Source: Oligoflexales bacterium (GTDB lineage Bacteria > Bdellovibrionota_B > Oligoflexia > Oligoflexales > RGVZ01). From it: a DNA stretch of 64,000 bases. A program made the translations under genes and the position numbers. The notes beneath the pieces were generated by a model. It did not search any database. It saw nothing but the letters and a program-made list of their open reading frames with translations, and was not told the origin of the DNA. The stretch covers positions 620,001 through 684,000 of the forward strand of contig CANLUT010000002.1 in assembly GCA_947494335.1 (NCBI GenBank), read 5' to 3'. Shown one piece after another: positions 1-64,000 of the stretch. Positions within the stretch are counted from its first letter, which is position 1, and the number at the start of each line of letters is the position of its first letter.

Positions 1-1254
1 GCTGCCGTGCCCAATTCCAGTCGTTAACAGACCTATGATGGGAATCGTCCATCCGGCCAAACCACCAAGTGTCCAATGAAGAACGAGACTGGCCGACGCC
101 GCAAATATAAACGGATACAAAACTAAAAGACTACGTAAAAATGGAGCCCAAGGCAGACCAAAAAATATTCTAATTTCTTCAGTAAATTTCGATTTTTCAT
201 CAAGGAATAAGAGGATTTTTGAGGGACTATTCGCAGAGAAAAGAATGCAAAATACTTTCGAGATCATTTCTCCATTTGTTCTGATAATTCGCAGAAGAAG
301 TGCGTCATAAACCTGAAAGCGAAAATGTCCGTAGGACGTGGTCGCTAAACCAGTCAAATGCCGAAGGTTTCTCTGGAAAGAGTAGCCTGTGCTTGCTTTG
401 ACCATACCAGCAGCACTACCAATGACCTGGATAACTGAACTAGAGTCAGACCCTGGGAATTTCGGCTCCGCATTGAGAGTCATGGGAATAGCACCTGATT
501 CTACCTTGAGGATTTGGAAGTCTGGTAAGCAAAGCTTGCTAGAAATATATTCTCGAAGTATTGACTCACACTTTTCCAATGAGATCCTGTTGGCTGCAAA
601 CACCGTAAATTCGACCAAAGCGCGACGTCGATCAAACGGTAAAACATACACAAAGCGAACTTCGCCGCGTTGTTCAAGCCTAAAATCCATCAAGTCCACT
701 ATTTGCGGATCAAAGTAATCCCGCTCTGTTTCAAGTTCAAAACCGAGGAAATACTGTAATAATTCGGACTTTTCGACAGTCACAGAATTATAGATACGCT
801 TGGCTGAAAACGTCTGGCCAGACGCGGTCGTGACGACGGCTATCCTCTCTGCGTTGACCTCCTCGGGTCGCTCTAGAATCTCGGTGACAGAATCTTTGAG
901 TTTTTGAAATCTTATATCGTTTTCGAGTCTTTGCTTGATTTTGATTAGGAGGCGGTCCCCGGGAATTCTCTCGTAGTAGTAATCACCAAAGTTACAGATA
1001 ATTGGCCGACCATCTGTCGAAGTTATCCGAAATTTCTCCCAGCGGTTTTCGATACAATCTGAATAACGATGGGGAGTGGTTGTTTTAAGGCGCCATGAGG
1101 CAAATGTCTTGGATGAAAGCGACTCAGGGTCTGGATCGATGATCGCAACTCGAAGATCTTTTGACGGGTCATCTGCAAGAATATCGGCTTGCATCAGACC
1201 CGCTAACCCACCACCAACGATTATGACGTCGAAATCTGTCAAATTGGAGACCAT
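1..1254 (-). CDS. crtY: Lycopene beta-cyclase (CrtY family), C-terminally extended, cut by window edge
   Basis: The frame runs 418 codons from ATG 1254 to the left edge without a stop. It would cyclise the psi ends of lycopene to beta rings, using a flavin cofactor at the membrane. Seen: a dinucleotide fold at residues 10-20 (VIIVGGGLAGL), FDP at 181-183 with LMDFR at 188-192, and FVYVLPF at 201-207 followed by ALVEFT, all typical of CrtY. The family normally ends near the PFLRSLL at 371-377. Here a hydrophobic stretch follows (379-412) and ends at the edge in TGIGHGS (412-418), which resembles the GxxHG motif opening Brp/Blh carotene dioxygenases; a cyclase/Brp fusion is inferred, not proven. 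The start overlaps the glycosyltransferase gene by 16 bp, so it is the last visible gene of the cruF operon. Confidence 0.85.
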   Translation of the reverse strand, partial: MVSNLTDFDVIIVGGGLAGLMQADILADDPSKDLRVAIIDPDPESLSSKTFASWRLKTTTPHRYSDCIENRWEKFRITSTDGRPIICNFGDYYYERIPGDRLLIKIKQRLENDIRFQKLKDSVTEILERPEEVNAERIAVVTTASGQTFSAKRIYNSVTVEKSELLQYFLGFELETERDYFDPQIVDLMDFRLEQRGEVRFVYVLPFDRRRALVEFTVFAANRISLEKCESILREYISSKLCLPDFQILKVESGAIPMTLNAEPKFPGSDSSSVIQVIGSAAGMVKASTGYSFQRNLRHLTGLATTSYGHFRFQVYDALLLRIIRTNGEMISKVFCILFSANSPSKILLFLDEKSKFTEEIRIFFGLPWAPFLRSLLVLYPFIFAASASLVLHWTLGGLAGWTIPIIGLLTTGIGHGS

Positions 1255-2396
1255 TTTATCAGCCTCCCTTTCCACTCATAGCGACCACTCTGACTGGTCC
1301 TTAGGGCCTTGTAAGCAGCGATGTCCAATAGCAGTAAACTGAGCGGGTGCAGCAGTAGATCACGAAGTGGCATCATAAAACATTTAGCCACTAAAACCCT
1401 GCTCAAAGCCAACAAACAAAGTGAAATAAAGGCCAACTCGGGTCGAAAAAAATAACCCCAAATTGGAAATAGAAAAACAAAATTAATAAATCCGATAACG
1501 CATCTAAAAACCGACGGTGTACCACCACCGATCGCCACTAGATTTTTCGAAAATCCAGCCAAGGTAGCCCGCCAATCGGGGTACATCGATACCCGAATGT
1601 GACTCGCTGAGAGAACTGGCTGAAGACCACGACCTGTGACTCGGTGAATCTGACGCGCCAGTTCGACGTCCTCTAACGGGGTCGAACCAAGACCTCGGTG
1701 ACCGCCGCTTTTACAATAGTCCCTCTTGAAGATGGCGACCCATTGCCCATTTGCCATCTGCATCGATTGCAAGGGTAAGCGCCACGAGCAAAACAAGGGT
1801 AGCGACATCATTAATGGAAGATGCATAATCCATGGTATCAGTAAACGCTCACGCAAGCCTTGGCACGACTGTGCTGGTAAAGCCGATAACCCGGACATTA
1901 GCTCGCGCGCCCGTGGCTGCATCAAGAGATCTACGGTACAACGAACAGCGCTGGGCGAGGGTCGCACATCGGCGTCGCAGAAAATTAAAATATCTCCATT
2001 AGCTAAGTCGGCAAGTTGTGCGCAAGCATGAGCTTTCCCCGAGATTTCTTTACTATCGTTCCATGGGACTCCCCGCACGATCTTTAATGGGATAGTAGTA
2101 TTTGACAAGAACGAGTTTGCAATCGCTGAGGAGTCGTCGTGAGACTCGTCATCTAAAATAATCACCTCCATTGGTCTGTAAGTTGATGCCAGCAGATTCG
2201 TCAGAAGGTGGGGGATATTTTCGGCCTCATTTCGAACAGGTATGAGTAAACTGACCAGGGGTTTTTCACCTGAATATTCAGTCACACTTCCCAGTTTAGT
2301 TGCAAAAATTGCATTAAGGATGACCATTATCGTGGAGATAACAATGACCGAGAATGAAATCAAACTTACGATGTTACTGAGGAGGGTTAGATCCAT
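1239..2396 (-). CDS. Family 2 glycosyltransferase, probably carotenoid glycosyltransferase (CruC/CruG/CrtQ-like)
   Basis: A 385-residue membrane GT-A glycosyltransferase. Residues 12-32 form an N-terminal membrane helix. The nucleotide-sugar fold starts at VSLLIPVRNEAEN (48-60), with LDDESHD at 81-87, the metal-binding DAD at 141-143, and an LED acceptor/base motif at 241-243. Several hydrophobic helices lie after about residue 295. Between cruF, an acyltransferase and crtY, its likely job is to transfer a sugar to the tertiary hydroxyl made by CruF. Family members of this layout act in myxol glycoside, chlorobactene glucoside and staphyloxanthin pathways; which sugar and which carbon cannot be read from sequence. 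The ATG at 2396 lies inside the 3' end of the acyltransferase gene (10 bp overlap). Confidence 0.8.
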   Translation of the reverse strand: MDLTLLSNIVSLISFSVIVISTIMVILNAIFATKLGSVTEYSGEKPLVSLLIPVRNEAENIPHLLTNLLASTYRPMEVIILDDESHDDSSAIANSFLSNTTIPLKIVRGVPWNDSKEISGKAHACAQLADLANGDILIFCDADVRPSPSAVRCTVDLLMQPRARELMSGLSALPAQSCQGLRERLLIPWIMHLPLMMSLPLFCSWRLPLQSMQMANGQWVAIFKRDYCKSGGHRGLGSTPLEDVELARQIHRVTGRGLQPVLSASHIRVSMYPDWRATLAGFSKNLVAIGGGTPSVFRCVIGFINFVFLFPIWGYFFRPELAFISLCLLALSRVLVAKCFMMPLRDLLLHPLSLLLLDIAAYKALRTSQSGRYEWKGRLIKWSPI

Positions 2397-3055
2397 CGGT
2401 GGACGCCTCCTGCTAGTAAAGTCTGGGGTGCGTTCAAGGATGCTACATCTAAAATTTTTGTGACTTCAGTCTCTAAAGTTTTATGATCAACTTCAGTACG
2501 CGCGCTATCAATTGGTTGACCGGCGTAAATGAAGGCCGTCGGCCTCTCATGATTCATAGGCTCAATGTGCAGCCCAATAGGAACGTACTGAACCCGACCT
2601 GTAATTTTAGATAGTATTTCAATTCCACGCAGAAAGCCGAGTGGCCGTTGCCGCAGTGGTGATATTTTCCCTTGTGGGAAAAATGTTAGAGTCCGATAAG
2701 GATTACTGGCAACCAGGTCTCGAAACTGCATAAAAGCTCGACGCACACTTGTTGGATTTCCCGGCTCTATTCCAAAGCAACCCACCTTGCGTAAGATTGG
2801 GAATTTCGCAAGTTCGCTTTCCAGCATCAATGAGAAGATACCGGATCCAGGCCTCAGGCGATTTTGGACTTCAAAGCAGAAAAAACCATCCCACCAGCTA
2901 ATATGATTTGGCACCAATATAACTGGTACCTCAGGATTCAGTTGACCAATGGCGTTTTTCAAATCGAAATGTATAGATGCAAAACATTTCTGGTACTTCC
3001 AATGGAGGTACCGATCCCAAAACCATCGGACAATGTCGTTATGTCGAGGTGCCAC
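2387..3055 (-). CDS. PlsC-type acyltransferase, probable carotenoid glycoside acyltransferase (CruD-like)
   Basis: A 222-residue lysophospholipid-acyltransferase fold protein. The HX4D catalytic motif is visible as NHISWWD (50-56), and the second conserved block reads FFPQGKISP near residue 125, where most relatives have FPEG (E to Q). The start is GTG at 3055, inside the end of cruF (17 bp overlap), and the stop overlaps the glycosyltransferase. Placement between a carotenoid hydratase and a glycosyltransferase suggests it esterifies the sugar of a carotenoid glycoside, as CruD does in green sulfur bacteria. A role in ordinary phosphatidic acid synthesis is less likely but not excluded. Confidence 0.75.
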   Translation of the reverse strand: MAPRHNDIVRWFWDRYLHWKYQKCFASIHFDLKNAIGQLNPEVPVILVPNHISWWDGFFCFEVQNRLRPGSGIFSLMLESELAKFPILRKVGCFGIEPGNPTSVRRAFMQFRDLVASNPYRTLTFFPQGKISPLRQRPLGFLRGIEILSKITGRVQYVPIGLHIEPMNHERPTAFIYAGQPIDSARTEVDHKTLETEVTKILDVASLNAPQTLLAGGVHRWI

Positions 3056-3920
3056 GGGTCAATAATCCGAGCTGCAAAGTCCCTCGCGTGAAACTAAAAA
3101 GACAGAGTAATAATAGTGTAACGGTCGTAAGAACAACAGGTGACCAGGCTGATCCAGCAATTGAAAGACCAACCGGAAGGGACAGGCTTAACAAGTAAAA
3201 TTTGGCAGGCCACGAACGCTCAAAGCGATGGCCATAATTTGATAAACCCAAAATCTCAAAACTGAGGAATATTAAAAAGCCGGTGAGCAACCATCCAAAA
3301 AGATTTCTGACGGCAACTCCTAAGAAAAAGACCCCAGACTCTTCCCAAATCCAGTAAGGAGTTAACTGACTCATGGCAGGCTCCAGGGTGAAATCCCAGG
3401 CGACTAGGAGCAATGATGCTATGATGATCCGTCCGAGGGGATGCGCCAAGCGACCTATAGAGCCTCGAGAGGCTCTCAGAGGTTTAGGCCCAAGAATCTG
3501 ATTTGCTAGCAGATAACAACACAGAGCCATGCAAAACCAACTCACAGGAATCAACACAGGAACTTTATCGCCAAGCTTCCATCCAAGGAGGCTCGTATAG
3601 GAATATTTGCCAAACGGGATACCGTAGCTTGTGCCGCCAAATTCCATAAAAAAACTGATCAAAAAAGCAGGCAGAAAGTACACCAGCCAACGCCAGCCCA
3701 AAACTTTGTGGGCGGCCCTTATGCACAACCAAAAGCAAAGAAGAATCTGCAATCTAGCAAAAAGCGGGTATGATATGGCATAAATTGGCGGAGACCACGG
3801 ATAGCGCGCAAAAAGCTCTGGATGTAGCGTAAAAGTTGCGTATCCAAAAATTGATATGGCATTAATGAAAAGCAAGGCCCACATTGGGGAGAAGAATAGC
3901 ACATGAGTCACTCGGGGCAA
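3039..3920 (-). CDS. cruF: CruF-type carotenoid 1',2'-hydratase
   Basis: An integral membrane protein of up to 293 residues with about seven hydrophobic helices. The conserved family block is EFGGTSYGIPFGKYSY (93-108), followed by KVPVLIPVSWF (119-129), with WDFTLEPAM near residue 195. CruF adds water to the open psi end of gamma-carotene or lycopene. The start is uncertain: the longest frame begins at TTG 3920, inside crtW on the other strand; an ATG at 3884 would leave 18 bp between the two divergent genes. No good Shine-Dalgarno sequence precedes either. It heads a minus-strand operon with acyltransferase, glycosyltransferase and crtY, all overlapping. Confidence 0.85.
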   Translation of the reverse strand: MPRVTHVLFFSPMWALLFINAISIFGYATFTLHPELFARYPWSPPIYAISYPLFARLQILLCFWLCIRAAHKVLGWRWLVYFLPAFLISFFMEFGGTSYGIPFGKYSYTSLLGWKLGDKVPVLIPVSWFCMALCCYLLANQILGPKPLRASRGSIGRLAHPLGRIIIASLLLVAWDFTLEPAMSQLTPYWIWEESGVFFLGVAVRNLFGWLLTGFLIFLSFEILGLSNYGHRFERSWPAKFYLLSLSLPVGLSIAGSAWSPVVLTTVTLLLLCLFSFTRGTLQLGLLTRGTST

Positions 3921-4664
3921 GGATATTTAGGACGTACGACAGTCATCAGCAGTGACAGCACAGCTCCGGCCTTAGGATGTTTAGTCGTTACCACATGGGT
4001 TGTAAGCCTTTGGTATGCGTTTACGCGCGTTCAAACAGGTGTTTTCCCTGACTCTTTAGCCAGCATTGCCTTAATGCTCTGGATGCAGTTTCTTTATTGT
4101 GGTCTATTTATCGTGACCCACGATGCCTGCCATGGCACTGCGTGGCCCGGAAATCCGAGGCTGAATCGATGGCTGGGGAAAACTACAGCGATGCTGTATG
4201 CGGCCTTTGATTTCGATCATCTGGTCCCGAAGCACCTTGCTCATCACGCTCATGTTGCAACCCTCCAAGATCCAGATTTCCACGATAATACTCGGCAGGG
4301 GAGAGGTTTTTCCGCCTGGGGTTGGCGATTTTTTAAGCATTATCTGAGCCTAAGGCAAATTCTTATCATGATGGCTGTGGCTCAGATTTTTTTTCATGTG
4401 CTGAATATACCGGAGAGAAACGTCATCCAATTTTGGATCGTCCCAGCTATTTTGAGTGGCATGCAGCTCTTTCTATTCGGCACTTGGCTACCACACAGGC
4501 CAAAAGCTGGTGAAGAGTTTCCCGATCGTCATCACGCGAGAGACTCTGGACTACCTTGGTTATTATCACTCGTTTCCTGCTGGCATTTCGGCTACCATCA
4601 TATTCATCACTTGAAACCCAGCGTGCCTTGGTACAGGTTACCGTCCTATAGGAGGCGAAAATGA
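3903..4664 (+). CDS. crtW: Beta-carotene 4-ketolase (CrtW)
   Basis: A 253-residue di-iron membrane oxygenase of the fatty acid desaturase superfamily that puts a keto group on C4 of a beta ring. The histidine clusters are clear: HDACH at 73-77, HLAHHAH at 111-117 followed by DPDFH at 123-127, and HFGYHHIHH at 228-236. FGTWLPHRP (192-200) is a CrtW signature that separates it from general desaturases. It is the only pigment enzyme gene on the plus strand, lying between cruF and crtB; its ATG is at most 18 bp from the cruF start. The stop overlaps the next small gene by ATGA, with AGGAGG just upstream. Confidence 0.93.
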   Translation: MSHSGQGYLGRTTVISSDSTAPALGCLVVTTWVVSLWYAFTRVQTGVFPDSLASIALMLWMQFLYCGLFIVTHDACHGTAWPGNPRLNRWLGKTTAMLYAAFDFDHLVPKHLAHHAHVATLQDPDFHDNTRQGRGFSAWGWRFFKHYLSLRQILIMMAVAQIFFHVLNIPERNVIQFWIVPAILSGMQLFLFGTWLPHRPKAGEEFPDRHHARDSGLPWLLSLVSCWHFGYHHIHHLKPSVPWYRLPSYRRRK

Positions 4665-4867
4665 AATTGCGATCGATCTTAATGTGGACCACGGGTGGCG
4701 CGTTGTTTGGAGTCGCCTTCGGAGCGATAGCTTCTATCTTTCAAGGTGGTCCAGATATGATGCGAGGTATCCAGGAATCATGGTGGTGGTTTGGCGTCGC
4801 TGGATTTTTGATATCAACGATCGGCAACGGCAGCGATCCCGCGAGTGGCTCTAGTCAATCTCATTGA
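4661..4867 (+). CDS. Small membrane protein coupled to crtW, unknown function
   Basis: Encodes 68 residues with two hydrophobic segments (about 7-27 and 41-54) and a polar Ser-rich tail. The ATG overlaps the crtW stop as ATGA, and AGGAGG sits at a proper distance upstream, so translation coupled to crtW is likely. The last 54 bp overlap the 3' end of crtB on the opposite strand. No family is recognised. It may be a small partner of the ketolase or the carotenoid membrane complex, but that rests only on position. Confidence 0.6.
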   Translation: MKLRSILMWTTGGALFGVAFGAIASIFQGGPDMMRGIQESWWWFGVAGFLISTIGNGSDPASGSSQSH

Positions 4868-5698
4868 CCCCAGTCCTTTGATCTTGAATACAAGTAATAG
4901 ACCCTGAGCGACTGCGACTAACTTGCCCAGATTCGAAACCACAGTTCGCCTGCGGAACGCAGATTCTGGATTTACTTTCGCAGATCGCAACAGTTTATGC
5001 CCAATTCGCTGATAAACCTTACCTGCGATTGCAATGGCAAAAGACACTCTCCAAGGCAGCCAGTAGATCCCTTGAAATCCATGTTCATACAACTCGTCTG
5101 CTCTTCGAAGTAGTTTGTTGACCGCATAGTGCGCAATTTCAGGATTGGTCGACAAAACCTTTGCGTCGATATTAACCAAAAGATCTTTGGGTATATAGAT
5201 GCGACCAATACTTGCATCGGCTTGGATATCTCGGGCGATGTTAGTCAACTGCATCGCAGAGCCCAGAGAAATAGCGTGAGCACTTGCCTGGTCAGGATGA
5301 GCTCCGAGAAGTGGGCACATCATAAGTCCTACGACGCCCGCGACACGAAAGCAATACTGTTCGAGCTCTTTGAGATTCCCGTAGCGGCAGCCTTCCACAT
5401 CCATGCGCATACCGGCAATGAATTCTGATCGCTGCCAGTCATCTAGCCAAAGCGGTCCAGAAAGAGCTGCATTTACTGACCCACGATTTTCCATCAGGGA
5501 AAGTCGTGCCTCTGCCGACTGCGAGTCAGGTGCATCATCGATGGCGTCATCACAGCGCCTACACCACTGATAAAGAAGTAAGACTTTGTCTCGGCAGCTC
5601 TTCGGCAGGAAAAGTGAGGCTAAGGAGAAACTTTTTGAGCCTTGCTTGATGACTTCAGCTGGAGACGAAGTAAAGTTAATTGTTTGTGAGTAAGTCAT
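4814..5698 (-). CDS. crtB: Phytoene synthase
   Basis: Head-to-head condensation of two GGPP to phytoene. The 294-residue protein has both aspartate-rich diphosphate-binding motifs: DDAIDD at 50-55 and NIARDIQAD at 153-161, plus the conserved GRIYIP (165-170). ATG 5698 is preferred over an upstream TTG (5725) because GGGAG lies about 6 bp ahead of it; it gives a 23 bp overlap with crtI. Third gene of crtE-crtI-crtB, converging on crtW and the small gene. Confidence 0.95.
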   Translation of the reverse strand: MTYSQTINFTSSPAEVIKQGSKSFSLASLFLPKSCRDKVLLLYQWCRRCDDAIDDAPDSQSAEARLSLMENRGSVNAALSGPLWLDDWQRSEFIAGMRMDVEGCRYGNLKELEQYCFRVAGVVGLMMCPLLGAHPDQASAHAISLGSAMQLTNIARDIQADASIGRIYIPKDLLVNIDAKVLSTNPEIAHYAVNKLLRRADELYEHGFQGIYWLPWRVSFAIAIAGKVYQRIGHKLLRSAKVNPESAFRRRTVVSNLGKLVAVAQGLLLVFKIKGLGSMRLTRATRGIAAVADR

Positions 5699-7232
5699 GC
5701 GTCGCTCCCGGCTCGCGACTTCCAACGGGGAGAGCTGCCTTCAAGTCTTGAAGTACCAAAGATGCAGTAGCCTTAGCCGAGTTGACGACTCCTGGAACGC
5801 CGGCGCCTGGATGAGTCCCAGCCCCTGTAAAGTACATTCCAGCAACTCGACCATCGCGGTTATGAGTGCGAAAGAATGCGCTTTGCCAGAGTACGGGTTC
5901 ACTGGAAAACGCTGAGCCCAGGTGTGAGTTTAATTCAAATTTGAAATCCAACGGAGTGAAAATCTTCTGAGTCACAATGTGCTTGCGCAGGTCGGGAGCG
6001 TAATGTTGCTCAATATAACTTAATATACGGTCTGCGTAGGCTGGGCCTTCCTTTTGCCAGTCTAAATGAAGATTTCCGAGGTGCGGCACTGGAGATAGAA
6101 CGTAAAATGCTTCACACCCTTCAGGCGCCATCCCTGGATCAGTCCGCGTCGGAGCATGCAAGTAGAGAGAAAAATCATCCGGGATTTTACTAGCCTTGGA
6201 AAAGATTTGACTCAAAAGTCCACGGTAGGACTTTCCGAAAAGAATATTATGATGTGCAAGCTCTGGATACTGTTTGTTAGTACCAAAATACACTAAGAAT
6301 AATGACATGCTTTGCGAGTGACTAAGAACCTTCTTTCGTCCTTGCTCTGCCTCGGGGGCGTTTCTTAGAAGATGGCTGTACGTGTGTACAACATCCGCGT
6401 TGGAAACAACAACATCACAAGGCCATACGCCGCTTGCAGTTTTCACACCACTAACGTGACCCTCAGTTGTGATGATCTCCTCCACTGGCGACGATAATCG
6501 AACCTCACCACCGAGCTCTTCAAAGAGTCTGACTAATGCACGAACCAAAGCACCCGTGCCACCGCGTGGGAAGAAGACACCCCACTTTCGCTCAAGATAG
6601 TGGATCAAAGTATAAATAGAAGACGTTTTAAAAGGGTTGCCGCCAACCAATAGCGTGTGAAAACTGAAGGCTTGACGGAGCTGAGGATCCTTGATGAAAC
6701 GTGCGACCGTCTTGAAAACTGAGCGATGAGCGCTTAGTTTGGCTAGCTGCGGAGCGACACGGATCATGCTCCACCAGTTTAGGAACGGCACGTGGGCTAG
6801 TTTCGTGTAACCCTCGTCAAAAACCTCTTTTGAATATTTCAGAAATCTGGAGTAGCCATCCGTATCTTGTGGGGATTTTTTTTGAATTTGATCAAAAGTG
6901 CTTACGGGGTCGTTGGAGTAATCAAATGAAAACCCATTCTCCCAGAATAATCGATAGAAGGGCGTCACAGGCATCATCTCGACGTAGTCTTCCATCCTTT
7001 TACCGGCACAGTCGAAAAGTTCTCGCAAACAGTCTGGAGCAGTGATGACAGTCGGTCCGGCGTCAAACGTAAAGCCTTTGTCCCGGTAAACGTATGCCCG
7101 GCCTCCGGGTTGATCCCGTTTTTCAAACACTACAACCTGATGGCCTGCCGCTTGCAATCGGATGGCGGCAGCAAGACCTCCAAACCCACTTCCAATGACA
7201 GCAATACGAGCAGAGTTCTTATTTTTATGCAT
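5676..7232 (-). CDS. crtI: Phytoene desaturase (CrtI)
   Basis: A 518-residue FAD amine-oxidase-fold enzyme that desaturates phytoene, probably to lycopene. The Rossmann motif IAVIGSGFGGLAAA is at residues 10-23, and the C-terminal family signature GAGTHPGAGVPGV is near 470-482. Length and both end motifs fit CrtI; a specialised CrtD or CrtN role is less likely because it sits between crtE and crtB. The ATG overlaps the crtE stop by 8 bp. Confidence 0.94.
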   Translation of the reverse strand: MHKNKNSARIAVIGSGFGGLAAAIRLQAAGHQVVVFEKRDQPGGRAYVYRDKGFTFDAGPTVITAPDCLRELFDCAGKRMEDYVEMMPVTPFYRLFWENGFSFDYSNDPVSTFDQIQKKSPQDTDGYSRFLKYSKEVFDEGYTKLAHVPFLNWWSMIRVAPQLAKLSAHRSVFKTVARFIKDPQLRQAFSFHTLLVGGNPFKTSSIYTLIHYLERKWGVFFPRGGTGALVRALVRLFEELGGEVRLSSPVEEIITTEGHVSGVKTASGVWPCDVVVSNADVVHTYSHLLRNAPEAEQGRKKVLSHSQSMSLFLVYFGTNKQYPELAHHNILFGKSYRGLLSQIFSKASKIPDDFSLYLHAPTRTDPGMAPEGCEAFYVLSPVPHLGNLHLDWQKEGPAYADRILSYIEQHYAPDLRKHIVTQKIFTPLDFKFELNSHLGSAFSSEPVLWQSAFFRTHNRDGRVAGMYFTGAGTHPGAGVPGVVNSAKATASLVLQDLKAALPVGSREPGATHDLLTNN

Positions 7233-8283
7233 ATGCAGTCATCACTTTCTGTGCCAGCTCTCGTAGCGAGGATATTGCCGCCACTTGCGCGCTAGTTTCG
7301 ACGATACAATTTAACTGATCCAAACATGTTTCGAATTCTGTCGTTGCTAATTCATGAGCCTTCTCGACGACTCGCTTTAAGAGTAATGAATCATCACTAG
7401 AAATTTGATTAGGATTTCCCATCAAGTGCTGAAATCTCATAAATTCCGCCGCTTCAAGTTCTCTGGCAGCTACAGCCCAAACCCAGGAAGGCCTGACTAG
7501 TGGCCTACTGATCGTTTGATTCTTATTTTTTGGCGATACATCTCCAATGTCGTTAAACATCTGTAAGGCCACGCCGAAACGCTGACCGAATTTTGCCAGA
7601 CAGCGGCGTCTCATTGAGTCCGCCTCACCCACGATTGCGCCTAATTCAGCACACATACCAGTTAGCTCGCCAGTCTTCAGTTCTATCGCTGCAACGGAAA
7701 TATCGAGCGCTTTCTGTTGAGAGCATTGGGTCATGTCGTGGCCAAGGTCAAGAGCCTGCCCCTGATGAGCGTACAGCATGGTCTTGTGGAAAAGACGGTA
7801 GATCTCGAGCTCAACGGATGGATTAAGAGCCTGCTGACGCAGTAAATCTATTGGCCAAAAATAAAGCCAGTTCGCCGCATTGATGGTACGTGGAACTCCG
7901 ATCTGCATATGCAGCGCCGCCTTGCCGCGGCGCATTTCGTCTGCATCTTGGATGTCATCGATCATGAGTGAGCCAGCATGCAAGGCTTCAACCACGCATG
8001 CCAAGCAGTCGAGAAGTGATTGCTGGCTTGCGATCAAGGGTTCAGCCTTAGTATTGGCGATAGTAAATCCAATGTGAACTAGTTGCGCACGAACCTGCTT
8101 GGAATTACGACTTGCAAACTCACGAACCGGTGCTACCAAAGCAGCGTCTAAACTAGGATCAGAGGCGCTCGGTAGATGAGCAGCTAAAATAGGCACTAGC
8201 TCGGACCGGGTGTTATTATTTTGCAAGTATGTTTTATGATTTATCACCGGGAGAAGGGTAATAGATGTCTCAGTCGGGGTCAA
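7225..8283 (-). CDS. crtE: Polyprenyl diphosphate (GGPP) synthase
   Basis: Makes the C20 diphosphate used by CrtB. The first aspartate-rich motif DDIQD (109-113) is followed by a conserved RRGKAALH block. The second motif reads QMFNDIGD (241-248), so its first Asp is replaced by Asn. The longest frame starts at a TTG (8283) without a visible Shine-Dalgarno sequence, so the N-terminus is uncertain; a GTG about 12 codons in is an alternative. First gene of the crtE-crtI-crtB operon, with the promoter expected in 8284-8512. Confidence 0.88.
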   Translation of the reverse strand: MTPTETSITLLPVINHKTYLQNNNTRSELVPILAAHLPSASDPSLDAALVAPVREFASRNSKQVRAQLVHIGFTIANTKAEPLIASQQSLLDCLACVVEALHAGSLMIDDIQDADEMRRGKAALHMQIGVPRTINAANWLYFWPIDLLRQQALNPSVELEIYRLFHKTMLYAHQGQALDLGHDMTQCSQQKALDISVAAIELKTGELTGMCAELGAIVGEADSMRRRCLAKFGQRFGVALQMFNDIGDVSPKNKNQTISRPLVRPSWVWAVAARELEAAEFMRFQHLMGNPNQISSDDSLLLKRVVEKAHELATTEFETCLDQLNCIVETSAQVAAISSLRELAQKVMTAYA

Positions 8284-8512
8284 GAAGTGTGAGTAAAAAG
8301 ATGTATCCGAGTGGAGTCTAGTTTTTTAAATTTTTGCACTGATTACCCAGTGTCGGGCTGGTCGGGCAAATCCACATAAGTTCCAGACATTAAATAGATA
8401 ACTCCTCATCACGATCAAGATGGACTGGACGAGCGTTGATAATTTAAGTGGTCTTTTTCGGTCCATGGGAGTTTTGATGGGCTCGATCTTTGACTGTTAT
8501 CAATGCGATCAT

Positions 8513-9646
8513 CTACTCGGTCAAAGATCTCAATCTTTTCGGATGAAAAATTGCTTGTACGGTTTTAGATCTGCCGTTAGCTATAAATTCCGAAAGTCCT
8601 CGCCCGGCTGCGCAGCCCAGGGTGAGTCCTGAGCCCATGTAGCCGCTGGCCATCAGAACTCTTGAATCATTATACATGGGTCCAATGATTGGAATTTCAT
8701 CGCAAGCCCTAAGCTCAAGAAGTGCTTGCTGCTGTGTCGGCTTCGAAAGTTTCACATCAAAGAGCGACTCAATTCTTTGCTTGACGGTGCTAGTGATCTT
8801 TTCGTCTAGATGCGCTCGGCTTGCCTCTACGCCAGCCCACTTTCTTAGATACCTCGCTCCACCGGCGCGAAGCTTTCTGTCCGAGGTGACTGAAATCCAG
8901 TATTGGCTAAAATCCGCGAGTAGAAGGTTGCCAGGAGTCAAAAACGGATGCCCTCCATCAAACTCAAACTCCGCCCACTGGTCGGCATGATTGACTAGGC
9001 AGGATTCCATGTTGGGAATGATTTTTTTGATTCCAAGGTGACTTGCTACCACAACAACTTCTGCCGTCAGCGTTGTTCCTGAAGACGTGACAACCGAGAT
9101 ATGGCGAGGAGCTGTTTCAATTCTGATGACTTCCTCTGGAAAAATCTTTCTACTAAGGTCTTCTTCCATATGACGCAGTAAGGATCCTATATTGATTGAT
9201 GCGGAAGCCGCACCATCCGACTGGTAGGTCAGTTTTCGTGTCCCGCGCCCATCAAGACTTACAGAGCTTGGAAAGCCATTGCTGGCAAGCCAAGAGCTGG
9301 CGACGGCCATCTCCTGTGCTTCCATATCTGACTGGGTGAGCCGGTAAACCCGCCCCGCGTGGTGGTTAACTTTAAACTGAGTTATCAGATCCATTAAATC
9401 TGAAAAGCCGATACGACCGAGCCTTAACAGGTTTCTTGCAGCGTCCTCGCCGTGCCCGTGCACCGTTCGAGAGATGTTATCCAAAGTGGAAATGGCTGCG
9501 TAGCCCGAGTTTATAGAGGCGCAGTTGGTAAAGTCGCGACTCGGAGCAACAAAGCAAAAAGATCCAATGCCATAGCGCTTCAGGTGAAAGCCTGTACTCA
9601 GACCCGTAATACCCCTTCCAATTATGATGACGTCGAATGCTTCCAT
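8513..9646 (-). CDS. FAD-dependent oxidoreductase (DAO family)
   Basis: A 377-residue D-amino-acid-oxidase/glycine-oxidase-type flavoprotein. The N-terminal dinucleotide fold FDVIIIGRGITGLS (4-17) and the C-terminal block beginning IPIIGP and ending SGYMGSGLTLGCAAG mark the family. Substrate is not evident; relatives oxidise amino acids, sarcosine or other secondary amines. It is divergent from the solute-binding protein gene, about 93 bp away, which could mean a shared regulated substrate. Not obviously part of the carotenoid set. Confidence 0.8.
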   Translation of the reverse strand: MEAFDVIIIGRGITGLSTGFHLKRYGIGSFCFVAPSRDFTNCASINSGYAAISTLDNISRTVHGHGEDAARNLLRLGRIGFSDLMDLITQFKVNHHAGRVYRLTQSDMEAQEMAVASSWLASNGFPSSVSLDGRGTRKLTYQSDGAASASINIGSLLRHMEEDLSRKIFPEEVIRIETAPRHISVVTSSGTTLTAEVVVVASHLGIKKIIPNMESCLVNHADQWAEFEFDGGHPFLTPGNLLLADFSQYWISVTSDRKLRAGGARYLRKWAGVEASRAHLDEKITSTVKQRIESLFDVKLSKPTQQQALLELRACDEIPIIGPMYNDSRVLMASGYMGSGLTLGCAAGRGLSEFIANGRSKTVQAIFHPKRLRSLTE

Positions 9647-9739
9647 GAGGGCTTAAATAAGGGTTTGTTAGCCTGTAAACTCGATCAAAACAATGTTAAG
9701 CTACATCGTACGTCAATTCCACTAACAACGGGTAAGAAT

Positions 9740-11248
9740 ATGGTCCTCTTGTCAAGGAAGTTTGTCTCATCATTTATCGTTACAACTACGATGTCTGTTT
9801 CAACGTTGGTCTTGGGCGCATCCCTTGACGTTATTGGATGGGGACCGACCTCGCATATCAAAGCCAAGAAAGAACCACCCACCTGGCTTGGGGATGATCC
9901 CATCCTGGGTCGTCTGGCTTGTCCTGCCATTTTGCGACTTGAAGGTGATCAGCTAAAAAATGACGCCCTACTTCTCAAGGTAAATCCTTCGGTGGAAAAG
10001 GTTGGTTCAGGTGAGCGTTGGACTCTGACCCTGCGCCCAGGTTTGCGTTGGTGGTCGGGATTTCCGATAGATGCTTCGTCATTATCCAATTGGCTTAAAA
10101 CAGCTCTTCCGCAGGCCGTAACGGAACGGTTGAGTGCCGCTTTTCCAGCGGACGTCACATTTTCGGTTGCCGGCCCATTGGCAGTCAGAATTGATTTTCC
10201 GATGGCCCCGAACTTTGGTCCTTACGTCCTTTCTGGCATCAGCTTGATGCGCCCTACTTCAGATGAAGGGTTTGAGTGTGCTGGTTTGTACTCAATGAAT
10301 GTCATGCCGTACGGTGTAGATCTTATTTTGAACAAAGGTTACACGGCAAAGTACGATACGATAAAAGTATACGGGTCTAGCACGGCCCTTGGCACAAGTT
10401 CGGCCGGTATTAAGTTTTCCATGGCCAATCAGGCATCTAAGGCATCTGCAACGGCTATTGAAACCAAACAGTGCACAAACCGCATCGATATACCTCTGTT
10501 CACGACATTAATCTGGAATCCTTCCTCGCCTCTCTCATCGTCAGCGCTGCTTAGGCAGGGTTTGACCATGGCGACTCCTCGAGGAGAGATTTTGAGAACT
10601 GCTGCTGGCGACATTGGTTCTCTGGTCTCGGCTCCTATTCTGCGTTCGCATCCTGGCTACAATTCAAAAACATTGATTCGCCCTTACAACTTGGAGGCGG
10701 CATCTCAGATTTTTGAACAGGCTGGCTACAAGCAGGCTCACATCGGTCTTCCGCGTGCTAAAACTGCTGATAAACCGGTTTCCATCCAGATTGCCCGCAT
10801 GAGCGGCCGCCAGGACTTGGTTGAAAAGATTATCAATGACTCGTTCGCCTCTCTTGGAATTGAGACCCACTTTGATGATATTTCCAATAAAAACGAAAAA
10901 TTTGATGCCGTCATGGCTGGGATTTTCATTCCAATGCTATCTCAGGACTTGAGGTCTGTGGCACACACATCAGCCATCAAAACGGCCGGTAAAAACGGTC
11001 TTTCCTTTCCTTTTGAGTATCAGGGTGATAAGAAGCTGGACGAACTGTTAGACGACTACTCGGTGTCATTGACGAGAGACAATGCTGACTTCGGGCTGCT
11101 CAGAAAAGTTCATGAACGATGGTTCGAGGTTGAACCATGGACTGTGGTGATGGCTCATCAGTACTGCGTCGAATCGAAGGGACTTAATCTCCCTAAGAAG
11201 CTAAATACACGAGATGCAGACTGGTTCCGTCGCTTGACCGTTGATTAA
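9740..11248 (+). CDS. Family 5 extracellular solute-binding protein (ABC oligopeptide-type)
   Basis: About 502 residues. An N-terminal signal sequence (MVLLSRKFVSSFIVTTTM, then a Val/Leu-rich core) suggests export to the periplasm. The block WTLTLRPGLRWWSGFPI with following DASSLSNWL resembles the conserved start of the DppA/OppA-like fold. A longer in-frame start at 9452 lies antisense to the oxidoreductase and would place the signal peptide internally, so ATG 9740 is chosen; GGGTAAG precedes it. No permease or ATPase genes are adjacent, so it is an orphan in this window. Ligand unknown. Confidence 0.75.
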   Translation: MVLLSRKFVSSFIVTTTMSVSTLVLGASLDVIGWGPTSHIKAKKEPPTWLGDDPILGRLACPAILRLEGDQLKNDALLLKVNPSVEKVGSGERWTLTLRPGLRWWSGFPIDASSLSNWLKTALPQAVTERLSAAFPADVTFSVAGPLAVRIDFPMAPNFGPYVLSGISLMRPTSDEGFECAGLYSMNVMPYGVDLILNKGYTAKYDTIKVYGSSTALGTSSAGIKFSMANQASKASATAIETKQCTNRIDIPLFTTLIWNPSSPLSSSALLRQGLTMATPRGEILRTAAGDIGSLVSAPILRSHPGYNSKTLIRPYNLEAASQIFEQAGYKQAHIGLPRAKTADKPVSIQIARMSGRQDLVEKIINDSFASLGIETHFDDISNKNEKFDAVMAGIFIPMLSQDLRSVAHTSAIKTAGKNGLSFPFEYQGDKKLDELLDDYSVSLTRDNADFGLLRKVHERWFEVEPWTVVMAHQYCVESKGLNLPKKLNTRDADWFRRLTVD

Positions 11249-11304
11249 ATGGGAAGCCTTGCGCGAAGTATGGCCGCGAGGTGTCCTGGGGAACGAAGCA
11301 TCCA

Positions 11305-12060
11305 GTGATTGTTTTAAAATCTGACTTTGAAATTGATAAGATGCGGTCTGCCGGACGCCTGGCAGCTGAAACGTTGGCTATGATTGAAAAGCATATCCGG
11401 CCGGGCATTTCCACGCTGGAGTTAAATGATATCTGCCATGACTTCACAGTAAGTCGCGGCGCAGTCTGCGCGCCCCTCAATTACCGGGGTTATCCAAAGA
11501 GTATTTGTACTTCGGTCAATGACGTCGTTTGTCACGGAATTCCCAATTCCAAACAAGTTTTAAAGGACGGCGACATCATCAATGTGGATGTTACTCCAAT
11601 ATTGGATGGCTACCACGGCGATGCGTCTAAAACTTTTTTTGTCGGGAGCAATGTCTCGACTGCCGCGAGAGAGCTGGTAAAAGTAACAGAAGAATGCCTA
11701 GAGATCGGCATCAGTCAAATTCGAGTTGGAGCTCGAATTGGTGACATCGGGTATGCCATTCAAGAACACGCAGAAAAACATGGTTACAGTGTCGTCCGCG
11801 ATTTTGTGGGGCATGGTATCGGTAAGGTGTTTCACGAGGATCCGCAGGTCCCTCACTACGGTGAGGCCGGAAAAGGTGTCCGCATTGAGCCTGGAATGAC
11901 CTTTACTGTGGAGCCAATGATCAATGCGGGTGATTACCGCTGCAAAATTCTCAAAGATAAGTGGACTGCTGTGACGGTAGACAGAAGTCTATCGGCTCAA
12001 TTTGAGCACACGATCGCAATTCGCAGTAACGGAGCGGTCGAGATTCTGACCCTGCCCTGA
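11305..12060 (+). CDS. map: Methionine aminopeptidase, type I
   Basis: Removes initiator Met from new proteins. The five metal ligands are recognisable: Asp in VDVT, Asp in HGDASKT, His in GHGIGKVFHED, Glu in FTVEPMI and Glu in QFEHTIA. GTG 11305 (MIVLKSDFEIDKM) matches the usual N-terminus of type I enzymes; the frame also allows GTG 11281, which adds eight residues. In many bacteria map follows adk in the spc operon; here it stands alone about 14 kb upstream of adk. Confidence 0.93.
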   Translation: MIVLKSDFEIDKMRSAGRLAAETLAMIEKHIRPGISTLELNDICHDFTVSRGAVCAPLNYRGYPKSICTSVNDVVCHGIPNSKQVLKDGDIINVDVTPILDGYHGDASKTFFVGSNVSTAARELVKVTEECLEIGISQIRVGARIGDIGYAIQEHAEKHGYSVVRDFVGHGIGKVFHEDPQVPHYGEAGKGVRIEPGMTFTVEPMINAGDYRCKILKDKWTAVTVDRSLSAQFEHTIAIRSNGAVEILTLP

Positions 12061-12061
12061 T

Positions 12062-12364
12062 TCATTGGTTCGCAGAATCCTCTGACAAGGAATTCACATA
12101 GAGCGCCAATTCATCTTCATAAATCATGTCTGGGGCTGCGAGTCTCGACTTGATTTCTTCAATTTTTGCGTACGCACTGGCTGCAATTTGTGCTGGGGTG
12201 CTAGCCTCTTTAAGACCAGCTTTTTGTAAAGTTTTGAGAGCCTCATCGGGGTCAGAGACCATCTTCTCGTAGTGCGCGAGTCGAATGCCACGGAGCATTT
12301 TTATCTCGTGTAAGGTTTCTTGATCTAGAACAGCATCCACAATAATTTTTACGGCAGTCATCAT
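12062..12364 (-). CDS. Hypothetical protein, 100 aa
   Basis: No family recognised. The product is a soluble, helix-rich acidic protein without cysteine, with charged segments and a low-complexity C-terminus. ATG 12364 has GGAG 7 bp ahead, which supports real translation. The stop lies 1 bp from the end of map, so the two genes converge with no room for a terminator. A GC-rich hairpin (12382-12413) lies upstream of its start. Confidence 0.6.
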   Translation of the reverse strand: MMTAVKIIVDAVLDQETLHEIKMLRGIRLAHYEKMVSDPDEALKTLQKAGLKEASTPAQIAASAYAKIEEIKSRLAAPDMIYEDELALYVNSLSEDSANQ

Positions 12365-12789
12365 CTAGTGGCTCCAACACGTCAGGGCTGGTCGCCCGAA
12401 AGGACGACGCTGACCCCATCAAGCAATGTCTGGGCCAAGTCTTAAAATATTGAAATTAATGATATAAATATTTGTCCAGGGCATTGAAATCGACTCAATC
12501 CCATAAACTTTGTAGGTTGTTTTGACACCGCCGAAATATGGAAATCTTGACCTCGTTCAAATTTAAACTGTAATTATAGTGACTTGAGGGGGGGTGTTCG
12601 GGTTTTTGTTAAATAGCCAAAATCATTGAGAAAATTGGGATTGAAGGCCAAAAAGCATCATATATCTTAATTTTTTTAGCCCTTTATGACCTCTTAACAA
12701 TCATAATTTAGAGTAAATGTGGGATTATCAAGTTGCCATCTTTGTATCTGTTTTGTATCTGGAACTGACGATCGGGGGAGGTCCATTTT
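12365..12789. other. 425 bp intergenic region
   Basis: Divergent region between the 100-aa hypothetical gene and the N-acyltransferase gene. The left 60 bp are GC-rich and hold an imperfect hairpin with a GAAA loop (12382-12413) that would be transcribed in the leader of the hypothetical gene. The rest is AT-rich (12430-12760) with a promoter-like pair at 12547-12580. No convincing ORF was found. Confidence 0.6.
12547..12580 (+). promoter_or_regulatory. Possible sigma70-type promoter for the N-acyltransferase gene
   Basis: TTGACC at 12547-12552, an 18 bp spacer, then TAATTATAGT (12571-12580) as a -10 region. It would leave a leader of about 200 nt before the ATG at 12790. Confidence 0.35.
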
Positions 12790-13647
12790 ATGTCTCAGAG
12801 CATTGTTTCAGGTCAGGGTCGAAGCTACCGGATGCGTGCCGTTGAGGGGGTCAAGCAAGGCCTCGGATGGCTAAATCCCGCCTACAAAGATTTTCAATAT
12901 CGTGTTCCTGTGAACTTTACTCGGGGTCACTTCACCGTAAAAACGGTGGAATCCAAGCGTGAGCTTTGGCAAGTAATGACGCTACGATACGAAGTTTTTC
13001 ATCGTGAATATATGAACAAATTGATTCCATTTGGGATCGACCGGGACCGTTATGACATTTCGGCCGATCACTTGGCTATTATTGATAACCGTATCAATAA
13101 AATAGTTGGCACCTATCGACTCATCCCGAGTCATCGAACAAGTGACTTCTACTCGATGACGGAGTTTGACATTTCCGACCTCGTCTCCCGGGAGGGTGTA
13201 AAAGTCGAATTAAGTCGAGCGTGTATCCACAAGGACTACCGCAATGGCGCCATTATTACGTTACTTTGGCGCGGAATTATTGAGTATTTGAATGCCGCTG
13301 GTGCGCGCTGGCTTTTCGGTATGGGCAGTGTGAAGACGATAAATCCTGATGAAATCACAGAGGTTTATAAGTGTTTTACCGATGAGGGTTCCGTTGATCA
13401 TTCGTTTATGATTCCTGCGAAAGCCAATTACCGCATCGATGATTTTGCTAAGCGTCTGGAGCGTGCTCAAGTGACGGACCGTGCTCGGGAGTTGGTTCCA
13501 ACCTTGGTCAAATCCTATGTTCGAGCTGGTGCGGTCATTGTGGGCGACCCTGCAATCGACTTGGCATTCAACTGCAGTGACCTATTTGTCATTTTGGATG
13601 TGTCAAAGTTATCAGCAGCATACAATCGTAAGTATCAAGTAAACTGA
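12790..13647 (+). CDS. GNAT-fold N-acyltransferase (OlsB / N-acyl amino acid synthase-like)
   Basis: 285 residues. The region from about 50 to 175 fits the Acetyltransf_5 type of GNAT fold: TLRYEVFHREY, then ADHLAIID and IVGTYRLIPS (substrate-side strands), then VELSRACIHKDYRNGAII. Relatives acylate ornithine or other amino acids from acyl-ACP to make phosphate-free membrane lipids. No partner OlsA-type acyltransferase lies next to it, so ornithine-lipid synthesis is only one possibility. A strong ribosome site GGGGGAGGT stands about 8 bp before the ATG, and a terminator follows, so it is probably a single-gene unit. Confidence 0.75.
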   Translation: MSQSIVSGQGRSYRMRAVEGVKQGLGWLNPAYKDFQYRVPVNFTRGHFTVKTVESKRELWQVMTLRYEVFHREYMNKLIPFGIDRDRYDISADHLAIIDNRINKIVGTYRLIPSHRTSDFYSMTEFDISDLVSREGVKVELSRACIHKDYRNGAIITLLWRGIIEYLNAAGARWLFGMGSVKTINPDEITEVYKCFTDEGSVDHSFMIPAKANYRIDDFAKRLERAQVTDRARELVPTLVKSYVRAGAVIVGDPAIDLAFNCSDLFVILDVSKLSAAYNRKYQVN

Positions 13648-13675
13648 ACGAAATTTGATTGAGATTTCTCGTTTG

Positions 13676-13720
13676 CCAAACCCCGTAAAGCCTTGAGCTG
13701 AGCGGGGTTCTTGGTTTTTT
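13676..13720 (+). terminator. Rho-independent terminator after the N-acyltransferase gene
   Basis: Stem CCAAACCCCG (13676-13685) pairs with CGGGGTTCTTGG (13703-13714), with a small bulge, then six T. Confidence 0.8.
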
Positions 13721-13789
13721 CGACCAGAACAGCGTAAAATAAAGGTATCCATAAAATGAATATCCCCTCTTTTTTGGGAGCACACACCA

Positions 13790-14851
13790 GTGACGGTCGA
13801 AGTTTCAAGATCGCTCTTACTTCATCTTCCCGAGCTCATAGAAATCCAGCGATTGGTATCCCATGCTGCAAAAGATTTGGTGCGCGTCGAAGAACTGGTC
13901 ACGGTTCGCCACAAGGACTTGTCGCTGCCGGTGATGGCCCTTGAAATTGGTAGTAAAGATCCAAAATCGCCAGCGTTTTTCCTTACAGGTGGAGTCCATG
14001 GTCTTGAGCGCATTGGAACGCGCGTTATCATCTCTTATCTCAAAACGTTAACCCATTTGGCCCATTGGGACGCATCAACTCGAGAGCTCTTAGCCCGAGT
14101 TCGGTTTTGTCTGATACCCATTGTAAATCCCATTGGCATGTACCTGGGGCGCCGTTCTAATGGTAACGGCATAGATTTAATGAGAAATGCTCCTGTAGAG
14201 GCGCAAGCAGGCAGCCGCGTCGGAATTGCTGGAGGCCACCGGATCTCCAATCGATTGCCTTGGTATCGAGGCTCTGTAGGTGCTCACATGGAGATCGAAA
14301 ACCAGGCCTTTGTAAAGTATTTTGAGGAGACTTTTGCGAAGTCATCGTCTGTCATTGCCCTTGACGTCCACAGCGGCTTTGGCGCCGTTGACCGCATCTG
14401 GTTTCCCTATGCTCGGACAACTGCCCCCTTTCCAAATCTTCAGGAGGTCTTTCTCCTAAACCAAATGCTAGACAAAGTTTATCCCCATCATATCTACAAG
14501 GTCGAGCCGCAGTCAGCTAGCTACACAACCCACGGAGATGTCTGGGACTATCTTTATGACCGCAGGCGTGTGGCAGGTGGTTCGGTGTTTTTGCCTCTGA
14601 CACTGGAGCTCGGTTCCTGGCTCTGGATCAAGAAAAATCCTCGCCAGCTGTTCTCTGGGCTCGGGATCTTTAACCCTTTACTGCCTCACCGGACTTCCCG
14701 AATCCTGAGGCGGCATCTTCTTCTATTGGATTTTCTTATGAGAGCGGCCGCCACTCCCGCCATGTGGTGCCAGGGGCTCGGTGCCCATTACTCCGCTGAC
14801 GACATCCAGCGGATGGCTAATGCTCGCTGGTATGAGAAAAAGGCTGCTTGA
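13790..14851 (+). CDS. M14-family zinc carboxypeptidase / succinylglutamate desuccinylase-like
   Basis: 353 residues. Zinc ligands His70 and Glu73 are in GGVHGLERIG, the third ligand His192 in LDVHSGFG, and the presumed catalytic Glu271 in TLELGSW. An Asn/Arg-rich block (RRSNGNGIDLMRN, 119-131) matches the substrate carboxylate-binding segment of M14 enzymes. No signal peptide, so probably cytoplasmic; some relatives cut murein peptides or amino-acid conjugates. GTG 13790 follows GGGAG by about 10 bp. The stop codon lies inside the following terminator hairpin. Confidence 0.8.
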   Translation: MTVEVSRSLLLHLPELIEIQRLVSHAAKDLVRVEELVTVRHKDLSLPVMALEIGSKDPKSPAFFLTGGVHGLERIGTRVIISYLKTLTHLAHWDASTRELLARVRFCLIPIVNPIGMYLGRRSNGNGIDLMRNAPVEAQAGSRVGIAGGHRISNRLPWYRGSVGAHMEIENQAFVKYFEETFAKSSSVIALDVHSGFGAVDRIWFPYARTTAPFPNLQEVFLLNQMLDKVYPHHIYKVEPQSASYTTHGDVWDYLYDRRRVAGGSVFLPLTLELGSWLWIKKNPRQLFSGLGIFNPLLPHRTSRILRRHLLLLDFLMRAAATPAMWCQGLGAHYSADDIQRMANARWYEKKAA

Positions 14852-14868
14852 GCGGCCTTTCTTTTTTT
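14837..14868 (+). terminator. Terminator overlapping the stop of the M14 peptidase gene
   Basis: AAAGGC.GC pairs with GC.GCCTTT around a TTGA loop, followed by CTTTTTTT. The TGA stop is in the loop region. It separates the gene from the ribosomal operon. Confidence 0.7.
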
Positions 14869-14893
14869 AAATAATCCTCCAATAAATTCCTAA

Positions 14894-14925
14894 TATCCCT
14901 TGACACCAACACGTCTCAAGGGATA
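14894..14925. repeat. Perfect 10-bp inverted repeat embracing the S10 promoter
   Basis: TATCCCTTGA (14894-14903) and its exact reverse complement TCAAGGGATA (14916-14925), 12 bp apart. The arms cover part of the -35 and the first bases of the -10, as an operator would. No T-run follows, so it is not a terminator. Confidence 0.7.
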
Positions 14926-14929
14926 CATA
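14900..14929 (+). promoter_or_regulatory. Promoter of the S10-spc-alpha superoperon
   Basis: A perfect TTGACA at 14900-14905, 18 bp spacer, TACATA at 14924-14929. It follows the previous terminator and leaves a leader of about 130 nt before rpsJ. Confidence 0.75.
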
Positions 14930-15006
14930 CGGCGTCTCTATTTTTCAGGCACGCCTGCTTAGCCAAGCCTCTGCCATCTAAATCGCAAGCCCCGCGACGC
15001 TCGGTT

Positions 15007-15056
15007 ACCCTGAAAAAAGAATAAGTTCAGTAAGTTGTGAACCATCTTTACAGGGT
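15007..15056 (+). promoter_or_regulatory. Possible leader structure masking the rpsJ ribosome site
   Basis: ACCCTG (15007-15012) can pair with CAGGGT (15051-15056), which contains the rpsJ Shine-Dalgarno sequence; an inner stem GTTCA (15025-15029) with TGAAC (15038-15042) would stabilise it. An analogous leader is controlled by L4 in E. coli; control here is inferred. Confidence 0.4.
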
Positions 15057-15064
15057 CTCAAAAC

Positions 15065-15382
15065 ATGGAAAATCAAAACATCAGAATCCGTTTACGTGGC
15101 TATGACCACAAGCTGATCGACAACGCAGCTGCGGACATCGTCGAGCGCGCCAAGAGAACTGGTGCTCGTGTCGCCGGTCCGATTCCGTTGCCAACTGCCA
15201 TCAGCCGCTACACAGTCCTCCGCAGTCCACACGTGGACAAGAAGAGCCGTGAGCAGTTTGAAATTCGTACGCACAAGCGCATGCTCGATATCCTCGAAGC
15301 AAAGCAGCAAACCATTGACGCACTCATGAAGCTAGACTTGGCTTCTGGTGTCGACGTCGATATCAAGCTGACTAAGAAGTAA
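15065..15382 (+). CDS. rpsJ: 30S ribosomal protein S10
   Basis: 105 residues; the N-terminal [14 protein letters not shown] and the PIPLPT block are diagnostic. S10 sits in the 30S head and also acts as NusE in antitermination. First gene of the superoperon; AGGGT lies 8 bp before the ATG. Confidence 0.98.
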
Positions 15383-15426
15383 GAAGCGTTTGTTCTCGTT
15401 AACCCCGTAGAAAGCAGGTCTGAGAA

Positions 15427-16065
15427 ATGACTACTCCAAAAGGATTGGTAGCTAAAAAGATCGGAATGACACGCATGGTCGGCAAAGACGGCCAGATGAT
15501 TGCTGTCACTCTGCTCCAAGTTGAAAACCAGAAAGTAACAAAAGTTCTAACCAAAGAGCGTGATGGATATGACGCTTATCAAGTTGGTTACAAGGAAACT
15601 AAAGAGAAGAATCTTGGAAAGCCTGACGTTGCGCGTATGCGTAAGGTCAATGTGAATGAAAACTTCACATGCTTTAAAGAATTCCGCACTGAAGCGCCTG
15701 TGGCTATTGAGCTCGGTACTCAGTTGACAACGGATCTACTAAACGGCGTTACAGCTGTGGACGTGACCGGACTCACAAAGGGCCGTGGATTCTCCGGCTC
15801 TGTTAAGCGTTGGGATACGGCTGTTGGTCGTTGGTCACACGGTTCTCGTTTCCACCGCAGTCCAGGATCTCTTGGTACACGTACCACTCCAGGTCGCGTA
15901 TTCATGGGTAAAAAGATTCCTGGTGTTTATGGAACCGAGCAAGTCACAATCCAAAACCTAAACGTTGTGGATGTTGATGCAGAAAACAGCTTGATCGCGT
16001 TAAGTGGCGCCGTACCGGGACACCGTAACGGTTACCTTTTCATCAAACCATCCATCAAAGCGTGA
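15427..16065 (+). CDS. rplC: 50S ribosomal protein L3
   Basis: 212 residues, full length. Starts near [14 protein letters not shown] and carries the conserved [13 protein letters not shown] and [12 protein letters not shown] segments of the loop that reaches toward the peptidyl transferase centre. 44 bp after rpsJ. Confidence 0.98.
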
Positions 16066-16084
16066 TCGGAGAGGAAGGTAACAA

Positions 16085-16726
16085 ATGGGAACTCAAATGG
16101 AAATTCAAGTAAAAGATATCAGTGGCAAGGCCGTAAAGAAAGTTGCTCTTTCGAGTGACGTCTTTGGTGTTGAGATGAATGAACACCTTCTTCATCTTGT
16201 TGTAAAAGCTTACCAGGCAAATCGTCGTCAGGGTACTCATGCTACCAAGACAAAAGCGATGGTAGCTGGTGGTGGAAAGAAGCCATTCAAGCAAAAAGGA
16301 ACTGGCGAAGCGCGTCAAGGCTCAAGCCGTTCTCCTTTGAATCCAGGCGGCGGTGTATCGCATGGTCCACAACCACGTGACTACAATGAGAAGGTCAATG
16401 CCCGTTCGAAGCAAGTGGCTCTGGCTGTCGCGCTTAGCGATAAAGTACGCCACAACCGCTTGATTGTTGTCGATGACTTCAAAGTTGCTGGCAAGCCTAG
16501 CACTAAGCACGTTGTTAATGCTCTCAAAGCTCTGAAAGCAGAGAAAGCTTTGGTTCTTGATGAGCGCAAAGACGACTTACTCTTCCGTTCGACTCGCAAC
16601 ATTCACGGTGCAGCTTGCGTTGCTCCAGCCGAAGTCAATGCTGAGCACGTTCTACGTTACGAAAACTTTGTCATCAGCATAACTGGACTTGACGCTCTCC
16701 AGCAGCGCTTTCAAGGGGGCAAATAA
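16085..16726 (+). CDS. rplD: 50S ribosomal protein L4
   Basis: 213 residues with the tunnel-lining loop segment KKPFKQKGTGEARQGS. L4 is the autogenous regulator of the S10 operon in enterobacteria. The stop overlaps the rplW start as TAATG. Confidence 0.98.
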   Translation: MGTQMEIQVKDISGKAVKKVALSSDVFGVEMNEHLLHLVVKAYQANRRQGTHATKTKAMVAGGGKKPFKQKGTGEARQGSSRSPLNPGGGVSHGPQPRDYNEKVNARSKQVALAVALSDKVRHNRLIVVDDFKVAGKPSTKHVVNALKALKAEKALVLDERKDDLLFRSTRNIHGAACVAPAEVNAEHVLRYENFVISITGLDALQQRFQGGK

Positions 16727-17013
16727 TGAATTCGTTTCAAATTCTCTCTAAGCCAGTATTGTCCGAGAAGAGTACGCTCGTTCGTGAGGACCTGAAGCAG
16801 TACACCTTCAAAGTCGATCTTCGCGCTACGAAGACAGATGTTCGCAAAGCGATCGAGACTGTTTACGGAGTTAAAGTTGTCAAAGTTCAAACTTTGATCA
16901 CACGCGGCAAAGTAGTTCGTAAGGGAAACAGCGTTTCTCTGACGAGCAAGACAAAGAAAGCGGTAGTGACACTTGTCGAAGGTGCGAAGCTTCCGTTGTT
17001 TGAAGAGCAATAA
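16726..17013 (+). CDS. rplW: 50S ribosomal protein L23
   Basis: 95 residues; ILSKPVLSEKST and the following TFKVDLRATKTDVRKAIE identify it. It sits at the exit tunnel and docks trigger factor and SRP. Start overlaps the rplD stop by one base. Confidence 0.97.
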   Translation: MNSFQILSKPVLSEKSTLVREDLKQYTFKVDLRATKTDVRKAIETVYGVKVVKVQTLITRGKVVRKGNSVSLTSKTKKAVVTLVEGAKLPLFEEQ

Positions 17014-17039
17014 AACAAAGCTGATAAGGAAAACCAGAA

Positions 17040-17867
17040 ATGGCTATCAAGCAATACAAACCAACTACTCCAGGTCGTCGCGGCGCCTCCGTCGTCGACT
17101 TCTCGCAGCTCGACAAAGTGAAGCCACTTTCTCAAGCGCTTGAGAGTATGAAAGAGCACTCCGGTCGTAACAACACCGGTCGCATCACAATCCGTCATCA
17201 AGGCGGCGGAGCTCGTCGTCACTATCGTTTGATCGACTGGCGTCGTGACAAACTCGATATTGTCGGCAAGGTTGAGTACGTTGAGTACGATCCGAACCGC
17301 AGCGCATTCATCGCGCGCGTTCTCTACAAAGACGGTGATCGTCGCTACATTCTTTGTCCAGATGGCCTTGCCAAGGGTGACGAAGTTGTAAGTTCCAAGA
17401 CGGCTGACGTTAAGGTCGGCAACGCAATGCCTCTGAGCAATGTTCCTGTTGGTACATTCGTTCACAACATTGAAATGCGTCCCGGTAAAGGCGGCCAAAT
17501 GGCTCGCTCAGCTGGTACCTACGCTCAGCTGATGGGTCGTGTAGAAGGCTACGCTCAGCTTCGTATGCCAAGTGGTGAAATGCGCCGCGTTCCAGAAGAA
17601 TGCTTCGCCTCCATTGGTCAGGTAGGAAACAAAGATCACTTCAACGAGACGATCGGTAAAGCAGGTCGTAGCCGTTGGCTTGGTATCCGTCCAACTGTTC
17701 GCGGTTGTACGATGAACCCTGTTGACCATCCGCACGGTGGTGGTGAGGGTCGCGGTAAGGGTGGTAAGCACCCAGTATCTCCTTGGGCACAGCCAACCAA
17801 GGGTTACAAAACTCGTAAGAACAAGCGTACCGCGAAGAACATCATTCGCGATCGTCGTCAGAAGTAA
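17040..17867 (+). CDS. rplB: 50S ribosomal protein L2
   Basis: 275 residues, usual length. N-terminal [17 protein letters not shown], the [13 protein letters not shown] block, and the [17 protein letters not shown] segment with the conserved His near the peptidyl transferase centre are all present. 26 bp after rplW. Confidence 0.98.
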
Positions 17868-17882
17868 TAGGAGGACACGCAC

Positions 17883-18155
17883 GTGGCTCGTTCACTCAAA
17901 AAAGGTCCGTTTGTTGATAATTACCTGTTCAAAAAGGCTGAACAGGGAAAGAAAGATAAAAAGCCTATCAAGACGTGGAGCCGTCGCTCTACGATTCTCC
18001 CAGAGTTTGTTGGTTTGACCTTCGCTGTGCACAACGGCAACAAGTTCGTAACGATTCCTGTTACTGAGCACATGGTTGGTCATAAGTTTGGCGAATTTGC
18101 TCCGACTCGTACCTTCCATGGTCACGGGGACGACAAAAAAGCCCCTAAAGCGTAA
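17883..18155 (+). CDS. rpsS: 30S ribosomal protein S19
   Basis: 90 residues starting at GTG 17883 ([15 protein letters not shown]), preceded by [21 protein letters not shown] and [16 protein letters not shown] are diagnostic. Part of the 30S head. Confidence 0.98.
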
Positions 18156-18174
18156 TTGAGAGAGGCAGATCATT

Positions 18175-18504
18175 ATGTATCAGGCAGTACTCAAGAATGT
18201 TCGTATATCGCCCCGCAAGATGCGTCTTGTCGCGGACCTAGTCCGTGGAAAACAAGTCCAGCTTGCGATGGACACGTTGCAGCTCACCAATAAGAAGGGT
18301 GCGCGCATCATGTCTAAAGTTTTGAAGTCAGCGATCAGCAACGCTTCAGACGTGGCAACTATTGATGTGGATCGTCTACATATCGCGGAAGTGACTGTAG
18401 ATATGGGGCCGGCCCTCCGGCGCTTCATTCCTCGCGCACAGGGTCGCGCGACACCGGTCAAAAAGCGGATGTCGCATGTAACTCTGCGTGTCAAGGAAGT
18501 CTGA
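18175..18504 (+). CDS. rplV: 50S ribosomal protein L22
   Basis: 109 residues with VRISPRKMRLVADLVRGK and the beta-hairpin tip region RFIPRAQGRATPVKKRMSH that lines the exit tunnel. 19 bp after rpsS. Confidence 0.98.
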   Translation: MYQAVLKNVRISPRKMRLVADLVRGKQVQLAMDTLQLTNKKGARIMSKVLKSAISNASDVATIDVDRLHIAEVTVDMGPALRRFIPRAQGRATPVKKRMSHVTLRVKEV

Positions 18505-18535
18505 TTAAACTCAAGAAAGGAAGAGGTCAGAAAGC

Positions 18536-19174
18536 GTGGGACAGAAAGTAAATCCAATTGGTTTTAGATTAGGCATCACTCGTACGTGGTCATCTCGCTG
18601 GTTTGCGGACAATAAATACAAGTCCCTTCTCCAGGAAGACATTGAGATCCGTAAGTTTATCAATAAGAAGTTCGAAGCCGCTGGCGTTTCCCATGTGGAA
18701 ATTGAGCGCGCAGCTCGTAACCTTAAGATTAACATCCACAGCAGCCGCCCCGGTATCATCATCGGTAAGAAAGGCGCTGGAGCTGACGATCTTAAGAAGG
18801 AAATCGTAACGAAGTGCAAGATCAAGTCCGGTGATCCAGTTCTAAACGTATTTGAAGTAAAGAAGCCTGACTTGGACGCTAAACTCGTTGCTGAAAATAT
18901 TCGTCAGCAGCTTGAAAAGCGCGTGTCGTTCCGCCGTGCAATGAAAAAGGCGATGACACAGTCGATTAAAGCTGGCGCAAAAGGCATTAAGGTCAGTCTT
19001 TCAGGACGCCTTGGTGGAGCAGACATGTCCCGCACAGAGCGCTATATGGAAGGTCGTGTTCCTCTCCATACGATGCGCGCTGATATCGACTATGCAACAG
19101 CTGAAGCTTACACAACTTATGGCCTAACAGGCGTTAAGGTGTGGATCTTCAAAGGCGACATTCTTACTAACTGA
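18536..19174 (+). CDS. rpsC: 30S ribosomal protein S3
   Basis: 212 residues from GTG 18536. [12 protein letters not shown] opens it, and the KH domain motif [14 protein letters not shown] is near residues 65-78. Part of the mRNA entry channel. Length is at the short end of the family range. Confidence 0.98.
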
Positions 19175-19202
19175 TTTTTACTTAAGCTGAGAGGAAAGCA
19201 CA

Positions 19203-19625
19203 ATGCTAGCCCCTAAGAGATTAAAATACCGCAAGTCCCACAAAGGACGCATCAAGGGTAAGGCCAAAGGCGGCACCGAGTTGACAAAAGGTGACTACGG
19301 TCTAATGGCTCTTGAATCTGGCAAGGTGACTGCTCGTCAAATCGAAGCAGCCCGTATTGCCATGACCCGTCACATTAAGCGTGGTGGAGAAGTTCTAATC
19401 AAGATCTTCCCAGATAAGCCTATCACCAAGAAGCCTGCGGAGACCCGAATGGGCTCTGGTAAAGGTGGCGTAGAGTACTACATCGCGGTGATCAAACCAG
19501 GCAAAATCCTTTATGAAATGGCCGGTGTCGATAAGGCTGTGGCGTCTGAGGCTCTCGGCCTTGCCGCTGCCAAGCTCAACATCAAGACGAAACTCATCAC
19601 CAGACAAGATGATCCGTGGGGTTAA
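19203..19625 (+). CDS. rplP: 50S ribosomal protein L16
   Basis: 140 residues. [16 protein letters not shown] and the [19 protein letters not shown] block are diagnostic. L16 contacts the A-site tRNA and 5S rRNA region. rpmC starts 3 bp after the stop. Confidence 0.98.
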
Positions 19626-19628
19626 GTT

Positions 19629-19856
19629 ATGGATATCAATAAGCTAAATGTAAAAGAAGTGCGCGCCATGGACTCCAAGAAAATTGGAGATGCTGCCAAG
19701 TTGATTCGTAAAGAGCTTGTCGGCCTTCGTATGGACGTGTATAACGCCGGTCCACAGTCTAAGAGCAAGTCTCGTAACCTGCGTAAGACGCTGGCTCGCC
19801 TGCTCACAGTCAGTGGTGAGAAGACCAACGCAGTCGCTCAAAAAAGCAAGAAATAA
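19629..19856 (+). CDS. rpmC: 50S ribosomal protein L29
   Basis: 75 residues, helical hairpin protein; the RNLRKTLARLLTV segment is the conserved second helix. Slightly extended Lys-rich C-terminus. Near the tunnel exit next to L23. Confidence 0.93.
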   Translation: MDINKLNVKEVRAMDSKKIGDAAKLIRKELVGLRMDVYNAGPQSKSKSRNLRKTLARLLTVSGEKTNAVAQKSKK

Positions 19857-19868
19857 TAAGAGGCAACA

Positions 19869-20135
19869 ATGAGTCAGGCATCCGAAACCAACAAAACTGT
19901 AAAAGAAATTCGCTGCGTTGTAACCAGCGACAAGATGGCGAAGTCCCGCGTTGGCGTCGTCGAGCGCCTAGTGAAGCACCCGCTCGCAGGCAAGTACATC
20001 CGTCGTCGCACGAAGCTAATGTTTCATGATGACACGAATCAATCAAAGATTGGTGACGAGGTGATCATCACCCCTAGCCGTCCATTGAGTGCAAGAAAGA
20101 AGTTCACCTTGGTACGAGTTGTACGTAAGGCGTAA
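19869..20135 (+). CDS. rpsQ: 30S ribosomal protein S17
   Basis: 88 residues; [22 protein letters not shown] and the [13 protein letters not shown] block identify this OB-fold primary 16S binder. 12 bp after rpmC. Confidence 0.96.
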
Positions 20136-20193
20136 TTTAGGTTCGATTGGGTGCTTGTATCAAGCAAGCGCGAAACTTATAGGAGCGAACGAA

Positions 20194-20565
20194 ATGATCC
20201 AGATGGAAACAGTCCTCGCGGCAGGGGACAACTCAGGAGCTAAGAGGCTGAAGTGCTTCAAAGTGCTGGGTGGAAGTAAGAAGAAGTATGCCTCCGTCGG
20301 CGATATCATCGTAGTCTCGGTCAAAGAGGCGGTCGCCAACAGCAAGGTAGCAAAAGGCTCCGTGCACAAGGCAGTCGTTGTCCGCACTACGAAAGAAATC
20401 AAGCGCAAAGATGGTTCTACCATCCGCTTTGATCAGAATGCTGCGGTACTCATCAAAGGCAAAGATAACGAGCCAGTCGGCACCCGTATTTTCGGGCCGG
20501 TAGCACGTGAAGTTCGTGTAGCGGGTTTTGGTCGCATTGCGTCCCTCGCTCCCGAAGTATTGTAA
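20194..20565 (+). CDS. rplN: 50S ribosomal protein L14
   Basis: 123 residues from ATG 20194 ([19 protein letters not shown]), the usual L14 start, with AGGAG 8 bp ahead. The longer frame from 20089 overlaps rpsQ and is rejected. FGPVAREVR and SLAPEVL close the protein. In most bacteria rplX follows; here rplE does. Confidence 0.97.
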
Positions 20566-20601
20566 TTGACACTCAACGATTGTTCGAAAGTGAGAACAAC
20601 A

Positions 20602-21147
20602 ATGGATATGCCAAGACTTCAAAAACAGTATGAAAAAGATTTCCGCGCAGCTCTCGTAAAAGAGCTGGGTCTCAAAAACGTGATGCAGGTCCCACAATTG
20701 AAAAAAATCGTGGTCAACATCGGTCAAGGGGAAGCGACTCAGAACATCAAAACTCTGGAAGCTGCTGCCGCTGAGTTAGCTGCCATCACTGGCCAAAAGC
20801 CGGTTTTGACTCGCGCTAAGAAGAGCATCGCAACATTTAAACTTCGTCAGGGTGCACCGATCGGTTGCTCGGTGACTCTTCGCCGTGCGCGCATGTGGGA
20901 ATTCCTCGACCGTTTTATCAACGTGTCTGTTCCTCGCGTTCGCGACTTTAAGGGATTCACCCCGAAAGCGTTTGACGGTCGTGGAAACTACACTGTCGGT
21001 GTGAAAGAGCAGATTATTTTCCCGGAAATCGATTATGACAAGGTCGACAAAATCCGTGGAATGGGGATTACTTTTGTAACGAGCTCTGAAAACGACGCTC
21101 ATGCAAAAGCCCTGCTTGATAAATTCAACTTCCCGTTCCGTAAATAA
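20602..21147 (+). CDS. rplE: 50S ribosomal protein L5
   Basis: 181 residues from ATG 20602 ([14 protein letters not shown]). Conserved VVNIGQGEA, the [15 protein letters not shown] block and [16 protein letters not shown]. Binds 5S rRNA and forms bridge B1b. Only 36 bp separate it from rplN, too little for rplX. Confidence 0.97.
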
Positions 21148-21176
21148 TCAGGACGCCCAGAGGATAGGAGCTCAAA

Positions 21177-21362
21177 ATGGCAACTAAAGCCATGATCGAA
21201 AAAGCAAACAAGAAGCCAAAGTTTTCAACTCGTGCCTACACACGTTGCACCAATTGTGGTCGCCCCAAAGCGGTTTATCGCAAGTTCGGCGTTTGCCGTA
21301 TTTGCTTCCGCTTGATGGCCCTCAAGGGACTGCTCCCGGGTGTAAAAAAGGCTTCTTGGTAA
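21177..21362 (+). CDS. rpsN: 30S ribosomal protein S14, zinc-binding short type
   Basis: 61 residues of the C+ type: [20 protein letters not shown] carries two CxxC pairs for one zinc. Short type-Z S14, not the 100-residue type of E. coli. Confidence 0.97.
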
Positions 21363-21395
21363 TCAACCGACTGCAAGATTTTTGGAGATAAAAAT

Positions 21396-21794
21396 ATGCG
21401 CGCAAATGACCCAATCGCAGATCTTCTCACCAGGATCCGCAACGCACAGCAAGCAAAACACGAAGTTGTTTCTGTGCCAGCATCTATGGTGAAGATTGCT
21501 GTGACCCACATCCTTAAGGATGAAGGCTTCATCAAAAACTATAAGTGTATCCGCGACCGCAAACAGGGCGTTATCAAAATCGCTCTTAAGTACACTGACG
21601 ACGGTCAAGGCGCTATCCGCAACATTTCGCGCGTTAGCACTCCGAGTCAGCGTATCTATGTTGGCGTAGACAAAATCCCATACGTTAAAAACGGCTTGGG
21701 CGTAGCAATTCTTTCGACTCCGAAGGGTGTGATGGCTGACCGCGAGGCACGCCAGCTCAACGTCGGTGGCGAACACATCTGTTCCGTTTATTGA
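21396..21794 (+). CDS. rpsH: 30S ribosomal protein S8
   Basis: 132 residues; starts NDPIADLLTRIRNAQ and ends in the conserved NVGGEHICSVY-type tail (GVMADREAR before it). S8 represses the spc operon in E. coli. Confidence 0.97.
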   Translation: MRANDPIADLLTRIRNAQQAKHEVVSVPASMVKIAVTHILKDEGFIKNYKCIRDRKQGVIKIALKYTDDGQGAIRNISRVSTPSQRIYVGVDKIPYVKNGLGVAILSTPKGVMADREARQLNVGGEHICSVY

Positions 21795-21812
21795 TCGGCG
21801 GAGGAGTAAAAT

Positions 21813-22355
21813 ATGTCTCGTATTGGTAAGAAACCAGTTGAAATTGTAAAAGGCGTTGAAGTCTCCGTTAGCGGCCAGACTGTCAAGGTTAAGGGTCCAA
21901 AGGGCGCTGTAGAGCGTAAGATTCACGACTCCATGACTGCAGTTGTTGAAGGCGGAGCCGTTAAGGTTGTGCCAAAGACAGCAGGTGTTGAAGATGCCCG
22001 TTTCCACGGTCTGACTCGCACTCTTATCGCAAACATGGTTCACGGTGTGACTCAAGGCTTCTCAAAGACTCTGACACTCGTGGGCGTTGGTTACAAAGCT
22101 GCTCAAAGCGGTAAGAATATCACGCTAAACGTTGGCTACAGCCACCCAGTTGAAATCAAGGCTCCGGCTGGAGTTGAGTTGAAAATTGACAAGGCCGTCA
22201 ACATTGTTGTTTCAGGCCCAGAGAAGGAAGTTGTAGGGCAACTTGCAGCAACTATCCGCGGGATTCGTCCACCTGAGCCATATCATGGCAAGGGCATTCG
22301 ATATATGGATGAAGTGATCGTAACTAAAGTTGGTAAAGCAGCTGGTAAGAAGTAA
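21813..22355 (+). CDS. rplF: 50S ribosomal protein L6
   Basis: 180 residues; MSRIGKKPVEIVKGVEVSV start, VGVGYKAAQSGKNITLNVGY mid-block, and the RPPEPYHGKGIRY signature near the C-terminus. Confidence 0.98.
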   Translation: MSRIGKKPVEIVKGVEVSVSGQTVKVKGPKGAVERKIHDSMTAVVEGGAVKVVPKTAGVEDARFHGLTRTLIANMVHGVTQGFSKTLTLVGVGYKAAQSGKNITLNVGYSHPVEIKAPAGVELKIDKAVNIVVSGPEKEVVGQLAATIRGIRPPEPYHGKGIRYMDEVIVTKVGKAAGKK

Positions 22356-22391
22356 TAACTACTATCGTCCTGCTGTATAAGTGAGGAAACC

Positions 22392-22745
22392 ATGGCAAAT
22401 AAAGTCGCAAAAAAGAATGAGCTTCGATTCCGTCGTAAGCTTCGCATCCGTAAAAAGATTTCGGGAACTGCAGAGCGTCCGCGCTTGTCGGTATTCCGCT
22501 CTGCTCGTCACATCACCGCTCAAGTGATTGATGACGTAACAGGTAAGACTCTCGTTGCAGTCAACTCTTATGAAGTTGGTAGCCGTGCAAACAAAGATGT
22601 TTGTACAAAAGTTGGTAAGGACCTTGCCGCGAAGTGCAAGGCTGCCAAGATCGACGCGGTTGTTTTTGATAAGAACGGTTATCGCTACCACGGTCGCATT
22701 GCAGCTCTTGCTGCAGGTGCTCGTGATGGTGGCTTGAACTTCTAA
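22392..22745 (+). CDS. rplR: 50S ribosomal protein L18
   Basis: 117 residues; [20 protein letters not shown] and [16 protein letters not shown] are conserved. Binds 5S rRNA with L5. Confidence 0.97.
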
Positions 22746-22786
22746 TTTCGTCTCAGACAACTGATAAAAGAATCGAGGAGAATCTC

Positions 22787-23389
22787 GTGGCAAAAGAACA
22801 AAAAGAAAATAAAGAAGTAAAGAGACCTGATCAGTCCGCTGGCGCAGCGGGTCAAGAAGGTGACGGTTTCCAAGACCGCGTAGTTCACATTGCGCGTGTT
22901 GCAAAGGTTGTGAAGGGCGGTCGTCGCTTTAGCTTCTCTGCTCTCGTGGTAGTGGGTGATGGCAAAGGTCGCGTTGGCTTTGGCTTAGGCAAGGCTGGCG
23001 AAGTTCCCGACGCAATCAAGAAGGGTGCAGATCAGGCTAAGAAAAATCTAGTCAAAGTCGTTGCACTTGATGGAACGATTCCATTTGACGTGACTGGCAA
23101 ATTTGGTGCCGCAAAAGTTCTGATGTTCCCCGCAAAAAAGGGAACGGGAACGATTGCCGGTGGTGCGGTTCGTATCATTTGTGAATTGGCTGGTATTCAG
23201 GATATCGTTTGTAAGGTGCATGGCACTAAGAACTATCACTCAGTTGTTCGCGCAACTGTAAATGGTTTGACACAGCTCGTATCCCCTGACGATTATGCTG
23301 CAACTCGAGGAAAGACGCTTGCAGAGGTTCTTCAAGTCCGTGGATCCAAAAAGAAGACAGCAGCAAAAAAGACAGCAGCAGCTAAGTAA
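22787..23389 (+). CDS. rpsE: 30S ribosomal protein S5
   Basis: 200 residues from GTG 22787 with GAGGAG upstream. [20 protein letters not shown] opens the double-stranded RNA binding domain and [11 protein letters not shown] is conserved. The N-terminal 24 residues are charged, and the last 15 residues form a Lys/Ala repeat tail. Confidence 0.97.
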
Positions 23390-23441
23390 TAGAAATGCTC
23401 ACTCGCAATGAGAGTGAGATGAAGAAGATAGGAGTTAGAAC

Positions 23442-23624
23442 ATGAGCCAGATTGTTGTGACGCAAAAACGCAGCCTGATCGGCCAATCCGAAGCCAACCA
23501 GCGTGTGGTGAAAGGTTTGGGTCTCGGTCGTATCGGGAAAACTAAGACTCACAAAGACAACAACTGTATCCGCGGCATGATCAACAAGGTTAAGCACCTT
23601 GTTAGCTACGAACTTAAGGCGTGA
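23442..23624 (+). CDS. rpmD: 50S ribosomal protein L30
   Basis: 60 residues; VTQKRSLIGQSEANQRVVKG and the GMINKVKHLV end are typical. Small single-domain protein between rpsE and rplO as usual. Confidence 0.96.
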   Translation: MSQIVVTQKRSLIGQSEANQRVVKGLGLGRIGKTKTHKDNNCIRGMINKVKHLVSYELKA

Positions 23625-23653
23625 GACGTTGATCTCAACTAGAAGGTGATAAA

Positions 23654-24121
23654 ATGACAACGAAAACTGAAATGAAGCATCTTGGAAACCTGAGCCCTGC
23701 TCCTGGTTCCAACGTGAAGAAAAAGCGCCTTGGTCGCGGTCCAGGTAGCGGTCTCGGTAAGACGGCTGCTCGCGGTGGCAAAGGTCAGACAGCTCGCAAA
23801 GGCGGTGGTATTCGTGCTGGATTTGAGGGTGGTCAAACACCTCTTTACCGTCGTTTGCCAAAGCGTGGTTTTACAAATCCATTCCGCGTTGAGTACAACG
23901 TAGTTAATATCTCGGTGCTCGAGAAGTTTGACGCAGGCACGAAGGTGACCCCAGAATTCCTTAACGAAAAGGGACTACTTCGCAACCCAGCCAACCCAGT
24001 GAAGGTTCTTGGTAAGGGTGAGCTCAAAAAGAAACTGACAGTCGCAGTTCACAAGGTTAGTGCTACCGCGAAGTCGGCTATTGAGAAAGCGGGCGGAAGC
24101 GTCGAAGTTAAGGAGAAATGA
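23654..24121 (+). CDS. rplO: 50S ribosomal protein L15
   Basis: 155 residues. Gly/Arg-rich N-terminus with [20 protein letters not shown], then the [15 protein letters not shown] signature. The stop overlaps the secY ATG (ATGA). Confidence 0.98.
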
Positions 24122-25446
24122 GCGTGGCTCAAGGCATCAGTAAGCTTCCTGAGGGCACGCTGAATCACCTTCAGAAGAAGATTCTCTATACCCTACTATT
24201 TCTTGCTATTTACCGTATCGGTGTCCACATTCCGATTGCCGGAGTTGATACACCTGCTCTTGCGGAATTCTTTAGGACCCAGGGCGCGAATCTTTTCGGG
24301 ATGTTCAACATGTTCTCGGGTGGTGCACTTGAGCGCTTCAGTGTGTTTGCGCTTGGAGTGATGCCTTACATCTCTGCTTCGATCATTGCGCAGCTTCTGA
24401 CGGTCGTCGTTCCTTACCTGGAACAACTTTCTAAAGAGGGCGAGGCCGGACGTCGCAAAATTAACCAGTACACTCGTTATGCAACCATGGTTCTGGCTTT
24501 GTTCCAGGGCTATATGATTGCCGCCGGCTTGGAAAGCCAAGCTTTCCAGGGTGGTCGATTGGTGATTGAAGGCGGACTCGCTTGGCGTTTAATGACGGCT
24601 CTTAGTTTGACCGCTGGTACTGCTTTCGTGATGTGGCTTGGCGAGAGAATTACGGAATTTGGCGTTGGAAACGGCATGTCCCTGATTATCTTCTCAGGTA
24701 TCGTCGCGGGACTTCCCAAGATTATTACCAGTACGTACTCTCAGTACGCCCAGAGCCAAATGGATCTCGGTCGCATTCTGATGATTATCGTCTTGGTTGT
24801 TCTGATTATCGCTGGTGTGGTGTTCATGGAACAAGGCGTTCGTCAGGTTCCGGTTCAGTACGCTAAACGTCAGGTCGGTGGGAAAATTTATGGTGGTCAG
24901 AACACTCACTTGCCCATCCGTCTAAATGCTGCTGGTGTTATTCCACCGATTTTTGCGAGCTCCCTGTTACAGTTTCCGCAAACGATAGCGGCTGTATCGC
25001 CGCAGTCCAAGTTTGCCGATGTTGTCAATTCAGCCTTCGTTCCAGGTGGATGGCTTTATAACACTGTTTACGTGTTGCTGATTCTATTCTTCGCGTTTTT
25101 CTACACGTCTATCACATTTAAAGCAGATGATATTGCTGAGAGCTTGAAAAAGCACGGCGGCTTCATTCCTGGGATTCGCCCTGGCGCGAGAACATCGGAG
25201 TACATCAATAAGATTGTGAGTAGACTGACTATCGCTGGAGCTATCTACCTGTCGATCATCTGTGTGTTGCCTAGTGTCTTTGCCGACCAGTTTGGAGTGC
25301 AGTTTTACTTTGGTGGAACGAGCCTTTTGATTGTCGTCGGTACCGCTCTGGAGACTTTCCGCCAGATTGAAGCTCATAGGCAGTCACTGCGCTACGACAC
25401 GTTCCTTAAGCGTGGTGTGATCAGACCTCGCAGGAGTGGTGTATGA
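24118..25446 (+). CDS. secY: Preprotein translocase subunit SecY
   Basis: 442 residues with ten membrane helices; the channel of the Sec translocon. Early plug region [20 protein letters not shown], and late cytoplasmic loop with [16 protein letters not shown]. Overlaps rplO and adk by 4 bp each, which suggests coupled translation. Confidence 0.98.
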
Positions 25447-26090
25447 TCATTGTCCTCATGGGAGCGCCCGGTGCTGGTAAAGGCACCCAAGCAGACTTAT
25501 TGAGTGAGCGCGCTGGCTATCGCAAGATTTCGACGGGCGACGCCCTAAGAAAGCATGTGAAGCTGGGTACGCAGGTCGGTAAGCAGGCAGGGGAGATCAT
25601 GGCCCGCGGCGAACTTGTTCCGGACAATGTTTTGCTTCAAGTTTTAAAGGAAGAGCTCGGCTCTAATCCGAAAGAAATAGTTATTCTTGATGGTTACCCC
25701 CGCAATTTGGCTCAGGCCGAGACTTTGAAAGAGGTCGTCGAGGGTGTCCATCCCGTAGTTTGCTGTGCCCATTTGGACGTTCGCCGAGACGACATTATTG
25801 CGCGATTAAGCGGACGAAGAACCTGTTCTGGCTGTGGCGCGTCCTTTCATGTCTCAGCCAACCCCCCGAAAAAACAGGGAGTCTGTGATAAGTGCGGTTC
25901 CAATCTAATCCAGCGTCCGGACGATGATGCCAAGAGTATCGCTGTCAGACTGGATGTTTATGATAAGGCGACAGAGCCTGTTTTGGACTACTACCGTAAG
26001 CGTAATTTATACAACCGCGTAAACGGTGGAGGCCAGACAGATCAAATATTTGGGGACCTTAAAGGAGTCATCAACTCTTGTCTAAAATGA
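25443..26090 (+). CDS. adk: Adenylate kinase, zinc-lid type
   Basis: 215 residues. P-loop GAPGAGKGT at 7-15; NMP-binding STGDALR at 30-36. The lid contains Cys128, Cys131, Cys148 and Cys151, a four-cysteine zinc site as in Gram-positive enzymes and unlike E. coli. The ATG overlaps the secY stop (ATGA). map does not follow. Confidence 0.97.
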   Translation: MIIVLMGAPGAGKGTQADLLSERAGYRKISTGDALRKHVKLGTQVGKQAGEIMARGELVPDNVLLQVLKEELGSNPKEIVILDGYPRNLAQAETLKEVVEGVHPVVCCAHLDVRRDDIIARLSGRRTCSGCGASFHVSANPPKKQGVCDKCGSNLIQRPDDDAKSIAVRLDVYDKATEPVLDYYRKRNLYNRVNGGGQTDQIFGDLKGVINSCLK

Positions 26091-26101
26091 CGACAAATCG
26101 G

Positions 26102-26130
26102 TTGATTTTTGAGTGAAACTTGTGTATAGT
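26102..26130 (+). promoter_or_regulatory. Internal promoter before infA
   Basis: TTGATT (26102-26107), 17 bp spacer, TATAGT (26125-26130), 45 bp upstream of the infA ATG and after the end of adk. It could drive the infA-rpmJ-rpsM-rpsK-rpsD-rpoA-rplQ segment separately. Confidence 0.65.
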
Positions 26131-26174
26131 GCAGCCTCCATTTTCCAAGGGCTGCGGGTTCGGAGAGAAGACGC

Positions 26175-26393
26175 ATGGCGAAAGAAGACGTGATTGAGGT
26201 TGATGGGGTCGTCAAGGAACCCTTGCCCAACGCGATGTTCAAGGTGACTTTAGAGAATGGTCATGAGGTGTTAGCCCACATCAGTGGCAAGATGCGGATG
26301 CACTTCATCAAGATCCTTCCGGGTGACAAGGTTAAGTTGGAGATTTCTCCATATGATCTATCCCGCGGTCGAATCACATATCGTGCAAAGTAA
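26175..26393 (+). CDS. infA: Translation initiation factor IF-1
   Basis: 72 residues, OB fold. [20 protein letters not shown] and [20 protein letters not shown] are diagnostic. Binds the 30S A site during initiation. Confidence 0.98.
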
Positions 26394-26405
26394 TGGAGTG
26401 GTGAG

Positions 26406-26519
26406 ATGAAAGTACGTACAAGTGTGAAGCCTATTTGTGAAAAATGTAAGGTCATCAAACGTCGTGGTGTCGTTCGGGTGATCTGTTCTATTGGTAAGCA
26501 TAAACAAGCTCAAGGCTAA
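26406..26519 (+). CDS. rpmJ: 50S ribosomal protein L36
   Basis: 37 residues beginning [20 protein letters not shown]. Zinc ligands Cys11, Cys14, Cys27 and His32 (C+ type). 12 bp after infA and 15 bp before rpsM, the usual place. Confidence 0.96.
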
Positions 26520-26534
26520 TTGGAGTAACGACAG

Positions 26535-26915
26535 ATGGCACGTATCGCCGGTGTTGACCTTCCGGGTAACAAAAAAATTGCAATCGCATTAACAAGCATC
26601 TACGGAATTGGCCGTCGTCAAGCGCAGCGCATTATCGCTGAAGCTGGTGTGAGCCCAGATATCCGTGCAAGTGACTTGAACCAAGCTGACACAAACGCAA
26701 TCCGTAAGGTGATTGAAGCGTCATTGCTTGTTGAAGGTGACCTAAAGCGTGAAGTTGGTTTGTCGATCAAGCGTTTGATGGACCTAAACTGTTACCGTGG
26801 AATTCGCCACCGCAAGAATTTACCGGTTCGTGGTCAGCGCTCTAAAACAAACGCGCGTACTCGTAAGGGTCCTCGTAAGACAGTTGCTAACAAGAAGAAG
26901 GCAGCTCCAGTCTAA
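26535..26915 (+). CDS. rpsM: 30S ribosomal protein S13
   Basis: 126 residues; [19 protein letters not shown] start, helix-two-turn-helix [12 protein letters not shown], and basic tail [17 protein letters not shown] that reaches the P-site tRNA. Confidence 0.98.
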
Positions 26916-26976
26916 TAAGAGCGGGAATGCTCAAGGTTAGACCAGAGATGAATAAAAAATAACTGGAGAGATTCGA

Positions 26977-27375
26977 ATGTCGACAGTGAAGACCGCAGGG
27001 GTCGTAAAAAAGAAGAAAACTCGCAAAGCCAGCCCAGCTGGAGTTGCGCATATTCAAGCGACGTTTAACAACACGATAGTCACAATTACTGACCTCAACG
27101 GCGAAGTGGTTTCTTGGTCTACTGCTGGCGGTAAGGGGTTCAAAGGCTCTCGTAAAAGTACTCCGTTCGCTGCGCAGGTTGCCGCTGAAGATGCTGGCCG
27201 CCGAGCGATGGATGCAGGAATGCGTTCAATCGCTGTGCTTGTTAAAGGCCCAGGCTCCGGTCGTGAAAGCGCAGTTCGCGCGCTAGCGGCTGCGGGTTTG
27301 AAGGTGACGATGATTAAGGACGTTACGCCGATTCCACACAATGGCTGCCGTCCTTCCAAGCGTCGTCGTGTTTGA
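26977..27375 (+). CDS. rpsK: 30S ribosomal protein S11
   Basis: 132 residues; [15 protein letters not shown] and the C-terminal [18 protein letters not shown] are diagnostic. Forms part of the 30S platform. Confidence 0.98.
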
Positions 27376-27407
27376 TTTGAATTGAAAAGAACCCAAGGAG
27401 TTCCAAA

Positions 27408-28034
27408 ATGGCGCTTTATCATGGTCCAGTATGTCGCTTCTGTCGCAGAGAAAATCAGAAGCTATTTTTGAAAGGTGATCGTTGCTTCACCGAGCGTTGT
27501 TCATTTGAACGTCGCGCTTACGCCCCTGGTCAGCACGGTCAGAAGCGTGGCAAGATTTCCGAATTCGGACAGCAGCTTCGTGAGAAACAGAAAGTTCGTC
27601 GTGTTTACGGCTTGACCGAGAAGACGATGCGTTTGACTTTCGACAAAGCTGCAGCAACGCGCGGTGTTACATCTGATATCTTTTTCCGTAACCTTGAACA
27701 GCGCTTGGATAACGTGGTCTACCGTATGGGTTTTGCCCGTAGTCGTAGCGAAGCGCGTCAAATCGTTCGCCACAATCACATTCTTGTTAACGGCAAACGC
27801 TTGAACATTCCGAGTGCAAAACTTGCTGTCGGTGATGTTGTAACCGTTTCCGAAAAAAGCCGAACCATGCCAGTTTTCCCTTTGGCAGCTGAACTCTTCT
27901 CGAAGCGTGCAGCTATCCAGTGGGTTGATGTGGACCACAAAGGGTTTACGGGCAAGGTCACCGCAGCTCCAGCGCGCGATGATATCCATCTGAACGTGAA
28001 AGAGCGCATGATCGTTGAGCTTTATAACAAGTAA
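27408..28034 (+). CDS. rpsD: 30S ribosomal protein S4
   Basis: 208 residues. N-terminal zinc-type cysteine cluster (CRFCRRE and CFTERCSFERR), then the S4 RNA-binding domain (RLDNVVYRMGFARSRSEARQ). S4 is the alpha-operon repressor in E. coli. Confidence 0.98.
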   Translation: MALYHGPVCRFCRRENQKLFLKGDRCFTERCSFERRAYAPGQHGQKRGKISEFGQQLREKQKVRRVYGLTEKTMRLTFDKAAATRGVTSDIFFRNLEQRLDNVVYRMGFARSRSEARQIVRHNHILVNGKRLNIPSAKLAVGDVVTVSEKSRTMPVFPLAAELFSKRAAIQWVDVDHKGFTGKVTAAPARDDIHLNVKERMIVELYNK

Positions 28035-28096
28035 AAAATATTTGACTCTGTGGGACGAGTGAAGTGTCCCCAGGGTCCTTTGAGCGGAGATCGAGT

Positions 28097-29110
28097 ATGC
28101 ATCGCAATTGGCAAGATCTGATTACTCCAAAAAATCTTGAGACTGAAGTTTGTTCGGATACCTATGGAAAGTTCGTTGCTAAGCCTTTAGAGCGTGGCTA
28201 CGGCTTGACCTTGGGTAACTCTCTTCGTCGCGTGTTATTGTCTAGCTTGAATGGCGCGGCTATCGTCGCTGTAAGAATCACTGGCGTTGACCACGAGTTC
28301 TCGACGATCTCTGGTGTAAAAGAAGACGTTACTGATTTGATTTTGAATCTTAAGCAGATCAACATGCGTTACCGCGGTGATGGCGATGCAACTGTTCGTT
28401 TGAAGGTAAGTGGACAGGGAGTTGTGACGGCTGGACAGATTGAGACCAGCGGTGATGTTGAGATTCTTAACCCAGAGCAGATTATTGCTCACCTTGACGC
28501 AGACGGTAAGCTTGACATGGAGATGGTTGTTCGCCTTGGTCGCGGCTATGTCTCGGCTGATGCAAACCGTTCTGATGACCTCCCTGTTGGCATGATAGCT
28601 ATCGACTCTATCTTTGCTCCTGTTCGTCGCGTATCGTACAGTGTTTCCAATGCACGGGTTGGTCAAATGACTGACTACGACAAGCTTTCCATTGAAGTTT
28701 GGACTAATGGTGCTGAGCGTCCAGACGATGCTTTGGCTTATGCTGCAAAGATTTTGAAGGAGCAACTTACGATCTTCGTTAACTTCGATGAAGTTGAAGA
28801 AGATACCGTGGCTCGTGCAGCTAGTGCAGTTCCTGCGACTGTCGCGATGAACGACAATCTATACAAAGAAGTCAGCACGCTTGAACTCAGCGTTCGCGCT
28901 GCAAACTGTCTTGAGAATGCCAACATCAAGTTCATTGGTGAGTTGGTAACTCGTACTGAGGCAGAAATGCTGAAGACGAAAAACTTCGGACGCAAGTCCC
29001 TCAACGAGATCAAAGACCTCCTCGCTGAGATGGGTCTTTCTCTTGGGATGAAAATAGATGGCTTTGATCCGTCAACTTTGCGTAGCCGCGACGGACACCA
29101 CAACGATTAA
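28097..29110 (+). CDS. rpoA: RNA polymerase alpha subunit
   Basis: 337 residues from ATG 28097; the 11-codon longer frame is rejected because MHRNWQDLITPK matches the family start. N-terminal dimerisation domain with EPLERGYGLTLGNSLRRVLL-type block, C-terminal domain with ELSVRAANCLENANI and FGRKSLNEI that binds UP elements and activators. Confidence 0.98.
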   Translation: MHRNWQDLITPKNLETEVCSDTYGKFVAKPLERGYGLTLGNSLRRVLLSSLNGAAIVAVRITGVDHEFSTISGVKEDVTDLILNLKQINMRYRGDGDATVRLKVSGQGVVTAGQIETSGDVEILNPEQIIAHLDADGKLDMEMVVRLGRGYVSADANRSDDLPVGMIAIDSIFAPVRRVSYSVSNARVGQMTDYDKLSIEVWTNGAERPDDALAYAAKILKEQLTIFVNFDEVEEDTVARAASAVPATVAMNDNLYKEVSTLELSVRAANCLENANIKFIGELVTRTEAEMLKTKNFGRKSLNEIKDLLAEMGLSLGMKIDGFDPSTLRSRDGHHND

Positions 29111-29142
29111 TTGTTTACGACTGGTAAATAACGAGGAATGTC

Positions 29143-29514
29143 ATGAGACACTTGAATGGATACAGAAAATTAGGACGCAAGTCAGCTCACCGTAAAGCTA
29201 TGTTGAGAAACATGGCTACGTCGCTGGTTCTGCACGAGCGCATTGATACTACCGTTCAAAAAGCCAAAGAGGTTCGATCACTTGTTGAGAAGATGATCAC
29301 TTTAGGTAAACGCGGTGATTTGCATGCACGCCGTCAGGCCGATAGCTTCTTCTTCGACGATGCTGCTGTAGCTAAAGTCTTTAGTGGTCTTGCTTCGCGT
29401 TTCAAAGATAGAAATGGCGGATACACTCGTATCCTAAAGCGTGGCTTCCGCGTTGGTGATTCTGCTGATCTAGCGACTATAGAGTTCGTGGATTTTGATG
29501 CTAAGGGCAAATAA
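29143..29514 (+). CDS. rplQ: 50S ribosomal protein L17
   Basis: 123 residues; [20 protein letters not shown] and [17 protein letters not shown] are diagnostic. Last gene of the superoperon, with a terminator 60 bp later. Confidence 0.98.
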
Positions 29515-29573
29515 GCCCCTGACATTTCAACGTTAAGTTGATTTGTTTGCTAAAAGATCAAGTAAATCAGAAG

Positions 29574-29608
29574 GCGACTTTGAACACATGGTTCAAGGTC
29601 GCTTTTTT
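29574..29608 (+). terminator. Terminator of the ribosomal superoperon
   Basis: GCGACTTTGAAC (29574-29585) pairs with GTTCAAGGTCGC (29591-29602) with one G-T wobble and a 5-nt loop, followed by six T. Confidence 0.9.
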
Positions 29609-29754
29609 GCATTTGGTTTTTTGGATTCTACGGCCAGTTAAATTCGTTTAGTGGTGTGTTATGGGGACTCCAGCGCAGGTGTTACTTCTCCTCAAACAAT
29701 GATAAAATGAGGGGGTTTGAGGTTGGCTAAACTGTTCAAGTGGCGGGGGCTAAG

Positions 29755-30174
29755 ATGTGGCGTCTTTTTTCAGTGATGCTTGTAGGGCTGCTGGCTTTCT
29801 CCTGTAGTCGCTCCGAGGGTGGTCGCACACGTACAGTTCGGGAAAGCTTGGACTTATGGACGTTCTCGACTTTTGGGACGATGGTATTTGACTCAGTCCC
29901 ACTTGAGAATTTTCGCGGTGTCCATTTGGCGGGAGCTGGCCTCTTAAATAGGGATGTTTTGGTGAGCGGCGTTATTGACGCTATGGGTGCTCAGGGGACC
30001 TACATTGTTTTGACAGATGACAGTGCCAGAATGCTTGTTGATACAACTCGATTGAGCGCTTCGGGCTTTGGCAAAGAAGGAATCCGGGGTAAGCGGTTCG
30101 TGATCCATGGAGAGGTAAAGAGCGGCGAGAAAGGCCATATTTACTTAATGGCTAACGCGTTACGCAGGGGCTAG
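29755..30174 (+). CDS. Putative lipoprotein with OB-like domain
   Basis: 139 residues from ATG 29755. The signal sequence ends in a lipobox, LLAFSC, with the lipidated Cys at residue 17, so it is probably anchored to a membrane facing the periplasm. The part from about residue 55 (GAGLLNRDVLVSGVI, then IVLTDDSARMLVDTT, then VIHGEVKSGEKGHIYLMA) has the five-strand pattern of an OB fold, as in small periplasmic DUF4920-like proteins; that is an inference. 9 bp before the LptF/G-type gene and probably cotranscribed. Confidence 0.7.
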   Translation: MWRLFSVMLVGLLAFSCSRSEGGRTRTVRESLDLWTFSTFGTMVFDSVPLENFRGVHLAGAGLLNRDVLVSGVIDAMGAQGTYIVLTDDSARMLVDTTRLSASGFGKEGIRGKRFVIHGEVKSGEKGHIYLMANALRRG

Positions 30175-30183
30175 TCGACTTTA

Positions 30184-31272
30184 ATGCGTTTATTTTTTTA
30201 CATCCTCCGGGATTACGTCAAATACGTGATTGGCACGCTGATTCTGTGTTTGTTTCTATTTGTCCTTTTCGACTTCATTCATAAAACAACTCGTTACTTT
30301 CCTCAATTTAAGCCCCCCATTGAGTTAATTCTCAAGATGTACGCTTATCAGTTGCCGCTCCATTTCAGCCAAGCACTGCCCATTGCTTCGCTTCTGGCTA
30401 GTGTCATCACCATGGTTTTACTAAGCCGAACCAACGAAGTCACAGCCATGCGGGCAGCTGGAATGGGACCGCTACGAATTGGTCTCCCTCTTGCTGTGGG
30501 TGGCCTGTTTTTAAGTGCACTTGCATACGTGATCAATGAGCGAGTCATCCCACGCTCATCCTATCATCTGCATTATGTGCAGGATGTCCAGATTGAGGGA
30601 GGACAGGCTGAAGAAGTTGCAAGTCATACCAGGTGGCAGCGTAAGGATAATTTGATTATAAATTTTCGTGATTATGACATTGGTACGCAAACGATTTTGG
30701 GCCTCAACATGGTGGAGGTTCGTCCCAGTTTTCGGCCCGATCGGATCATTGAGGCAACCTCAGCTACATATTCACCTGAGTCAAAAGTCTGGGATGCCAA
30801 TGACATCCAGATAACCTACTTCCATGAAGACGGCACGATTGATTACACGGAAAAAAGAAAGTCTTTGACCGTTCGCCTGAATGTCGATCCAAAAAAACTC
30901 ATGCGCGATCGCCGTACTCCTGAGGAGATGAGTATCAAAGAGTTGCGTGAGGTTATTGATCGTGGTGAAAAAAACGGGTCTGACACGTTGGCTTATAGAG
31001 TAGATATGCAGGTGAAACTGGCCTATCCTCTGGCTGCATTCGTGGTGAGCTTAATTGGTTTGAACTTTGCCTACCGCTCCGAGCGCACAACGGAAACAGC
31101 GCGTAGTGTCCTAATGGCGTTTTCAATTGGGATTAGCTACTGGTTCATACTGAACGCAGTAAAGGCTCTTGGCAAGCGAGGCAACATACCTCCCGTTGTT
31201 GCGGGATGGTTTGCTGACGTTTTTATTTTTGGCGTTGTGATGATCCAAGCTTGGCGGGCGCGCCGAGATTGA
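30184..31272 (+). CDS. lptG: LPS export permease, LptF/LptG family
   Basis: 362 residues of the YjgP/YjgQ family. An N-terminal membrane pair, a periplasmic beta-jellyroll domain (about 120-270), then C-terminal helices. MRLFFYILRDYVKYVIGTL and the GLPLAVGGLFLSALAYVINE region resemble LptG. It would work with LptB ATPase to pull LPS from the inner membrane. Only one family copy is present; the partner must lie elsewhere. Its stop abuts the stop of the convergent surA-like gene with no base between. LptF instead of LptG is possible. Confidence 0.85.
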   Translation: MRLFFYILRDYVKYVIGTLILCLFLFVLFDFIHKTTRYFPQFKPPIELILKMYAYQLPLHFSQALPIASLLASVITMVLLSRTNEVTAMRAAGMGPLRIGLPLAVGGLFLSALAYVINERVIPRSSYHLHYVQDVQIEGGQAEEVASHTRWQRKDNLIINFRDYDIGTQTILGLNMVEVRPSFRPDRIIEATSATYSPESKVWDANDIQITYFHEDGTIDYTEKRKSLTVRLNVDPKKLMRDRRTPEEMSIKELREVIDRGEKNGSDTLAYRVDMQVKLAYPLAAFVVSLIGLNFAYRSERTTETARSVLMAFSIGISYWFILNAVKALGKRGNIPPVVAGWFADVFIFGVVMIQAWRARRD

Positions 31273-32250
31273 TTAATCATCCATCCGTTTAACAGAGATG
31301 CGCTGATGCTGCTCGCCTAACCACTTATTGGTTTGGTTTTGTAGCTCAATGAGCCTGAGCTCCTGATCGAGCTTTACTTTTTTGGCTGCAAAATCACGAT
31401 TTTCGCCAAGTTTTTTGTCAACTAACTGAAAGATCATAAGGCCGTTTGGCATCGTGATGGGAGCGGTAAACTCCCCAGTCCTGAGGGGTTCAATAGCAGC
31501 CTTTAATGCTCCGGTGAGATCTTTTAGCTTAAGGATCATTGGTTTTTGATCAGGTTTTTTTGCGTTTGGGTCATCGCTGTACAGGCCCACGGCATCGACG
31601 AAATCTAGGCCTCCCTTGAGTTTGCCGTAAATATCGTTTGCCAAAGATCTTTTAGCTTCAATAAGTTCCTTATTCATTCCAGGTTCAATCTTAATTAATA
31701 GTTGGCGCAAGCTGACATCAATCAAATCGTTCCCTGTCGTTCCCGATTGACTGAGGTAGTAGGTTTCAACGTCTTTTTCAGTGACTTTGATCGATGGGGC
31801 GATCACTCGTCTTTGAAATCTGCGCAGAATCAATTGATTACGGAAGTCGCGCCGATAGTTGTCGATGGTTTCACCCTCTTGGGCTAAAAGCTCACCAAGT
31901 TTATCCTTGGAGATTCTTTGCTCTTCCAAATATCGTGATATCTCCTGATCCAAATCTGCTTCAGAAACATCGATATCAAGATCTTTGGCGGCACCTAAGA
32001 TCAGCTCAAAGTTGATGGCGTCGTTTAGGGCTTTCGTCTGTGCTGGCGCTTCTTTGTTGGCGGGGTATTCGCTTACGACCACGAGCGGTCCCGTTTCGAT
32101 TTTACGACGAATGTCGCTATAGAAGATTGGGCGGCCATTGACCACAGCCAACACCCGGTCAATCAGAACCTCGCCAGAATCACTTGCGTAGCTTACACCT
32201 GAGGCTAGACAGTGGATGACAAGCAGAATCAAAGAAAATCGTCGCATCAT
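31273..32250 (-). CDS. SurA-like periplasmic chaperone / peptidyl-prolyl isomerase
   Basis: 325 residues with a Sec signal peptide (cut near ASGVSYA). RVLAVVNGRPIFYSDIRRKI starts the SurA N domain. A single parvulin-like segment (about 170-290) follows, but it lacks several of the usual GGxLG residues, so isomerase activity is doubtful; a chaperone role for outer-membrane proteins is more likely. ATG overlaps the previous stop by 4 bp. Last gene of the mfd operon. Confidence 0.8.
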   Translation of the reverse strand: MMRRFSLILLVIHCLASGVSYASDSGEVLIDRVLAVVNGRPIFYSDIRRKIETGPLVVVSEYPANKEAPAQTKALNDAINFELILGAAKDLDIDVSEADLDQEISRYLEEQRISKDKLGELLAQEGETIDNYRRDFRNQLILRRFQRRVIAPSIKVTEKDVETYYLSQSGTTGNDLIDVSLRQLLIKIEPGMNKELIEAKRSLANDIYGKLKGGLDFVDAVGLYSDDPNAKKPDQKPMILKLKDLTGALKAAIEPLRTGEFTAPITMPNGLMIFQLVDKKLGENRDFAAKKVKLDQELRLIELQNQTNKWLGEQHQRISVKRMDD

Positions 32251-33299
32251 TGCAATAGTCCCGTGTTAGGAGATGAAACAGAGATGGCGTTCATAGCTGT
32301 ATTTAGCCAACGTTGAAACGCGTCTAGCCTTTTGGTTCGCAAAAGCTCCGCTCTAATTTCAGGCGCAGCTTCAGCTAGGGAGATTGTTTGAGGCGGTAAC
32401 TTCTGGACCGGCATTATAATGTGGTAGCCGTATTCAGACTTAATGACGCCGCTGATCTCTCCCATATTCATGGAGAAGACGATATCAAAAAGCGTGGGGA
32501 GTTGCTCCTTCGAAAATGGTCCAATCAAACCACCCTTCTCTGCTTCGGGGGTGATGGAGTTTTTTCTAGATAACTCGCTGAAATTACTCTGCTTAACAAC
32601 TTTTCGAAGGTCGTTTGCCAGATCTTCTTTTGCAACCACGATTTGTCTTAGTAGGACCCGGGTTGGTTTTCGGTAAGATTTTTCATGGGTTCGGTAGTAA
32701 GACGCCATTTCTGACTCAGAAACCTCAAAGGGTCTAAAGACCTGCTCGTCGAGATATTGTTGGATAATGGATTCTTCGCAAATTTTGGCCTTCAATCGCT
32801 CTCGACTTTGCGCAGATTCAAAAAACTCAGGATTTGTTTTTGTCACATCTTGAACCTCTACGAGACATTTTGAAAATCGCGACGGGTCTCCGAGGTCAAA
32901 TCCACGCGTCTTGTCCTTGATAAAAAGATAGAGAACTTTTCGTTCGATCACTGATGACACGATTCGTTCTCTCAGTTCTGGGCTGTCCGTTACAGTAACT
33001 GCAGGCTCAGGTTCGTTGTTTTTAGCCTTTGGTACAGAGAAATAGTCTTCCGAGTCTTCAAACTTAGGCACCTTGATATGTAGCTCTAGTTCCCATTGGA
33101 AATCTCCCGGGAAAACCGTTGTTCCTCCAATCTCCACCTCCTGGAAGTCTTGGCCTTTTTCAGGGGTGTTGCTTGTCTGTGCGCCCATATCCGGCATGGT
33201 GTCAGGAGTTGGTAAAGGCTTACTGAACATTTTCCAAATGGCGAAACCAACACCTAGGAGAATCAGTACACCGATTGCGTTTTTAAAACGTTGTTTCAT
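32247..33299 (-). CDS. Membrane-anchored parvulin-type peptidyl-prolyl isomerase
   Basis: 350 residues. A membrane anchor at about 10-26 (IGVLILLGVGFAIWKMF), a SurA-N-like helical region, then a well-preserved rotamase domain: RVLLRQIVVA, EKGGLIGPFSKEQLP, and SEYGYHIIMPVQ. Faces the periplasm and helps fold exported proteins, PpiD- or PrsA-like in layout. Start and stop overlap mfd and the surA-like gene as ATGA. Confidence 0.85.
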   Translation of the reverse strand: MKQRFKNAIGVLILLGVGFAIWKMFSKPLPTPDTMPDMGAQTSNTPEKGQDFQEVEIGGTTVFPGDFQWELELHIKVPKFEDSEDYFSVPKAKNNEPEPAVTVTDSPELRERIVSSVIERKVLYLFIKDKTRGFDLGDPSRFSKCLVEVQDVTKTNPEFFESAQSRERLKAKICEESIIQQYLDEQVFRPFEVSESEMASYYRTHEKSYRKPTRVLLRQIVVAKEDLANDLRKVVKQSNFSELSRKNSITPEAEKGGLIGPFSKEQLPTLFDIVFSMNMGEISGVIKSEYGYHIIMPVQKLPPQTISLAEAAPEIRAELLRTKRLDAFQRWLNTAMNAISVSSPNTGLLQ

Positions 33300-36200
33300 G
33301 TTGTTTCCAATCCGGCGGCGAGCGGTTCTAAAAGTTCCAAAAGGTGTTTAATGATAGAGCTCTGTGGAGCACTCTCAAGTGACTCAATTTTAGTGTCTGA
33401 TATCCAGTACACATACAGCTTATAGTCTGGCGACAATCGATACGTATTCGGCTTGCGCTGCGCCTCCTTGATAATTCTATCAATTTGTTTTTCCTTGAGG
33501 GAACCAAATCTTATTTCAAACCAGCCAGCTTTTGCGTTCATTGAGATTTGGCTGGCTCCAAGCCATGATAAGATTAGTTTAAGGCGTGCAACGCCGAACA
33601 AACGCGTCGTCTCCTCTGGCGGTGGTCCAAAACGATCTGACAGTTCTTCGGCAAGAGCGGAGAGTTCATCAGAACGCTCGACACTGAACAGTGATTTGTA
33701 AAACTGTAGGCGTAGGCCCTCTTCTGCAATGTAGGTCTCGGGGATCAGCGCAGTCAGCGGAAGCTTGATTTCTGTGTCGATTTTACTTTTTTCCGGCATC
33801 TGACCGCGAATCTCTGCGATAGCTTCACCCAACAGATCAGTGTACATCTCAAGGCCCACCTCGGATGCGTGTCCAGATTGCTCTGAACCCAGCAAATTGC
33901 CGGCACCGCGGATTTCCAAATCGTGACTTGCGATTTGGAACCCAGCACCAAGCTCTTGATGCATGGCCAGAACATCCAGCCGCCGCCTGGATTCCTCGGT
34001 TAATCTTTCTGGGTCTTTTGTCAGAAAGTAAGCATAAGCCTGAACTGATGAGCGACCGACACGGCCCCGCATTTGGTAGAGCTGAGCAAGTCCAAATCGA
34101 TCGGCATCCATAACGATCAGCGTGTTCACATTTGGCATGTCGACGCCTGATTCAATAATTGTAGTACAAACCAACACGTCAAATTTATGCTCAATAAAAT
34201 CGATAATGGTATTTTCTAACTCTGTCTCGCGCATCTGTCCGTGGGCAAATCGAACAGCAGCTTTTGGTACCAGGCTTTTGACCCATAGCGTGGTGGCCTC
34301 AATATCTTCGACGCGATTATGAAGGAAAAATATTTGGCCGCCGCGATCAAGTTCATGGGTGATTGCATCGCGAATGAGAGATTCGTCCATGCGAGCGATA
34401 TAGGTTTTTACACTCATGCGATTCTGTGGTGGTGTTGTGATTATTGAAATATCTCTTAGACCAAGCATCGACATGTGAAGGGTCCTCGGAATCGGCGTGG
34501 CCGTTAGCGTGAGGATGTCAGCTCCAGCACGCAGCTCCTTAAGCTTTTCCTTATGCAGTACGCCAAACCTCTGTTCCTCGTCTACAATAACCAGGCCTAA
34601 TCGTCTCGTCTTCACGTCCTGACTAAGAAGTCTATGGGTTCCCACGAGTATGTCGACTTTTCCAGCCGCAAGATCATCTAAAGTCTGCTTTTGCTCTTTT
34701 GAACCAACGAACCGGTTAATTTGCGCGACCCTGAGGCCATGACGGCCAAGGCGGTCACTAAATGTTCGGTAGTGCTGATAGCAAAGAATCGTGGTGGGTA
34801 CTAGCACCAGAACCTGGAAGCCTTCGCTAGCGACTCGAAATGTTGCACGTAAAGCAACTTCTGTTTTTCCAAATCCGACATCGCCACAGATGAGTCGGTC
34901 CATGGCTTTGGATGCCTGCAAATCCGTATTAACCTCGGAGATGGCTTTAATTTGATCGTCAGTCTCTTCGTATGGAAATTCGGCTTCAAATTTAAAGTAC
35001 TCATCGCCGGGAGGGTCAAAGACATGGATGTGCGCAAGAGACCGCTGCGCTTGGATTTTGATGAGCTTGTCGGCCATTTCTTTTACTGATTCTTTTACCC
35101 GCTGCTTTTTCTTATCCCAAGCCCCAGATCCAAGTTTGTCGAGGCTTGGAGATGCTGTCCCCTCGCCTCCACTGCTGTAACGTTGCAAAAGATTCAGCTT
35201 GTCGACTGGAAGATAAATTTTGTCAGTACCTGCGTACTCAATGTGTAAGAAGTCACCCGTGATTCCTCCCACGTGAAGAGTCACCATGCCTTTGTAGCGG
35301 CCGACGCCATGAAGAACGTGGACAACGAGATCGCCCACTTTGAGATCGCGAAAAGAACTAAGAAAGTTTTTAAGCTTAGTTGACGATGACTTCTGCTTTT
35401 TTTGTGTGACACCTAGAAGAACATGTTCGGGAACGACGAGAGTTTTAGTTTTTTCTATCCATAACCAGGAATTTAGATGACCCGAAAGCACATGGACTTT
35501 CTCGTGAGCTCCCTTACTTAAGACGTCAATAATTGATGGATGATTACGCGAGATCTTGAGTTCTCTGTGGCTGAAAAGATTTGCAATTCTTTCTTCTTGT
35601 TCAGGACTTGAAGCCAGTAAGCAAACCCTTCCACCATCAAGCTGAATAATATTTGTGATAGCCATAGCCCAAGCGTCAAAGCGCGCGCCTCCGCTAATCG
35701 CTGGCGAGACGGGCTCAAATCCGGCCTCTGAAAGAAGTTGCACCTGGCGAAAGTTCTTTCGCAAGACCGGATTACCGAGTTCAATCACTTGGTGAGGTCC
35801 ATTGAAAAGTTTTGATTCTACATCTTTGCGGTCAGGAAAATGGTGTTCAGGTCCGAGACTAACGCGTTTTGATTCGAGATCTCTTTCGTGAGCACCAGTG
35901 AATGTAGCCATCAGATCATCGTAGCTTGCAAATGAAGCGTCTACACCTTTAGCAAATAATAGACATGAATTTTCCTTGAGTAGCTCAAATGTGGAGGCGC
36001 TACGTGAGCGTAAAATGGGGGCCAAAAGATCCCACCCGGCTGGCCTTGCTCCGGTTGTGAATGCACCACGAAAACCCTCTTTGTCGGCTGCTGGTACAAG
36101 CTCAAGACTCAGCAAATACTCATGAAGTCTCTGAGCTGAGGACTTTCGGTCAGTTGACAAAATTTCGTTAGCAGGACCAATCATGAAAGAATCAATCGAT

Positions 36201-36880
36201 TCACGACTTTTTTGATCGTCAACGCTAAAGGCTCTGATACTTGTGATTTGATCTCCGCTAAATTCGATACGCAGCGGCAACGCGCTATTCGGTGGATATA
36301 CATCTATGAGGGAGCCACGAACTGAAAACAGGCCCTCTTCGTCAACCAGTGTTGATGAGTGATATCCAGCTCTCTCAAGTTTTTTAAGTAAATCATCCTG
36401 GTCTAACTCGTCATTCACCGCGATATTGACGCTAAATTCTTGGACAAGATCCCGTGTTAATGTGCTTTGGAACAACCCAGCCAGAGTGGTGACTACAATG
36501 ACTGGCGTTGGAGTTTCACTTAGGCGAAATATCGCATCCAATCTCTGCCGACGACTCAGGGTTGGATTTATAAAACGGTCGGCACCCCACATCGAGAGGT
36601 GTGGAAGGTGGGACGCTACGATGCCGGCTGATGACAACGTAGATGCATTGTGGTCGAGTAAGTTTAAAAAGGCTGATACGTCACGATGTGTTGGCACAAC
36701 TACTATCAGTTGGCGCCAACGCGTGGCTGCGCTCAAAGTGAGAAGTTGAACTGTCACGTCTGAGGTCCCAATCAGTTGGGCGCGATGGGGGAAGTTTTCC
36801 TCGGAATGAAAAATCCCCAATAGCTGCTCAATGTGTAGGCTTGAGCTGTCATTTTCGTGAACTGGTGTTGATTGGCTCAA
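33296..36880 (-). CDS. mfd: Transcription-repair coupling factor Mfd
   Basis: 1194 residues, slightly longer than E. coli Mfd. It removes stalled RNA polymerase and recruits UvrA to template-strand lesions. N-terminal UvrB-like modules, the RNA-polymerase-interacting domain around KVGDLVVHVLHGVGRYKGM, then the RecG-like translocase: Walker A GDVGFGKTEVALRA, DEEQ box VIVDEEQRFGV, TATPIPRTL, and QLYQMRGRVGRS. C-terminal D7 domain present. The start is TTG 36880 preceded by a GGGGGAAAA run. First gene of mfd-PPIase-surA. Confidence 0.97.
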   Translation of the reverse strand: MSQSTPVHENDSSSLHIEQLLGIFHSEENFPHRAQLIGTSDVTVQLLTLSAATRWRQLIVVVPTHRDVSAFLNLLDHNASTLSSAGIVASHLPHLSMWGADRFINPTLSRRQRLDAIFRLSETPTPVIVVTTLAGLFQSTLTRDLVQEFSVNIAVNDELDQDDLLKKLERAGYHSSTLVDEEGLFSVRGSLIDVYPPNSALPLRIEFSGDQITSIRAFSVDDQKSRESIDSFMIGPANEILSTDRKSSAQRLHEYLLSLELVPAADKEGFRGAFTTGARPAGWDLLAPILRSRSASTFELLKENSCLLFAKGVDASFASYDDLMATFTGAHERDLESKRVSLGPEHHFPDRKDVESKLFNGPHQVIELGNPVLRKNFRQVQLLSEAGFEPVSPAISGGARFDAWAMAITNIIQLDGGRVCLLASSPEQEERIANLFSHRELKISRNHPSIIDVLSKGAHEKVHVLSGHLNSWLWIEKTKTLVVPEHVLLGVTQKKQKSSSTKLKNFLSSFRDLKVGDLVVHVLHGVGRYKGMVTLHVGGITGDFLHIEYAGTDKIYLPVDKLNLLQRYSSGGEGTASPSLDKLGSGAWDKKKQRVKESVKEMADKLIKIQAQRSLAHIHVFDPPGDEYFKFEAEFPYEETDDQIKAISEVNTDLQASKAMDRLICGDVGFGKTEVALRATFRVASEGFQVLVLVPTTILCYQHYRTFSDRLGRHGLRVAQINRFVGSKEQKQTLDDLAAGKVDILVGTHRLLSQDVKTRRLGLVIVDEEQRFGVLHKEKLKELRAGADILTLTATPIPRTLHMSMLGLRDISIITTPPQNRMSVKTYIARMDESLIRDAITHELDRGGQIFFLHNRVEDIEATTLWVKSLVPKAAVRFAHGQMRETELENTIIDFIEHKFDVLVCTTIIESGVDMPNVNTLIVMDADRFGLAQLYQMRGRVGRSSVQAYAYFLTKDPERLTEESRRRLDVLAMHQELGAGFQIASHDLEIRGAGNLLGSEQSGHASEVGLEMYTDLLGEAIAEIRGQMPEKSKIDTEIKLPLTALIPETYIAEEGLRLQFYKSLFSVERSDELSALAEELSDRFGPPPEETTRLFGVARLKLILSWLGASQISMNAKAGWFEIRFGSLKEKQIDRIIKEAQRKPNTYRLSPDYKLYVYWISDTKIESLESAPQSSIIKHLLELLEPLAAGLETT

Positions 36881-36934
36881 AGAATTATTTTCCCCCCAGA
36901 TTTCGAGCTCTTACATTAACTGCGCGCTAGCTTA

Positions 36935-36964
36935 TTGGCAATAAGTTGGCTGAGGCTGCATAAT
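36935..36964 (+). promoter_or_regulatory. Possible promoter for the HIT gene
   Basis: TTGGCA (36935-36940), 18 bp, CATAAT (36959-36964), with a leader of about 120 nt. Confidence 0.4.
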
Positions 36965-36997
36965 GTCTACTAAATGCCGGTAATAGTTAGGAAAAGC

Positions 36998-37043
36998 CAG
37001 CCAAGTTTAGATTGGCTGCACTGGAGTCTCGGATTAGCTCCAG
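36998..37043 (+). promoter_or_regulatory. Two consecutive inverted repeats in the HIT leader
   Basis: CAGCCAA (36998-37004) with TTGGCTG (37012-37018), then CTGGAG (37021-37026) with CTCCAG (37038-37043). Both are perfect and lie between the likely promoter and the ribosome site. Neither is followed by a T-run. Confidence 0.4.
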
Positions 37044-37084
37044 GTAAGCCAGACGTTATACGGTGGTGACGGAGGATCAGTGTT

Positions 37085-37522
37085 ATGCCAAATCTCAAAC
37101 CAAACTGTCCACACTGTGAAAGGCTAGAAAAGGCAAATCGTGGAGAACTCGAAAGCCTTGTCTGGCAAACGGATCATGTGATCGTTATCGCCGGAGACCA
37201 TCAATACTTTCCGGGCTACTGCGTTGTCATCGCAAAAAAACACATTCGCGAGATTCACAATTTACCGGAGGCCGAGGCACTGGCGATTTTTGCGGACGTT
37301 ATGGCGGTAGGTCGCGTTATTGAGCGGGGTTTTAAGCCTCTGAAAATGAATTATGTCTCTCTCGGTAATGTCGATGAGCATCTTCATTGGCATGTCATGC
37401 CTAGATATCACTCTGATCCAGATCATAAGGATCATCCATGGAAGAATGCCGCTAGCTTTGCCACAAGGCTCACAAATTCAGATGCCATCAAACAGATACG
37501 TTCAATTTTTTCGACATCCTAA
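37085..37522 (+). CDS. HIT-family nucleotide-binding protein
   Basis: 145 residues. An N-terminal CPHC pair (8-11) may bind zinc. The histidine triad is HLHWH at 99-103 in the loop HLHWHVMPRY, with the FPGYCVVIAKKHIRE strand before it. Members hydrolyse or transfer nucleotides from AMP conjugates. GGAGG lies ahead of the ATG. Single-gene unit. Confidence 0.88.
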   Translation: MPNLKPNCPHCERLEKANRGELESLVWQTDHVIVIAGDHQYFPGYCVVIAKKHIREIHNLPEAEALAIFADVMAVGRVIERGFKPLKMNYVSLGNVDEHLHWHVMPRYHSDPDHKDHPWKNAASFATRLTNSDAIKQIRSIFSTS

Positions 37523-37591
37523 TCTATACCAATTTATGCTAATCTAATCTGACACTCATATCGAATATCGTGTCGAAAATTGGAGGAATGA

Positions 37592-38323
37592 ATGAGTATT
37601 TGGTGGAAATTATCCGTAGTAGCGGCTCTGTCAGGATTGGGTACGTCAGCTTTTGCTCAACAAGAAGTGATTGGTGACGATGGTTATAATAAAACCTATA
37701 ACGATGAATCGAAAAGCTTTGGTGAGAGAATGAAGGCTGCGCGCACACCTCCCAAAGTTGTCGTTGAAAATACGTACGGCGGCTTCACGCTGGGTGTCGT
37801 TGGTGATTTTGGACCTGTCTATGATGCGGAACCAAGCAGCAGCTCGGGGATGGGATATGGCTTTGGGGTTGAACCTGGCTATGTGATCCAAACGGAGATG
37901 ATCAGCCGTATGGAGTTTGGGGCAGAATTTGCTTATCGCTCCTTTGACTGGAAACATACCAAAGGTGTATCAGCGGCGATGACTCCAACCAGTTTTACGC
38001 CTCGCTTTAGCATTGGTCACTCTATGGGTGACAACATGTTTGGTATGCTTCGGTTTGGTTTTGGCTTTGCTAATGCCCAGGCCACTTACAAATCAAACGG
38101 TATAACCTCCAAGACAGATGAAAAAATGGGTCTTGTGCTGTCGGGTGGTTATGACGTGACTTATGGAGTCGGAATGGGTCAGTTTTTCGGTGGGCTTGGT
38201 GCGAGTCACTTCCGCTGGACGTTCTCTGAGCTAAAGACTGGCACTGTTACTGATAGTAACTACGATGGTCGTCTTGACTTAAATTACGTTAATCTTCGCG
38301 CGGGTATGCGACTTAAGTTCTAA
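37592..38323 (+). CDS. Outer-membrane beta-barrel protein
   Basis: 243 residues. Signal peptide MSIWWKLSVVAALSGLGTSA, cut after AFA at 25. A short charged linker precedes alternating hydrophobic/Gly strands (GGFTLGVVGDF, MEFGAEFAYRSFDW, MFGMLRFGFGFANAQATY, VNLRAGMRLKF), and it ends in Phe as barrels do. About eight strands are expected, like OmpW/OmpX-size porins. Function unknown. Strong GGAGG, own terminator. Confidence 0.75.
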   Translation: MSIWWKLSVVAALSGLGTSAFAQQEVIGDDGYNKTYNDESKSFGERMKAARTPPKVVVENTYGGFTLGVVGDFGPVYDAEPSSSSGMGYGFGVEPGYVIQTEMISRMEFGAEFAYRSFDWKHTKGVSAAMTPTSFTPRFSIGHSMGDNMFGMLRFGFGFANAQATYKSNGITSKTDEKMGLVLSGGYDVTYGVGMGQFFGGLGASHFRWTFSELKTGTVTDSNYDGRLDLNYVNLRAGMRLKF

Positions 38324-38342
38324 TTTATGAAGTAAACAAACA

Positions 38343-38370
38343 AAAAGGGCAGCCAATCGGCTGCCCTTTT
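38343..38370. terminator. Bidirectional terminator between barrel gene and topoisomerase VI operon
   Basis: AAAAGGGCAGCC pairs with GGCTGCCCTTTT around AATC. T-runs occur on both strands, so it can end both convergent units. Confidence 0.9.
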
Positions 38371-38373
38371 GAT

Positions 38374-39543
38374 TTATACGTAATTTCCTTTTTTGATCTT
38401 CTCGATAATGATCTTTTCCGCAATTTGTGGATCACGCGGAGCAACCGAATAGTAGGCCTGCTGTTCGCAACGACGCTTGTTTTTGTAAAGCCACTCAAGG
38501 ATTTCAGCTAAACCTTTGTTACGCTTATCTCTAAAGAATGGGTCGTTTTGTAGGGCGTCTTTGGCCTTTTTCAAGGCTCGACCTTCCTGAGCGTCTTTCT
38601 CATTCACAGAGTAATCATTGAGGTCATATTTCTTGATATCTTCCGGAAGAACGCCGAGAAACCTAACTTCTGGTGCTGAAAAGTCACTGTTTCGGATTAG
38701 TGATGACGCAGAGCCCGCTTTCAGAGTGCGGTAAATATTTTGGAGCGTGTAGGCGTCGAGGTCTCCGAAGAAGTAAAGCGGAATTTTAAGCTGGTCTTGG
38801 ATGCGTTTTACCCAGCCACGGACGGCGTTTGATGGAACTCCTTGTGAACCCACCACAATGCAGTTGTGGCGTTTAGTGAAACCATTGGCTACCAAGGTGT
38901 TCGCCGTACCTTCCGACTCAATGATGATGCCGAAATCAATTTTCTTTTTGGCTTTAAGAGTCAAATTCTGTGGGCGGTTTTTTGGTTGGAATGGAGACGT
39001 TCCAAGTTGGCTTAAATCAATGACGGCCTGTGCGCCATCAGACAGGGTCTCAGTTACGACCAGCTGCTGCGAGTATGTTTGGCCGCCGCGGTCGTTGGCA
39101 AAACAGTTAAGTTCTTCGCGGTAGGCCTCAATCATCTCGCAGATAAAATCGATCACTTCATCGGACTCATCTTGATCAGCAAAATCTAAGGCCTTGAGCA
39201 GGGGGTTTTGCTTAATTTCACCTTTGCTGACGTAGTAAAGTTCGCGTTTGTTGGCGACGTTGCCTGTTTCCAGGTTGCGCAACAGGATTTCCAGCATGAA
39301 GACGGAGCGAGACATCTTTTTCACGGAGCTGACGTTTAGCTCTGTGCTGACTTTCTTGTCTCCCGGGGTGAGAAAGCCTACGCGGTGATCGTAAAGAGAA
39401 TTATCAAGGCTACACTTTGTCGCCTTAAGCACTGGCCTTTTGGCCTTCTCAAGGTCAGTCAGCATGTGGTCACAAAGCGCTAAACACTGCTTCATGATAT
39501 CAGTGTTAATGCGGCCTTTTCTTGGGGAGTGAACAGATGGCAT
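38374..39543 (-). CDS. top6A: DNA topoisomerase VI subunit A (Spo11-like)
   Basis: 389 residues. Subunit A makes the double-strand break by tyrosine attack. The winged-helix catalytic site is KRELYY (99-104, the Tyr pair contains the active tyrosine). The Toprim domain has Glu209 in IIIESEG and DLD at 261-263 in FFGDLDAY for magnesium, followed by AGSASS. These match archaeal Top6A and eukaryotic Spo11. It follows the B subunit by 18 bp on the same strand, the same order as in archaea. Rare in bacteria; it would relax or decatenate DNA beside gyrase and Topo IV. Confidence 0.92.
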   Translation of the reverse strand: MPSVHSPRKGRINTDIMKQCLALCDHMLTDLEKAKRPVLKATKCSLDNSLYDHRVGFLTPGDKKVSTELNVSSVKKMSRSVFMLEILLRNLETGNVANKRELYYVSKGEIKQNPLLKALDFADQDESDEVIDFICEMIEAYREELNCFANDRGGQTYSQQLVVTETLSDGAQAVIDLSQLGTSPFQPKNRPQNLTLKAKKKIDFGIIIESEGTANTLVANGFTKRHNCIVVGSQGVPSNAVRGWVKRIQDQLKIPLYFFGDLDAYTLQNIYRTLKAGSASSLIRNSDFSAPEVRFLGVLPEDIKKYDLNDYSVNEKDAQEGRALKKAKDALQNDPFFRDKRNKGLAEILEWLYKNKRRCEQQAYYSVAPRDPQIAEKIIIEKIKKGNYV

Positions 39544-39561
39544 ATATGTCCTCTTTCTGAG

Positions 39562-41580
39562 TTATTTCTTGTTGGCGGGAGCTTTGGCGGTTGCCTTTTT
39601 TGCCGTCGTTTTGGGTTCAGGTTTTTTCTCAGCAGCCTTCTTCGCAGTCCCTTTTTTAGAGGCGTCTTTTTTGGTCGCCTTACTTTTGGTTTTTTCTGGG
39701 GCAAATACGGAAAGAATATCCTCGTCTGACTTCTTTTTCTTTTTGCTTTTTGGAGCGTCGTCCGAGTCGCCTGAAACCTCTCCAAAACTCTCTTCAGATG
39801 ATGAATCCTCAGATGCTTCTGCTTCCATGGCTTCTAACTCCTCAGGAGTTGGAGCTCTGGATGCCTCAAGCGCAGAGTCCTCATCTCGGAAGGCTTTGAG
39901 GCGCTTTTTACGCGCCAAGTTTGCTTCGTCAAGAGCGGTTTCAGCCGAGGCAAGTTTCGTTTGGGCTTCATCTGTATCGCGGCCGAGGATTTTCTTTAAT
40001 CCCTCGTATGCGGCTGTTTTTCGCTTGTCTGGGCTCTTCGTGATCCGAACTAATGTATCAACGAGGACTGGTCCAAACTTTTCTATGTGTTGAATTTTCT
40101 CTTCGAGATCGGCGGCCTTGGTCTCACGTGAAAGGTGGCGAGATAAGCGTTGGCCTGCTTGCATGAGAGCTCGGCGAATTTCTTCGACAAGCTCGTCGGA
40201 AGCATCGATGGTTTCTTTGGAGGCGTTTTTGAATTTAATAAATGGCGACACGATGGAAACGGCCAAAATATATGGGCCTGTTGGCAGTGCGTCCTTCGGT
40301 TGTCTCAGTCCGTAGGAGCGCCAGTTCACAGTTGTAATCGCTTTTACGATCGCACAGGCTGCTTTATCAAATTGCAGCGGCACACGGTTTGCAAAGCGAA
40401 GGACTTGTACGGGCTCATCGCCATCAATGCCTGCACCGTGAACCCGGGCAATGGCTACCTCCACCTGAATCGGCTTGAAGTCACAGATGGTTGGCTTTCT
40501 AGTCGCAACAGCAAAGAAGTCAATCTCACCAAGACGCTCAACAGAAAGTGACATCGCGTCTTCGCCGATGCTGACAACACTTTGCGTGCTTGGCGCCATA
40601 AGCTGAGTGGCTTGGACGGCGGCATAGACTGACTTTAAACTTTCGTCAGAAACAGATTCTACACCCTTATCAAGAAGGTTCGCAGGGAGGCTTTGAGCCT
40701 TCCACATATCGGTGATGACTTTGTCACTCATCCGGGAAAAGCCGGTTTTGAGCCAAGTTTGAAGTTTTGTGCGACCAAAGAGTCGAGCGTGCGCCAAAAA
40801 TTCCCCAAGTTTCATAGTGTGAGGATGCGGCTCGGTTGCGTCAGGGACGTGAGGTACGTCTTGTGTTACACGCTCATAAGTGGCCGAGCCAACTTCAGGC
40901 AATGTATAGGTCAACGTCATGTGCGGGTTGACCAGGACGTTTCCGCGCAGGTAGCTAAGTAGACCGGCCTCGCCGTTTAGTTGAACGCGGCCTTCCATGA
41001 TGAACTCAACGGATGTTCCGTGGTTGCGATCCCAATCAATGGTTTGACGGTCGCGCACAATACCCTTGTTGTTTTTAAGATCGACTTCAATGGAGCAAGA
41101 GATGGCTTTGCGCTGATCTTTGGTCTTTGTAATAACTCGTACAGGTGTGGCTGTCGTTTGAAGAGCCCAGGTTGTCGCAGCGGAAATACCGATACCCTGC
41201 TGACCACGGCTACAGCGACCGCGTCCAAACTTGGAGCTTGCCAGATATTCGCCAAAGACTTTCGCGATGTCGTTTTCGGGGATGCCAGGACCGTTGTCAT
41301 CAATGACAATTTTCAGGCGGTCCGTGTTTTTCATCGTGCCCGCACCCATTTTCTCAATCACAATATTGATATTGGGTAAAATGCCGTGATCTTCGCAGGC
41401 ATCAAGGCTGTTATCCATCGCCTCTTTGACGGTGGTTAAAACGGCTTTTGTCGGCGATGAAAAGCCCACTTGCTGCAGGTTTTTTGAAAAATATTCAGCA
41501 GTTGAGCTCGATGTAATCTTCTTGCTCGCCCGTGGTTTTGGTGCTTCTTCAGCGGCTGGTTTTGCTGACTTTTTAGTCAT
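39562..41580 (-). CDS. top6B: DNA topoisomerase VI subunit B (GHKL ATPase)
   Basis: 672 residues from ATG 41580, chosen over a frame start at 41709 because GGAG lies 9 bp ahead and MTKKSAK fits. GHKL ATPase: KEAMDNSLDAC (52-62, Glu53 and Asn57), DDNGPGI (94-100), GQQGIGISA (126-134). Then an H2TH-like segment with WLKTGFSRMSDKVI, and a transducer domain ending in long helices (SRHLSRETKAADLEEKIQHI). The last 90 or so residues are low complexity: an acidic Ser/Glu stretch followed by a Lys/Ala/Thr tail like histone H1, not typical of archaeal B subunits. Coupled ATP-driven gate partner of subunit A. Confidence 0.93.
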   Translation of the reverse strand: MTKKSAKPAAEEAPKPRASKKITSSSTAEYFSKNLQQVGFSSPTKAVLTTVKEAMDNSLDACEDHGILPNINIVIEKMGAGTMKNTDRLKIVIDDNGPGIPENDIAKVFGEYLASSKFGRGRCSRGQQGIGISAATTWALQTTATPVRVITKTKDQRKAISCSIEVDLKNNKGIVRDRQTIDWDRNHGTSVEFIMEGRVQLNGEAGLLSYLRGNVLVNPHMTLTYTLPEVGSATYERVTQDVPHVPDATEPHPHTMKLGEFLAHARLFGRTKLQTWLKTGFSRMSDKVITDMWKAQSLPANLLDKGVESVSDESLKSVYAAVQATQLMAPSTQSVVSIGEDAMSLSVERLGEIDFFAVATRKPTICDFKPIQVEVAIARVHGAGIDGDEPVQVLRFANRVPLQFDKAACAIVKAITTVNWRSYGLRQPKDALPTGPYILAVSIVSPFIKFKNASKETIDASDELVEEIRRALMQAGQRLSRHLSRETKAADLEEKIQHIEKFGPVLVDTLVRITKSPDKRKTAAYEGLKKILGRDTDEAQTKLASAETALDEANLARKKRLKAFRDEDSALEASRAPTPEELEAMEAEASEDSSSEESFGEVSGDSDDAPKSKKKKKSDEDILSVFAPEKTKSKATKKDASKKGTAKKAAEKKPEPKTTAKKATAKAPANKK

Positions 41581-41605
41581 GCGGTAGCTCCAGGACATGA
41601 AAGTT

Positions 41606-41646
41606 AACTGGTCATTCAAAGCTTTAGGGCATTTGAACTGGTCATT
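41606..41646. repeat. Direct repeat upstream of top6B
   Basis: AACTGGTCATT occurs at 41606-41616 and again at 41636-41646, exactly 30 bp apart, in the leader/promoter region of the topoisomerase VI operon. Spacing of about three helical turns would suit a dimeric regulator. Confidence 0.45.
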
Positions 41647-41713
41647 GAAACAGGGATTTTCGGCCTTCGTCAACAGCCGATTCAAAATGGCAGGCCCTTT
41701 GGATGGCAATTCG

Positions 41714-41726
41714 GTGCCACTGGCAC
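41714..41726. promoter_or_regulatory. Near-perfect palindrome between top6B and the NMO-type gene
   Basis: GTGCCA and TGGCAC around a single C, just upstream of the AT-rich TACTATTTAAGG before the plus-strand gene. Possible operator; no regulator is known. Confidence 0.3.
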
Positions 41727-41774
41727 TACTATTTAAGGGTATGAAATAAATGGAAAAATATTTTTGAGGTCCAG

Positions 41775-42764
41775 ATGTCGTCGAAAAAAAATCCGTGGCC
41801 GAATCGGTTTACAAAACATGCCGGTATTGAGATTCCAGTCATTTGTGGCGCCATGTACCCATGCAGTAACCCGGAATTAGTCGCTGCAGCCAGCGAAGCA
41901 GGAGGCATTGGAATCGTTCAGCCTGTCTCGTTAGTGTTTGCTCATGGCCATGATTTTCGCGAAGGTCTTCGCTACATGCGAACTTTGACCAAAAAGCCCC
42001 TTGGTCTCAACCTGCTGGTCGAAAAAAGTGCAAAACGATACGAAGACCGACTAAAGGTCTGGCTTGATATCGCAGTCGAAGAAGGCATCAAGTTTTTTGT
42101 CACCGCTTTGGGTAATCCGACGTGGGTCATTGAAAAAGTTCGACCTGTGGGGGGCATCGTTTATCACGATGTCACTAATCTTAAATGGGCAGAGCGTGCT
42201 GTTAACTACGGTGTGGATGGTCTCATTTGTGTCAATAATCGTGCGGGTGGACACCTTGGAACAGAGTCGCCCGAAAAGTTGATGACAGACCTGAAGCAAT
42301 TTGGGCTTCCCCTTGTTTGTGCAGGCGGTGTCGGAAGTCACAAAGAGTTTCGCGACATGCTAGCGATTGGCTATGAGGGTGTGCAGCTCGGCACACGATT
42401 TATTGCCTCGAAGGAATGTACGGCGCACCAAGATTATAAAGACGCCATTTTGAAGGCCAAAGAAAAAGATATAGTAGCAACCGACAAAATCAGTGGGGTT
42501 CCTGTATCCATCATTAAAACCCCGTACATCGAAGCAATTGGTACTGAGGCGGGACCAATTGCGAAGTGGATGCTGAAGCATCCGACATTTAAGCATTACG
42601 CGAGGATGTTCTACACGCTCAAAAGTATTTGGCAGCTCAAGCAAAGTAATCAGCGTGGCTCAAGCTATAAAGACTTTTGGCAGGCTGGAAAAAGTGTAGA
42701 GACCATCGACCAAATTTTATCGGTGGATGCCATTATGAAAGAGCTGGTTCAGTCTAAATCGTAG
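41775..42764 (+). CDS. Nitronate monooxygenase / FabK-like FMN enzyme
   Basis: 329 residues, TIM-barrel FMN protein of the NMO/2-nitropropane dioxygenase class. ICGAMYPCSNPELVAAASEA starts the first strand; NNRAGGH holds the conserved His; CAGGVGSHKEF and GYEGVQLGTRF form the FMN phosphate site. Could detoxify nitronates or act like an enoyl-ACP reductase; context does not decide. Divergent from top6B. Confidence 0.85.
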   Translation: MSSKKNPWPNRFTKHAGIEIPVICGAMYPCSNPELVAAASEAGGIGIVQPVSLVFAHGHDFREGLRYMRTLTKKPLGLNLLVEKSAKRYEDRLKVWLDIAVEEGIKFFVTALGNPTWVIEKVRPVGGIVYHDVTNLKWAERAVNYGVDGLICVNNRAGGHLGTESPEKLMTDLKQFGLPLVCAGGVGSHKEFRDMLAIGYEGVQLGTRFIASKECTAHQDYKDAILKAKEKDIVATDKISGVPVSIIKTPYIEAIGTEAGPIAKWMLKHPTFKHYARMFYTLKSIWQLKQSNQRGSSYKDFWQAGKSVETIDQILSVDAIMKELVQSKS

Positions 42765-42771
42765 AATTACG

Positions 42772-42811
42772 TCGGGTGGCCCTAATTTTGGAGCCACCCG
42801 ATTAGTTTTAT
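42772..42811 (+). terminator. Hairpin between convergent NMO-type and CinA-like genes
   Basis: TCGGGTGGC (42772-42780) and GCCACCCGA (42793-42801), perfect 9-bp stem with the CinA-like stop in the loop, followed by TTAGTTTTAT. T-run is only moderate. Confidence 0.6.
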
Positions 42812-43915
42812 AAATGACTTCTCTGCGACGTAGGCTTTTAGACGCTCAGTGTTAACGGGACCTTTGTAGCGAGACGGTTCTGAATGAGTGTGTCGTTTCG
42901 TTGAAGACTGCAAAGAAACAGTCCAATCGCCAGTGTTCGAATCAGCGGTGATTTTTGCAATTGGAGCAACTTCGCCAATAGAAAATTTGTCCTCATTTGT
43001 GGTGATCACGCTGATGCTTTGGCCTTTGTCCTGAGCTTTGAAGATTCTTGTTGCGGCGTAGCCTGCCGTAGCGAGATCGATGATGGTCAGCGTGGTGTTA
43101 TCGTTCACGCTTTGAACTAATTCTTTTGCGGCATCAAAATCATTTCGTCCCACAAGCCAAGGCTGAACGGCGTCTTCTAATTTCTTGCGCCAGTTTTTCT
43201 CAAAGTCCTCCCGTCTTGTAGCCGGGATCCAAACTTTTACATGAATGTAAGGAGCGTGGCTGCGGTAGCCGGTTATAAATCCGCTGTTAGATAACGCATC
43301 CTCGACGATCTCACCAAGTCGTGATTCGCTTTGACCGAGGCAATGCCAAACATCTGGAGTCTGATCTTTGTCTTGCGGAGAGCGGGCTTTAAGGATTGCT
43401 TGAATGTGATCAATCCACAGTCCTTCGATCTCTTTCGGAGGACCTGGTAAGACCATGACAAGACAGTTTTTGATCTCAATACTAAATGCCGAAGCTGTGC
43501 CGTGACGGCTGGGATAAATAATAGCCGACTCCGGAAAGAAGGCCTGCTGCCTGTTAGACTCAGCAATCGGTGCTCCCACCGTTTGAAGCCTTTGAACGAT
43601 GCGCTGCCAGTCAGCCTCATTCCATTTGAGCTTTTGGTCCGCAACGCTTGCAACAATGTTTCTCGTGACATCATCAGTGGTGGGGCCTAGGCCTCCGGTC
43701 ACTAAAACGATGTCGTGAGTTGCAATTAGATCGCTGAGAGCTTTGGTCATCAGGGCTTGGTAATCGGGTACAGCAACGTGTTGATCGCAGGTAAAACCAA
43801 GTTCAGTTAAATTTGCCGCTAATGTTGAAGCGTTTAAATTGACCACCTCGCCAGAAGTGATCTCCGTTCCAATGGCCAGAATAGCCACGGTTGATTTTCT
43901 GGAGACTTCACTCAT
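42782..43915 (-). CDS. CinA-like protein with degenerate C-terminal domain
   Basis: 377 residues. The N-terminal molybdopterin-binding-like domain is intact: AILAIGTEITSGEVVNLN and VLVTGGLGPTTDDVT; in CinA this domain carries an ADP-ribose pyrophosphatase activity. The C-terminal NMN-deamidase (PncC) domain is weak: where active enzymes have ESCTGG, this protein reads DLATAG, so the catalytic Ser is missing. It may keep only the N-terminal function. The ATG overlaps the gpsA stop by 4 bp. Confidence 0.85.
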   Translation of the reverse strand: MSEVSRKSTVAILAIGTEITSGEVVNLNASTLAANLTELGFTCDQHVAVPDYQALMTKALSDLIATHDIVLVTGGLGPTTDDVTRNIVASVADQKLKWNEADWQRIVQRLQTVGAPIAESNRQQAFFPESAIIYPSRHGTASAFSIEIKNCLVMVLPGPPKEIEGLWIDHIQAILKARSPQDKDQTPDVWHCLGQSESRLGEIVEDALSNSGFITGYRSHAPYIHVKVWIPATRREDFEKNWRKKLEDAVQPWLVGRNDFDAAKELVQSVNDNTTLTIIDLATAGYAATRIFKAQDKGQSISVITTNEDKFSIGEVAPIAKITADSNTGDWTVSLQSSTKRHTHSEPSRYKGPVNTERLKAYVAEKSFIKLIGWLQN

Positions 43916-44949
43916 GGGCGTTCAAAGGTGAATTCTGGCTTGGCATCTCTTGTTATGAGATCCATCAGCGCCGCCTTCGTGGGCTTATGTTCATAAAGAA
44001 CCTGGTACACCTGCTCGGCAATTGGCGTCTCCACGCCAAGTTTTTTTGCCAGAGAGTGAGCTGCCTTGGCAGTCGTAAAGCCTTCGGCAACTGAACCGAG
44101 GCTTTGCAATGCGTCGTGAACACTCATTCCTTGGCCGAGTTTGAAACCAAGAGAGTAGTTTCGACTTTTTTCAGATCCACACGTTAAAAACAGATCTCCG
44201 ACACCGCCTAGTCCTTGGAACGTGATCGGATTTGCTCCCAGCTTGACCCCCATATGCGTAATCTCGGCAAGTCCGCGAGTGATAAGACCTGCCATGCTGT
44301 TCATTTGGAGTCCTAAACCAGCGCATGCTCCCGCGGCAATGGCCACAACATTTTTCAAAGCTCCAGCAACCTCGAGGCCAAGCGGATCTTTTGATGTATA
44401 AACACGAAAAAAGGACGTGTGAAAGATTTTCTGAACGGCATTTGCGCGATCCGCGTCTTTACTCGCGGCAACCACAGCTGTGGGTAGTTTTTGTGCAACT
44501 TCGACGGCGAAGCTGGGTCCGGACAGCACAACGGTCTTGTTTGCAATGTCTGTGCCGCATAAATCAGCAATGACATCGACAAAGAAAAATCCGGTACTGA
44601 TTTCGATTCCTTTCACAGCGCTTATCAACACTGGTGTTGTGTTTAAATGTTGTGCAAAAGGTTTCAGTGTTTCCCTGACAGCCTGCATCGGGACCGCGAC
44701 AACGATCGCGCGATAGTCATTTATCTGCGCGGGCTCGATGTGGTTGATCGCTGTGAGGGTCGGTGCTAAGGTAATCGTGCTAAGATATTTGGGATTTTTG
44801 TGGAGTTTGTTGATACCATCAACGAGCACTTTCGAACGGGACCAAATATCGACACTCCAGCCCTCGCGCGCGAGATGCTCCGCCAGGCATGTTCCGAAGT
44901 TACCGGCACCGAGAACGAGAATTTTTCCTTGTTTACTTGAGCCGCTCAT
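43912..44949 (-). CDS. gpsA: Glycerol-3-phosphate dehydrogenase (NAD(P)+)
   Basis: 345 residues. Reduces dihydroxyacetone phosphate to sn-glycerol-3-phosphate for phospholipids. NAD fold KILVLGAGNFGTCLA (9-23), VVLSGPSFAVEVA, AGALKNVVAIAAGACAGLG with the catalytic Lys, and LGGVGDLFLTC. AGGAG stands 10 bp before ATG. Heads a two-gene operon with the CinA-like gene; divergent from nuoA. Confidence 0.96.
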   Translation of the reverse strand: MSGSSKQGKILVLGAGNFGTCLAEHLAREGWSVDIWSRSKVLVDGINKLHKNPKYLSTITLAPTLTAINHIEPAQINDYRAIVVAVPMQAVRETLKPFAQHLNTTPVLISAVKGIEISTGFFFVDVIADLCGTDIANKTVVLSGPSFAVEVAQKLPTAVVAASKDADRANAVQKIFHTSFFRVYTSKDPLGLEVAGALKNVVAIAAGACAGLGLQMNSMAGLITRGLAEITHMGVKLGANPITFQGLGGVGDLFLTCGSEKSRNYSLGFKLGQGMSVHDALQSLGSVAEGFTTAKAAHSLAKKLGVETPIAEQVYQVLYEHKPTKAALMDLITRDAKPEFTFERP

Positions 44950-45019
44950 CGAAACAAATCTCCTGTGAAGAGGTTAGCTGGGGTAACAGTTTACCAGACT
45001 TTTCTGGCAGGTGGACAGA

Positions 45020-45373
45020 ATGAATCCTTACATTCCGGTGCTAATTGTTTTGATTTTCGGATTGACGCTTGGAGCCATACTTAGTGGTTTAGCAGCGTTT
45101 CTTGGCCCCAAAAATCCAAGGCCTGAGAAGATTGACCCCTATGAGTGCGGTGTACCAAAGGTAACCGGCGCAAACGAAAAGATGAGCGTTAAGTTTTATC
45201 TGACTGCCATTCTTTTTATTCTCTTCGATATCGAAACAATCTTTTTATACTTATGGGCCAAAGCATTCCCACAATTGGGCTGGTTTGGCGTGGCTGAAGT
45301 CATGGTGTTTATGGTGATTTTGGTCGCTGGATACATTTATGTAGTGAAGCGGGGGGCTCTGGAATGGGATTAA
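45020..45373 (+). CDS. nuoA: NADH-quinone oxidoreductase subunit A
   Basis: 117 residues from ATG 45020 with AGGTGG ahead. Three membrane helices; YECGVP before the second helix and KFYLTAILFILFDIETIFLY are diagnostic. Membrane-arm subunit near the quinone site. Overlaps nuoH by 10 bp. Confidence 0.96.
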   Translation: MNPYIPVLIVLIFGLTLGAILSGLAAFLGPKNPRPEKIDPYECGVPKVTGANEKMSVKFYLTAILFILFDIETIFLYLWAKAFPQLGWFGVAEVMVFMVILVAGYIYVVKRGALEWD

Positions 45374-46446
45374 CGGCAGACGAATTTACAATTCAATTCA
45401 TTGCGACCCTCGTCAAGTTTGCAATCGTTGCTGGGCTCCTACTGCAGATTCCACCAGTGATGGTTTGGGTCGAACGTCGCGTTCCAGCGATGATGCAGCG
45501 TCGCAAAGGACCAAACAGGGTTGGTATCTTTAAGTGGCGTATTTACGGCCTCATGCAATCACTTGCCGATACAATCAAGCTGATCTTTAAAGAGGAAGTG
45601 GTTCCTGAAGGTGCTCAGAAAGCCTTTTATCACCTCGCTCCGGTTTTCTCTGTATTTCCTGCCTTTTTGATTGCGATGGCGATCCCCTATGGTCCAGATA
45701 TTCATGCTTTTGGCACAACGATTCCCCTATCGATCATTCGTGTCGATGTGGGCTTTTTGTTTATTTTTGCAGTGAGTTCATTGGCGGTTTACGGAGTAAC
45801 CATTGCTGGATGGGCCTCAAACAACAAGTACTCACTACTTGGCTCTTTGCGCGCTTCGGCACAGATGATCAGCTACGAGATCCCCCTGGGGATGTCTCTT
45901 ATTCCAATTGTGTTGATCTACGGTACTTTGGATCTCAATAAAATTGTTGAGGCGCAAAGTCACTTTTGGAAATGGGGCGTATTCCTATCTCCAGTTTCGT
46001 TTCTATTGTTTTTGATCGCCATGTTTGCTGAAACTAATCGTGCGCCGTTTGACCTCGCAGAAGCTGAGGGTGAGCTGGTCGCGGGCTTTCATACAGAGTA
46101 CACGTCGGCAAAGTTTGCGGCCTTCTTCTTGGGCGAGTACGTGAGCATGTTCGTGTTGAGCTGTTTGGCGTCTACAGTCTTTTTTGGTGGATGGCAGGTA
46201 CCGTTTTTCAGCGTCCAAAAACTTGACGACTTGACCGGATTTATTGGCGTCAGTGCTTTGATTGGCCACGTTACCCTAATGCTTAAGGCGACGTTCTTCA
46301 TGTGGCTGTATATCTGGGTTCGCTGGACTATTCCGCGCTTTAGATATGACCAACTGATGTCGCTTGGTTGGAAGTATATGATTCCTCTTGGTCTGGTGAA
46401 TGTTGTTGTGACGGCGGTGGTGATCGCTGCCTTTAGATTTTCCTAA
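45364..46446 (+). CDS. nuoH: NADH-quinone oxidoreductase subunit H
   Basis: 360 residues, about eight helices. MVWVERRVPAMMQRRKGPNR and NRAPFDLAEAEGELVAGFHT, the quinone-channel glutamate-rich loop, are fully kept. Connects the membrane and peripheral arms. Confidence 0.97.
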   Translation: MGLTADEFTIQFIATLVKFAIVAGLLLQIPPVMVWVERRVPAMMQRRKGPNRVGIFKWRIYGLMQSLADTIKLIFKEEVVPEGAQKAFYHLAPVFSVFPAFLIAMAIPYGPDIHAFGTTIPLSIIRVDVGFLFIFAVSSLAVYGVTIAGWASNNKYSLLGSLRASAQMISYEIPLGMSLIPIVLIYGTLDLNKIVEAQSHFWKWGVFLSPVSFLLFLIAMFAETNRAPFDLAEAEGELVAGFHTEYTSAKFAAFFLGEYVSMFVLSCLASTVFFGGWQVPFFSVQKLDDLTGFIGVSALIGHVTLMLKATFFMWLYIWVRWTIPRFRYDQLMSLGWKYMIPLGLVNVVVTAVVIAAFRFS

Positions 46447-46461
46447 TTGTCGGAGTCGGCG

Positions 46462-47022
46462 ATGTCTGATTTTTCTCTTTTAATGACTCACGGAGTTTTT
46501 CACCTGTTTGCGGCTTTGATCACGCTTTGCTCGGTGTTGGTCGTGATGTCAAAGCACCCGGTGAAAAGTGCGGTCTTTCTCGTCGTGGATCTATTTTTGT
46601 TGGCCGGTCTTTACGCCACCTTGGACAGTCACTTTGTAGCGGCGATTCAGGTTTTGGTTTATGCCGGAGCGATTGTGGTCTTGTTCCTCTTTGTCATCAT
46701 GCTTTTGAACCTTCAGCCTGAGCAACTTAGGGGGCTGAAGTTTTCTGCTGTTGAAGCTGGAACTCTCGTGATCTCGCTTGTTGGGTTCTTGATCACTGTT
46801 GTGGCTACTTTCAAAGGAGACCAGACTGGGCTCGGTGACGGTTCGTTGGATCCAGTTGCCATCGAAGCGGCCGGCGGTAACACCTACGTGGTCGCGATGA
46901 AGCTACTCACTAATTACATTTGGCCGTTTGAACTTGCGTCAGTTCTGATTTTGATGGCAATTGTTGCTGCTGTCGTGATCGCGAAAAAAGACAAGAAAAA
47001 AACCTCTGCCCCCATAAGCTGA
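46462..47022 (+). CDS. nuoJ: NADH-quinone oxidoreductase subunit J
   Basis: 186 residues from ATG 46462 (CGGAG ahead; the TTG five codons upstream is less likely). Five helices; HPVKSAVFLVVDL and QVLVYAGAIVVLFLFVIMLL are typical. C-terminus is a Lys-rich tail. Confidence 0.95.
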   Translation: MSDFSLLMTHGVFHLFAALITLCSVLVVMSKHPVKSAVFLVVDLFLLAGLYATLDSHFVAAIQVLVYAGAIVVLFLFVIMLLNLQPEQLRGLKFSAVEAGTLVISLVGFLITVVATFKGDQTGLGDGSLDPVAIEAAGGNTYVVAMKLLTNYIWPFELASVLILMAIVAAVVIAKKDKKKTSAPIS

Positions 47023-47041
47023 GAAACGAGGAGAATATATA

Positions 47042-47344
47042 GTGGTACCCGTTGATTTTTACTTTGTTCTAGCCTGTCTGATCTTCTCGCTTGGACTTTT
47101 CGGCGCTTTGTTTCGTCGGAATCTCATCATGGTGTTGATGTCAATTGAACTGATGCTAAATGCTGTGAACTTGGTTTTTGTTGCAGCTGGGCGTGCCATT
47201 GGAAATGTTGATGGCCAGGTGATGGTCTTGTTTGTGATTACGGTCGCCGCATGTGAGGCGGCTGTCGGTCTTGCCATGGTCATTGCGCTGTTCCGTAAAT
47301 ATGGAACCGTTAATACTGATATTCTTAGACTTTTACGCGGCTGA
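47042..47344 (+). CDS. nuoK: NADH-quinone oxidoreductase subunit K
   Basis: 100 residues from GTG 47042, with GAGGAG ahead. Three helices; MVLMSIELMLNAVNLVF holds the conserved membrane Glu, and ITVAACEAAVGLAMVIALFR the second. Confidence 0.97.
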   Translation: MVPVDFYFVLACLIFSLGLFGALFRRNLIMVLMSIELMLNAVNLVFVAAGRAIGNVDGQVMVLFVITVAACEAAVGLAMVIALFRKYGTVNTDILRLLRG

Positions 47345-47359
47345 TTGGGGGGATTTCTT

Positions 47360-49354
47360 ATGATGCTATGGATCATGCTTTTGGCTCCTCTGTTCGGCGC
47401 AGCGCTCAATGGCCTTGTACTTCGCAAAGCGCCAAAAATTGTGAGTCACCTCGTGGCTGTTGCTGCAATGGCGATTTCATTTGCTGCAGCGTTGATGACG
47501 TTCCTCGACATGATGAAAACTGGCGGTGAAGCGAAGACTTACTTGGCTTTTGACTGGCTTGATGCGGGAGGGTTTCACGCGCCCTTTAAGTACATTGTGG
47601 ATCGTCTGTCTGGTCTTATGATGCTCGTGGTTACAGGTATCGGCACCTTGATTCACATCTATGCCGGTGGATACATGCATGAAGAAAAATCCACAGCTCG
47701 CTTTTTCTCTTATCTGAATTTGTTCGTCTTCATGATGCTTCAACTTGTCATGGGCGATAACCTGATGGTGATGTTTGTGGGTTGGGAAGGCGTCGGTCTT
47801 TGCTCCTACCTGCTGATTGGTTACTGGTTTCATGATGATAAGAACGCTGCAGCCGGAATGAAGGCCTTCCTGGTAAACCGCATTGGCGATATCGGTTTTC
47901 TTCTCGGAATTTTTCTCACCTACAAACATTTCGGAACAGTGAGTTTCAGCGAGCTCAAAGAGATGATCGGTGGCAACACTTTGGACGCGGTTCACATGGG
48001 TGCCATCGGTTGGATCACGATCTGCTTATTCATAGGCGCGACCGGAAAGTCGGCACAGCTTCCTCTTTATGTTTGGCTGCCTGATGCGATGGCGGGCCCG
48101 ACTCCTGTGTCGGCCCTTATCCATGCGGCGACCATGGTGACGGCCGGTATCTATATGATGACTCGTCTTAACTTTATGTTCTATCTCGCACCACTAACTA
48201 TGCAGATTATCGCTATTGTGGGTGGGCTCACGGCGCTCATGGCTGCAACGATTGCTATCGTTCAGTCTGATATCAAGAAGGTCTTGGCGTACTCTACAGT
48301 GAGTCAGTTGGGCTATATGGTGATGGCCTGTGGAGTGGGAGCTTTTGATGCGGGTGTTTTCCATCTTTTTACGCACGCATGCTTCAAAGCATTGATGTTC
48401 CTTGGTGCTGGTTCCGTCATCGTGGCCATGCATCACGAACAGGACATGTTCAAGATGGGTGGCCTAAGAAAGTATATGCCGGTCACTCACCTCGTGTTCT
48501 TGGTTGGAGTTCTGGCCATCATTGGTATGCCGCCTTTTGCTGGCTTCTTCTCAAAAGATGAAATTCTTTGGAAATCATATATTGGCGGCGGCCCTGCCCT
48601 TTGGGGAATTGGAGCCATTACGGCGGGTTGCACATCCTTTTACATGGTGCGCTTGCTGTGTTTGACATTCTACGGTGAGCACCGTGGTGGTGGTCATGCA
48701 GCACATGGTCACGATGATCATCACGGTCATGCAGATCACAAATCACATGGCCACGGCGATGGTCATGCTCACACACCCCATGAGACAGGTGTCGATATGT
48801 GGGGTCCCTTGGTGATTTTGGCAATCATGAGTGCTGGAGTTGGCTTTTTGGGAGTGCCGCATGTTTTGGGCGGACATAATATTTTTGCTGAGTATCTCAA
48901 GCCTGTCATGCTCATTCCAGAAGCTGCTGAGGAACATTGGGCATTTCTTGAGGGTACTTACAGTCACTCACTGGAGATTGGTTTGATGGCCGCCTCAGTG
49001 GTCGTGATGCTTATTGCAAGCGGCACAGCGGTCGTATTGTATGGTCGTGGTCCAAAGCCTGTGCTGGATAGCTGGAAAAAATCAATGTCAGGCGTTTACA
49101 ACACACTTTGGAACAAATATTTCGTCGACGAATTTTACTTCGCAAAAATTGTTCAACCGGTTCGCGATATTGCTGAGTTCCTTTGGGCTTTTGTCGATGT
49201 GAAGATTATCGATGGAGCAGTCAACGGTGCTGCTGAGTTTTGTCGATTTATCGCTGGTGCAGTGAGCTTTAAAATGACTGGCTCGATCCATCGTCATGCG
49301 ATGGTTCTCGTTTTAGGTCTGGTCTGCCTTTTGTCCGCTTTGGTCGTTAATTAA
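47360..49354 (+). CDS. nuoL: NADH-quinone oxidoreductase subunit L
   Basis: 664 residues from ATG 47360, GGGGGGA ahead. Antiporter-like proton-pump subunit with the long lateral helix region at the C-terminus. GWEGVGLCSYLLIGYWF, then PDAMAGPTPVSALIHAATMV with the pump Lys/His. A loop near residues 439-478 holds 13 histidines in about 39 residues, a metal-binding-like insertion. Confidence 0.97.
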   Translation: MMLWIMLLAPLFGAALNGLVLRKAPKIVSHLVAVAAMAISFAAALMTFLDMMKTGGEAKTYLAFDWLDAGGFHAPFKYIVDRLSGLMMLVVTGIGTLIHIYAGGYMHEEKSTARFFSYLNLFVFMMLQLVMGDNLMVMFVGWEGVGLCSYLLIGYWFHDDKNAAAGMKAFLVNRIGDIGFLLGIFLTYKHFGTVSFSELKEMIGGNTLDAVHMGAIGWITICLFIGATGKSAQLPLYVWLPDAMAGPTPVSALIHAATMVTAGIYMMTRLNFMFYLAPLTMQIIAIVGGLTALMAATIAIVQSDIKKVLAYSTVSQLGYMVMACGVGAFDAGVFHLFTHACFKALMFLGAGSVIVAMHHEQDMFKMGGLRKYMPVTHLVFLVGVLAIIGMPPFAGFFSKDEILWKSYIGGGPALWGIGAITAGCTSFYMVRLLCLTFYGEHRGGGHAAHGHDDHHGHADHKSHGHGDGHAHTPHETGVDMWGPLVILAIMSAGVGFLGVPHVLGGHNIFAEYLKPVMLIPEAAEEHWAFLEGTYSHSLEIGLMAASVVVMLIASGTAVVLYGRGPKPVLDSWKKSMSGVYNTLWNKYFVDEFYFAKIVQPVRDIAEFLWAFVDVKIIDGAVNGAAEFCRFIAGAVSFKMTGSIHRHAMVLVLGLVCLLSALVVN

Positions 49355-49378
49355 TCCCAATAAAAGGGTTTGCTTGAA

Positions 49379-50932
49379 ATGGAACTTATCAATTCACACA
49401 TTTTGTCCTTTTTGATCTTCATGCCGCTGGTGGCTGCTGGGGTTATTTTGTTTTTACCCTCGCTAGCAACTGCCCGCGTAGTGGCGATGCTCGCTTCGGT
49501 CGTCGCGTTTCTAGGAGGCTTGCACGTATGGTATTGGTTTGACGGGACCTCCTCGGCACTGCAGTTTGTTGAAAGCTACGAGTGGATCCCGTCACTTGGT
49601 ATGAAGTACATTGTCGGTGTGGATGGGCTTAGTCTTCTGCTAGTCGTTTTAACCACGTTTCTGATGCCTCTTGTGCTTTTAAGTCAGTGCCACATATCAG
49701 AGCCAAGCCAAAAGCCATTTTTGGCGCTTCTCTTGGCTCTCGAGTCCGGGATGATTGGTGCGCTGGTGGCCATGGATATGGTGTTCTTTTATGTGTTTTG
49801 GGAAGCAATGCTTATTCCGATGTATTTTATCATCGGTGTTTGGGGTGGAAAACGCCGCATTTACGCGGCGACAAAGTTCGTCTTATACACCGTCATCGGC
49901 TCACTACTCATGCTTGCGGCTGCTGTTGTTTTGTATTTTGCCCACTTTCGTCAGACCGGGGTCTATTCAACAAGTTTGCTAGATCTGTATCAAGTCAAGC
50001 TTCCCATTGCGACGCAGATGTGGATGTTCGTAGCGTTTGCTGTGGCCTTTGCAATTAAAGTTCCGATGTGGCCATTCCACACGTGGCTGCCTGATGCCCA
50101 CGTTGAGGCGCCCACCGTTGGTTCGGTGATTTTGGCCGGTGTATTGCTGAAGATGGGTACCTATGGCCTCCTTCGCTTTGCAGTCCCACTGTTCCCAGAA
50201 GCAATGGTGCAGGCGGCGCCGGTTCTTATATTCTGCGGCGTGGTTGGAATTATATATGGAGCATTGACGGCTTGGGTTCAGAAGGACGCCAAAAAGATGG
50301 TCGCCTATTCGTCGGTATCACACCTTGGCTTTGTGGTGATCGGTACATTCGCCGTGATGGCGGGTGGTGAGATTAGCGTTGAAGCTCTGACGGGTGCGAC
50401 TTACCAGATGATTAATCACGGGATTTCAACAGGAGCGTTGTTCTTTCTTGTTGGGGTGATTTACGAGCGACGTCATACACGGATGCTCTCTGATTTCGGT
50501 GGTCTGGCGGAAAATATGCCGCTGTTTGCCATCATGTTGATTGTGGCTACATTAAGTTCGGTGGGTTTGCCTGGTACGGGTGGGTTTGTTGGTGAGTTCT
50601 TGATTCTAAACGGAACATTTCAAGCAATGCCATTGGCAGGAGTTCTAGCATCCCTCGGCGTCCTGTTGGGTGCTGTGTACATGCTGACATTATGCCGCAA
50701 AATTTTGTTTGGACCGCTTGATAATCCTGAAAATAAAGAGATGGAGGATTTGAACGCTCGAGAGCTCGGCTATCTTGTTCCCCTGGCAGTGCTAGCGATC
50801 GTGATGGGTATTTTTCCAAACGCATTTATTGGTAAGACCAAGCCGTCGATCGAACATCTAGCGAAAAACTACAAGAACTATAGTTTGGATTTCCGTATGG
50901 GATCCGACATGTCATCAAAGTCCGCGAACTAA
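49379..50932 (+). CDS. nuoM: NADH-quinone oxidoreductase subunit M
   Basis: 517 residues from ATG 49379. FYVFWEAMLIPMYFIIGVWG holds the conserved Glu, FHTWLPDAHVEAPTVGSVIL the channel block, and QKDAKKMVAYSSVSHLG the Lys helix. Middle antiporter-like subunit. Confidence 0.97.
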   Translation: MELINSHILSFLIFMPLVAAGVILFLPSLATARVVAMLASVVAFLGGLHVWYWFDGTSSALQFVESYEWIPSLGMKYIVGVDGLSLLLVVLTTFLMPLVLLSQCHISEPSQKPFLALLLALESGMIGALVAMDMVFFYVFWEAMLIPMYFIIGVWGGKRRIYAATKFVLYTVIGSLLMLAAAVVLYFAHFRQTGVYSTSLLDLYQVKLPIATQMWMFVAFAVAFAIKVPMWPFHTWLPDAHVEAPTVGSVILAGVLLKMGTYGLLRFAVPLFPEAMVQAAPVLIFCGVVGIIYGALTAWVQKDAKKMVAYSSVSHLGFVVIGTFAVMAGGEISVEALTGATYQMINHGISTGALFFLVGVIYERRHTRMLSDFGGLAENMPLFAIMLIVATLSSVGLPGTGGFVGEFLILNGTFQAMPLAGVLASLGVLLGAVYMLTLCRKILFGPLDNPENKEMEDLNARELGYLVPLAVLAIVMGIFPNAFIGKTKPSIEHLAKNYKNYSLDFRMGSDMSSKSAN

Positions 50933-50967
50933 ATAAACAAGAACCTGGAAAAGCTCAGGAGTAGACA

Positions 50968-52470
50968 GTGCAATTTGAAGTCCCACAATTAACAGCAAGT
51001 TTTTATGGTGCAGCTCTTCCTATTATAATTCTGTGTAGCACAGGGATTGTTGCTCTGCTCATGGCGGTTAGTAAGAGTCTGGCGAGTCCGAAGGTTCAAT
51101 ACTGGCTAAATTTTGGTGCCCTTTTATTGTCGCTGTTGCTGGTGATTCGTCTCTACGCCATCTCGGGTGCTGCCAGTGAGATGTTTCTAAGTGGAGGATT
51201 TGTTTCGGGGCGATTGGGCTTTTTTGGTCAGGGAGCGATCATTGGTATCGCCCTGGTGATCTCGCTACTGATGGGTGAAGGCTACCTTAAAGAGAAGTTC
51301 TTTCGCGGAGAAATCATCGCGCTATTCCATATGGTGATTGCTGGTATGTGCACCATGGTGGCCACTGATGACCTTGTCACTTTGTTTGTGGGTCTGGAAA
51401 TGGCATCGATCGGTGTTTATGCACTAATAGGCTACACCAATCCTACCAAGCTCTCGCAAGAGGGTGCTATCAAGTATTTTGTTTTGGGAGCTGTCGCGGC
51501 CGCAATTTTATTATTCGGTTTTGCTTTCTTATATGCTGCGACCGGGACGCTGAGAATTAGCGAGATTAGTTCTTCGATCGGTAAGATAAGTGGCCACTCA
51601 TGGGTTGAGCTGGGTGCGATTTTGACCATTGCGGGTTTAGGGTTCAAAATGGCGTTAGTTCCTTTTCACATGTGGACTCCAGATGCTTACGAGGGTTCTC
51701 CAACTGGCTTAACAGCTTTCATGGCGACTGCCATGAAGACGATGATTATGGTGGCTGCTATTCGCATGTTTGAAAACGGTTTAGACGGCGTCCATGCTGT
51801 ATGGCTGCCTGTCATCGGTTTCATGGCTGCGGCATCACTGCTGTTTGCCAACATCATGGCTCTTGCTCAGCAGAGTGTTAAGCGAATGCTCGCCTACTCG
51901 TCAATTGCTCATAGCGGTTACATGGCTTTATCGCTGGCATCGATGAGTGGCGGTGTGTCACAGTATTCTGTACCTTCTATTTTGTTTTATTTGATTGGTT
52001 ATGTTTTGGTGAGTCTTGGCGCGTTTGCTGTGATCATGTGGCTGGAAAACGAACGTTGCGAGAATATTATAGTCGACGATTTAACCGGCTTAGGAAAACA
52101 ACATCCTTATGCAGCCACAGCCTTAGCCCTTTTCATGTTTAGCTTGGGTGGTATGCCGCCTACGGTGGGATTCATCAGCAAGCTCTATATTTTTAATTCG
52201 GCTCTAAGTAACAACATGATTGGATTGGTTGTGATTGCTGCCATCGGTTCGACAATCTCCCTTTACTACTACATGCGCATCATCGTACGCATGTTTATGA
52301 TGGACTCAAGTCCAGTTCTTGGTGCGTTGATCAAGCCTGTAGCTTCAAAGGTTACGTCTGGTGTTGTTTTGGTTTGCGCCATCCTGATTATTCTATTTGG
52401 AACACTGCTTCCGGAGTCAGGCATGCGTGTTGCAAGGCATACCTCAGGCGAAGTGACAGGCGGGCTTTAA
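50968..52470 (+). CDS. nuoN: NADH-quinone oxidoreductase subunit N
   Basis: 500 residues from GTG 50968, AGGAG 7 bp ahead. FVGLEMASIGVYALIGY, FHMWTPDAYEGSPTGLTAFM and QQSVKRMLAYSSIAHSGYM mark it. Last of the membrane-arm operon; no nuoB, C, D, E, F, G or I adjoin. Confidence 0.97.
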   Translation: MQFEVPQLTASFYGAALPIIILCSTGIVALLMAVSKSLASPKVQYWLNFGALLLSLLLVIRLYAISGAASEMFLSGGFVSGRLGFFGQGAIIGIALVISLLMGEGYLKEKFFRGEIIALFHMVIAGMCTMVATDDLVTLFVGLEMASIGVYALIGYTNPTKLSQEGAIKYFVLGAVAAAILLFGFAFLYAATGTLRISEISSSIGKISGHSWVELGAILTIAGLGFKMALVPFHMWTPDAYEGSPTGLTAFMATAMKTMIMVAAIRMFENGLDGVHAVWLPVIGFMAAASLLFANIMALAQQSVKRMLAYSSIAHSGYMALSLASMSGGVSQYSVPSILFYLIGYVLVSLGAFAVIMWLENERCENIIVDDLTGLGKQHPYAATALALFMFSLGGMPPTVGFISKLYIFNSALSNNMIGLVVIAAIGSTISLYYYMRIIVRMFMMDSSPVLGALIKPVASKVTSGVVLVCAILIILFGTLLPESGMRVARHTSGEVTGGL

Positions 52471-52473
52471 TTA

Positions 52474-52499
52474 GCTTCATCTAAAATCATTTAGTGAAG
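52474..52499. terminator. Weak hairpin between nuoN and the HAD gene
   Basis: GCTTCA.CTAAA pairs with TTTAG.TGAAG, overlapping the last codons of the convergent HAD gene. No clear T-run on the plus strand, so termination is uncertain. Confidence 0.35.
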
Positions 52500-53272
52500 G
52501 CGAGCTGACGAAAGTCTTTAATCCATGCAATGGATTTAATCGGAGTTTCGGGATGACCGGCGTGGCGCCGGTCAACGAAAACCACGTGCGCCTCAGGAAT
52601 AGTTTCTTTCATCATGTTGACGTGGCGAGGCTCGTTGTCAAATGCCGCGAGGATAAGATCTGTCCCGGCCAAGCCGAAGACCTCCTCTCGCTTGAACCGA
52701 AAATCACACATACTAGATTCTGGTTTTAAAATGAGTTTGGCTCGCTCGCCGTGAGGAAAGCCCTGTTTTACAAGGCTGGCGTGGGTGGCAGAGCCCATCC
52801 GTATACGGTCTCGTCCAGTTAGGTAGACAATCGTTGCGCCCTCAGAATGAAGCGCGTTAACAAAGTCGGGGGCACCGGGAACCACTTCGTCGATTTCACA
52901 CATTAAAAAAAATCGATCCCACCATGCTTTTGTAGCCTCGGACCTTATCCTGGGGTCTGTAACGCCCAGAAGATCCAAATTGTCCTCGACCCGATACCTC
53001 ATGTCATCGTTAGTTAGCATCGCGAGCCGCTGCAGAAGCTCTGGATTTGCTTTTTTTATGTCTGGACGTTCAGCAAACGAGGTCAGAATATGACGAGTTC
53101 GGCTACCCGCATCGAAGATCGTATCGTCCAGATCAAAAATGACGTGAGGAGTCTCTCCGAGTCTGATTCTATTTGCCGTCTCAGTTATTATGATGCCTAA
53201 AATCTCAGAACTATAAACCATACGAATCTTATGCTTAAGCGTTACGACAAGAGTTGATGGACTATAGTCCAA
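52487..53272 (-). CDS. HAD-family phosphatase
   Basis: Up to 261 residues. Motif I is VIFDLDDTIFD, motif II VIYLTGRDR, and the late motif ILAAFDNEPRHV. The layout resembles class B/C acid phosphatases and 5'-nucleotidases, but there is no clear signal peptide. The longest start is TTG 53272; an ATG at 53221 is an alternative, and neither has a clear ribosome site. Convergent with nuoN. Confidence 0.75.
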   Translation of the reverse strand: MDYSPSTLVVTLKHKIRMVYSSEILGIIITETANRIRLGETPHVIFDLDDTIFDAGSRTRHILTSFAERPDIKKANPELLQRLAMLTNDDMRYRVEDNLDLLGVTDPRIRSEATKAWWDRFFLMCEIDEVVPGAPDFVNALHSEGATIVYLTGRDRIRMGSATHASLVKQGFPHGERAKLILKPESSMCDFRFKREEVFGLAGTDLILAAFDNEPRHVNMMKETIPEAHVVFVDRRHAGHPETPIKSIAWIKDFRQLAFTK

Positions 53273-53499
53273 TCAAAAGGGTGTACCAAGCGCATTTACC
53301 AGGGGCTTAGAAGGTTTGCTGGGTCTTGGAGGCCGTTTTAGTCGGACTTGAAAGCATATCTTGCTCAAATCTGCCAAAGTGACGTCTTCTCGGGGGGTTA
53401 ACACCATAAATCGTCATTGAAAACTAGCTTCGGATGGGGTACGAACCTCGCTCGGCAAGAAGTCGTGACCAGAATCTTAATTAAGACCAAGGGGTATCC

Positions 53500-55029
53500 A
53501 TGGATCTCGTGATCGTAGGTGTAACACTACTCATCGTTGTTGGCCTTTATTTCCGAAATAATCCTCTGGGTCACTCTCCTAAATTCATGTGGCATCGTTT
53601 CTACAACTGGTTTGCCATGGGTATGACCTACGCGTTCCTCTATATGGCTCGATACAACCTTAGTGTCTCGAAGAACGCTCTAGGTGACATGATGTCTAAG
53701 CAGGACTTCGGATATATCTTCGGGATTGGAACTATCACCTATGGTCTTTCCTTCCTTTTGACAGGTCCGATGGTTGATCGCATGGGTGGTCGTAAAGGGA
53801 TGCTGATTGCTGCAGTTGGCTCCAGTATCGCCAATATCATGATGGGGGGCGTGGTTTTCTACTTCCTAAATGGAGGCCGGGACCTGGATCTGACCATCAC
53901 GATGACAGCACTGTATTCTCTGAATATGTTCTTCCAAAGCTATGGTGCTGTTTCGATTATCAAAGTTAAAGCATATTGGTTCCACGTCCGCGAACGTGGA
54001 CTGTTCGGTGCAATTTTTGGAACTCTTATCTCATTTGGTGTTTATTTTGCATTTGACTGGGGACAGGCGATTGCAGATGCCATGAAGCTTGAACCAAATA
54101 AGGAGCTTTCATCGTTTCAGCAAGGTCTTCGCACCATGTTTGCAGTGGACGTCGGTACAACTGATGCTTACTGGTTTGTTTTCTTGATTCCTGCAGGAAT
54201 TTTGTTGGTATGGGCATTAATCGACCTTCTGCTTCTAAAAGACTCTCCTGCTCATGCTAACTTTGATGACTTTGATCCTCATGATGCATCCTCTGATGAG
54301 GAGATGGTCGATCTACGCATAACAGCACTCCTAAAGAGGATCTTTACCAATCCTATTTTATTAACTGTCGCCTTGGTGGACTTCACATCCGGTATTTTGC
54401 GTAACGGTATCATGCAGTGGTACTTTGTTTACGCAAAAGAAGTTCCTCAGATTGGTGCCGAGTTTTTCAAAGAAAACTGGGGTATGCTCCTCTGTATCAC
54501 TGGAATTATCGGCGGATTCACCGGCGGACTGATGTCGGATAAGTTGTTTCAATCGCGTCGAGGTCCCCCAGCAGCAATCCTTTGTTTCACTATGGCTATC
54601 TTCTGCTCCGGAATGATCTATGCGATTCCAGATAAGCCTGTGATGCTGGGTACATGTGCTGTGCTAATTACGTTATCTGTGATTGGCGTTCACTCTCTCA
54701 TGTCGGGAACTGCCGCTGCCGACTTTGGCGGTCGTAAGGCGACAGCCACCGCTTCAGGAATCGTCGATGGCTGCGTGTATCTTGGCAGTGGTCTACAGTC
54801 CATTTCCCTCGGATATTTAACCTCAAAAAGCTGGACCTACTGGCCTTTGTTCCTTTTGCCTTGGGCAGTTCTGGGAACGTTGTTGGCTATGAGAATCTGG
54901 CATAGTTTGCCAGAAGCTACGAAAAGGTATTTAAAGACTGTGGAAAGAGTGGATGTAACGGAAGTACGAACAGCACGTGGAAAAATTAAAGTGACAAGAT
55001 CCACAAAAGTTACAACCGAGAATGACTGA
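53500..55029 (+). CDS. MFS transporter, organophosphate antiporter (GlpT/UhpT) family
   Basis: 509 residues, twelve helices with a central acidic loop (about 245-270). YMARYNLSVSK and GSDVVD-like block LLTGPMVDRMGGRKGM are typical of OPA sugar-phosphate/phosphate exchangers. Likely takes up glycerol-3-phosphate or a hexose phosphate; the substrate cannot be decided. AAGGGG ahead of ATG; own terminator. Confidence 0.85.
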   Translation: MDLVIVGVTLLIVVGLYFRNNPLGHSPKFMWHRFYNWFAMGMTYAFLYMARYNLSVSKNALGDMMSKQDFGYIFGIGTITYGLSFLLTGPMVDRMGGRKGMLIAAVGSSIANIMMGGVVFYFLNGGRDLDLTITMTALYSLNMFFQSYGAVSIIKVKAYWFHVRERGLFGAIFGTLISFGVYFAFDWGQAIADAMKLEPNKELSSFQQGLRTMFAVDVGTTDAYWFVFLIPAGILLVWALIDLLLLKDSPAHANFDDFDPHDASSDEEMVDLRITALLKRIFTNPILLTVALVDFTSGILRNGIMQWYFVYAKEVPQIGAEFFKENWGMLLCITGIIGGFTGGLMSDKLFQSRRGPPAAILCFTMAIFCSGMIYAIPDKPVMLGTCAVLITLSVIGVHSLMSGTAAADFGGRKATATASGIVDGCVYLGSGLQSISLGYLTSKSWTYWPLFLLPWAVLGTLLAMRIWHSLPEATKRYLKTVERVDVTEVRTARGKIKVTRSTKVTTEND

Positions 55030-55059
55030 AAGACAAGTTTTTTAGCAATTAAGTGTCCT

Positions 55060-55090
55060 AAAATAACAGCGCCCAAAGCGCTGTTATTTT
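55060..55090. terminator. Terminator after the OPA transporter gene
   Basis: AAAATAACAGCGC (55060-55072) with GCGCTGTTATTTT (55078-55090), five-base loop, then TT. A-rich on the left, so it can act in both directions. Confidence 0.88.
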
Positions 55091-55097
55091 TTGGTAT

Positions 55098-55289
55098 TTA
55101 ATGCGAAGGCTGGAGTGCAGGATTTTTTGATATCGCAGACAGCCGCTGGTCGACAACTTTGCTTTTTCGATCAGGCCATCCATGGATGTAAACTAAAACG
55201 GGACAATCACTCTTGCCGTACGATTCGATATGTACTGATTCGCGCGGCACTATCGTTATCACAGTTTGATGATCGTAGCTGGAGGCCAA
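55098..55289 (-). pseudogene. Probable remnant of an alpha/beta-hydrolase gene
   Basis: A 63-codon frame encodes ESVHIESYGKSDCPVLVYIHGWPDRKSKVV, shown here in parts: the VLVYIHGWPD segment is the oxyanion-hole strand/loop of alpha/beta hydrolases, normally at residues 25-40 of a 280-residue protein. The rest of the fold, including the nucleophile elbow, is missing. An in-frame stop lies just upstream and the only start is a TTG without ribosome site. It sits between the DUF4340 gene and the transporter terminator. Could be a chance likeness. Confidence 0.4.
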
Positions 55290-55307
55290 TGTTCAAGACC
55301 ACCTGAG

Positions 55308-56789
55308 CTACCTCGTTGGCTCCTCTGGCGGCATGGACTGTAAAGGGTTCATCGTCGCCTCATCTCCGGCGGGTGCGATTTTTGAGGGTGTCAGACTTGC
55401 AATTATTGACCGCTTAGACTTAAAAATTTGTGGGGCTCCCGTACGACGAAGATAAATCATTTCTGGGTTATCCTGAGCAGTCCAAACATCAATGGTTATG
55501 TCTGGCTCCTTTGGTGTTAGTCCAAGAATAACTCGATGTTTAGGTGCTTTAGGTAGGTTTTTTGCCACGTCACTTGCGGCATCATAAACATCTTCAGCCC
55601 TTGCGTATTCCAAGTCCACAACCAATCCTCGCACATGCGATGCACCGCTCGGTTTCTCCTCGGCCTTGCCAGTGAATTTTCCATCTGCGGCAAACTTACC
55701 TGCATCTTCTGCTCGGTACCAGTCGGTAGCAACTTTGGCAAACGCTTCGCCATCGATTGTAACTTTACTGACATCTGCGGAGCCAAATGAAAATATTTTT
55801 TTATCGCGTAAGTCTTTCGCTGTTTTGACAATTTTTCCGCGGGCATCGTCTGCCAGTTTAAAAACAGTCAACGTGTTTACCGCGCGTGCGTAGATGCCGT
55901 CTTTTGTTTGGTAGAAGGTTAGTTGATGAGATCCCTGGCTTTGCGTCAGGTCTATCTTTGCGAGCAGGTTTTTATCTGACATGGCAGCAAGGAGGGCTTG
56001 ATTTGGAGAGTCGATAAACTCGGTTGCTTTGAGTCCAAAAAGATCGTCTAGGTAATTTTTGACGGAAACGGAATCTCCCGGTGCACTTACCGGACGTTGT
56101 ATTAGCCATTTGCCATCCGCTTGTGACAGTGCAAGCGTCCCAGTTCCTTGATTGTTTTTCGCGGTCACAGTCAGTCCAGTCACTGTAGATGCAGAGCCTG
56201 AAAGGATCTTTTTGTCTCGAAGATCAAAAAGGGATTTCCCCGTCGACGTGACAATGTATTGGCTCCCCGCGAATGCTTTGGGGCTATCAGATGTAGCGAC
56301 GTACGCACTGAAGCCTACCGGCGTATTTAGACCGATATAAAAGCTAAGTTTTTTGCCGTCCTTCGTTTCAATCTCGATATCACGGCGAGGTTTGTCGAGT
56401 CCGAACTGGGGCCACTGGTCCTTTGAAGTGGAGACCTCGGACTCTGTTTTGTAGTCCGTCAGATTTTTGATGAGATCAGTGACGACTTGCTGGTCAGCCG
56501 CAGTCGTCACAGGAACAGAAATGGCCCAAGTTCCGTCCGTATTCTTAAGTGTCACGTCGGTGGCACCCGCACTGCTAATGGCAGAACCGCCGGTTTTGGC
56601 TCCTCCGTCTTCCTCAGTTGTGGCTCTGATGCGAAGTCCGACGATGCTCTCAGGCTTTATTGGAAGAAGTATTCCTTTCGTCTCCTTCTCTTTTTCCTCA
56701 TTTTTAGTCTTCCATTCATCCCATGTGGCTAAGGCGCCAAGTCCAATAAGAAGAGTTGCCAGTCCGGCAATTTGCTTCCATTTTTGCAT
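55308..56789 (-). CDS. DUF4340 protein of a Gld-like ABC operon
   Basis: 493 residues from ATG 56789, which overlaps the upstream stop as TGATG with GGAGG ahead. One N-terminal membrane helix (IAGLATLLIGLGALA), a Lys/Glu stretch, then two or three repeated beta-rich units, outside the membrane: each has a WAI/WLI core with neighbouring DxxxVKN or DLRDKKI (DLRDKKILSG, DLRDKKIFSF). DUF4340 proteins accompany GldG-type ABC components. Function unknown. Confidence 0.8.
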   Translation of the reverse strand: MQKWKQIAGLATLLIGLGALATWDEWKTKNEEKEKETKGILLPIKPESIVGLRIRATTEEDGGAKTGGSAISSAGATDVTLKNTDGTWAISVPVTTAADQQVVTDLIKNLTDYKTESEVSTSKDQWPQFGLDKPRRDIEIETKDGKKLSFYIGLNTPVGFSAYVATSDSPKAFAGSQYIVTSTGKSLFDLRDKKILSGSASTVTGLTVTAKNNQGTGTLALSQADGKWLIQRPVSAPGDSVSVKNYLDDLFGLKATEFIDSPNQALLAAMSDKNLLAKIDLTQSQGSHQLTFYQTKDGIYARAVNTLTVFKLADDARGKIVKTAKDLRDKKIFSFGSADVSKVTIDGEAFAKVATDWYRAEDAGKFAADGKFTGKAEEKPSGASHVRGLVVDLEYARAEDVYDAASDVAKNLPKAPKHRVILGLTPKEPDITIDVWTAQDNPEMIYLRRTGAPQIFKSKRSIIASLTPSKIAPAGDEATMNPLQSMPPEEPTR

Positions 56790-58348
56790 CAAGCTTGCCT
56801 CCTCTTAAGCCAATAAAATGCGCCAAATCCGAGGAATACGAATGGATAGATGAAGCAAATGAATAACAGATTTAAAGTGGCGCTTCCGGTCGCTATTGTT
56901 AGCGTACTTTTGGTCGTATCCTTTGGGCGAATTGAGATGAAATCTTCGTCCTGAGTTAGCCAGCTGACAGAGTTAGCCAGTAAGTCACGATTTTCTGCCG
57001 TCAGAAATCCCTGGTTAGTGATAAACTGAACAGATCCAAACGCTGCGATTCTCGATTCCTTCTCGCCAATCTTTCCGTAAGAAGTAGCCATAACCGCGAA
57101 CGATCCTTGCTCCACACGCTCCTGCGTAATCCCTTTTAGATCAGCCGCAGATTGGACATTTTTTACACGAACAGTCGTCTCCCCTGCTGTTTTCCCAATG
57201 AGGCTGACTTTGAATTTAGAGGGGTTGTCTGGAATTTCTGTTACCGTCCGCGTGTTCTGAAACAGAATGGCAACACTGCTTTTGCGAGCAAAGTCCTTTG
57301 TAATCGGGCTGAATTCATCAAAGTCTTGAATGATTGCATTGTTTTGTCCCAATCGCTGCGTGAGGGGATCATCCGGAAGCAGGATCATCAGATCGTCGTT
57401 GAACGACATGCCATATTTTGAAAGGAACTTATTTATGTTTTGCGCCTGCACCATCGCATCAACGAACGCGATGATGCTGCCGCCTCTCCCGATGAAATCT
57501 TCCAGAAACTTAATTTCAGCATCCTTGAAATCGTACTTGGGTCCGGCAATCAACAGGGCAACAGCGTCATCTGGCACCTTTCCTTGATCAAGAAGTGTAA
57601 CGTCTGCAACGTCGTAGCGATTGTTTTTGATTTCTTGTGCAGCGCGGTCAAATCCTTCAGCATCTTGACCCGTTAATTGTCCCTCGCCGTGCCCTTTCGT
57701 GAAGTAGATTTTTTTACTACCTTCTTTAAGCACGGCCACCAGTGCATTTGTGATCTTCTCTTCGGTGAATGTTGTGACGCGGTTTTCCTGAGTTCCTAGC
57801 TTAAAAATAGCCGTATTACCACTTGTCAGCTTATCAGCCATGGCTCGCGTATTCTCGCGCTGGGGGTTTACATACTCAATTTTTATTTTGGCATTTTTGG
57901 CGAGGTAGAGACCCATGAGGTCGCGAAATGTTTGTTCCTGCTGCTGGTCCATGAAATAAGCTGTAACGCTTAAGGTCTGATCTTTTTTTGAGAGAGTTTC
58001 TATCGCCTTAACAGACTGATCCGATAACGTATTTGTTTTGTCTCGACTGAGGTCCCATGTTTTGTCAAATCTTGGTCTACTTGTTATCACCGAAATACCA
58101 ACAAAGACTAAAACTGAAAGGATCAGAACGGCTCCCGAGGATGCCCCATACTTTGCACCCTTGCGTGAGAAGAATTTTCGAAAGCCCGACAGGTCCAGCC
58201 ACACCCAAAGAGCGATGAGCCCCGCAGCAAGCCCCCATCCTGTTGATTTAAACAGTAGTGCCTGACTTGCAAAGCTTGATGCCAGCGTTGTGCCAAAGGC
58301 AGCGATAAAGATAGCTAAGAAGGGTAAAATAAATAATCCACTGCGCAT
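56789..58348 (-). CDS. GldG-like ABC transport auxiliary protein
   Basis: 519 residues. Two or three N-terminal helices, a large extracytoplasmic domain (about 100-480) of the ABC_transp_aux type (LSDQSVKAIETLSK, YFTKGHGEGQLTG, LIAGPKYDFKDAE, then FIGRGGSIIAFVDA), and a final helix (LNLLFICFIYPFVFLGFGAFYWL). GGAGGT ahead of ATG. Partner of the permease and ATPase that precede it. Confidence 0.85.
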   Translation of the reverse strand: MRSGLFILPFLAIFIAAFGTTLASSFASQALLFKSTGWGLAAGLIALWVWLDLSGFRKFFSRKGAKYGASSGAVLILSVLVFVGISVITSRPRFDKTWDLSRDKTNTLSDQSVKAIETLSKKDQTLSVTAYFMDQQQEQTFRDLMGLYLAKNAKIKIEYVNPQRENTRAMADKLTSGNTAIFKLGTQENRVTTFTEEKITNALVAVLKEGSKKIYFTKGHGEGQLTGQDAEGFDRAAQEIKNNRYDVADVTLLDQGKVPDDAVALLIAGPKYDFKDAEIKFLEDFIGRGGSIIAFVDAMVQAQNINKFLSKYGMSFNDDLMILLPDDPLTQRLGQNNAIIQDFDEFSPITKDFARKSSVAILFQNTRTVTEIPDNPSKFKVSLIGKTAGETTVRVKNVQSAADLKGITQERVEQGSFAVMATSYGKIGEKESRIAAFGSVQFITNQGFLTAENRDLLANSVSWLTQDEDFISIRPKDTTKSTLTIATGSATLNLLFICFIYPFVFLGFGAFYWLKRRQA

Positions 58349-58354
58349 GATAAT

Positions 58355-59119
58355 TTACCTCCAACGCTGACTGTCTAAGGTGACATTAGTGAAGAAAAGA
58401 AACATCGCCGTAAAGACGAGAAAGTATGCGGTATGACCCACGGACAGTGTTCCCTTGAAGAAGGCGTCCAAGTGATCCGAGTTGGCCAAGTACTTGAGAA
58501 CCGACTCCATGATTCCCCCACCACTTAAGTTGGTGGCCATCCAGTTGAGGATGAGCAACAGAAAGAGTCCGAACATTGTGAATAAGAAGGCCATAAATTG
58601 GTTGCTGGTCATGGAACTGACCCACAGGCCGAAGGCAATCTGAGAGCAAACCAAGAGCAGAAGTCCGATATAGCTGGTCAGGATGACCATTTTGTCGGGG
58701 TTACCATGAGTTACCGTGAAAAGAGGATAGACCGCAGAAGCGACCAAAACTAAAGCCATCAAGCTGGCGGCAGCAAAAAACTTGCCAAGAACAATCTCCA
58801 TAGGTGTACACGGGGATGTTTGCAGAAGCCTGATCGAGTGATTTCTTTTCTCCTCACTAAAGCTAGCCATGGTGACTGCAGGGACGACAAGTAACAGTAT
58901 GAAGTGAAGATTATAGAATAATGCTTTCAGCAGCTGCTCTAACGTTGGGGCCTGTCCTCCCATCATGGGAGCCTGCTGTGTCATCTGCATAAACAGGCCA
59001 ATAAAATTATTGAAAAAGAAGCCCATGAAAATCAGAAAAAACCAAAAAATGGCGGATGCCCGTGGTGAGGCGAAATAGGCTTTAAGATCACGACGTGCAA
59101 TAGCGAATATACTACTCAT
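58355..59119 (-). CDS. ABC-2 type permease (GldF-like)
   Basis: 254 residues with six hydrophobic helices. FAIARRDLKAYFASPRASAI opens it, and EEKRNHSIRLLQTSPCTP is the conserved cytoplasmic coupling segment of this permease class. AAGGAG ahead of ATG; 6 bp before the GldG-like gene. Confidence 0.88.
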   Translation of the reverse strand: MSSIFAIARRDLKAYFASPRASAIFWFFLIFMGFFFNNFIGLFMQMTQQAPMMGGQAPTLEQLLKALFYNLHFILLLVVPAVTMASFSEEKRNHSIRLLQTSPCTPMEIVLGKFFAAASLMALVLVASAVYPLFTVTHGNPDKMVILTSYIGLLLLVCSQIAFGLWVSSMTSNQFMAFLFTMFGLFLLLILNWMATNLSGGGIMESVLKYLANSDHLDAFFKGTLSVGHTAYFLVFTAMFLFFTNVTLDSQRWR

Positions 59120-59136
59120 GATAGATCTCCTTGGTT

Positions 59137-60057
59137 TTATTTGGTTAGCTGCAGGAATACGTCTTCTAGGGAGCGTGTTTTGAGAGCGAGTCCTCGCAGT
59201 CCAAACCCTCCATCAACGACAGCTTTTGCAACGTCATCTAGAATTTGATCGCCCGTAGTCGCACTGACTGCGAATTCAATATCACCATCAGTCGAGCCAG
59301 CCTTGAGATTTTGTAAGCCGAGTCGACCAAGCGTTGTCAGCGCATTAGCTCCATTACGGGCAACTTTAAGTTTGTAGGTGTGTCCCGTTTCCATGGCGGC
59401 AGCTAGCTGCTCATAGGTCCCTTGTTTAACAATCTGACCTTTGTTGATGATTACGATTTTGTCACATGTGTTCTGCACTTCGCTGAGAATATGCGAAGAG
59501 AGTAAAATCGTGTGCTGACCCGCCAAAGATCTAACGAGCTTTCTGATCTCTGCAATCTGCGTAGGATCAAGGCCCTCTGTTGGTTCGTCAAGAACCAACA
59601 CCTCTGGATCGTGCACCAGCGCTTGGGCTAAGCCCACACGTTGCCTGTAACCTTTTGAAAGATTGCCAATCAATCTTTTGCGCACGTCACCGAGTGCCAA
59701 CTTTTCAATGGTCGCGTCGACTCTGACGCGAATTGAATGCGAGGGAACTTTGTGCAGTTCTGCAACATAGCGGATAAAATCTTCAACAATCATTTCATGG
59801 TGAAGCGGTGCGACATCAGGTAGGTAGCCGAGCCTTTTTTTTGCCTCGATGGGCTGCTCAGTTATGTCAAAACCTGAGATTTTTGCAGTGCCGCTATCGG
59901 GTCCGATACATCCACATAGAATGTCCATCGTTGTCGATTTGCCGGCACCGTTCGCTCCAAGAAAACCAACGATCTGGCCTTTCTCAACGGTGAATGTCAC
60001 ATTGGAAAGTGCCGCTAGATCACCGTAATTTTTACAGAGACTCGATACTTCGATCAT
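59137..60057 (-). CDS. ABC transporter ATP-binding protein (GldA-like)
   Basis: 306 residues. Walker A GANGAGKST (34-42), signature LSKGYRQRVGLAQAL (about 133-147), Walker B VLVLDEPTEGLDP. The C-terminal extension ends in TRSLEDVFLQLTK, usual for ABC-2 exporters and gliding-type ATPases. GGAGGAG ahead of ATG. First gene of the four-gene operon. Confidence 0.92.
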   Translation of the reverse strand: MIEVSSLCKNYGDLAALSNVTFTVEKGQIVGFLGANGAGKSTTMDILCGCIGPDSGTAKISGFDITEQPIEAKKRLGYLPDVAPLHHEMIVEDFIRYVAELHKVPSHSIRVRVDATIEKLALGDVRKRLIGNLSKGYRQRVGLAQALVHDPEVLVLDEPTEGLDPTQIAEIRKLVRSLAGQHTILLSSHILSEVQNTCDKIVIINKGQIVKQGTYEQLAAAMETGHTYKLKVARNGANALTTLGRLGLQNLKAGSTDGDIEFAVSATTGDQILDDVAKAVVDGGFGLRGLALKTRSLEDVFLQLTK

Positions 60058-60066
60058 GTAACTCCT

Positions 60067-60101
60067 CCAAACTTGTTTGGGACGTGGCTTTTTCCGCCAC
60101 G
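60067..60101. repeat. Two dyads in the leader of the Gld-like ABC operon
   Basis: CCAAACTTGTTTGG (60067-60080) overlaps the ribosome-site region; CGTGGC (60083-60088) with GCCACG (60096-60101) forms a 7-nt-loop hairpin. Both would be in the 5' untranslated region. Confidence 0.45.
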
Positions 60102-60120
60102 AGTGACTCAGAAGGCTAAT

Positions 60121-60149
60121 ATTAAATATCTTTTAGCTAATGAAATCAA
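60121..60149 (-). promoter_or_regulatory. Possible promoter of the Gld-like ABC operon
   Basis: On the minus strand TTGATT (60149-60144), 17 bp, TTTAAT (60126-60121), giving a leader of about 55 nt that contains both dyads. Confidence 0.45.
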
Positions 60150-60166
60150 AGCGCAAAATGAAAAAA

Positions 60167-62395
60167 TCACGGGGTAGACGGGATGGCTACAAGACCGCCT
60201 GTTTGCCAAATATTTGACCAATCCTTAAAGTGCGGTGAAAAAATGTGTCCGCTCGTACCTGTGGGAAATGCCCAAACACTTGTTTCTGGGCGCCCAGGGG
60301 ACCAAATCATCCTGGTGCTTGGGCCATGGTTAGGCTTTTCAGCTCGTAGAACCGTCGAGGCGCCGTACTGCAGAGGAGCGTCTATTTCAAACAGTCTACC
60401 CACTACTGGGACTCGCCCCACAAAAGGATGTTGCGTCGCCCATTGGTTACGAATTTGCCACTCCTTTCGCGTCTGAGTGGGAGTGCGCATCAGCGACTTG
60501 ATGACGCCAGAGGCTAACGCTTTAGAGTCAAAGCCAAGCAGTGTGGCAACATTCGGATTCTCAATAAGAGCCACGACTCTTGCTCGGTCCATGTTACGTC
60601 TGACTTTGGGCAACCCACCATCACCTTTTGTAAACTGATGCTCAATTTTCTTGATGATAATTTGATCTAGAAGCAGCGCGCCATCATTTGCTTCACTCAT
60701 ACATTGAGGACAGCTTTTGATATTGCCATCCCATTTCTGCCAGTCATTTTTTTGATCTTGAGGAAGACCTTCTGTCATGCCGGTGTCCAGTAACCACCGT
60801 AAGACGCGCGCGTGAATATGACTGACGGTATCTAGCTGCATAATACCCATATCTTCAAAGCCCAAGTCGTTTTTACCTAACAGTTCTCGGAGGCGAAATG
60901 CTCGGTCATCATCAGCCCAATTATGAAGTTTTCCATCGACCCATATCTGCTCGTTGGCAGTTGAAATGTAAGCAGTCTCCCCAGCGTCTTTTGGAATAAA
61001 CAGCTTTCGACGCTGATCCACCTGGCAGTCTAGGGCCCAAGTCGATTGCTCCCAGGATTCAGCGAAGTCTCCATTATTGCCACGTCCGATGTCGCACCCT
61101 GATATTCTGAGCCCCATATTGCCGTGGCGATCAAGCATCGTAAAATTTAGTGGTACGAATCGAAATTGATCCAGAGCTTGATTGAAAGACTCCCAATCAA
61201 GTGATCGGTTTAGTGTCTCAATTGGCAGTGATAAAATGCCCGGTTTTAAAGCAATCCATTGACGAATAATGAACGTTCCATCGCCAGAGTCTTTTACGAT
61301 TGGTCCCTTGTCAGTTCTGCGAACAACGAGGATCTCCTCTTTACCGCCGCGCACAGCAATCTTGCGTTTCTCTTCTTCGACCTGGATACCCTCAGCAGCA
61401 ATAACTGCGTCATCAACATCTTCACCATTGTTGGTAATGGCCCAGGCAAGACTGTTATTCATCCCGATTAATATTCCTGCGACCCCAGGGAGAGCACTGC
61501 CAACTGCCCACCAACCGTCGTCAGTCACAAGCTTCATGGGAATCCATAGTTGTGGAACCTGGTTGCCTAAGTGTGGATCATTTGCAAGCCAAGCGCCTTT
61601 TTTTCCGCGGTAAGCCCATGAATTGCTACCATCGATCACCGCTTGGCGCTCAGAGATGGCAGGTTGGAAATCTGAGTCTGACAGCTGCGAATATGGCAAC
61701 TCTGTCGTTGGCCATAACGATTGAGCAAGCTTATCTGTGCTGTTTTCAAACCAAGGTCTATTCCAAGGGTGTCTAGAGGGGAAGACGAAAGACCACCACT
61801 CCTTTGGCAGAGAGTCGTGCCATGCCTTCATGTCGAGATCGCGGCTCCATGAGTGGCTCATGTTATTACTCATTAAAAGTACAATTAACAGGCTGTCGAC
61901 ACAGCTCCAAGATTGGGGTGCTTGTCGTAGCAGGGTGTATTCGATTCCAACTCTAGTTGGGTATTCCGTGAGAAATTCATTAACTCCCCGCGCGTACGCA
62001 TCACAAATTTTTTTCTGAGAATCTGGAAGCTGATCTGCAGCTGCTTTGGCGTAGTGTCTCCAGTCTTCCATGCGTTGTCTGCGGTCGAAGGTTAGTGCAA
62101 CTGGTCCAAAAATTTCGGCCAAGGCGCCGTCAGCTCTTCGGCGCATCAAATCCAGTTGAAACATGCGTTCGCTTGCGGTGATAAATCCCTGGGCTTCAGC
62201 GAGGCTAAGCCAATTAGAAGCACGAATTGAGATAACCCCACGATGGTCCCTTTGGATTACGGCTTTTGAATAGGCTTTTAGCTGATTGTCAGAAAGTCCC
62301 TGATTTTTAGTGTGGTTAAACAGGTACGCGCCGGTACCTATAGCAAGGACCAGCAGAGCAGAAATCAGTATTAAAAAAATCTTGCGAATGCGCAT
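60167..62395 (-). CDS. Penicillin acylase family protein (Ntn hydrolase)
   Basis: 742 residues with an N-terminal membrane anchor or signal (IFLILISALLVLAIG). Precursor layout of alpha chain, linker and beta chain: the autocleavage point is in DGSNSWAY, with Ser257 as the new N-terminal nucleophile, followed by AWLANDPHL. Hydrolyses amide bonds in the periplasm; known members attack penicillins, N-acyl homoserine lactones or other N-acyl compounds. Substrate unknown. The N-acyltransferase at 12790 is far away, so no link is claimed. Confidence 0.85.
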   Translation of the reverse strand: MRIRKIFLILISALLVLAIGTGAYLFNHTKNQGLSDNQLKAYSKAVIQRDHRGVISIRASNWLSLAEAQGFITASERMFQLDLMRRRADGALAEIFGPVALTFDRRQRMEDWRHYAKAAADQLPDSQKKICDAYARGVNEFLTEYPTRVGIEYTLLRQAPQSWSCVDSLLIVLLMSNNMSHSWSRDLDMKAWHDSLPKEWWSFVFPSRHPWNRPWFENSTDKLAQSLWPTTELPYSQLSDSDFQPAISERQAVIDGSNSWAYRGKKGAWLANDPHLGNQVPQLWIPMKLVTDDGWWAVGSALPGVAGILIGMNNSLAWAITNNGEDVDDAVIAAEGIQVEEEKRKIAVRGGKEEILVVRRTDKGPIVKDSGDGTFIIRQWIALKPGILSLPIETLNRSLDWESFNQALDQFRFVPLNFTMLDRHGNMGLRISGCDIGRGNNGDFAESWEQSTWALDCQVDQRRKLFIPKDAGETAYISTANEQIWVDGKLHNWADDDRAFRLRELLGKNDLGFEDMGIMQLDTVSHIHARVLRWLLDTGMTEGLPQDQKNDWQKWDGNIKSCPQCMSEANDGALLLDQIIIKKIEHQFTKGDGGLPKVRRNMDRARVVALIENPNVATLLGFDSKALASGVIKSLMRTPTQTRKEWQIRNQWATQHPFVGRVPVVGRLFEIDAPLQYGASTVLRAEKPNHGPSTRMIWSPGRPETSVWAFPTGTSGHIFSPHFKDWSNIWQTGGLVAIPSTP

Positions 62396-62441
62396 GGCCA
62401 GTGCTCTGATGGGTTGAAAGTTAACGTAATCATGGAGCTTT

Positions 62442-62479
62442 ATCCCCTTGTTGACAAGATAAATGACGCATAAGGGGAT
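62442..62479. repeat. Inverted repeat upstream of the IHF-like gene
   Basis: ATCCCCTT (62442-62449) and AAGGGGAT (62472-62479) surround TTGACA (62451-62456). The arm resembles ATCCCTT of the palindrome at the S10 promoter. Confidence 0.4.
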
Positions 62480-62549
62480 GGCCTATCATTTGTAAATACA
62501 TGTAATTATTGGTTTTTTATGGTGCTGCTAAAACTATTTGTATGGGGGG

Positions 62550-62579
62550 TTGCATCCATGGGCAGGGAAGTTGCATAAT
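62550..62579 (+). promoter_or_regulatory. Likely promoter of the IHF-like gene
   Basis: TTGCAT (62550-62555), 18 bp, CATAAT (62574-62579), about 60 bp before the ATG at 62642. Confidence 0.5.
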
Positions 62580-62641
62580 ATGTTTAGTAACTTACGACTT
62601 ACCAATCAGCTGCCGACGATTGATATAGAGGAGACCCTGAC

Positions 62642-62974
62642 ATGGCGACGCTAACCAAGGATGCACTGATCGAACTTATTCGCGACAAGGTCGGATACCC
62701 GGTCAAAGAAGCGAAAGAAATCCTTGAAATGATTCTGGAAGAAGTCAAGGCGAAGCTCGAAAAAGGCAAGGAAGTCAAGATTAGTGGCTTTGGTAAGTGG
62801 ATTGTTAAAGAAAAACGCAGTCGTCCGGGACGTAATCCTCACACTGGACAAAAGATTGAAATCACTGCTCGTCGCGTCGTAACCTTTCATCCGTCCGATA
62901 AATTGAGAGACTGTGTGAATCGTCAAGTTCCACCAACTGATCTGCTGAACTCAAAAGGCGGATCTGACGATTAA
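62642..62974 (+). CDS. ihfA: IHF alpha / HU-family DNA-bending protein
   Basis: 110 residues. LTKDALIELIRDKVGYPVKE and the GFGKWIVKEKRSRPGRNPHT arm region, then TARRVVTFHPSDKLRD, place it closer to IHF alpha than HU. It has a C-terminal tail of about 16 residues beyond the core. GAGGAG 8 bp before ATG. It could be an HU-like homodimer if no beta subunit exists. Confidence 0.88.
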   Translation: MATLTKDALIELIRDKVGYPVKEAKEILEMILEEVKAKLEKGKEVKISGFGKWIVKEKRSRPGRNPHTGQKIEITARRVVTFHPSDKLRDCVNRQVPPTDLLNSKGGSDD

Positions 62975-62994
62975 GCCTCGAGTTTGGCTAGGTT

Positions 62995-63579
62995 GTGACT
63001 ATTAGGCTATCAAAAATCTACACGAAAGTTGGCGACAAGGGTTCAACCTTGATTGCCACTGGAGAAAAGCTCCTCAAAAGCAACGTCCGCATTGAGGCCT
63101 ACGGCACCGTTGACGAACTCAACGCTGTTGTCGGAGTTCTGCGCGATACGCTTGCACCTGAACCAAAGCTGGCAGACATTGTAAAGTCATTGATTCAGAT
63201 TCAAAACGAACTATTTGATATAGGCGGTGAGTTGTCCGTTCCATTGGATGTGCTCAATGTTAGTGTTCAGCAAGTTGTTTCAATGGCAGATGTTGAGCGG
63301 CTAGAGCGGGAGATGGACACATTCAATGAGTCACTGCCCCCGCTTGAAAATTTTGTATTGCCTGGTGGCCATATTGCAAATTCGACTTGTCACTTAGCAC
63401 GAACTGTTTGTCGACGTGCTGAGAGAGCTGTCGTTCGTATGTCTGAGCAGGATGCTGTGCGGGATGAGGTCCGAATTTATCTAAATCGACTGAGTGATTG
63501 GTTTTTTGTCGTGAGTCGGGAGTTATCACGCCGCTTCGGGGTCCCGGAGGCTTTGTGGGCGCAAAACAAAAAGCAATAA
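62995..63579 (+). CDS. Cob(I)alamin adenosyltransferase, PduO type
   Basis: 194 residues from GTG 62995, 20 bp after the IHF-like gene. YTKVGDKGST and the RIEAYGTVDELNAVVG block, then CRRAERAVVRMSE and YLNRLSDWFFVVSR, match the ATP:cob(I)alamin adenosyltransferases. Makes adenosylcobalamin. Confidence 0.93.
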   Translation: MTIRLSKIYTKVGDKGSTLIATGEKLLKSNVRIEAYGTVDELNAVVGVLRDTLAPEPKLADIVKSLIQIQNELFDIGGELSVPLDVLNVSVQQVVSMADVERLEREMDTFNESLPPLENFVLPGGHIANSTCHLARTVCRRAERAVVRMSEQDAVRDEVRIYLNRLSDWFFVVSRELSRRFGVPEALWAQNKKQ

Positions 63580-63959
63580 TTGCTATCCCGTGGCTACTGG
63601 CATTTTTAATAGCCTTTTTATGGTCCTTCTCGGATTCTATTAAAGTTCTTGTTGCTACTCGTCTGCATCCCTTACTTGGTGGCGAGAGCATGAACCTTGT
63701 TGAGCCAGCGAGAACAGAATTTAAGCGCCAAGAGCAGAAATATTTTCTCGAATATGGCGTTTATGTGCCTCTAGAAGATATTATGTATGTCGAGCAGCTA
63801 CCATCTTCAGGGGAGCGTTACGCGGCATCAATCAAGATGACTTGTGCTGACCTCTCGACAAAGAATGGACTAGCGATTTGGTTGCCACTGCGTGTCAAAC
63901 TTCCATTATTGGGAGAAAGGGTCTTCGAATGGTGTTGGAAACCGCGGGTGAAATCATGA
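63555..63959 (+). CDS. Small membrane-anchored hypothetical protein
   Basis: 134 residues from GTG 63555, chosen because GGAGG lies 4-5 bp ahead and a hydrophobic N-terminus follows (AIIAIPWLLAFLIAFLW). It overlaps the end of the adenosyltransferase gene by 25 bp. The remainder is soluble, probably outside the membrane, with no recognised family. The stop overlaps the next start (ATGA). Confidence 0.6.
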   Translation: MGAKQKAIIAIPWLLAFLIAFLWSFSDSIKVLVATRLHPLLGGESMNLVEPARTEFKRQEQKYFLEYGVYVPLEDIMYVEQLPSSGERYAASIKMTCADLSTKNGLAIWLPLRVKLPLLGERVFEWCWKPRVKS

Positions 63960-64000
63960 GCGATCAGAACTTTGGTCGGATGGAATCAGAGCAATCCTCC
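63956..64000 (+). CDS. Start of a further gene, cut by window edge
   Basis: ATG 63956 overlaps the previous stop by 4 bp. Only 15 codons are visible (MSDQNFGRMESEQSS), too few to identify. Confidence 0.5.
   Translation, partial: MSDQNFGRMESEQSS

Follow-up and report, generated by a model that had tools for sequence, protein, structure and literature searches.

Retinal supply is a key step of rhodopsin phototrophy, and little is understood of how beta-carotene is divided between retinal and the pigments of an antenna. Natural fusions of carotenoid-pathway enzymes have been described, including CrtYB, CrtIBY, CrtIB, and the CrtI-CrtB-CrtYc/d-Blh protein of Thecamonas trahens. The latter resembles the protein described here in that it carries a cyclase and a C-terminal Blh domain in one polypeptide, and it has been proposed to make retinal directly. 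However, it is eukaryotic, its cyclase belongs to the small CrtYc/d class of membrane proteins, which is unrelated to FAD-binding CrtY, and it additionally includes CrtI and CrtB. The CrtIB protein of Candidatus Pelagisphaera (Verrucomicrobiota) is, like ours, a natural bacterial fusion within a rhodopsin/retinal cluster, but it joins phytoene desaturase to phytoene synthase and not a cyclase to a cleavage enzyme (PMC10284914).

Where rhodopsin clusters carry crtY and blh as individual genes, these cover the same two pathway steps with members of the same families. In contrast to the fusion, they encode two proteins, and the Blh known as 66A03 has His192 at a position where the fusion has serine. 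The closest solved relatives of the rhodopsin at our locus are the xanthorhodopsin of Salinibacter ruber, known with its carotenoid salinixanthin, Gloeobacter rhodopsin, and Kin4B8, with which it has in common a glycine and a tyrosine at the carotenoid site and a keto-type pocket. However, CrtYcd rather than CrtY has been reported from S. ruber (PMC5877348), and the antenna of the organism studied here is a prediction. In the open-licence papers that we searched, we found no report of a fusion of FAD-type CrtY to Blh, or of any bacterial cyclase-Blh fusion.

We analyzed a stretch of 64,000 nucleotides (the window, G000:C2:620001-684000) from a member of the Oligoflexales, which NCBI places in Bdellovibrionota, together with the DNA to its left (L002, in which window base 1 is L002:14001). 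The window begins within a gene that joins a CrtY-type lycopene cyclase to a Brp/Blh domain. Judging from the sequence, we think it likely that this gene encodes a membrane-bound bifunctional enzyme that takes lycopene to retinal for a rhodopsin, and whose beta-rings also feed a ketocarotenoid antenna. The flavin-dependent N-terminal half would close beta-rings on lycopene at the cytoplasmic face, and the multi-helix C-terminal half would perform central 15,15' cleavage by means of His-bound iron, yielding retinal for the neighbouring xanthorhodopsin-type proton pump. The cyclase would also supply rings to a CrtW/CruF/glycosyltransferase/acyltransferase pathway, whose salinixanthin-like ketocarotenoid product would probably serve this rhodopsin as its light-harvesting antenna. 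With the two halves tethered, ring formation and cleavage would be coupled, and retinal supply would track cyclisation. The gene would then provide a single-gene module that converts lycopene to retinal, and the presence of a cyclase-dioxygenase fusion beside a rhodopsin makes substrate hand-over directly testable.

The crtY-blh fusion gene

The frame lies on the minus strand and is open from an ATG at 1254 or a GTG at 1275 down to base 1 of the window. It continues for 774 more bases to the left, ending in a stop codon at G000:C2:619227 (L002:13227). The predicted protein has 675 amino acids from the ATG and 682 from the upstream GTG. We favour the ATG, since the relative in genome G008 has a TGA in the upstream extension and reads intact from the ATG. 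Features of the fusion and of the carotenoid genes that adjoin it are collected in Table 1.

Table 1. Positions of the fusion, its parts and adjoining carotenoid genes, counted from window base 1
Feature	Position	Strand	Remarks
crtY-blh fusion, in-window part	1..1254	-	codons 1-418 of 675 counted from ATG
Brp/Blh (BCD) domain, first 14 codons	1..42	-	residues 405-418, ending GIGHGS (His416); PF15461
Junction	43..120	-	residues 379-404; added hydrophobic helix between cyclase and Blh core; hydropathy
Lycopene cyclase domain (CrtY-type, FAD-binding)	121..1230	-	residues about 9-378; Pfam PF05834, E 4e-50
Family 2 glycosyltransferase	1239..2396	-	PF00535, E 2e-16; overlaps fusion start
PlsC-type acyltransferase	2387..3055	-	PF01553, just above cut-off
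CruF-like carotenoid 1',2'-hydratase	3039..3920	-	PF04240, E 1e-43
CrtW-like beta-carotene 4-ketolase	3903..4664	+	NCBIfam CrtW, E 2e-66; 224 bits vs cut-off 350
crtB, phytoene synthase	4814..5725	-	Pfam SQS_PSY, E 2e-52
crtI-type phytoene desaturase	5676..7232	-	TIGR02734, 664 bits vs cut-off 238
crtE-like polyprenyl diphosphate synthase, probably geranylgeranyl	7225..8283	-	PF00348, E 6e-34

An earlier note, made from the window alone, had observed that the cyclase frame runs on past PFLRSLL, where the CrtY family usually ends, and had suggested a fusion to a Brp/Blh protein. Both points are borne out by the DNA beyond the window. The in-window protein ends in LLTTGIGHGS, and no stop codon follows soon after the edge. 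Instead, the unbroken frame proceeds through a complete BCD domain (GHGSVDHLL...HFGEAN...FWHGWDS...SHAPV), in which the aspartate that had been anticipated soon after GHGS appears immediately (GHGSVDH). The further His-bearing helices that had been predicted extend over about 260 residues and score above the cut-offs of both Pfam BCD (PF15461, 112.4 bits against 28) and NCBIfam TIGR03753 (121.7 bits against 95.25). In the 682-residue frame, Pfam places Lycopene_cycl at 16-308 (E 4e-50) and BCD at 415-667 (E 4e-32), and the joining of these two families in one frame is far beyond chance.

Actinobacterial CrtY proteins end approximately 14 residues past PMLRT, the counterpart of PFLRS in the fusion, and therefore the join sits just after a complete cyclase. 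An extra hydrophobic helix, at about residues 375-400 by hydropathy, then leads into the Blh core. A start-codon scan of the junction revealed no ATG or GTG from which a separate Blh could begin; TTG is the one alternative start codon there, at residues 379 and 399. For the orthologue L028, AlphaFold gives a pLDDT of 56 for the whole fusion and 45 for the Blh half, and the cyclase core alone is usable. When the fusion was searched by sequence against solved structures, no significant relative emerged.

Those orthologues that bear names come from metagenome-assembled genomes, and the G023 copy is interrupted by a contig end, as might be the case if the fusion were due to misassembly, a frameshift error or gene decay. 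However, the same join occurs in six separate assemblies from two families. In addition, among close relatives the junction protein sequence is identical and synonymous changes dominate, with dN/dS of about 0.12-0.17 in both halves of the protein, both of which are under purifying selection. An artefact has next to no probability and is refuted by the conservation of the join among the orthologues.

Cyclase and Blh halves of the protein

The cyclase half carries a GGGLAG dinucleotide motif and matches PF05834 with 171 bits (cut-off 23.4) over a span that includes the FAD domain. Along its full length, it is about 30% identical to Streptomyces proteins that carry a lycopene cyclase family annotation. 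The glutamate of the CrtY motif (L/I)(V/I)E(D/F/Y)T is essential for cyclase activity. We aligned the half with Streptomyces, Pantoea and Persicobacter CrtY proteins. Its counterpart of this residue, Glu215 (LVEFT), is invariant and aligns with the glutamate of LIEDT in Pantoea CrtY; other CrtY-invariant residues are also retained. The match to the NCBIfam CrtY equivalog TIGR01789 reaches 54 bits where the cut-off is 215.2, and for this reason we class the half as a divergent cyclase and not as that equivalog. The score for TIGR01790 is also below cut-off. With such a score, the enzyme may form a single ring, two rings or a different product.

Scores below both NCBIfam cut-offs might also be seen if the N-terminal half were another carotenoid-acting flavoenzyme of the same superfamily, with the ring made elsewhere. 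Consistent with this, the best solved-structure matches of the cyclase-core model of L028 are geranylgeranyl reductases and flavin monooxygenases, and an ordinary CrtY is encoded apart from the fusion in two relatives (G027 and G023). These structures belong to the superfamily that is expected. However, the Pfam score far above cut-off, the identity to Streptomyces cyclases, and the retained motif glutamate all point to a cyclase, and both CrtW and Blh need rings for which we found no other cyclase in the genome (in a search of two families, no other PF05834 match over cut-off and no PF18916-type protein). We therefore regard a different flavoenzyme as very unlikely. Since CrtW depends on rings as well and the families searched gave no second cyclase, part of the cyclised product must escape cleavage.

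The first 14 residues of the Blh domain, His416 among them, are encoded inside the window, and residues 419-675, among them D420, H421, H466, H590, S594 and H655, lie to the left. In PMC9227343, His21, His78, His188 and His192 are given as essential in 66A03 Blh (Kim et al. 2009), and the His192Ala mutant is given as having less than 5% of activity left. Our alignment comprised 31 Blh domains including four fusions; the G023 fusion, whose part with the 192 position is on another contig, was left out. The 66A03 sequence used here was checked by its BCD score alone. The earlier note had looked to the continuation for the Brp/Blh histidines, an expectation that holds for three of the four reported essential ones and fails for the fourth. 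His416, His466 and His590 are the counterparts of His21, His78 and His188 and are invariant across the 31 domains, as is a further C-terminal histidine, His655. The His192 position, in contrast, is Ser594 in all four aligned fusions, and the Arg191 that precedes it is replaced by aspartate. Among the 27 other sampled Blh domains, the 192 position is histidine in 26 (including all from Actinomycetota) and glutamine in the solo Blh of genome G036.

Bacteroidota Blh proteins may carry serine at the His192 position. We probed the Pfam and NCBIfam models with single substitutions in the fusion. The score drops by 6-8 bits when any one of the four retained histidines is exchanged. In contrast, changing Ser594 to histidine gains only 2-3 bits, and changing it to alanine loses 1-1.5 bits. 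These model scores suggest that serine is a sizeable minority state at the 192 position and that the four kept histidines are near-invariant. Since the position seems to vary by this measure, we regard His192 as belonging to the enzyme that was studied and not to every family member. The fusions offer a natural test of which histidines Blh needs.

The serine and aspartate of the aligned fusions, together with the activity loss of the His192Ala mutant, could alternatively mean that the cyclase half is active and that, for want of a metal-binding histidine, the chemistry of the Blh half is lost or altered, this half serving as a membrane anchor, as a carotenoid carrier, or in cleavage of another bond. 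We consider this improbable. Purifying selection acts on the Blh half, the four other family-invariant histidines are kept, and serine is acceptable to the family models to the extent described above. In addition, all of the fusions adjoin a rhodopsin, a protein that depends on retinal, and among the families searched the window's genome gave no other gene for making retinal (no other BCD protein, PF15461, and no RPE65-type cleavage enzyme, PF03055).

Five residues past His416, the fusions carry His421, which is also found in 22 of 23 Actinomycetota Blh domains and is absent from 66A03. His421 may be a metal ligand in the fusions. A ligand swap peculiar to the fusions, with His421 in place of His192, was considered and rejected, as most Actinomycetota Blh domains have both histidines. 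A tentative proposal, to which we assign a lower chance than to the bifunctional enzyme as such, is a one-chain retinal synthase in which beta-carotene would be handed from the cyclase to a Blh site that would bind its iron in another way, for instance through His421 instead of the lost His192.

The neighbouring rhodopsin and carotenoid genes

The organism had been expected to possess a rhodopsin, and one is encoded by the very next gene to the fusion (L002:12425-13186). This gene lies to the left and is convergent with the fusion, with 40 bp from stop to stop, and its ATG has a GGAG motif ahead of it. Numbered from a TTG at L002:12407, the protein has the pump residues DTE (Asp98, Thr102 and Glu109), the Schiff-base lysine Lys234, and Gly155 and Tyr206 at the carotenoid site. 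In published criteria, a glycine marks the rhodopsin carotenoid site, and the pocket bottom is hydrophobic for 4-keto and polar for 3-hydroxy carotenoids (PMC12308411). By these criteria, the hydrophobic pocket stretch MLPMF is of the keto-carotenoid type, which agrees with the crtW-like ketolase gene in the window. The neighbour is thus probably, to judge by these residues, a xanthorhodopsin-type proton pump with a predicted carotenoid antenna.

A strong hairpin at L002:13220-13265 spans the final codons of the fusion gene together with the gap to the rhodopsin gene. It has a T run on each strand and RNA folding z-scores of -6.9 and -5.8, and looks like a shared bidirectional terminator of the two convergent genes.

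On the other side of the fusion is a series of carotenoid genes (Table 1). The glycosyltransferase has weak similarity to CruG and HpnB, below the cut-offs, and is a probable carotenoid glycosyltransferase. The PlsC-type acyltransferase, on account of its position, probably acylates the carotenoid glycoside. The CruF-like hydratase matches NCBIfam CruF with E 2e-40, which is below the equivalog cut-off, and the crtE-like synthase falls below the cut-offs of the GGPP synthase models. The crtB gene is the sole SQS_PSY match in the genome. On this gene content, the pigment is probably a monocyclic, glycosylated and acylated ketocarotenoid similar to salinixanthin. Two FA_hydroxylase genes elsewhere in the genome (frames of 250 and 301 amino acids) were considered as CrtZ candidates and set aside, as they look sterol-desaturase-like by length and motif. 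Between window positions 1239 and 3920, the glycosyltransferase, acyltransferase and CruF-like genes overlap each other and the fusion, as if co-translated.

Distribution within the phylum and beyond

Among 58 genomes of the phylum, BCD was found in seven, in six of them as the fusion. Three further fusions, in genomes of another genus (G006, G007 and G008), are 62-63% identical to that of the window over the whole length. Those of G027, from another family, and G023 share 48% and 46% identity, respectively, the last in two pieces divided by the contig end. The relatives with names are metagenome assemblies labelled as Oligoflexales, Pseudobacteriovorax antillogorgiicola or unplaced Proteobacteria. 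Lake names (LacPavin and Loclat) appear in two of these records, and by our reading of the isolate codes the others also come from lakes. The locus places antenna-type rhodopsin phototrophy, as predicted from the genes, in lake Oligoflexales. The two halves of the window fusion are 65% and 61% identical to those of L028, and 46% and 49% identical to those of L031. The halves have therefore diverged in step, suggesting that the domains have evolved together from the time of the fusion.

The fusion adjoins a rhodopsin gene in all six genomes, a xanthorhodopsin in one family and a proteorhodopsin in another. The co-presence of fusion and rhodopsin across the 58 genomes has a Fisher P of 5e-6, a value that ignores kinship. 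Loci L028-L030 keep the order crtI, crtB, crtW, cruF, acyltransferase, glycosyltransferase, fusion, rhodopsin, and in L031 and L032 (from G027 and G023, respectively) the fusion is preceded by a proteorhodopsin-type gene that is read in the same direction. The rhodopsin partner thus differs between families, a convergent xanthorhodopsin in one and the genes of L031 and L032 in the other, and the fusion is kept.

The ordinary CrtY genes of G027 and G023 lie elsewhere in these genomes, and the G027 copy scores over the TIGR01789 cut-off. Their presence means that the fusion could there be a dedicated retinal route. Under the one-chain proposal, the fusion in this family would serve retinal apart from the pigment route. 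G027, which is listed as 95% complete, has no SQS_PSY phytoene synthase match, possibly due to an assembly gap; its sister G023 has one.

The seventh BCD protein is the solo Blh of G036 (L042:1483-2319), a genome without a rhodopsin match; this protein has no histidine at the 192 or 26 position. Four genomes of the phylum (G047, G048, G040 and G049; L051, L052, L057 and L058) have a rhodopsin and no BCD match. In G006, a second rhodopsin-like frame of 213 amino acids (G006:C2:26746-27279; L059, L060) matches the family in two separate pieces, and is perhaps a shortened or decaying copy.

Outside the phylum, BCD is present in 24 of 396 Actinomycetota genomes, and no fusion was seen among them. 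Long frames in this group (478-678 amino acids) were considered as candidate fusions, and the five longest were rejected because by Pfam they hold BCD alone, with no cyclase. The remaining Actinomycetota BCD frames have at most 428 amino acids and are therefore too short for a full cyclase and Blh. A scan of contigs across the whole collection used patterns of the cyclase half only, such that it would miss any fusion whose cyclase is strongly divergent from this one. Viral contigs gave no relatives with the fusion, its Blh half or other Blh proteins as queries. In plasmids, the fusion as query recovered stand-alone cyclases alone and its Blh half gave no match. The 66A03 Blh sequence, checked by its BCD score as above and used as a plasmid query, recovered three Blh genes annotated as stand-alone, and both of the two that we inspected adjoin rhodopsin genes.
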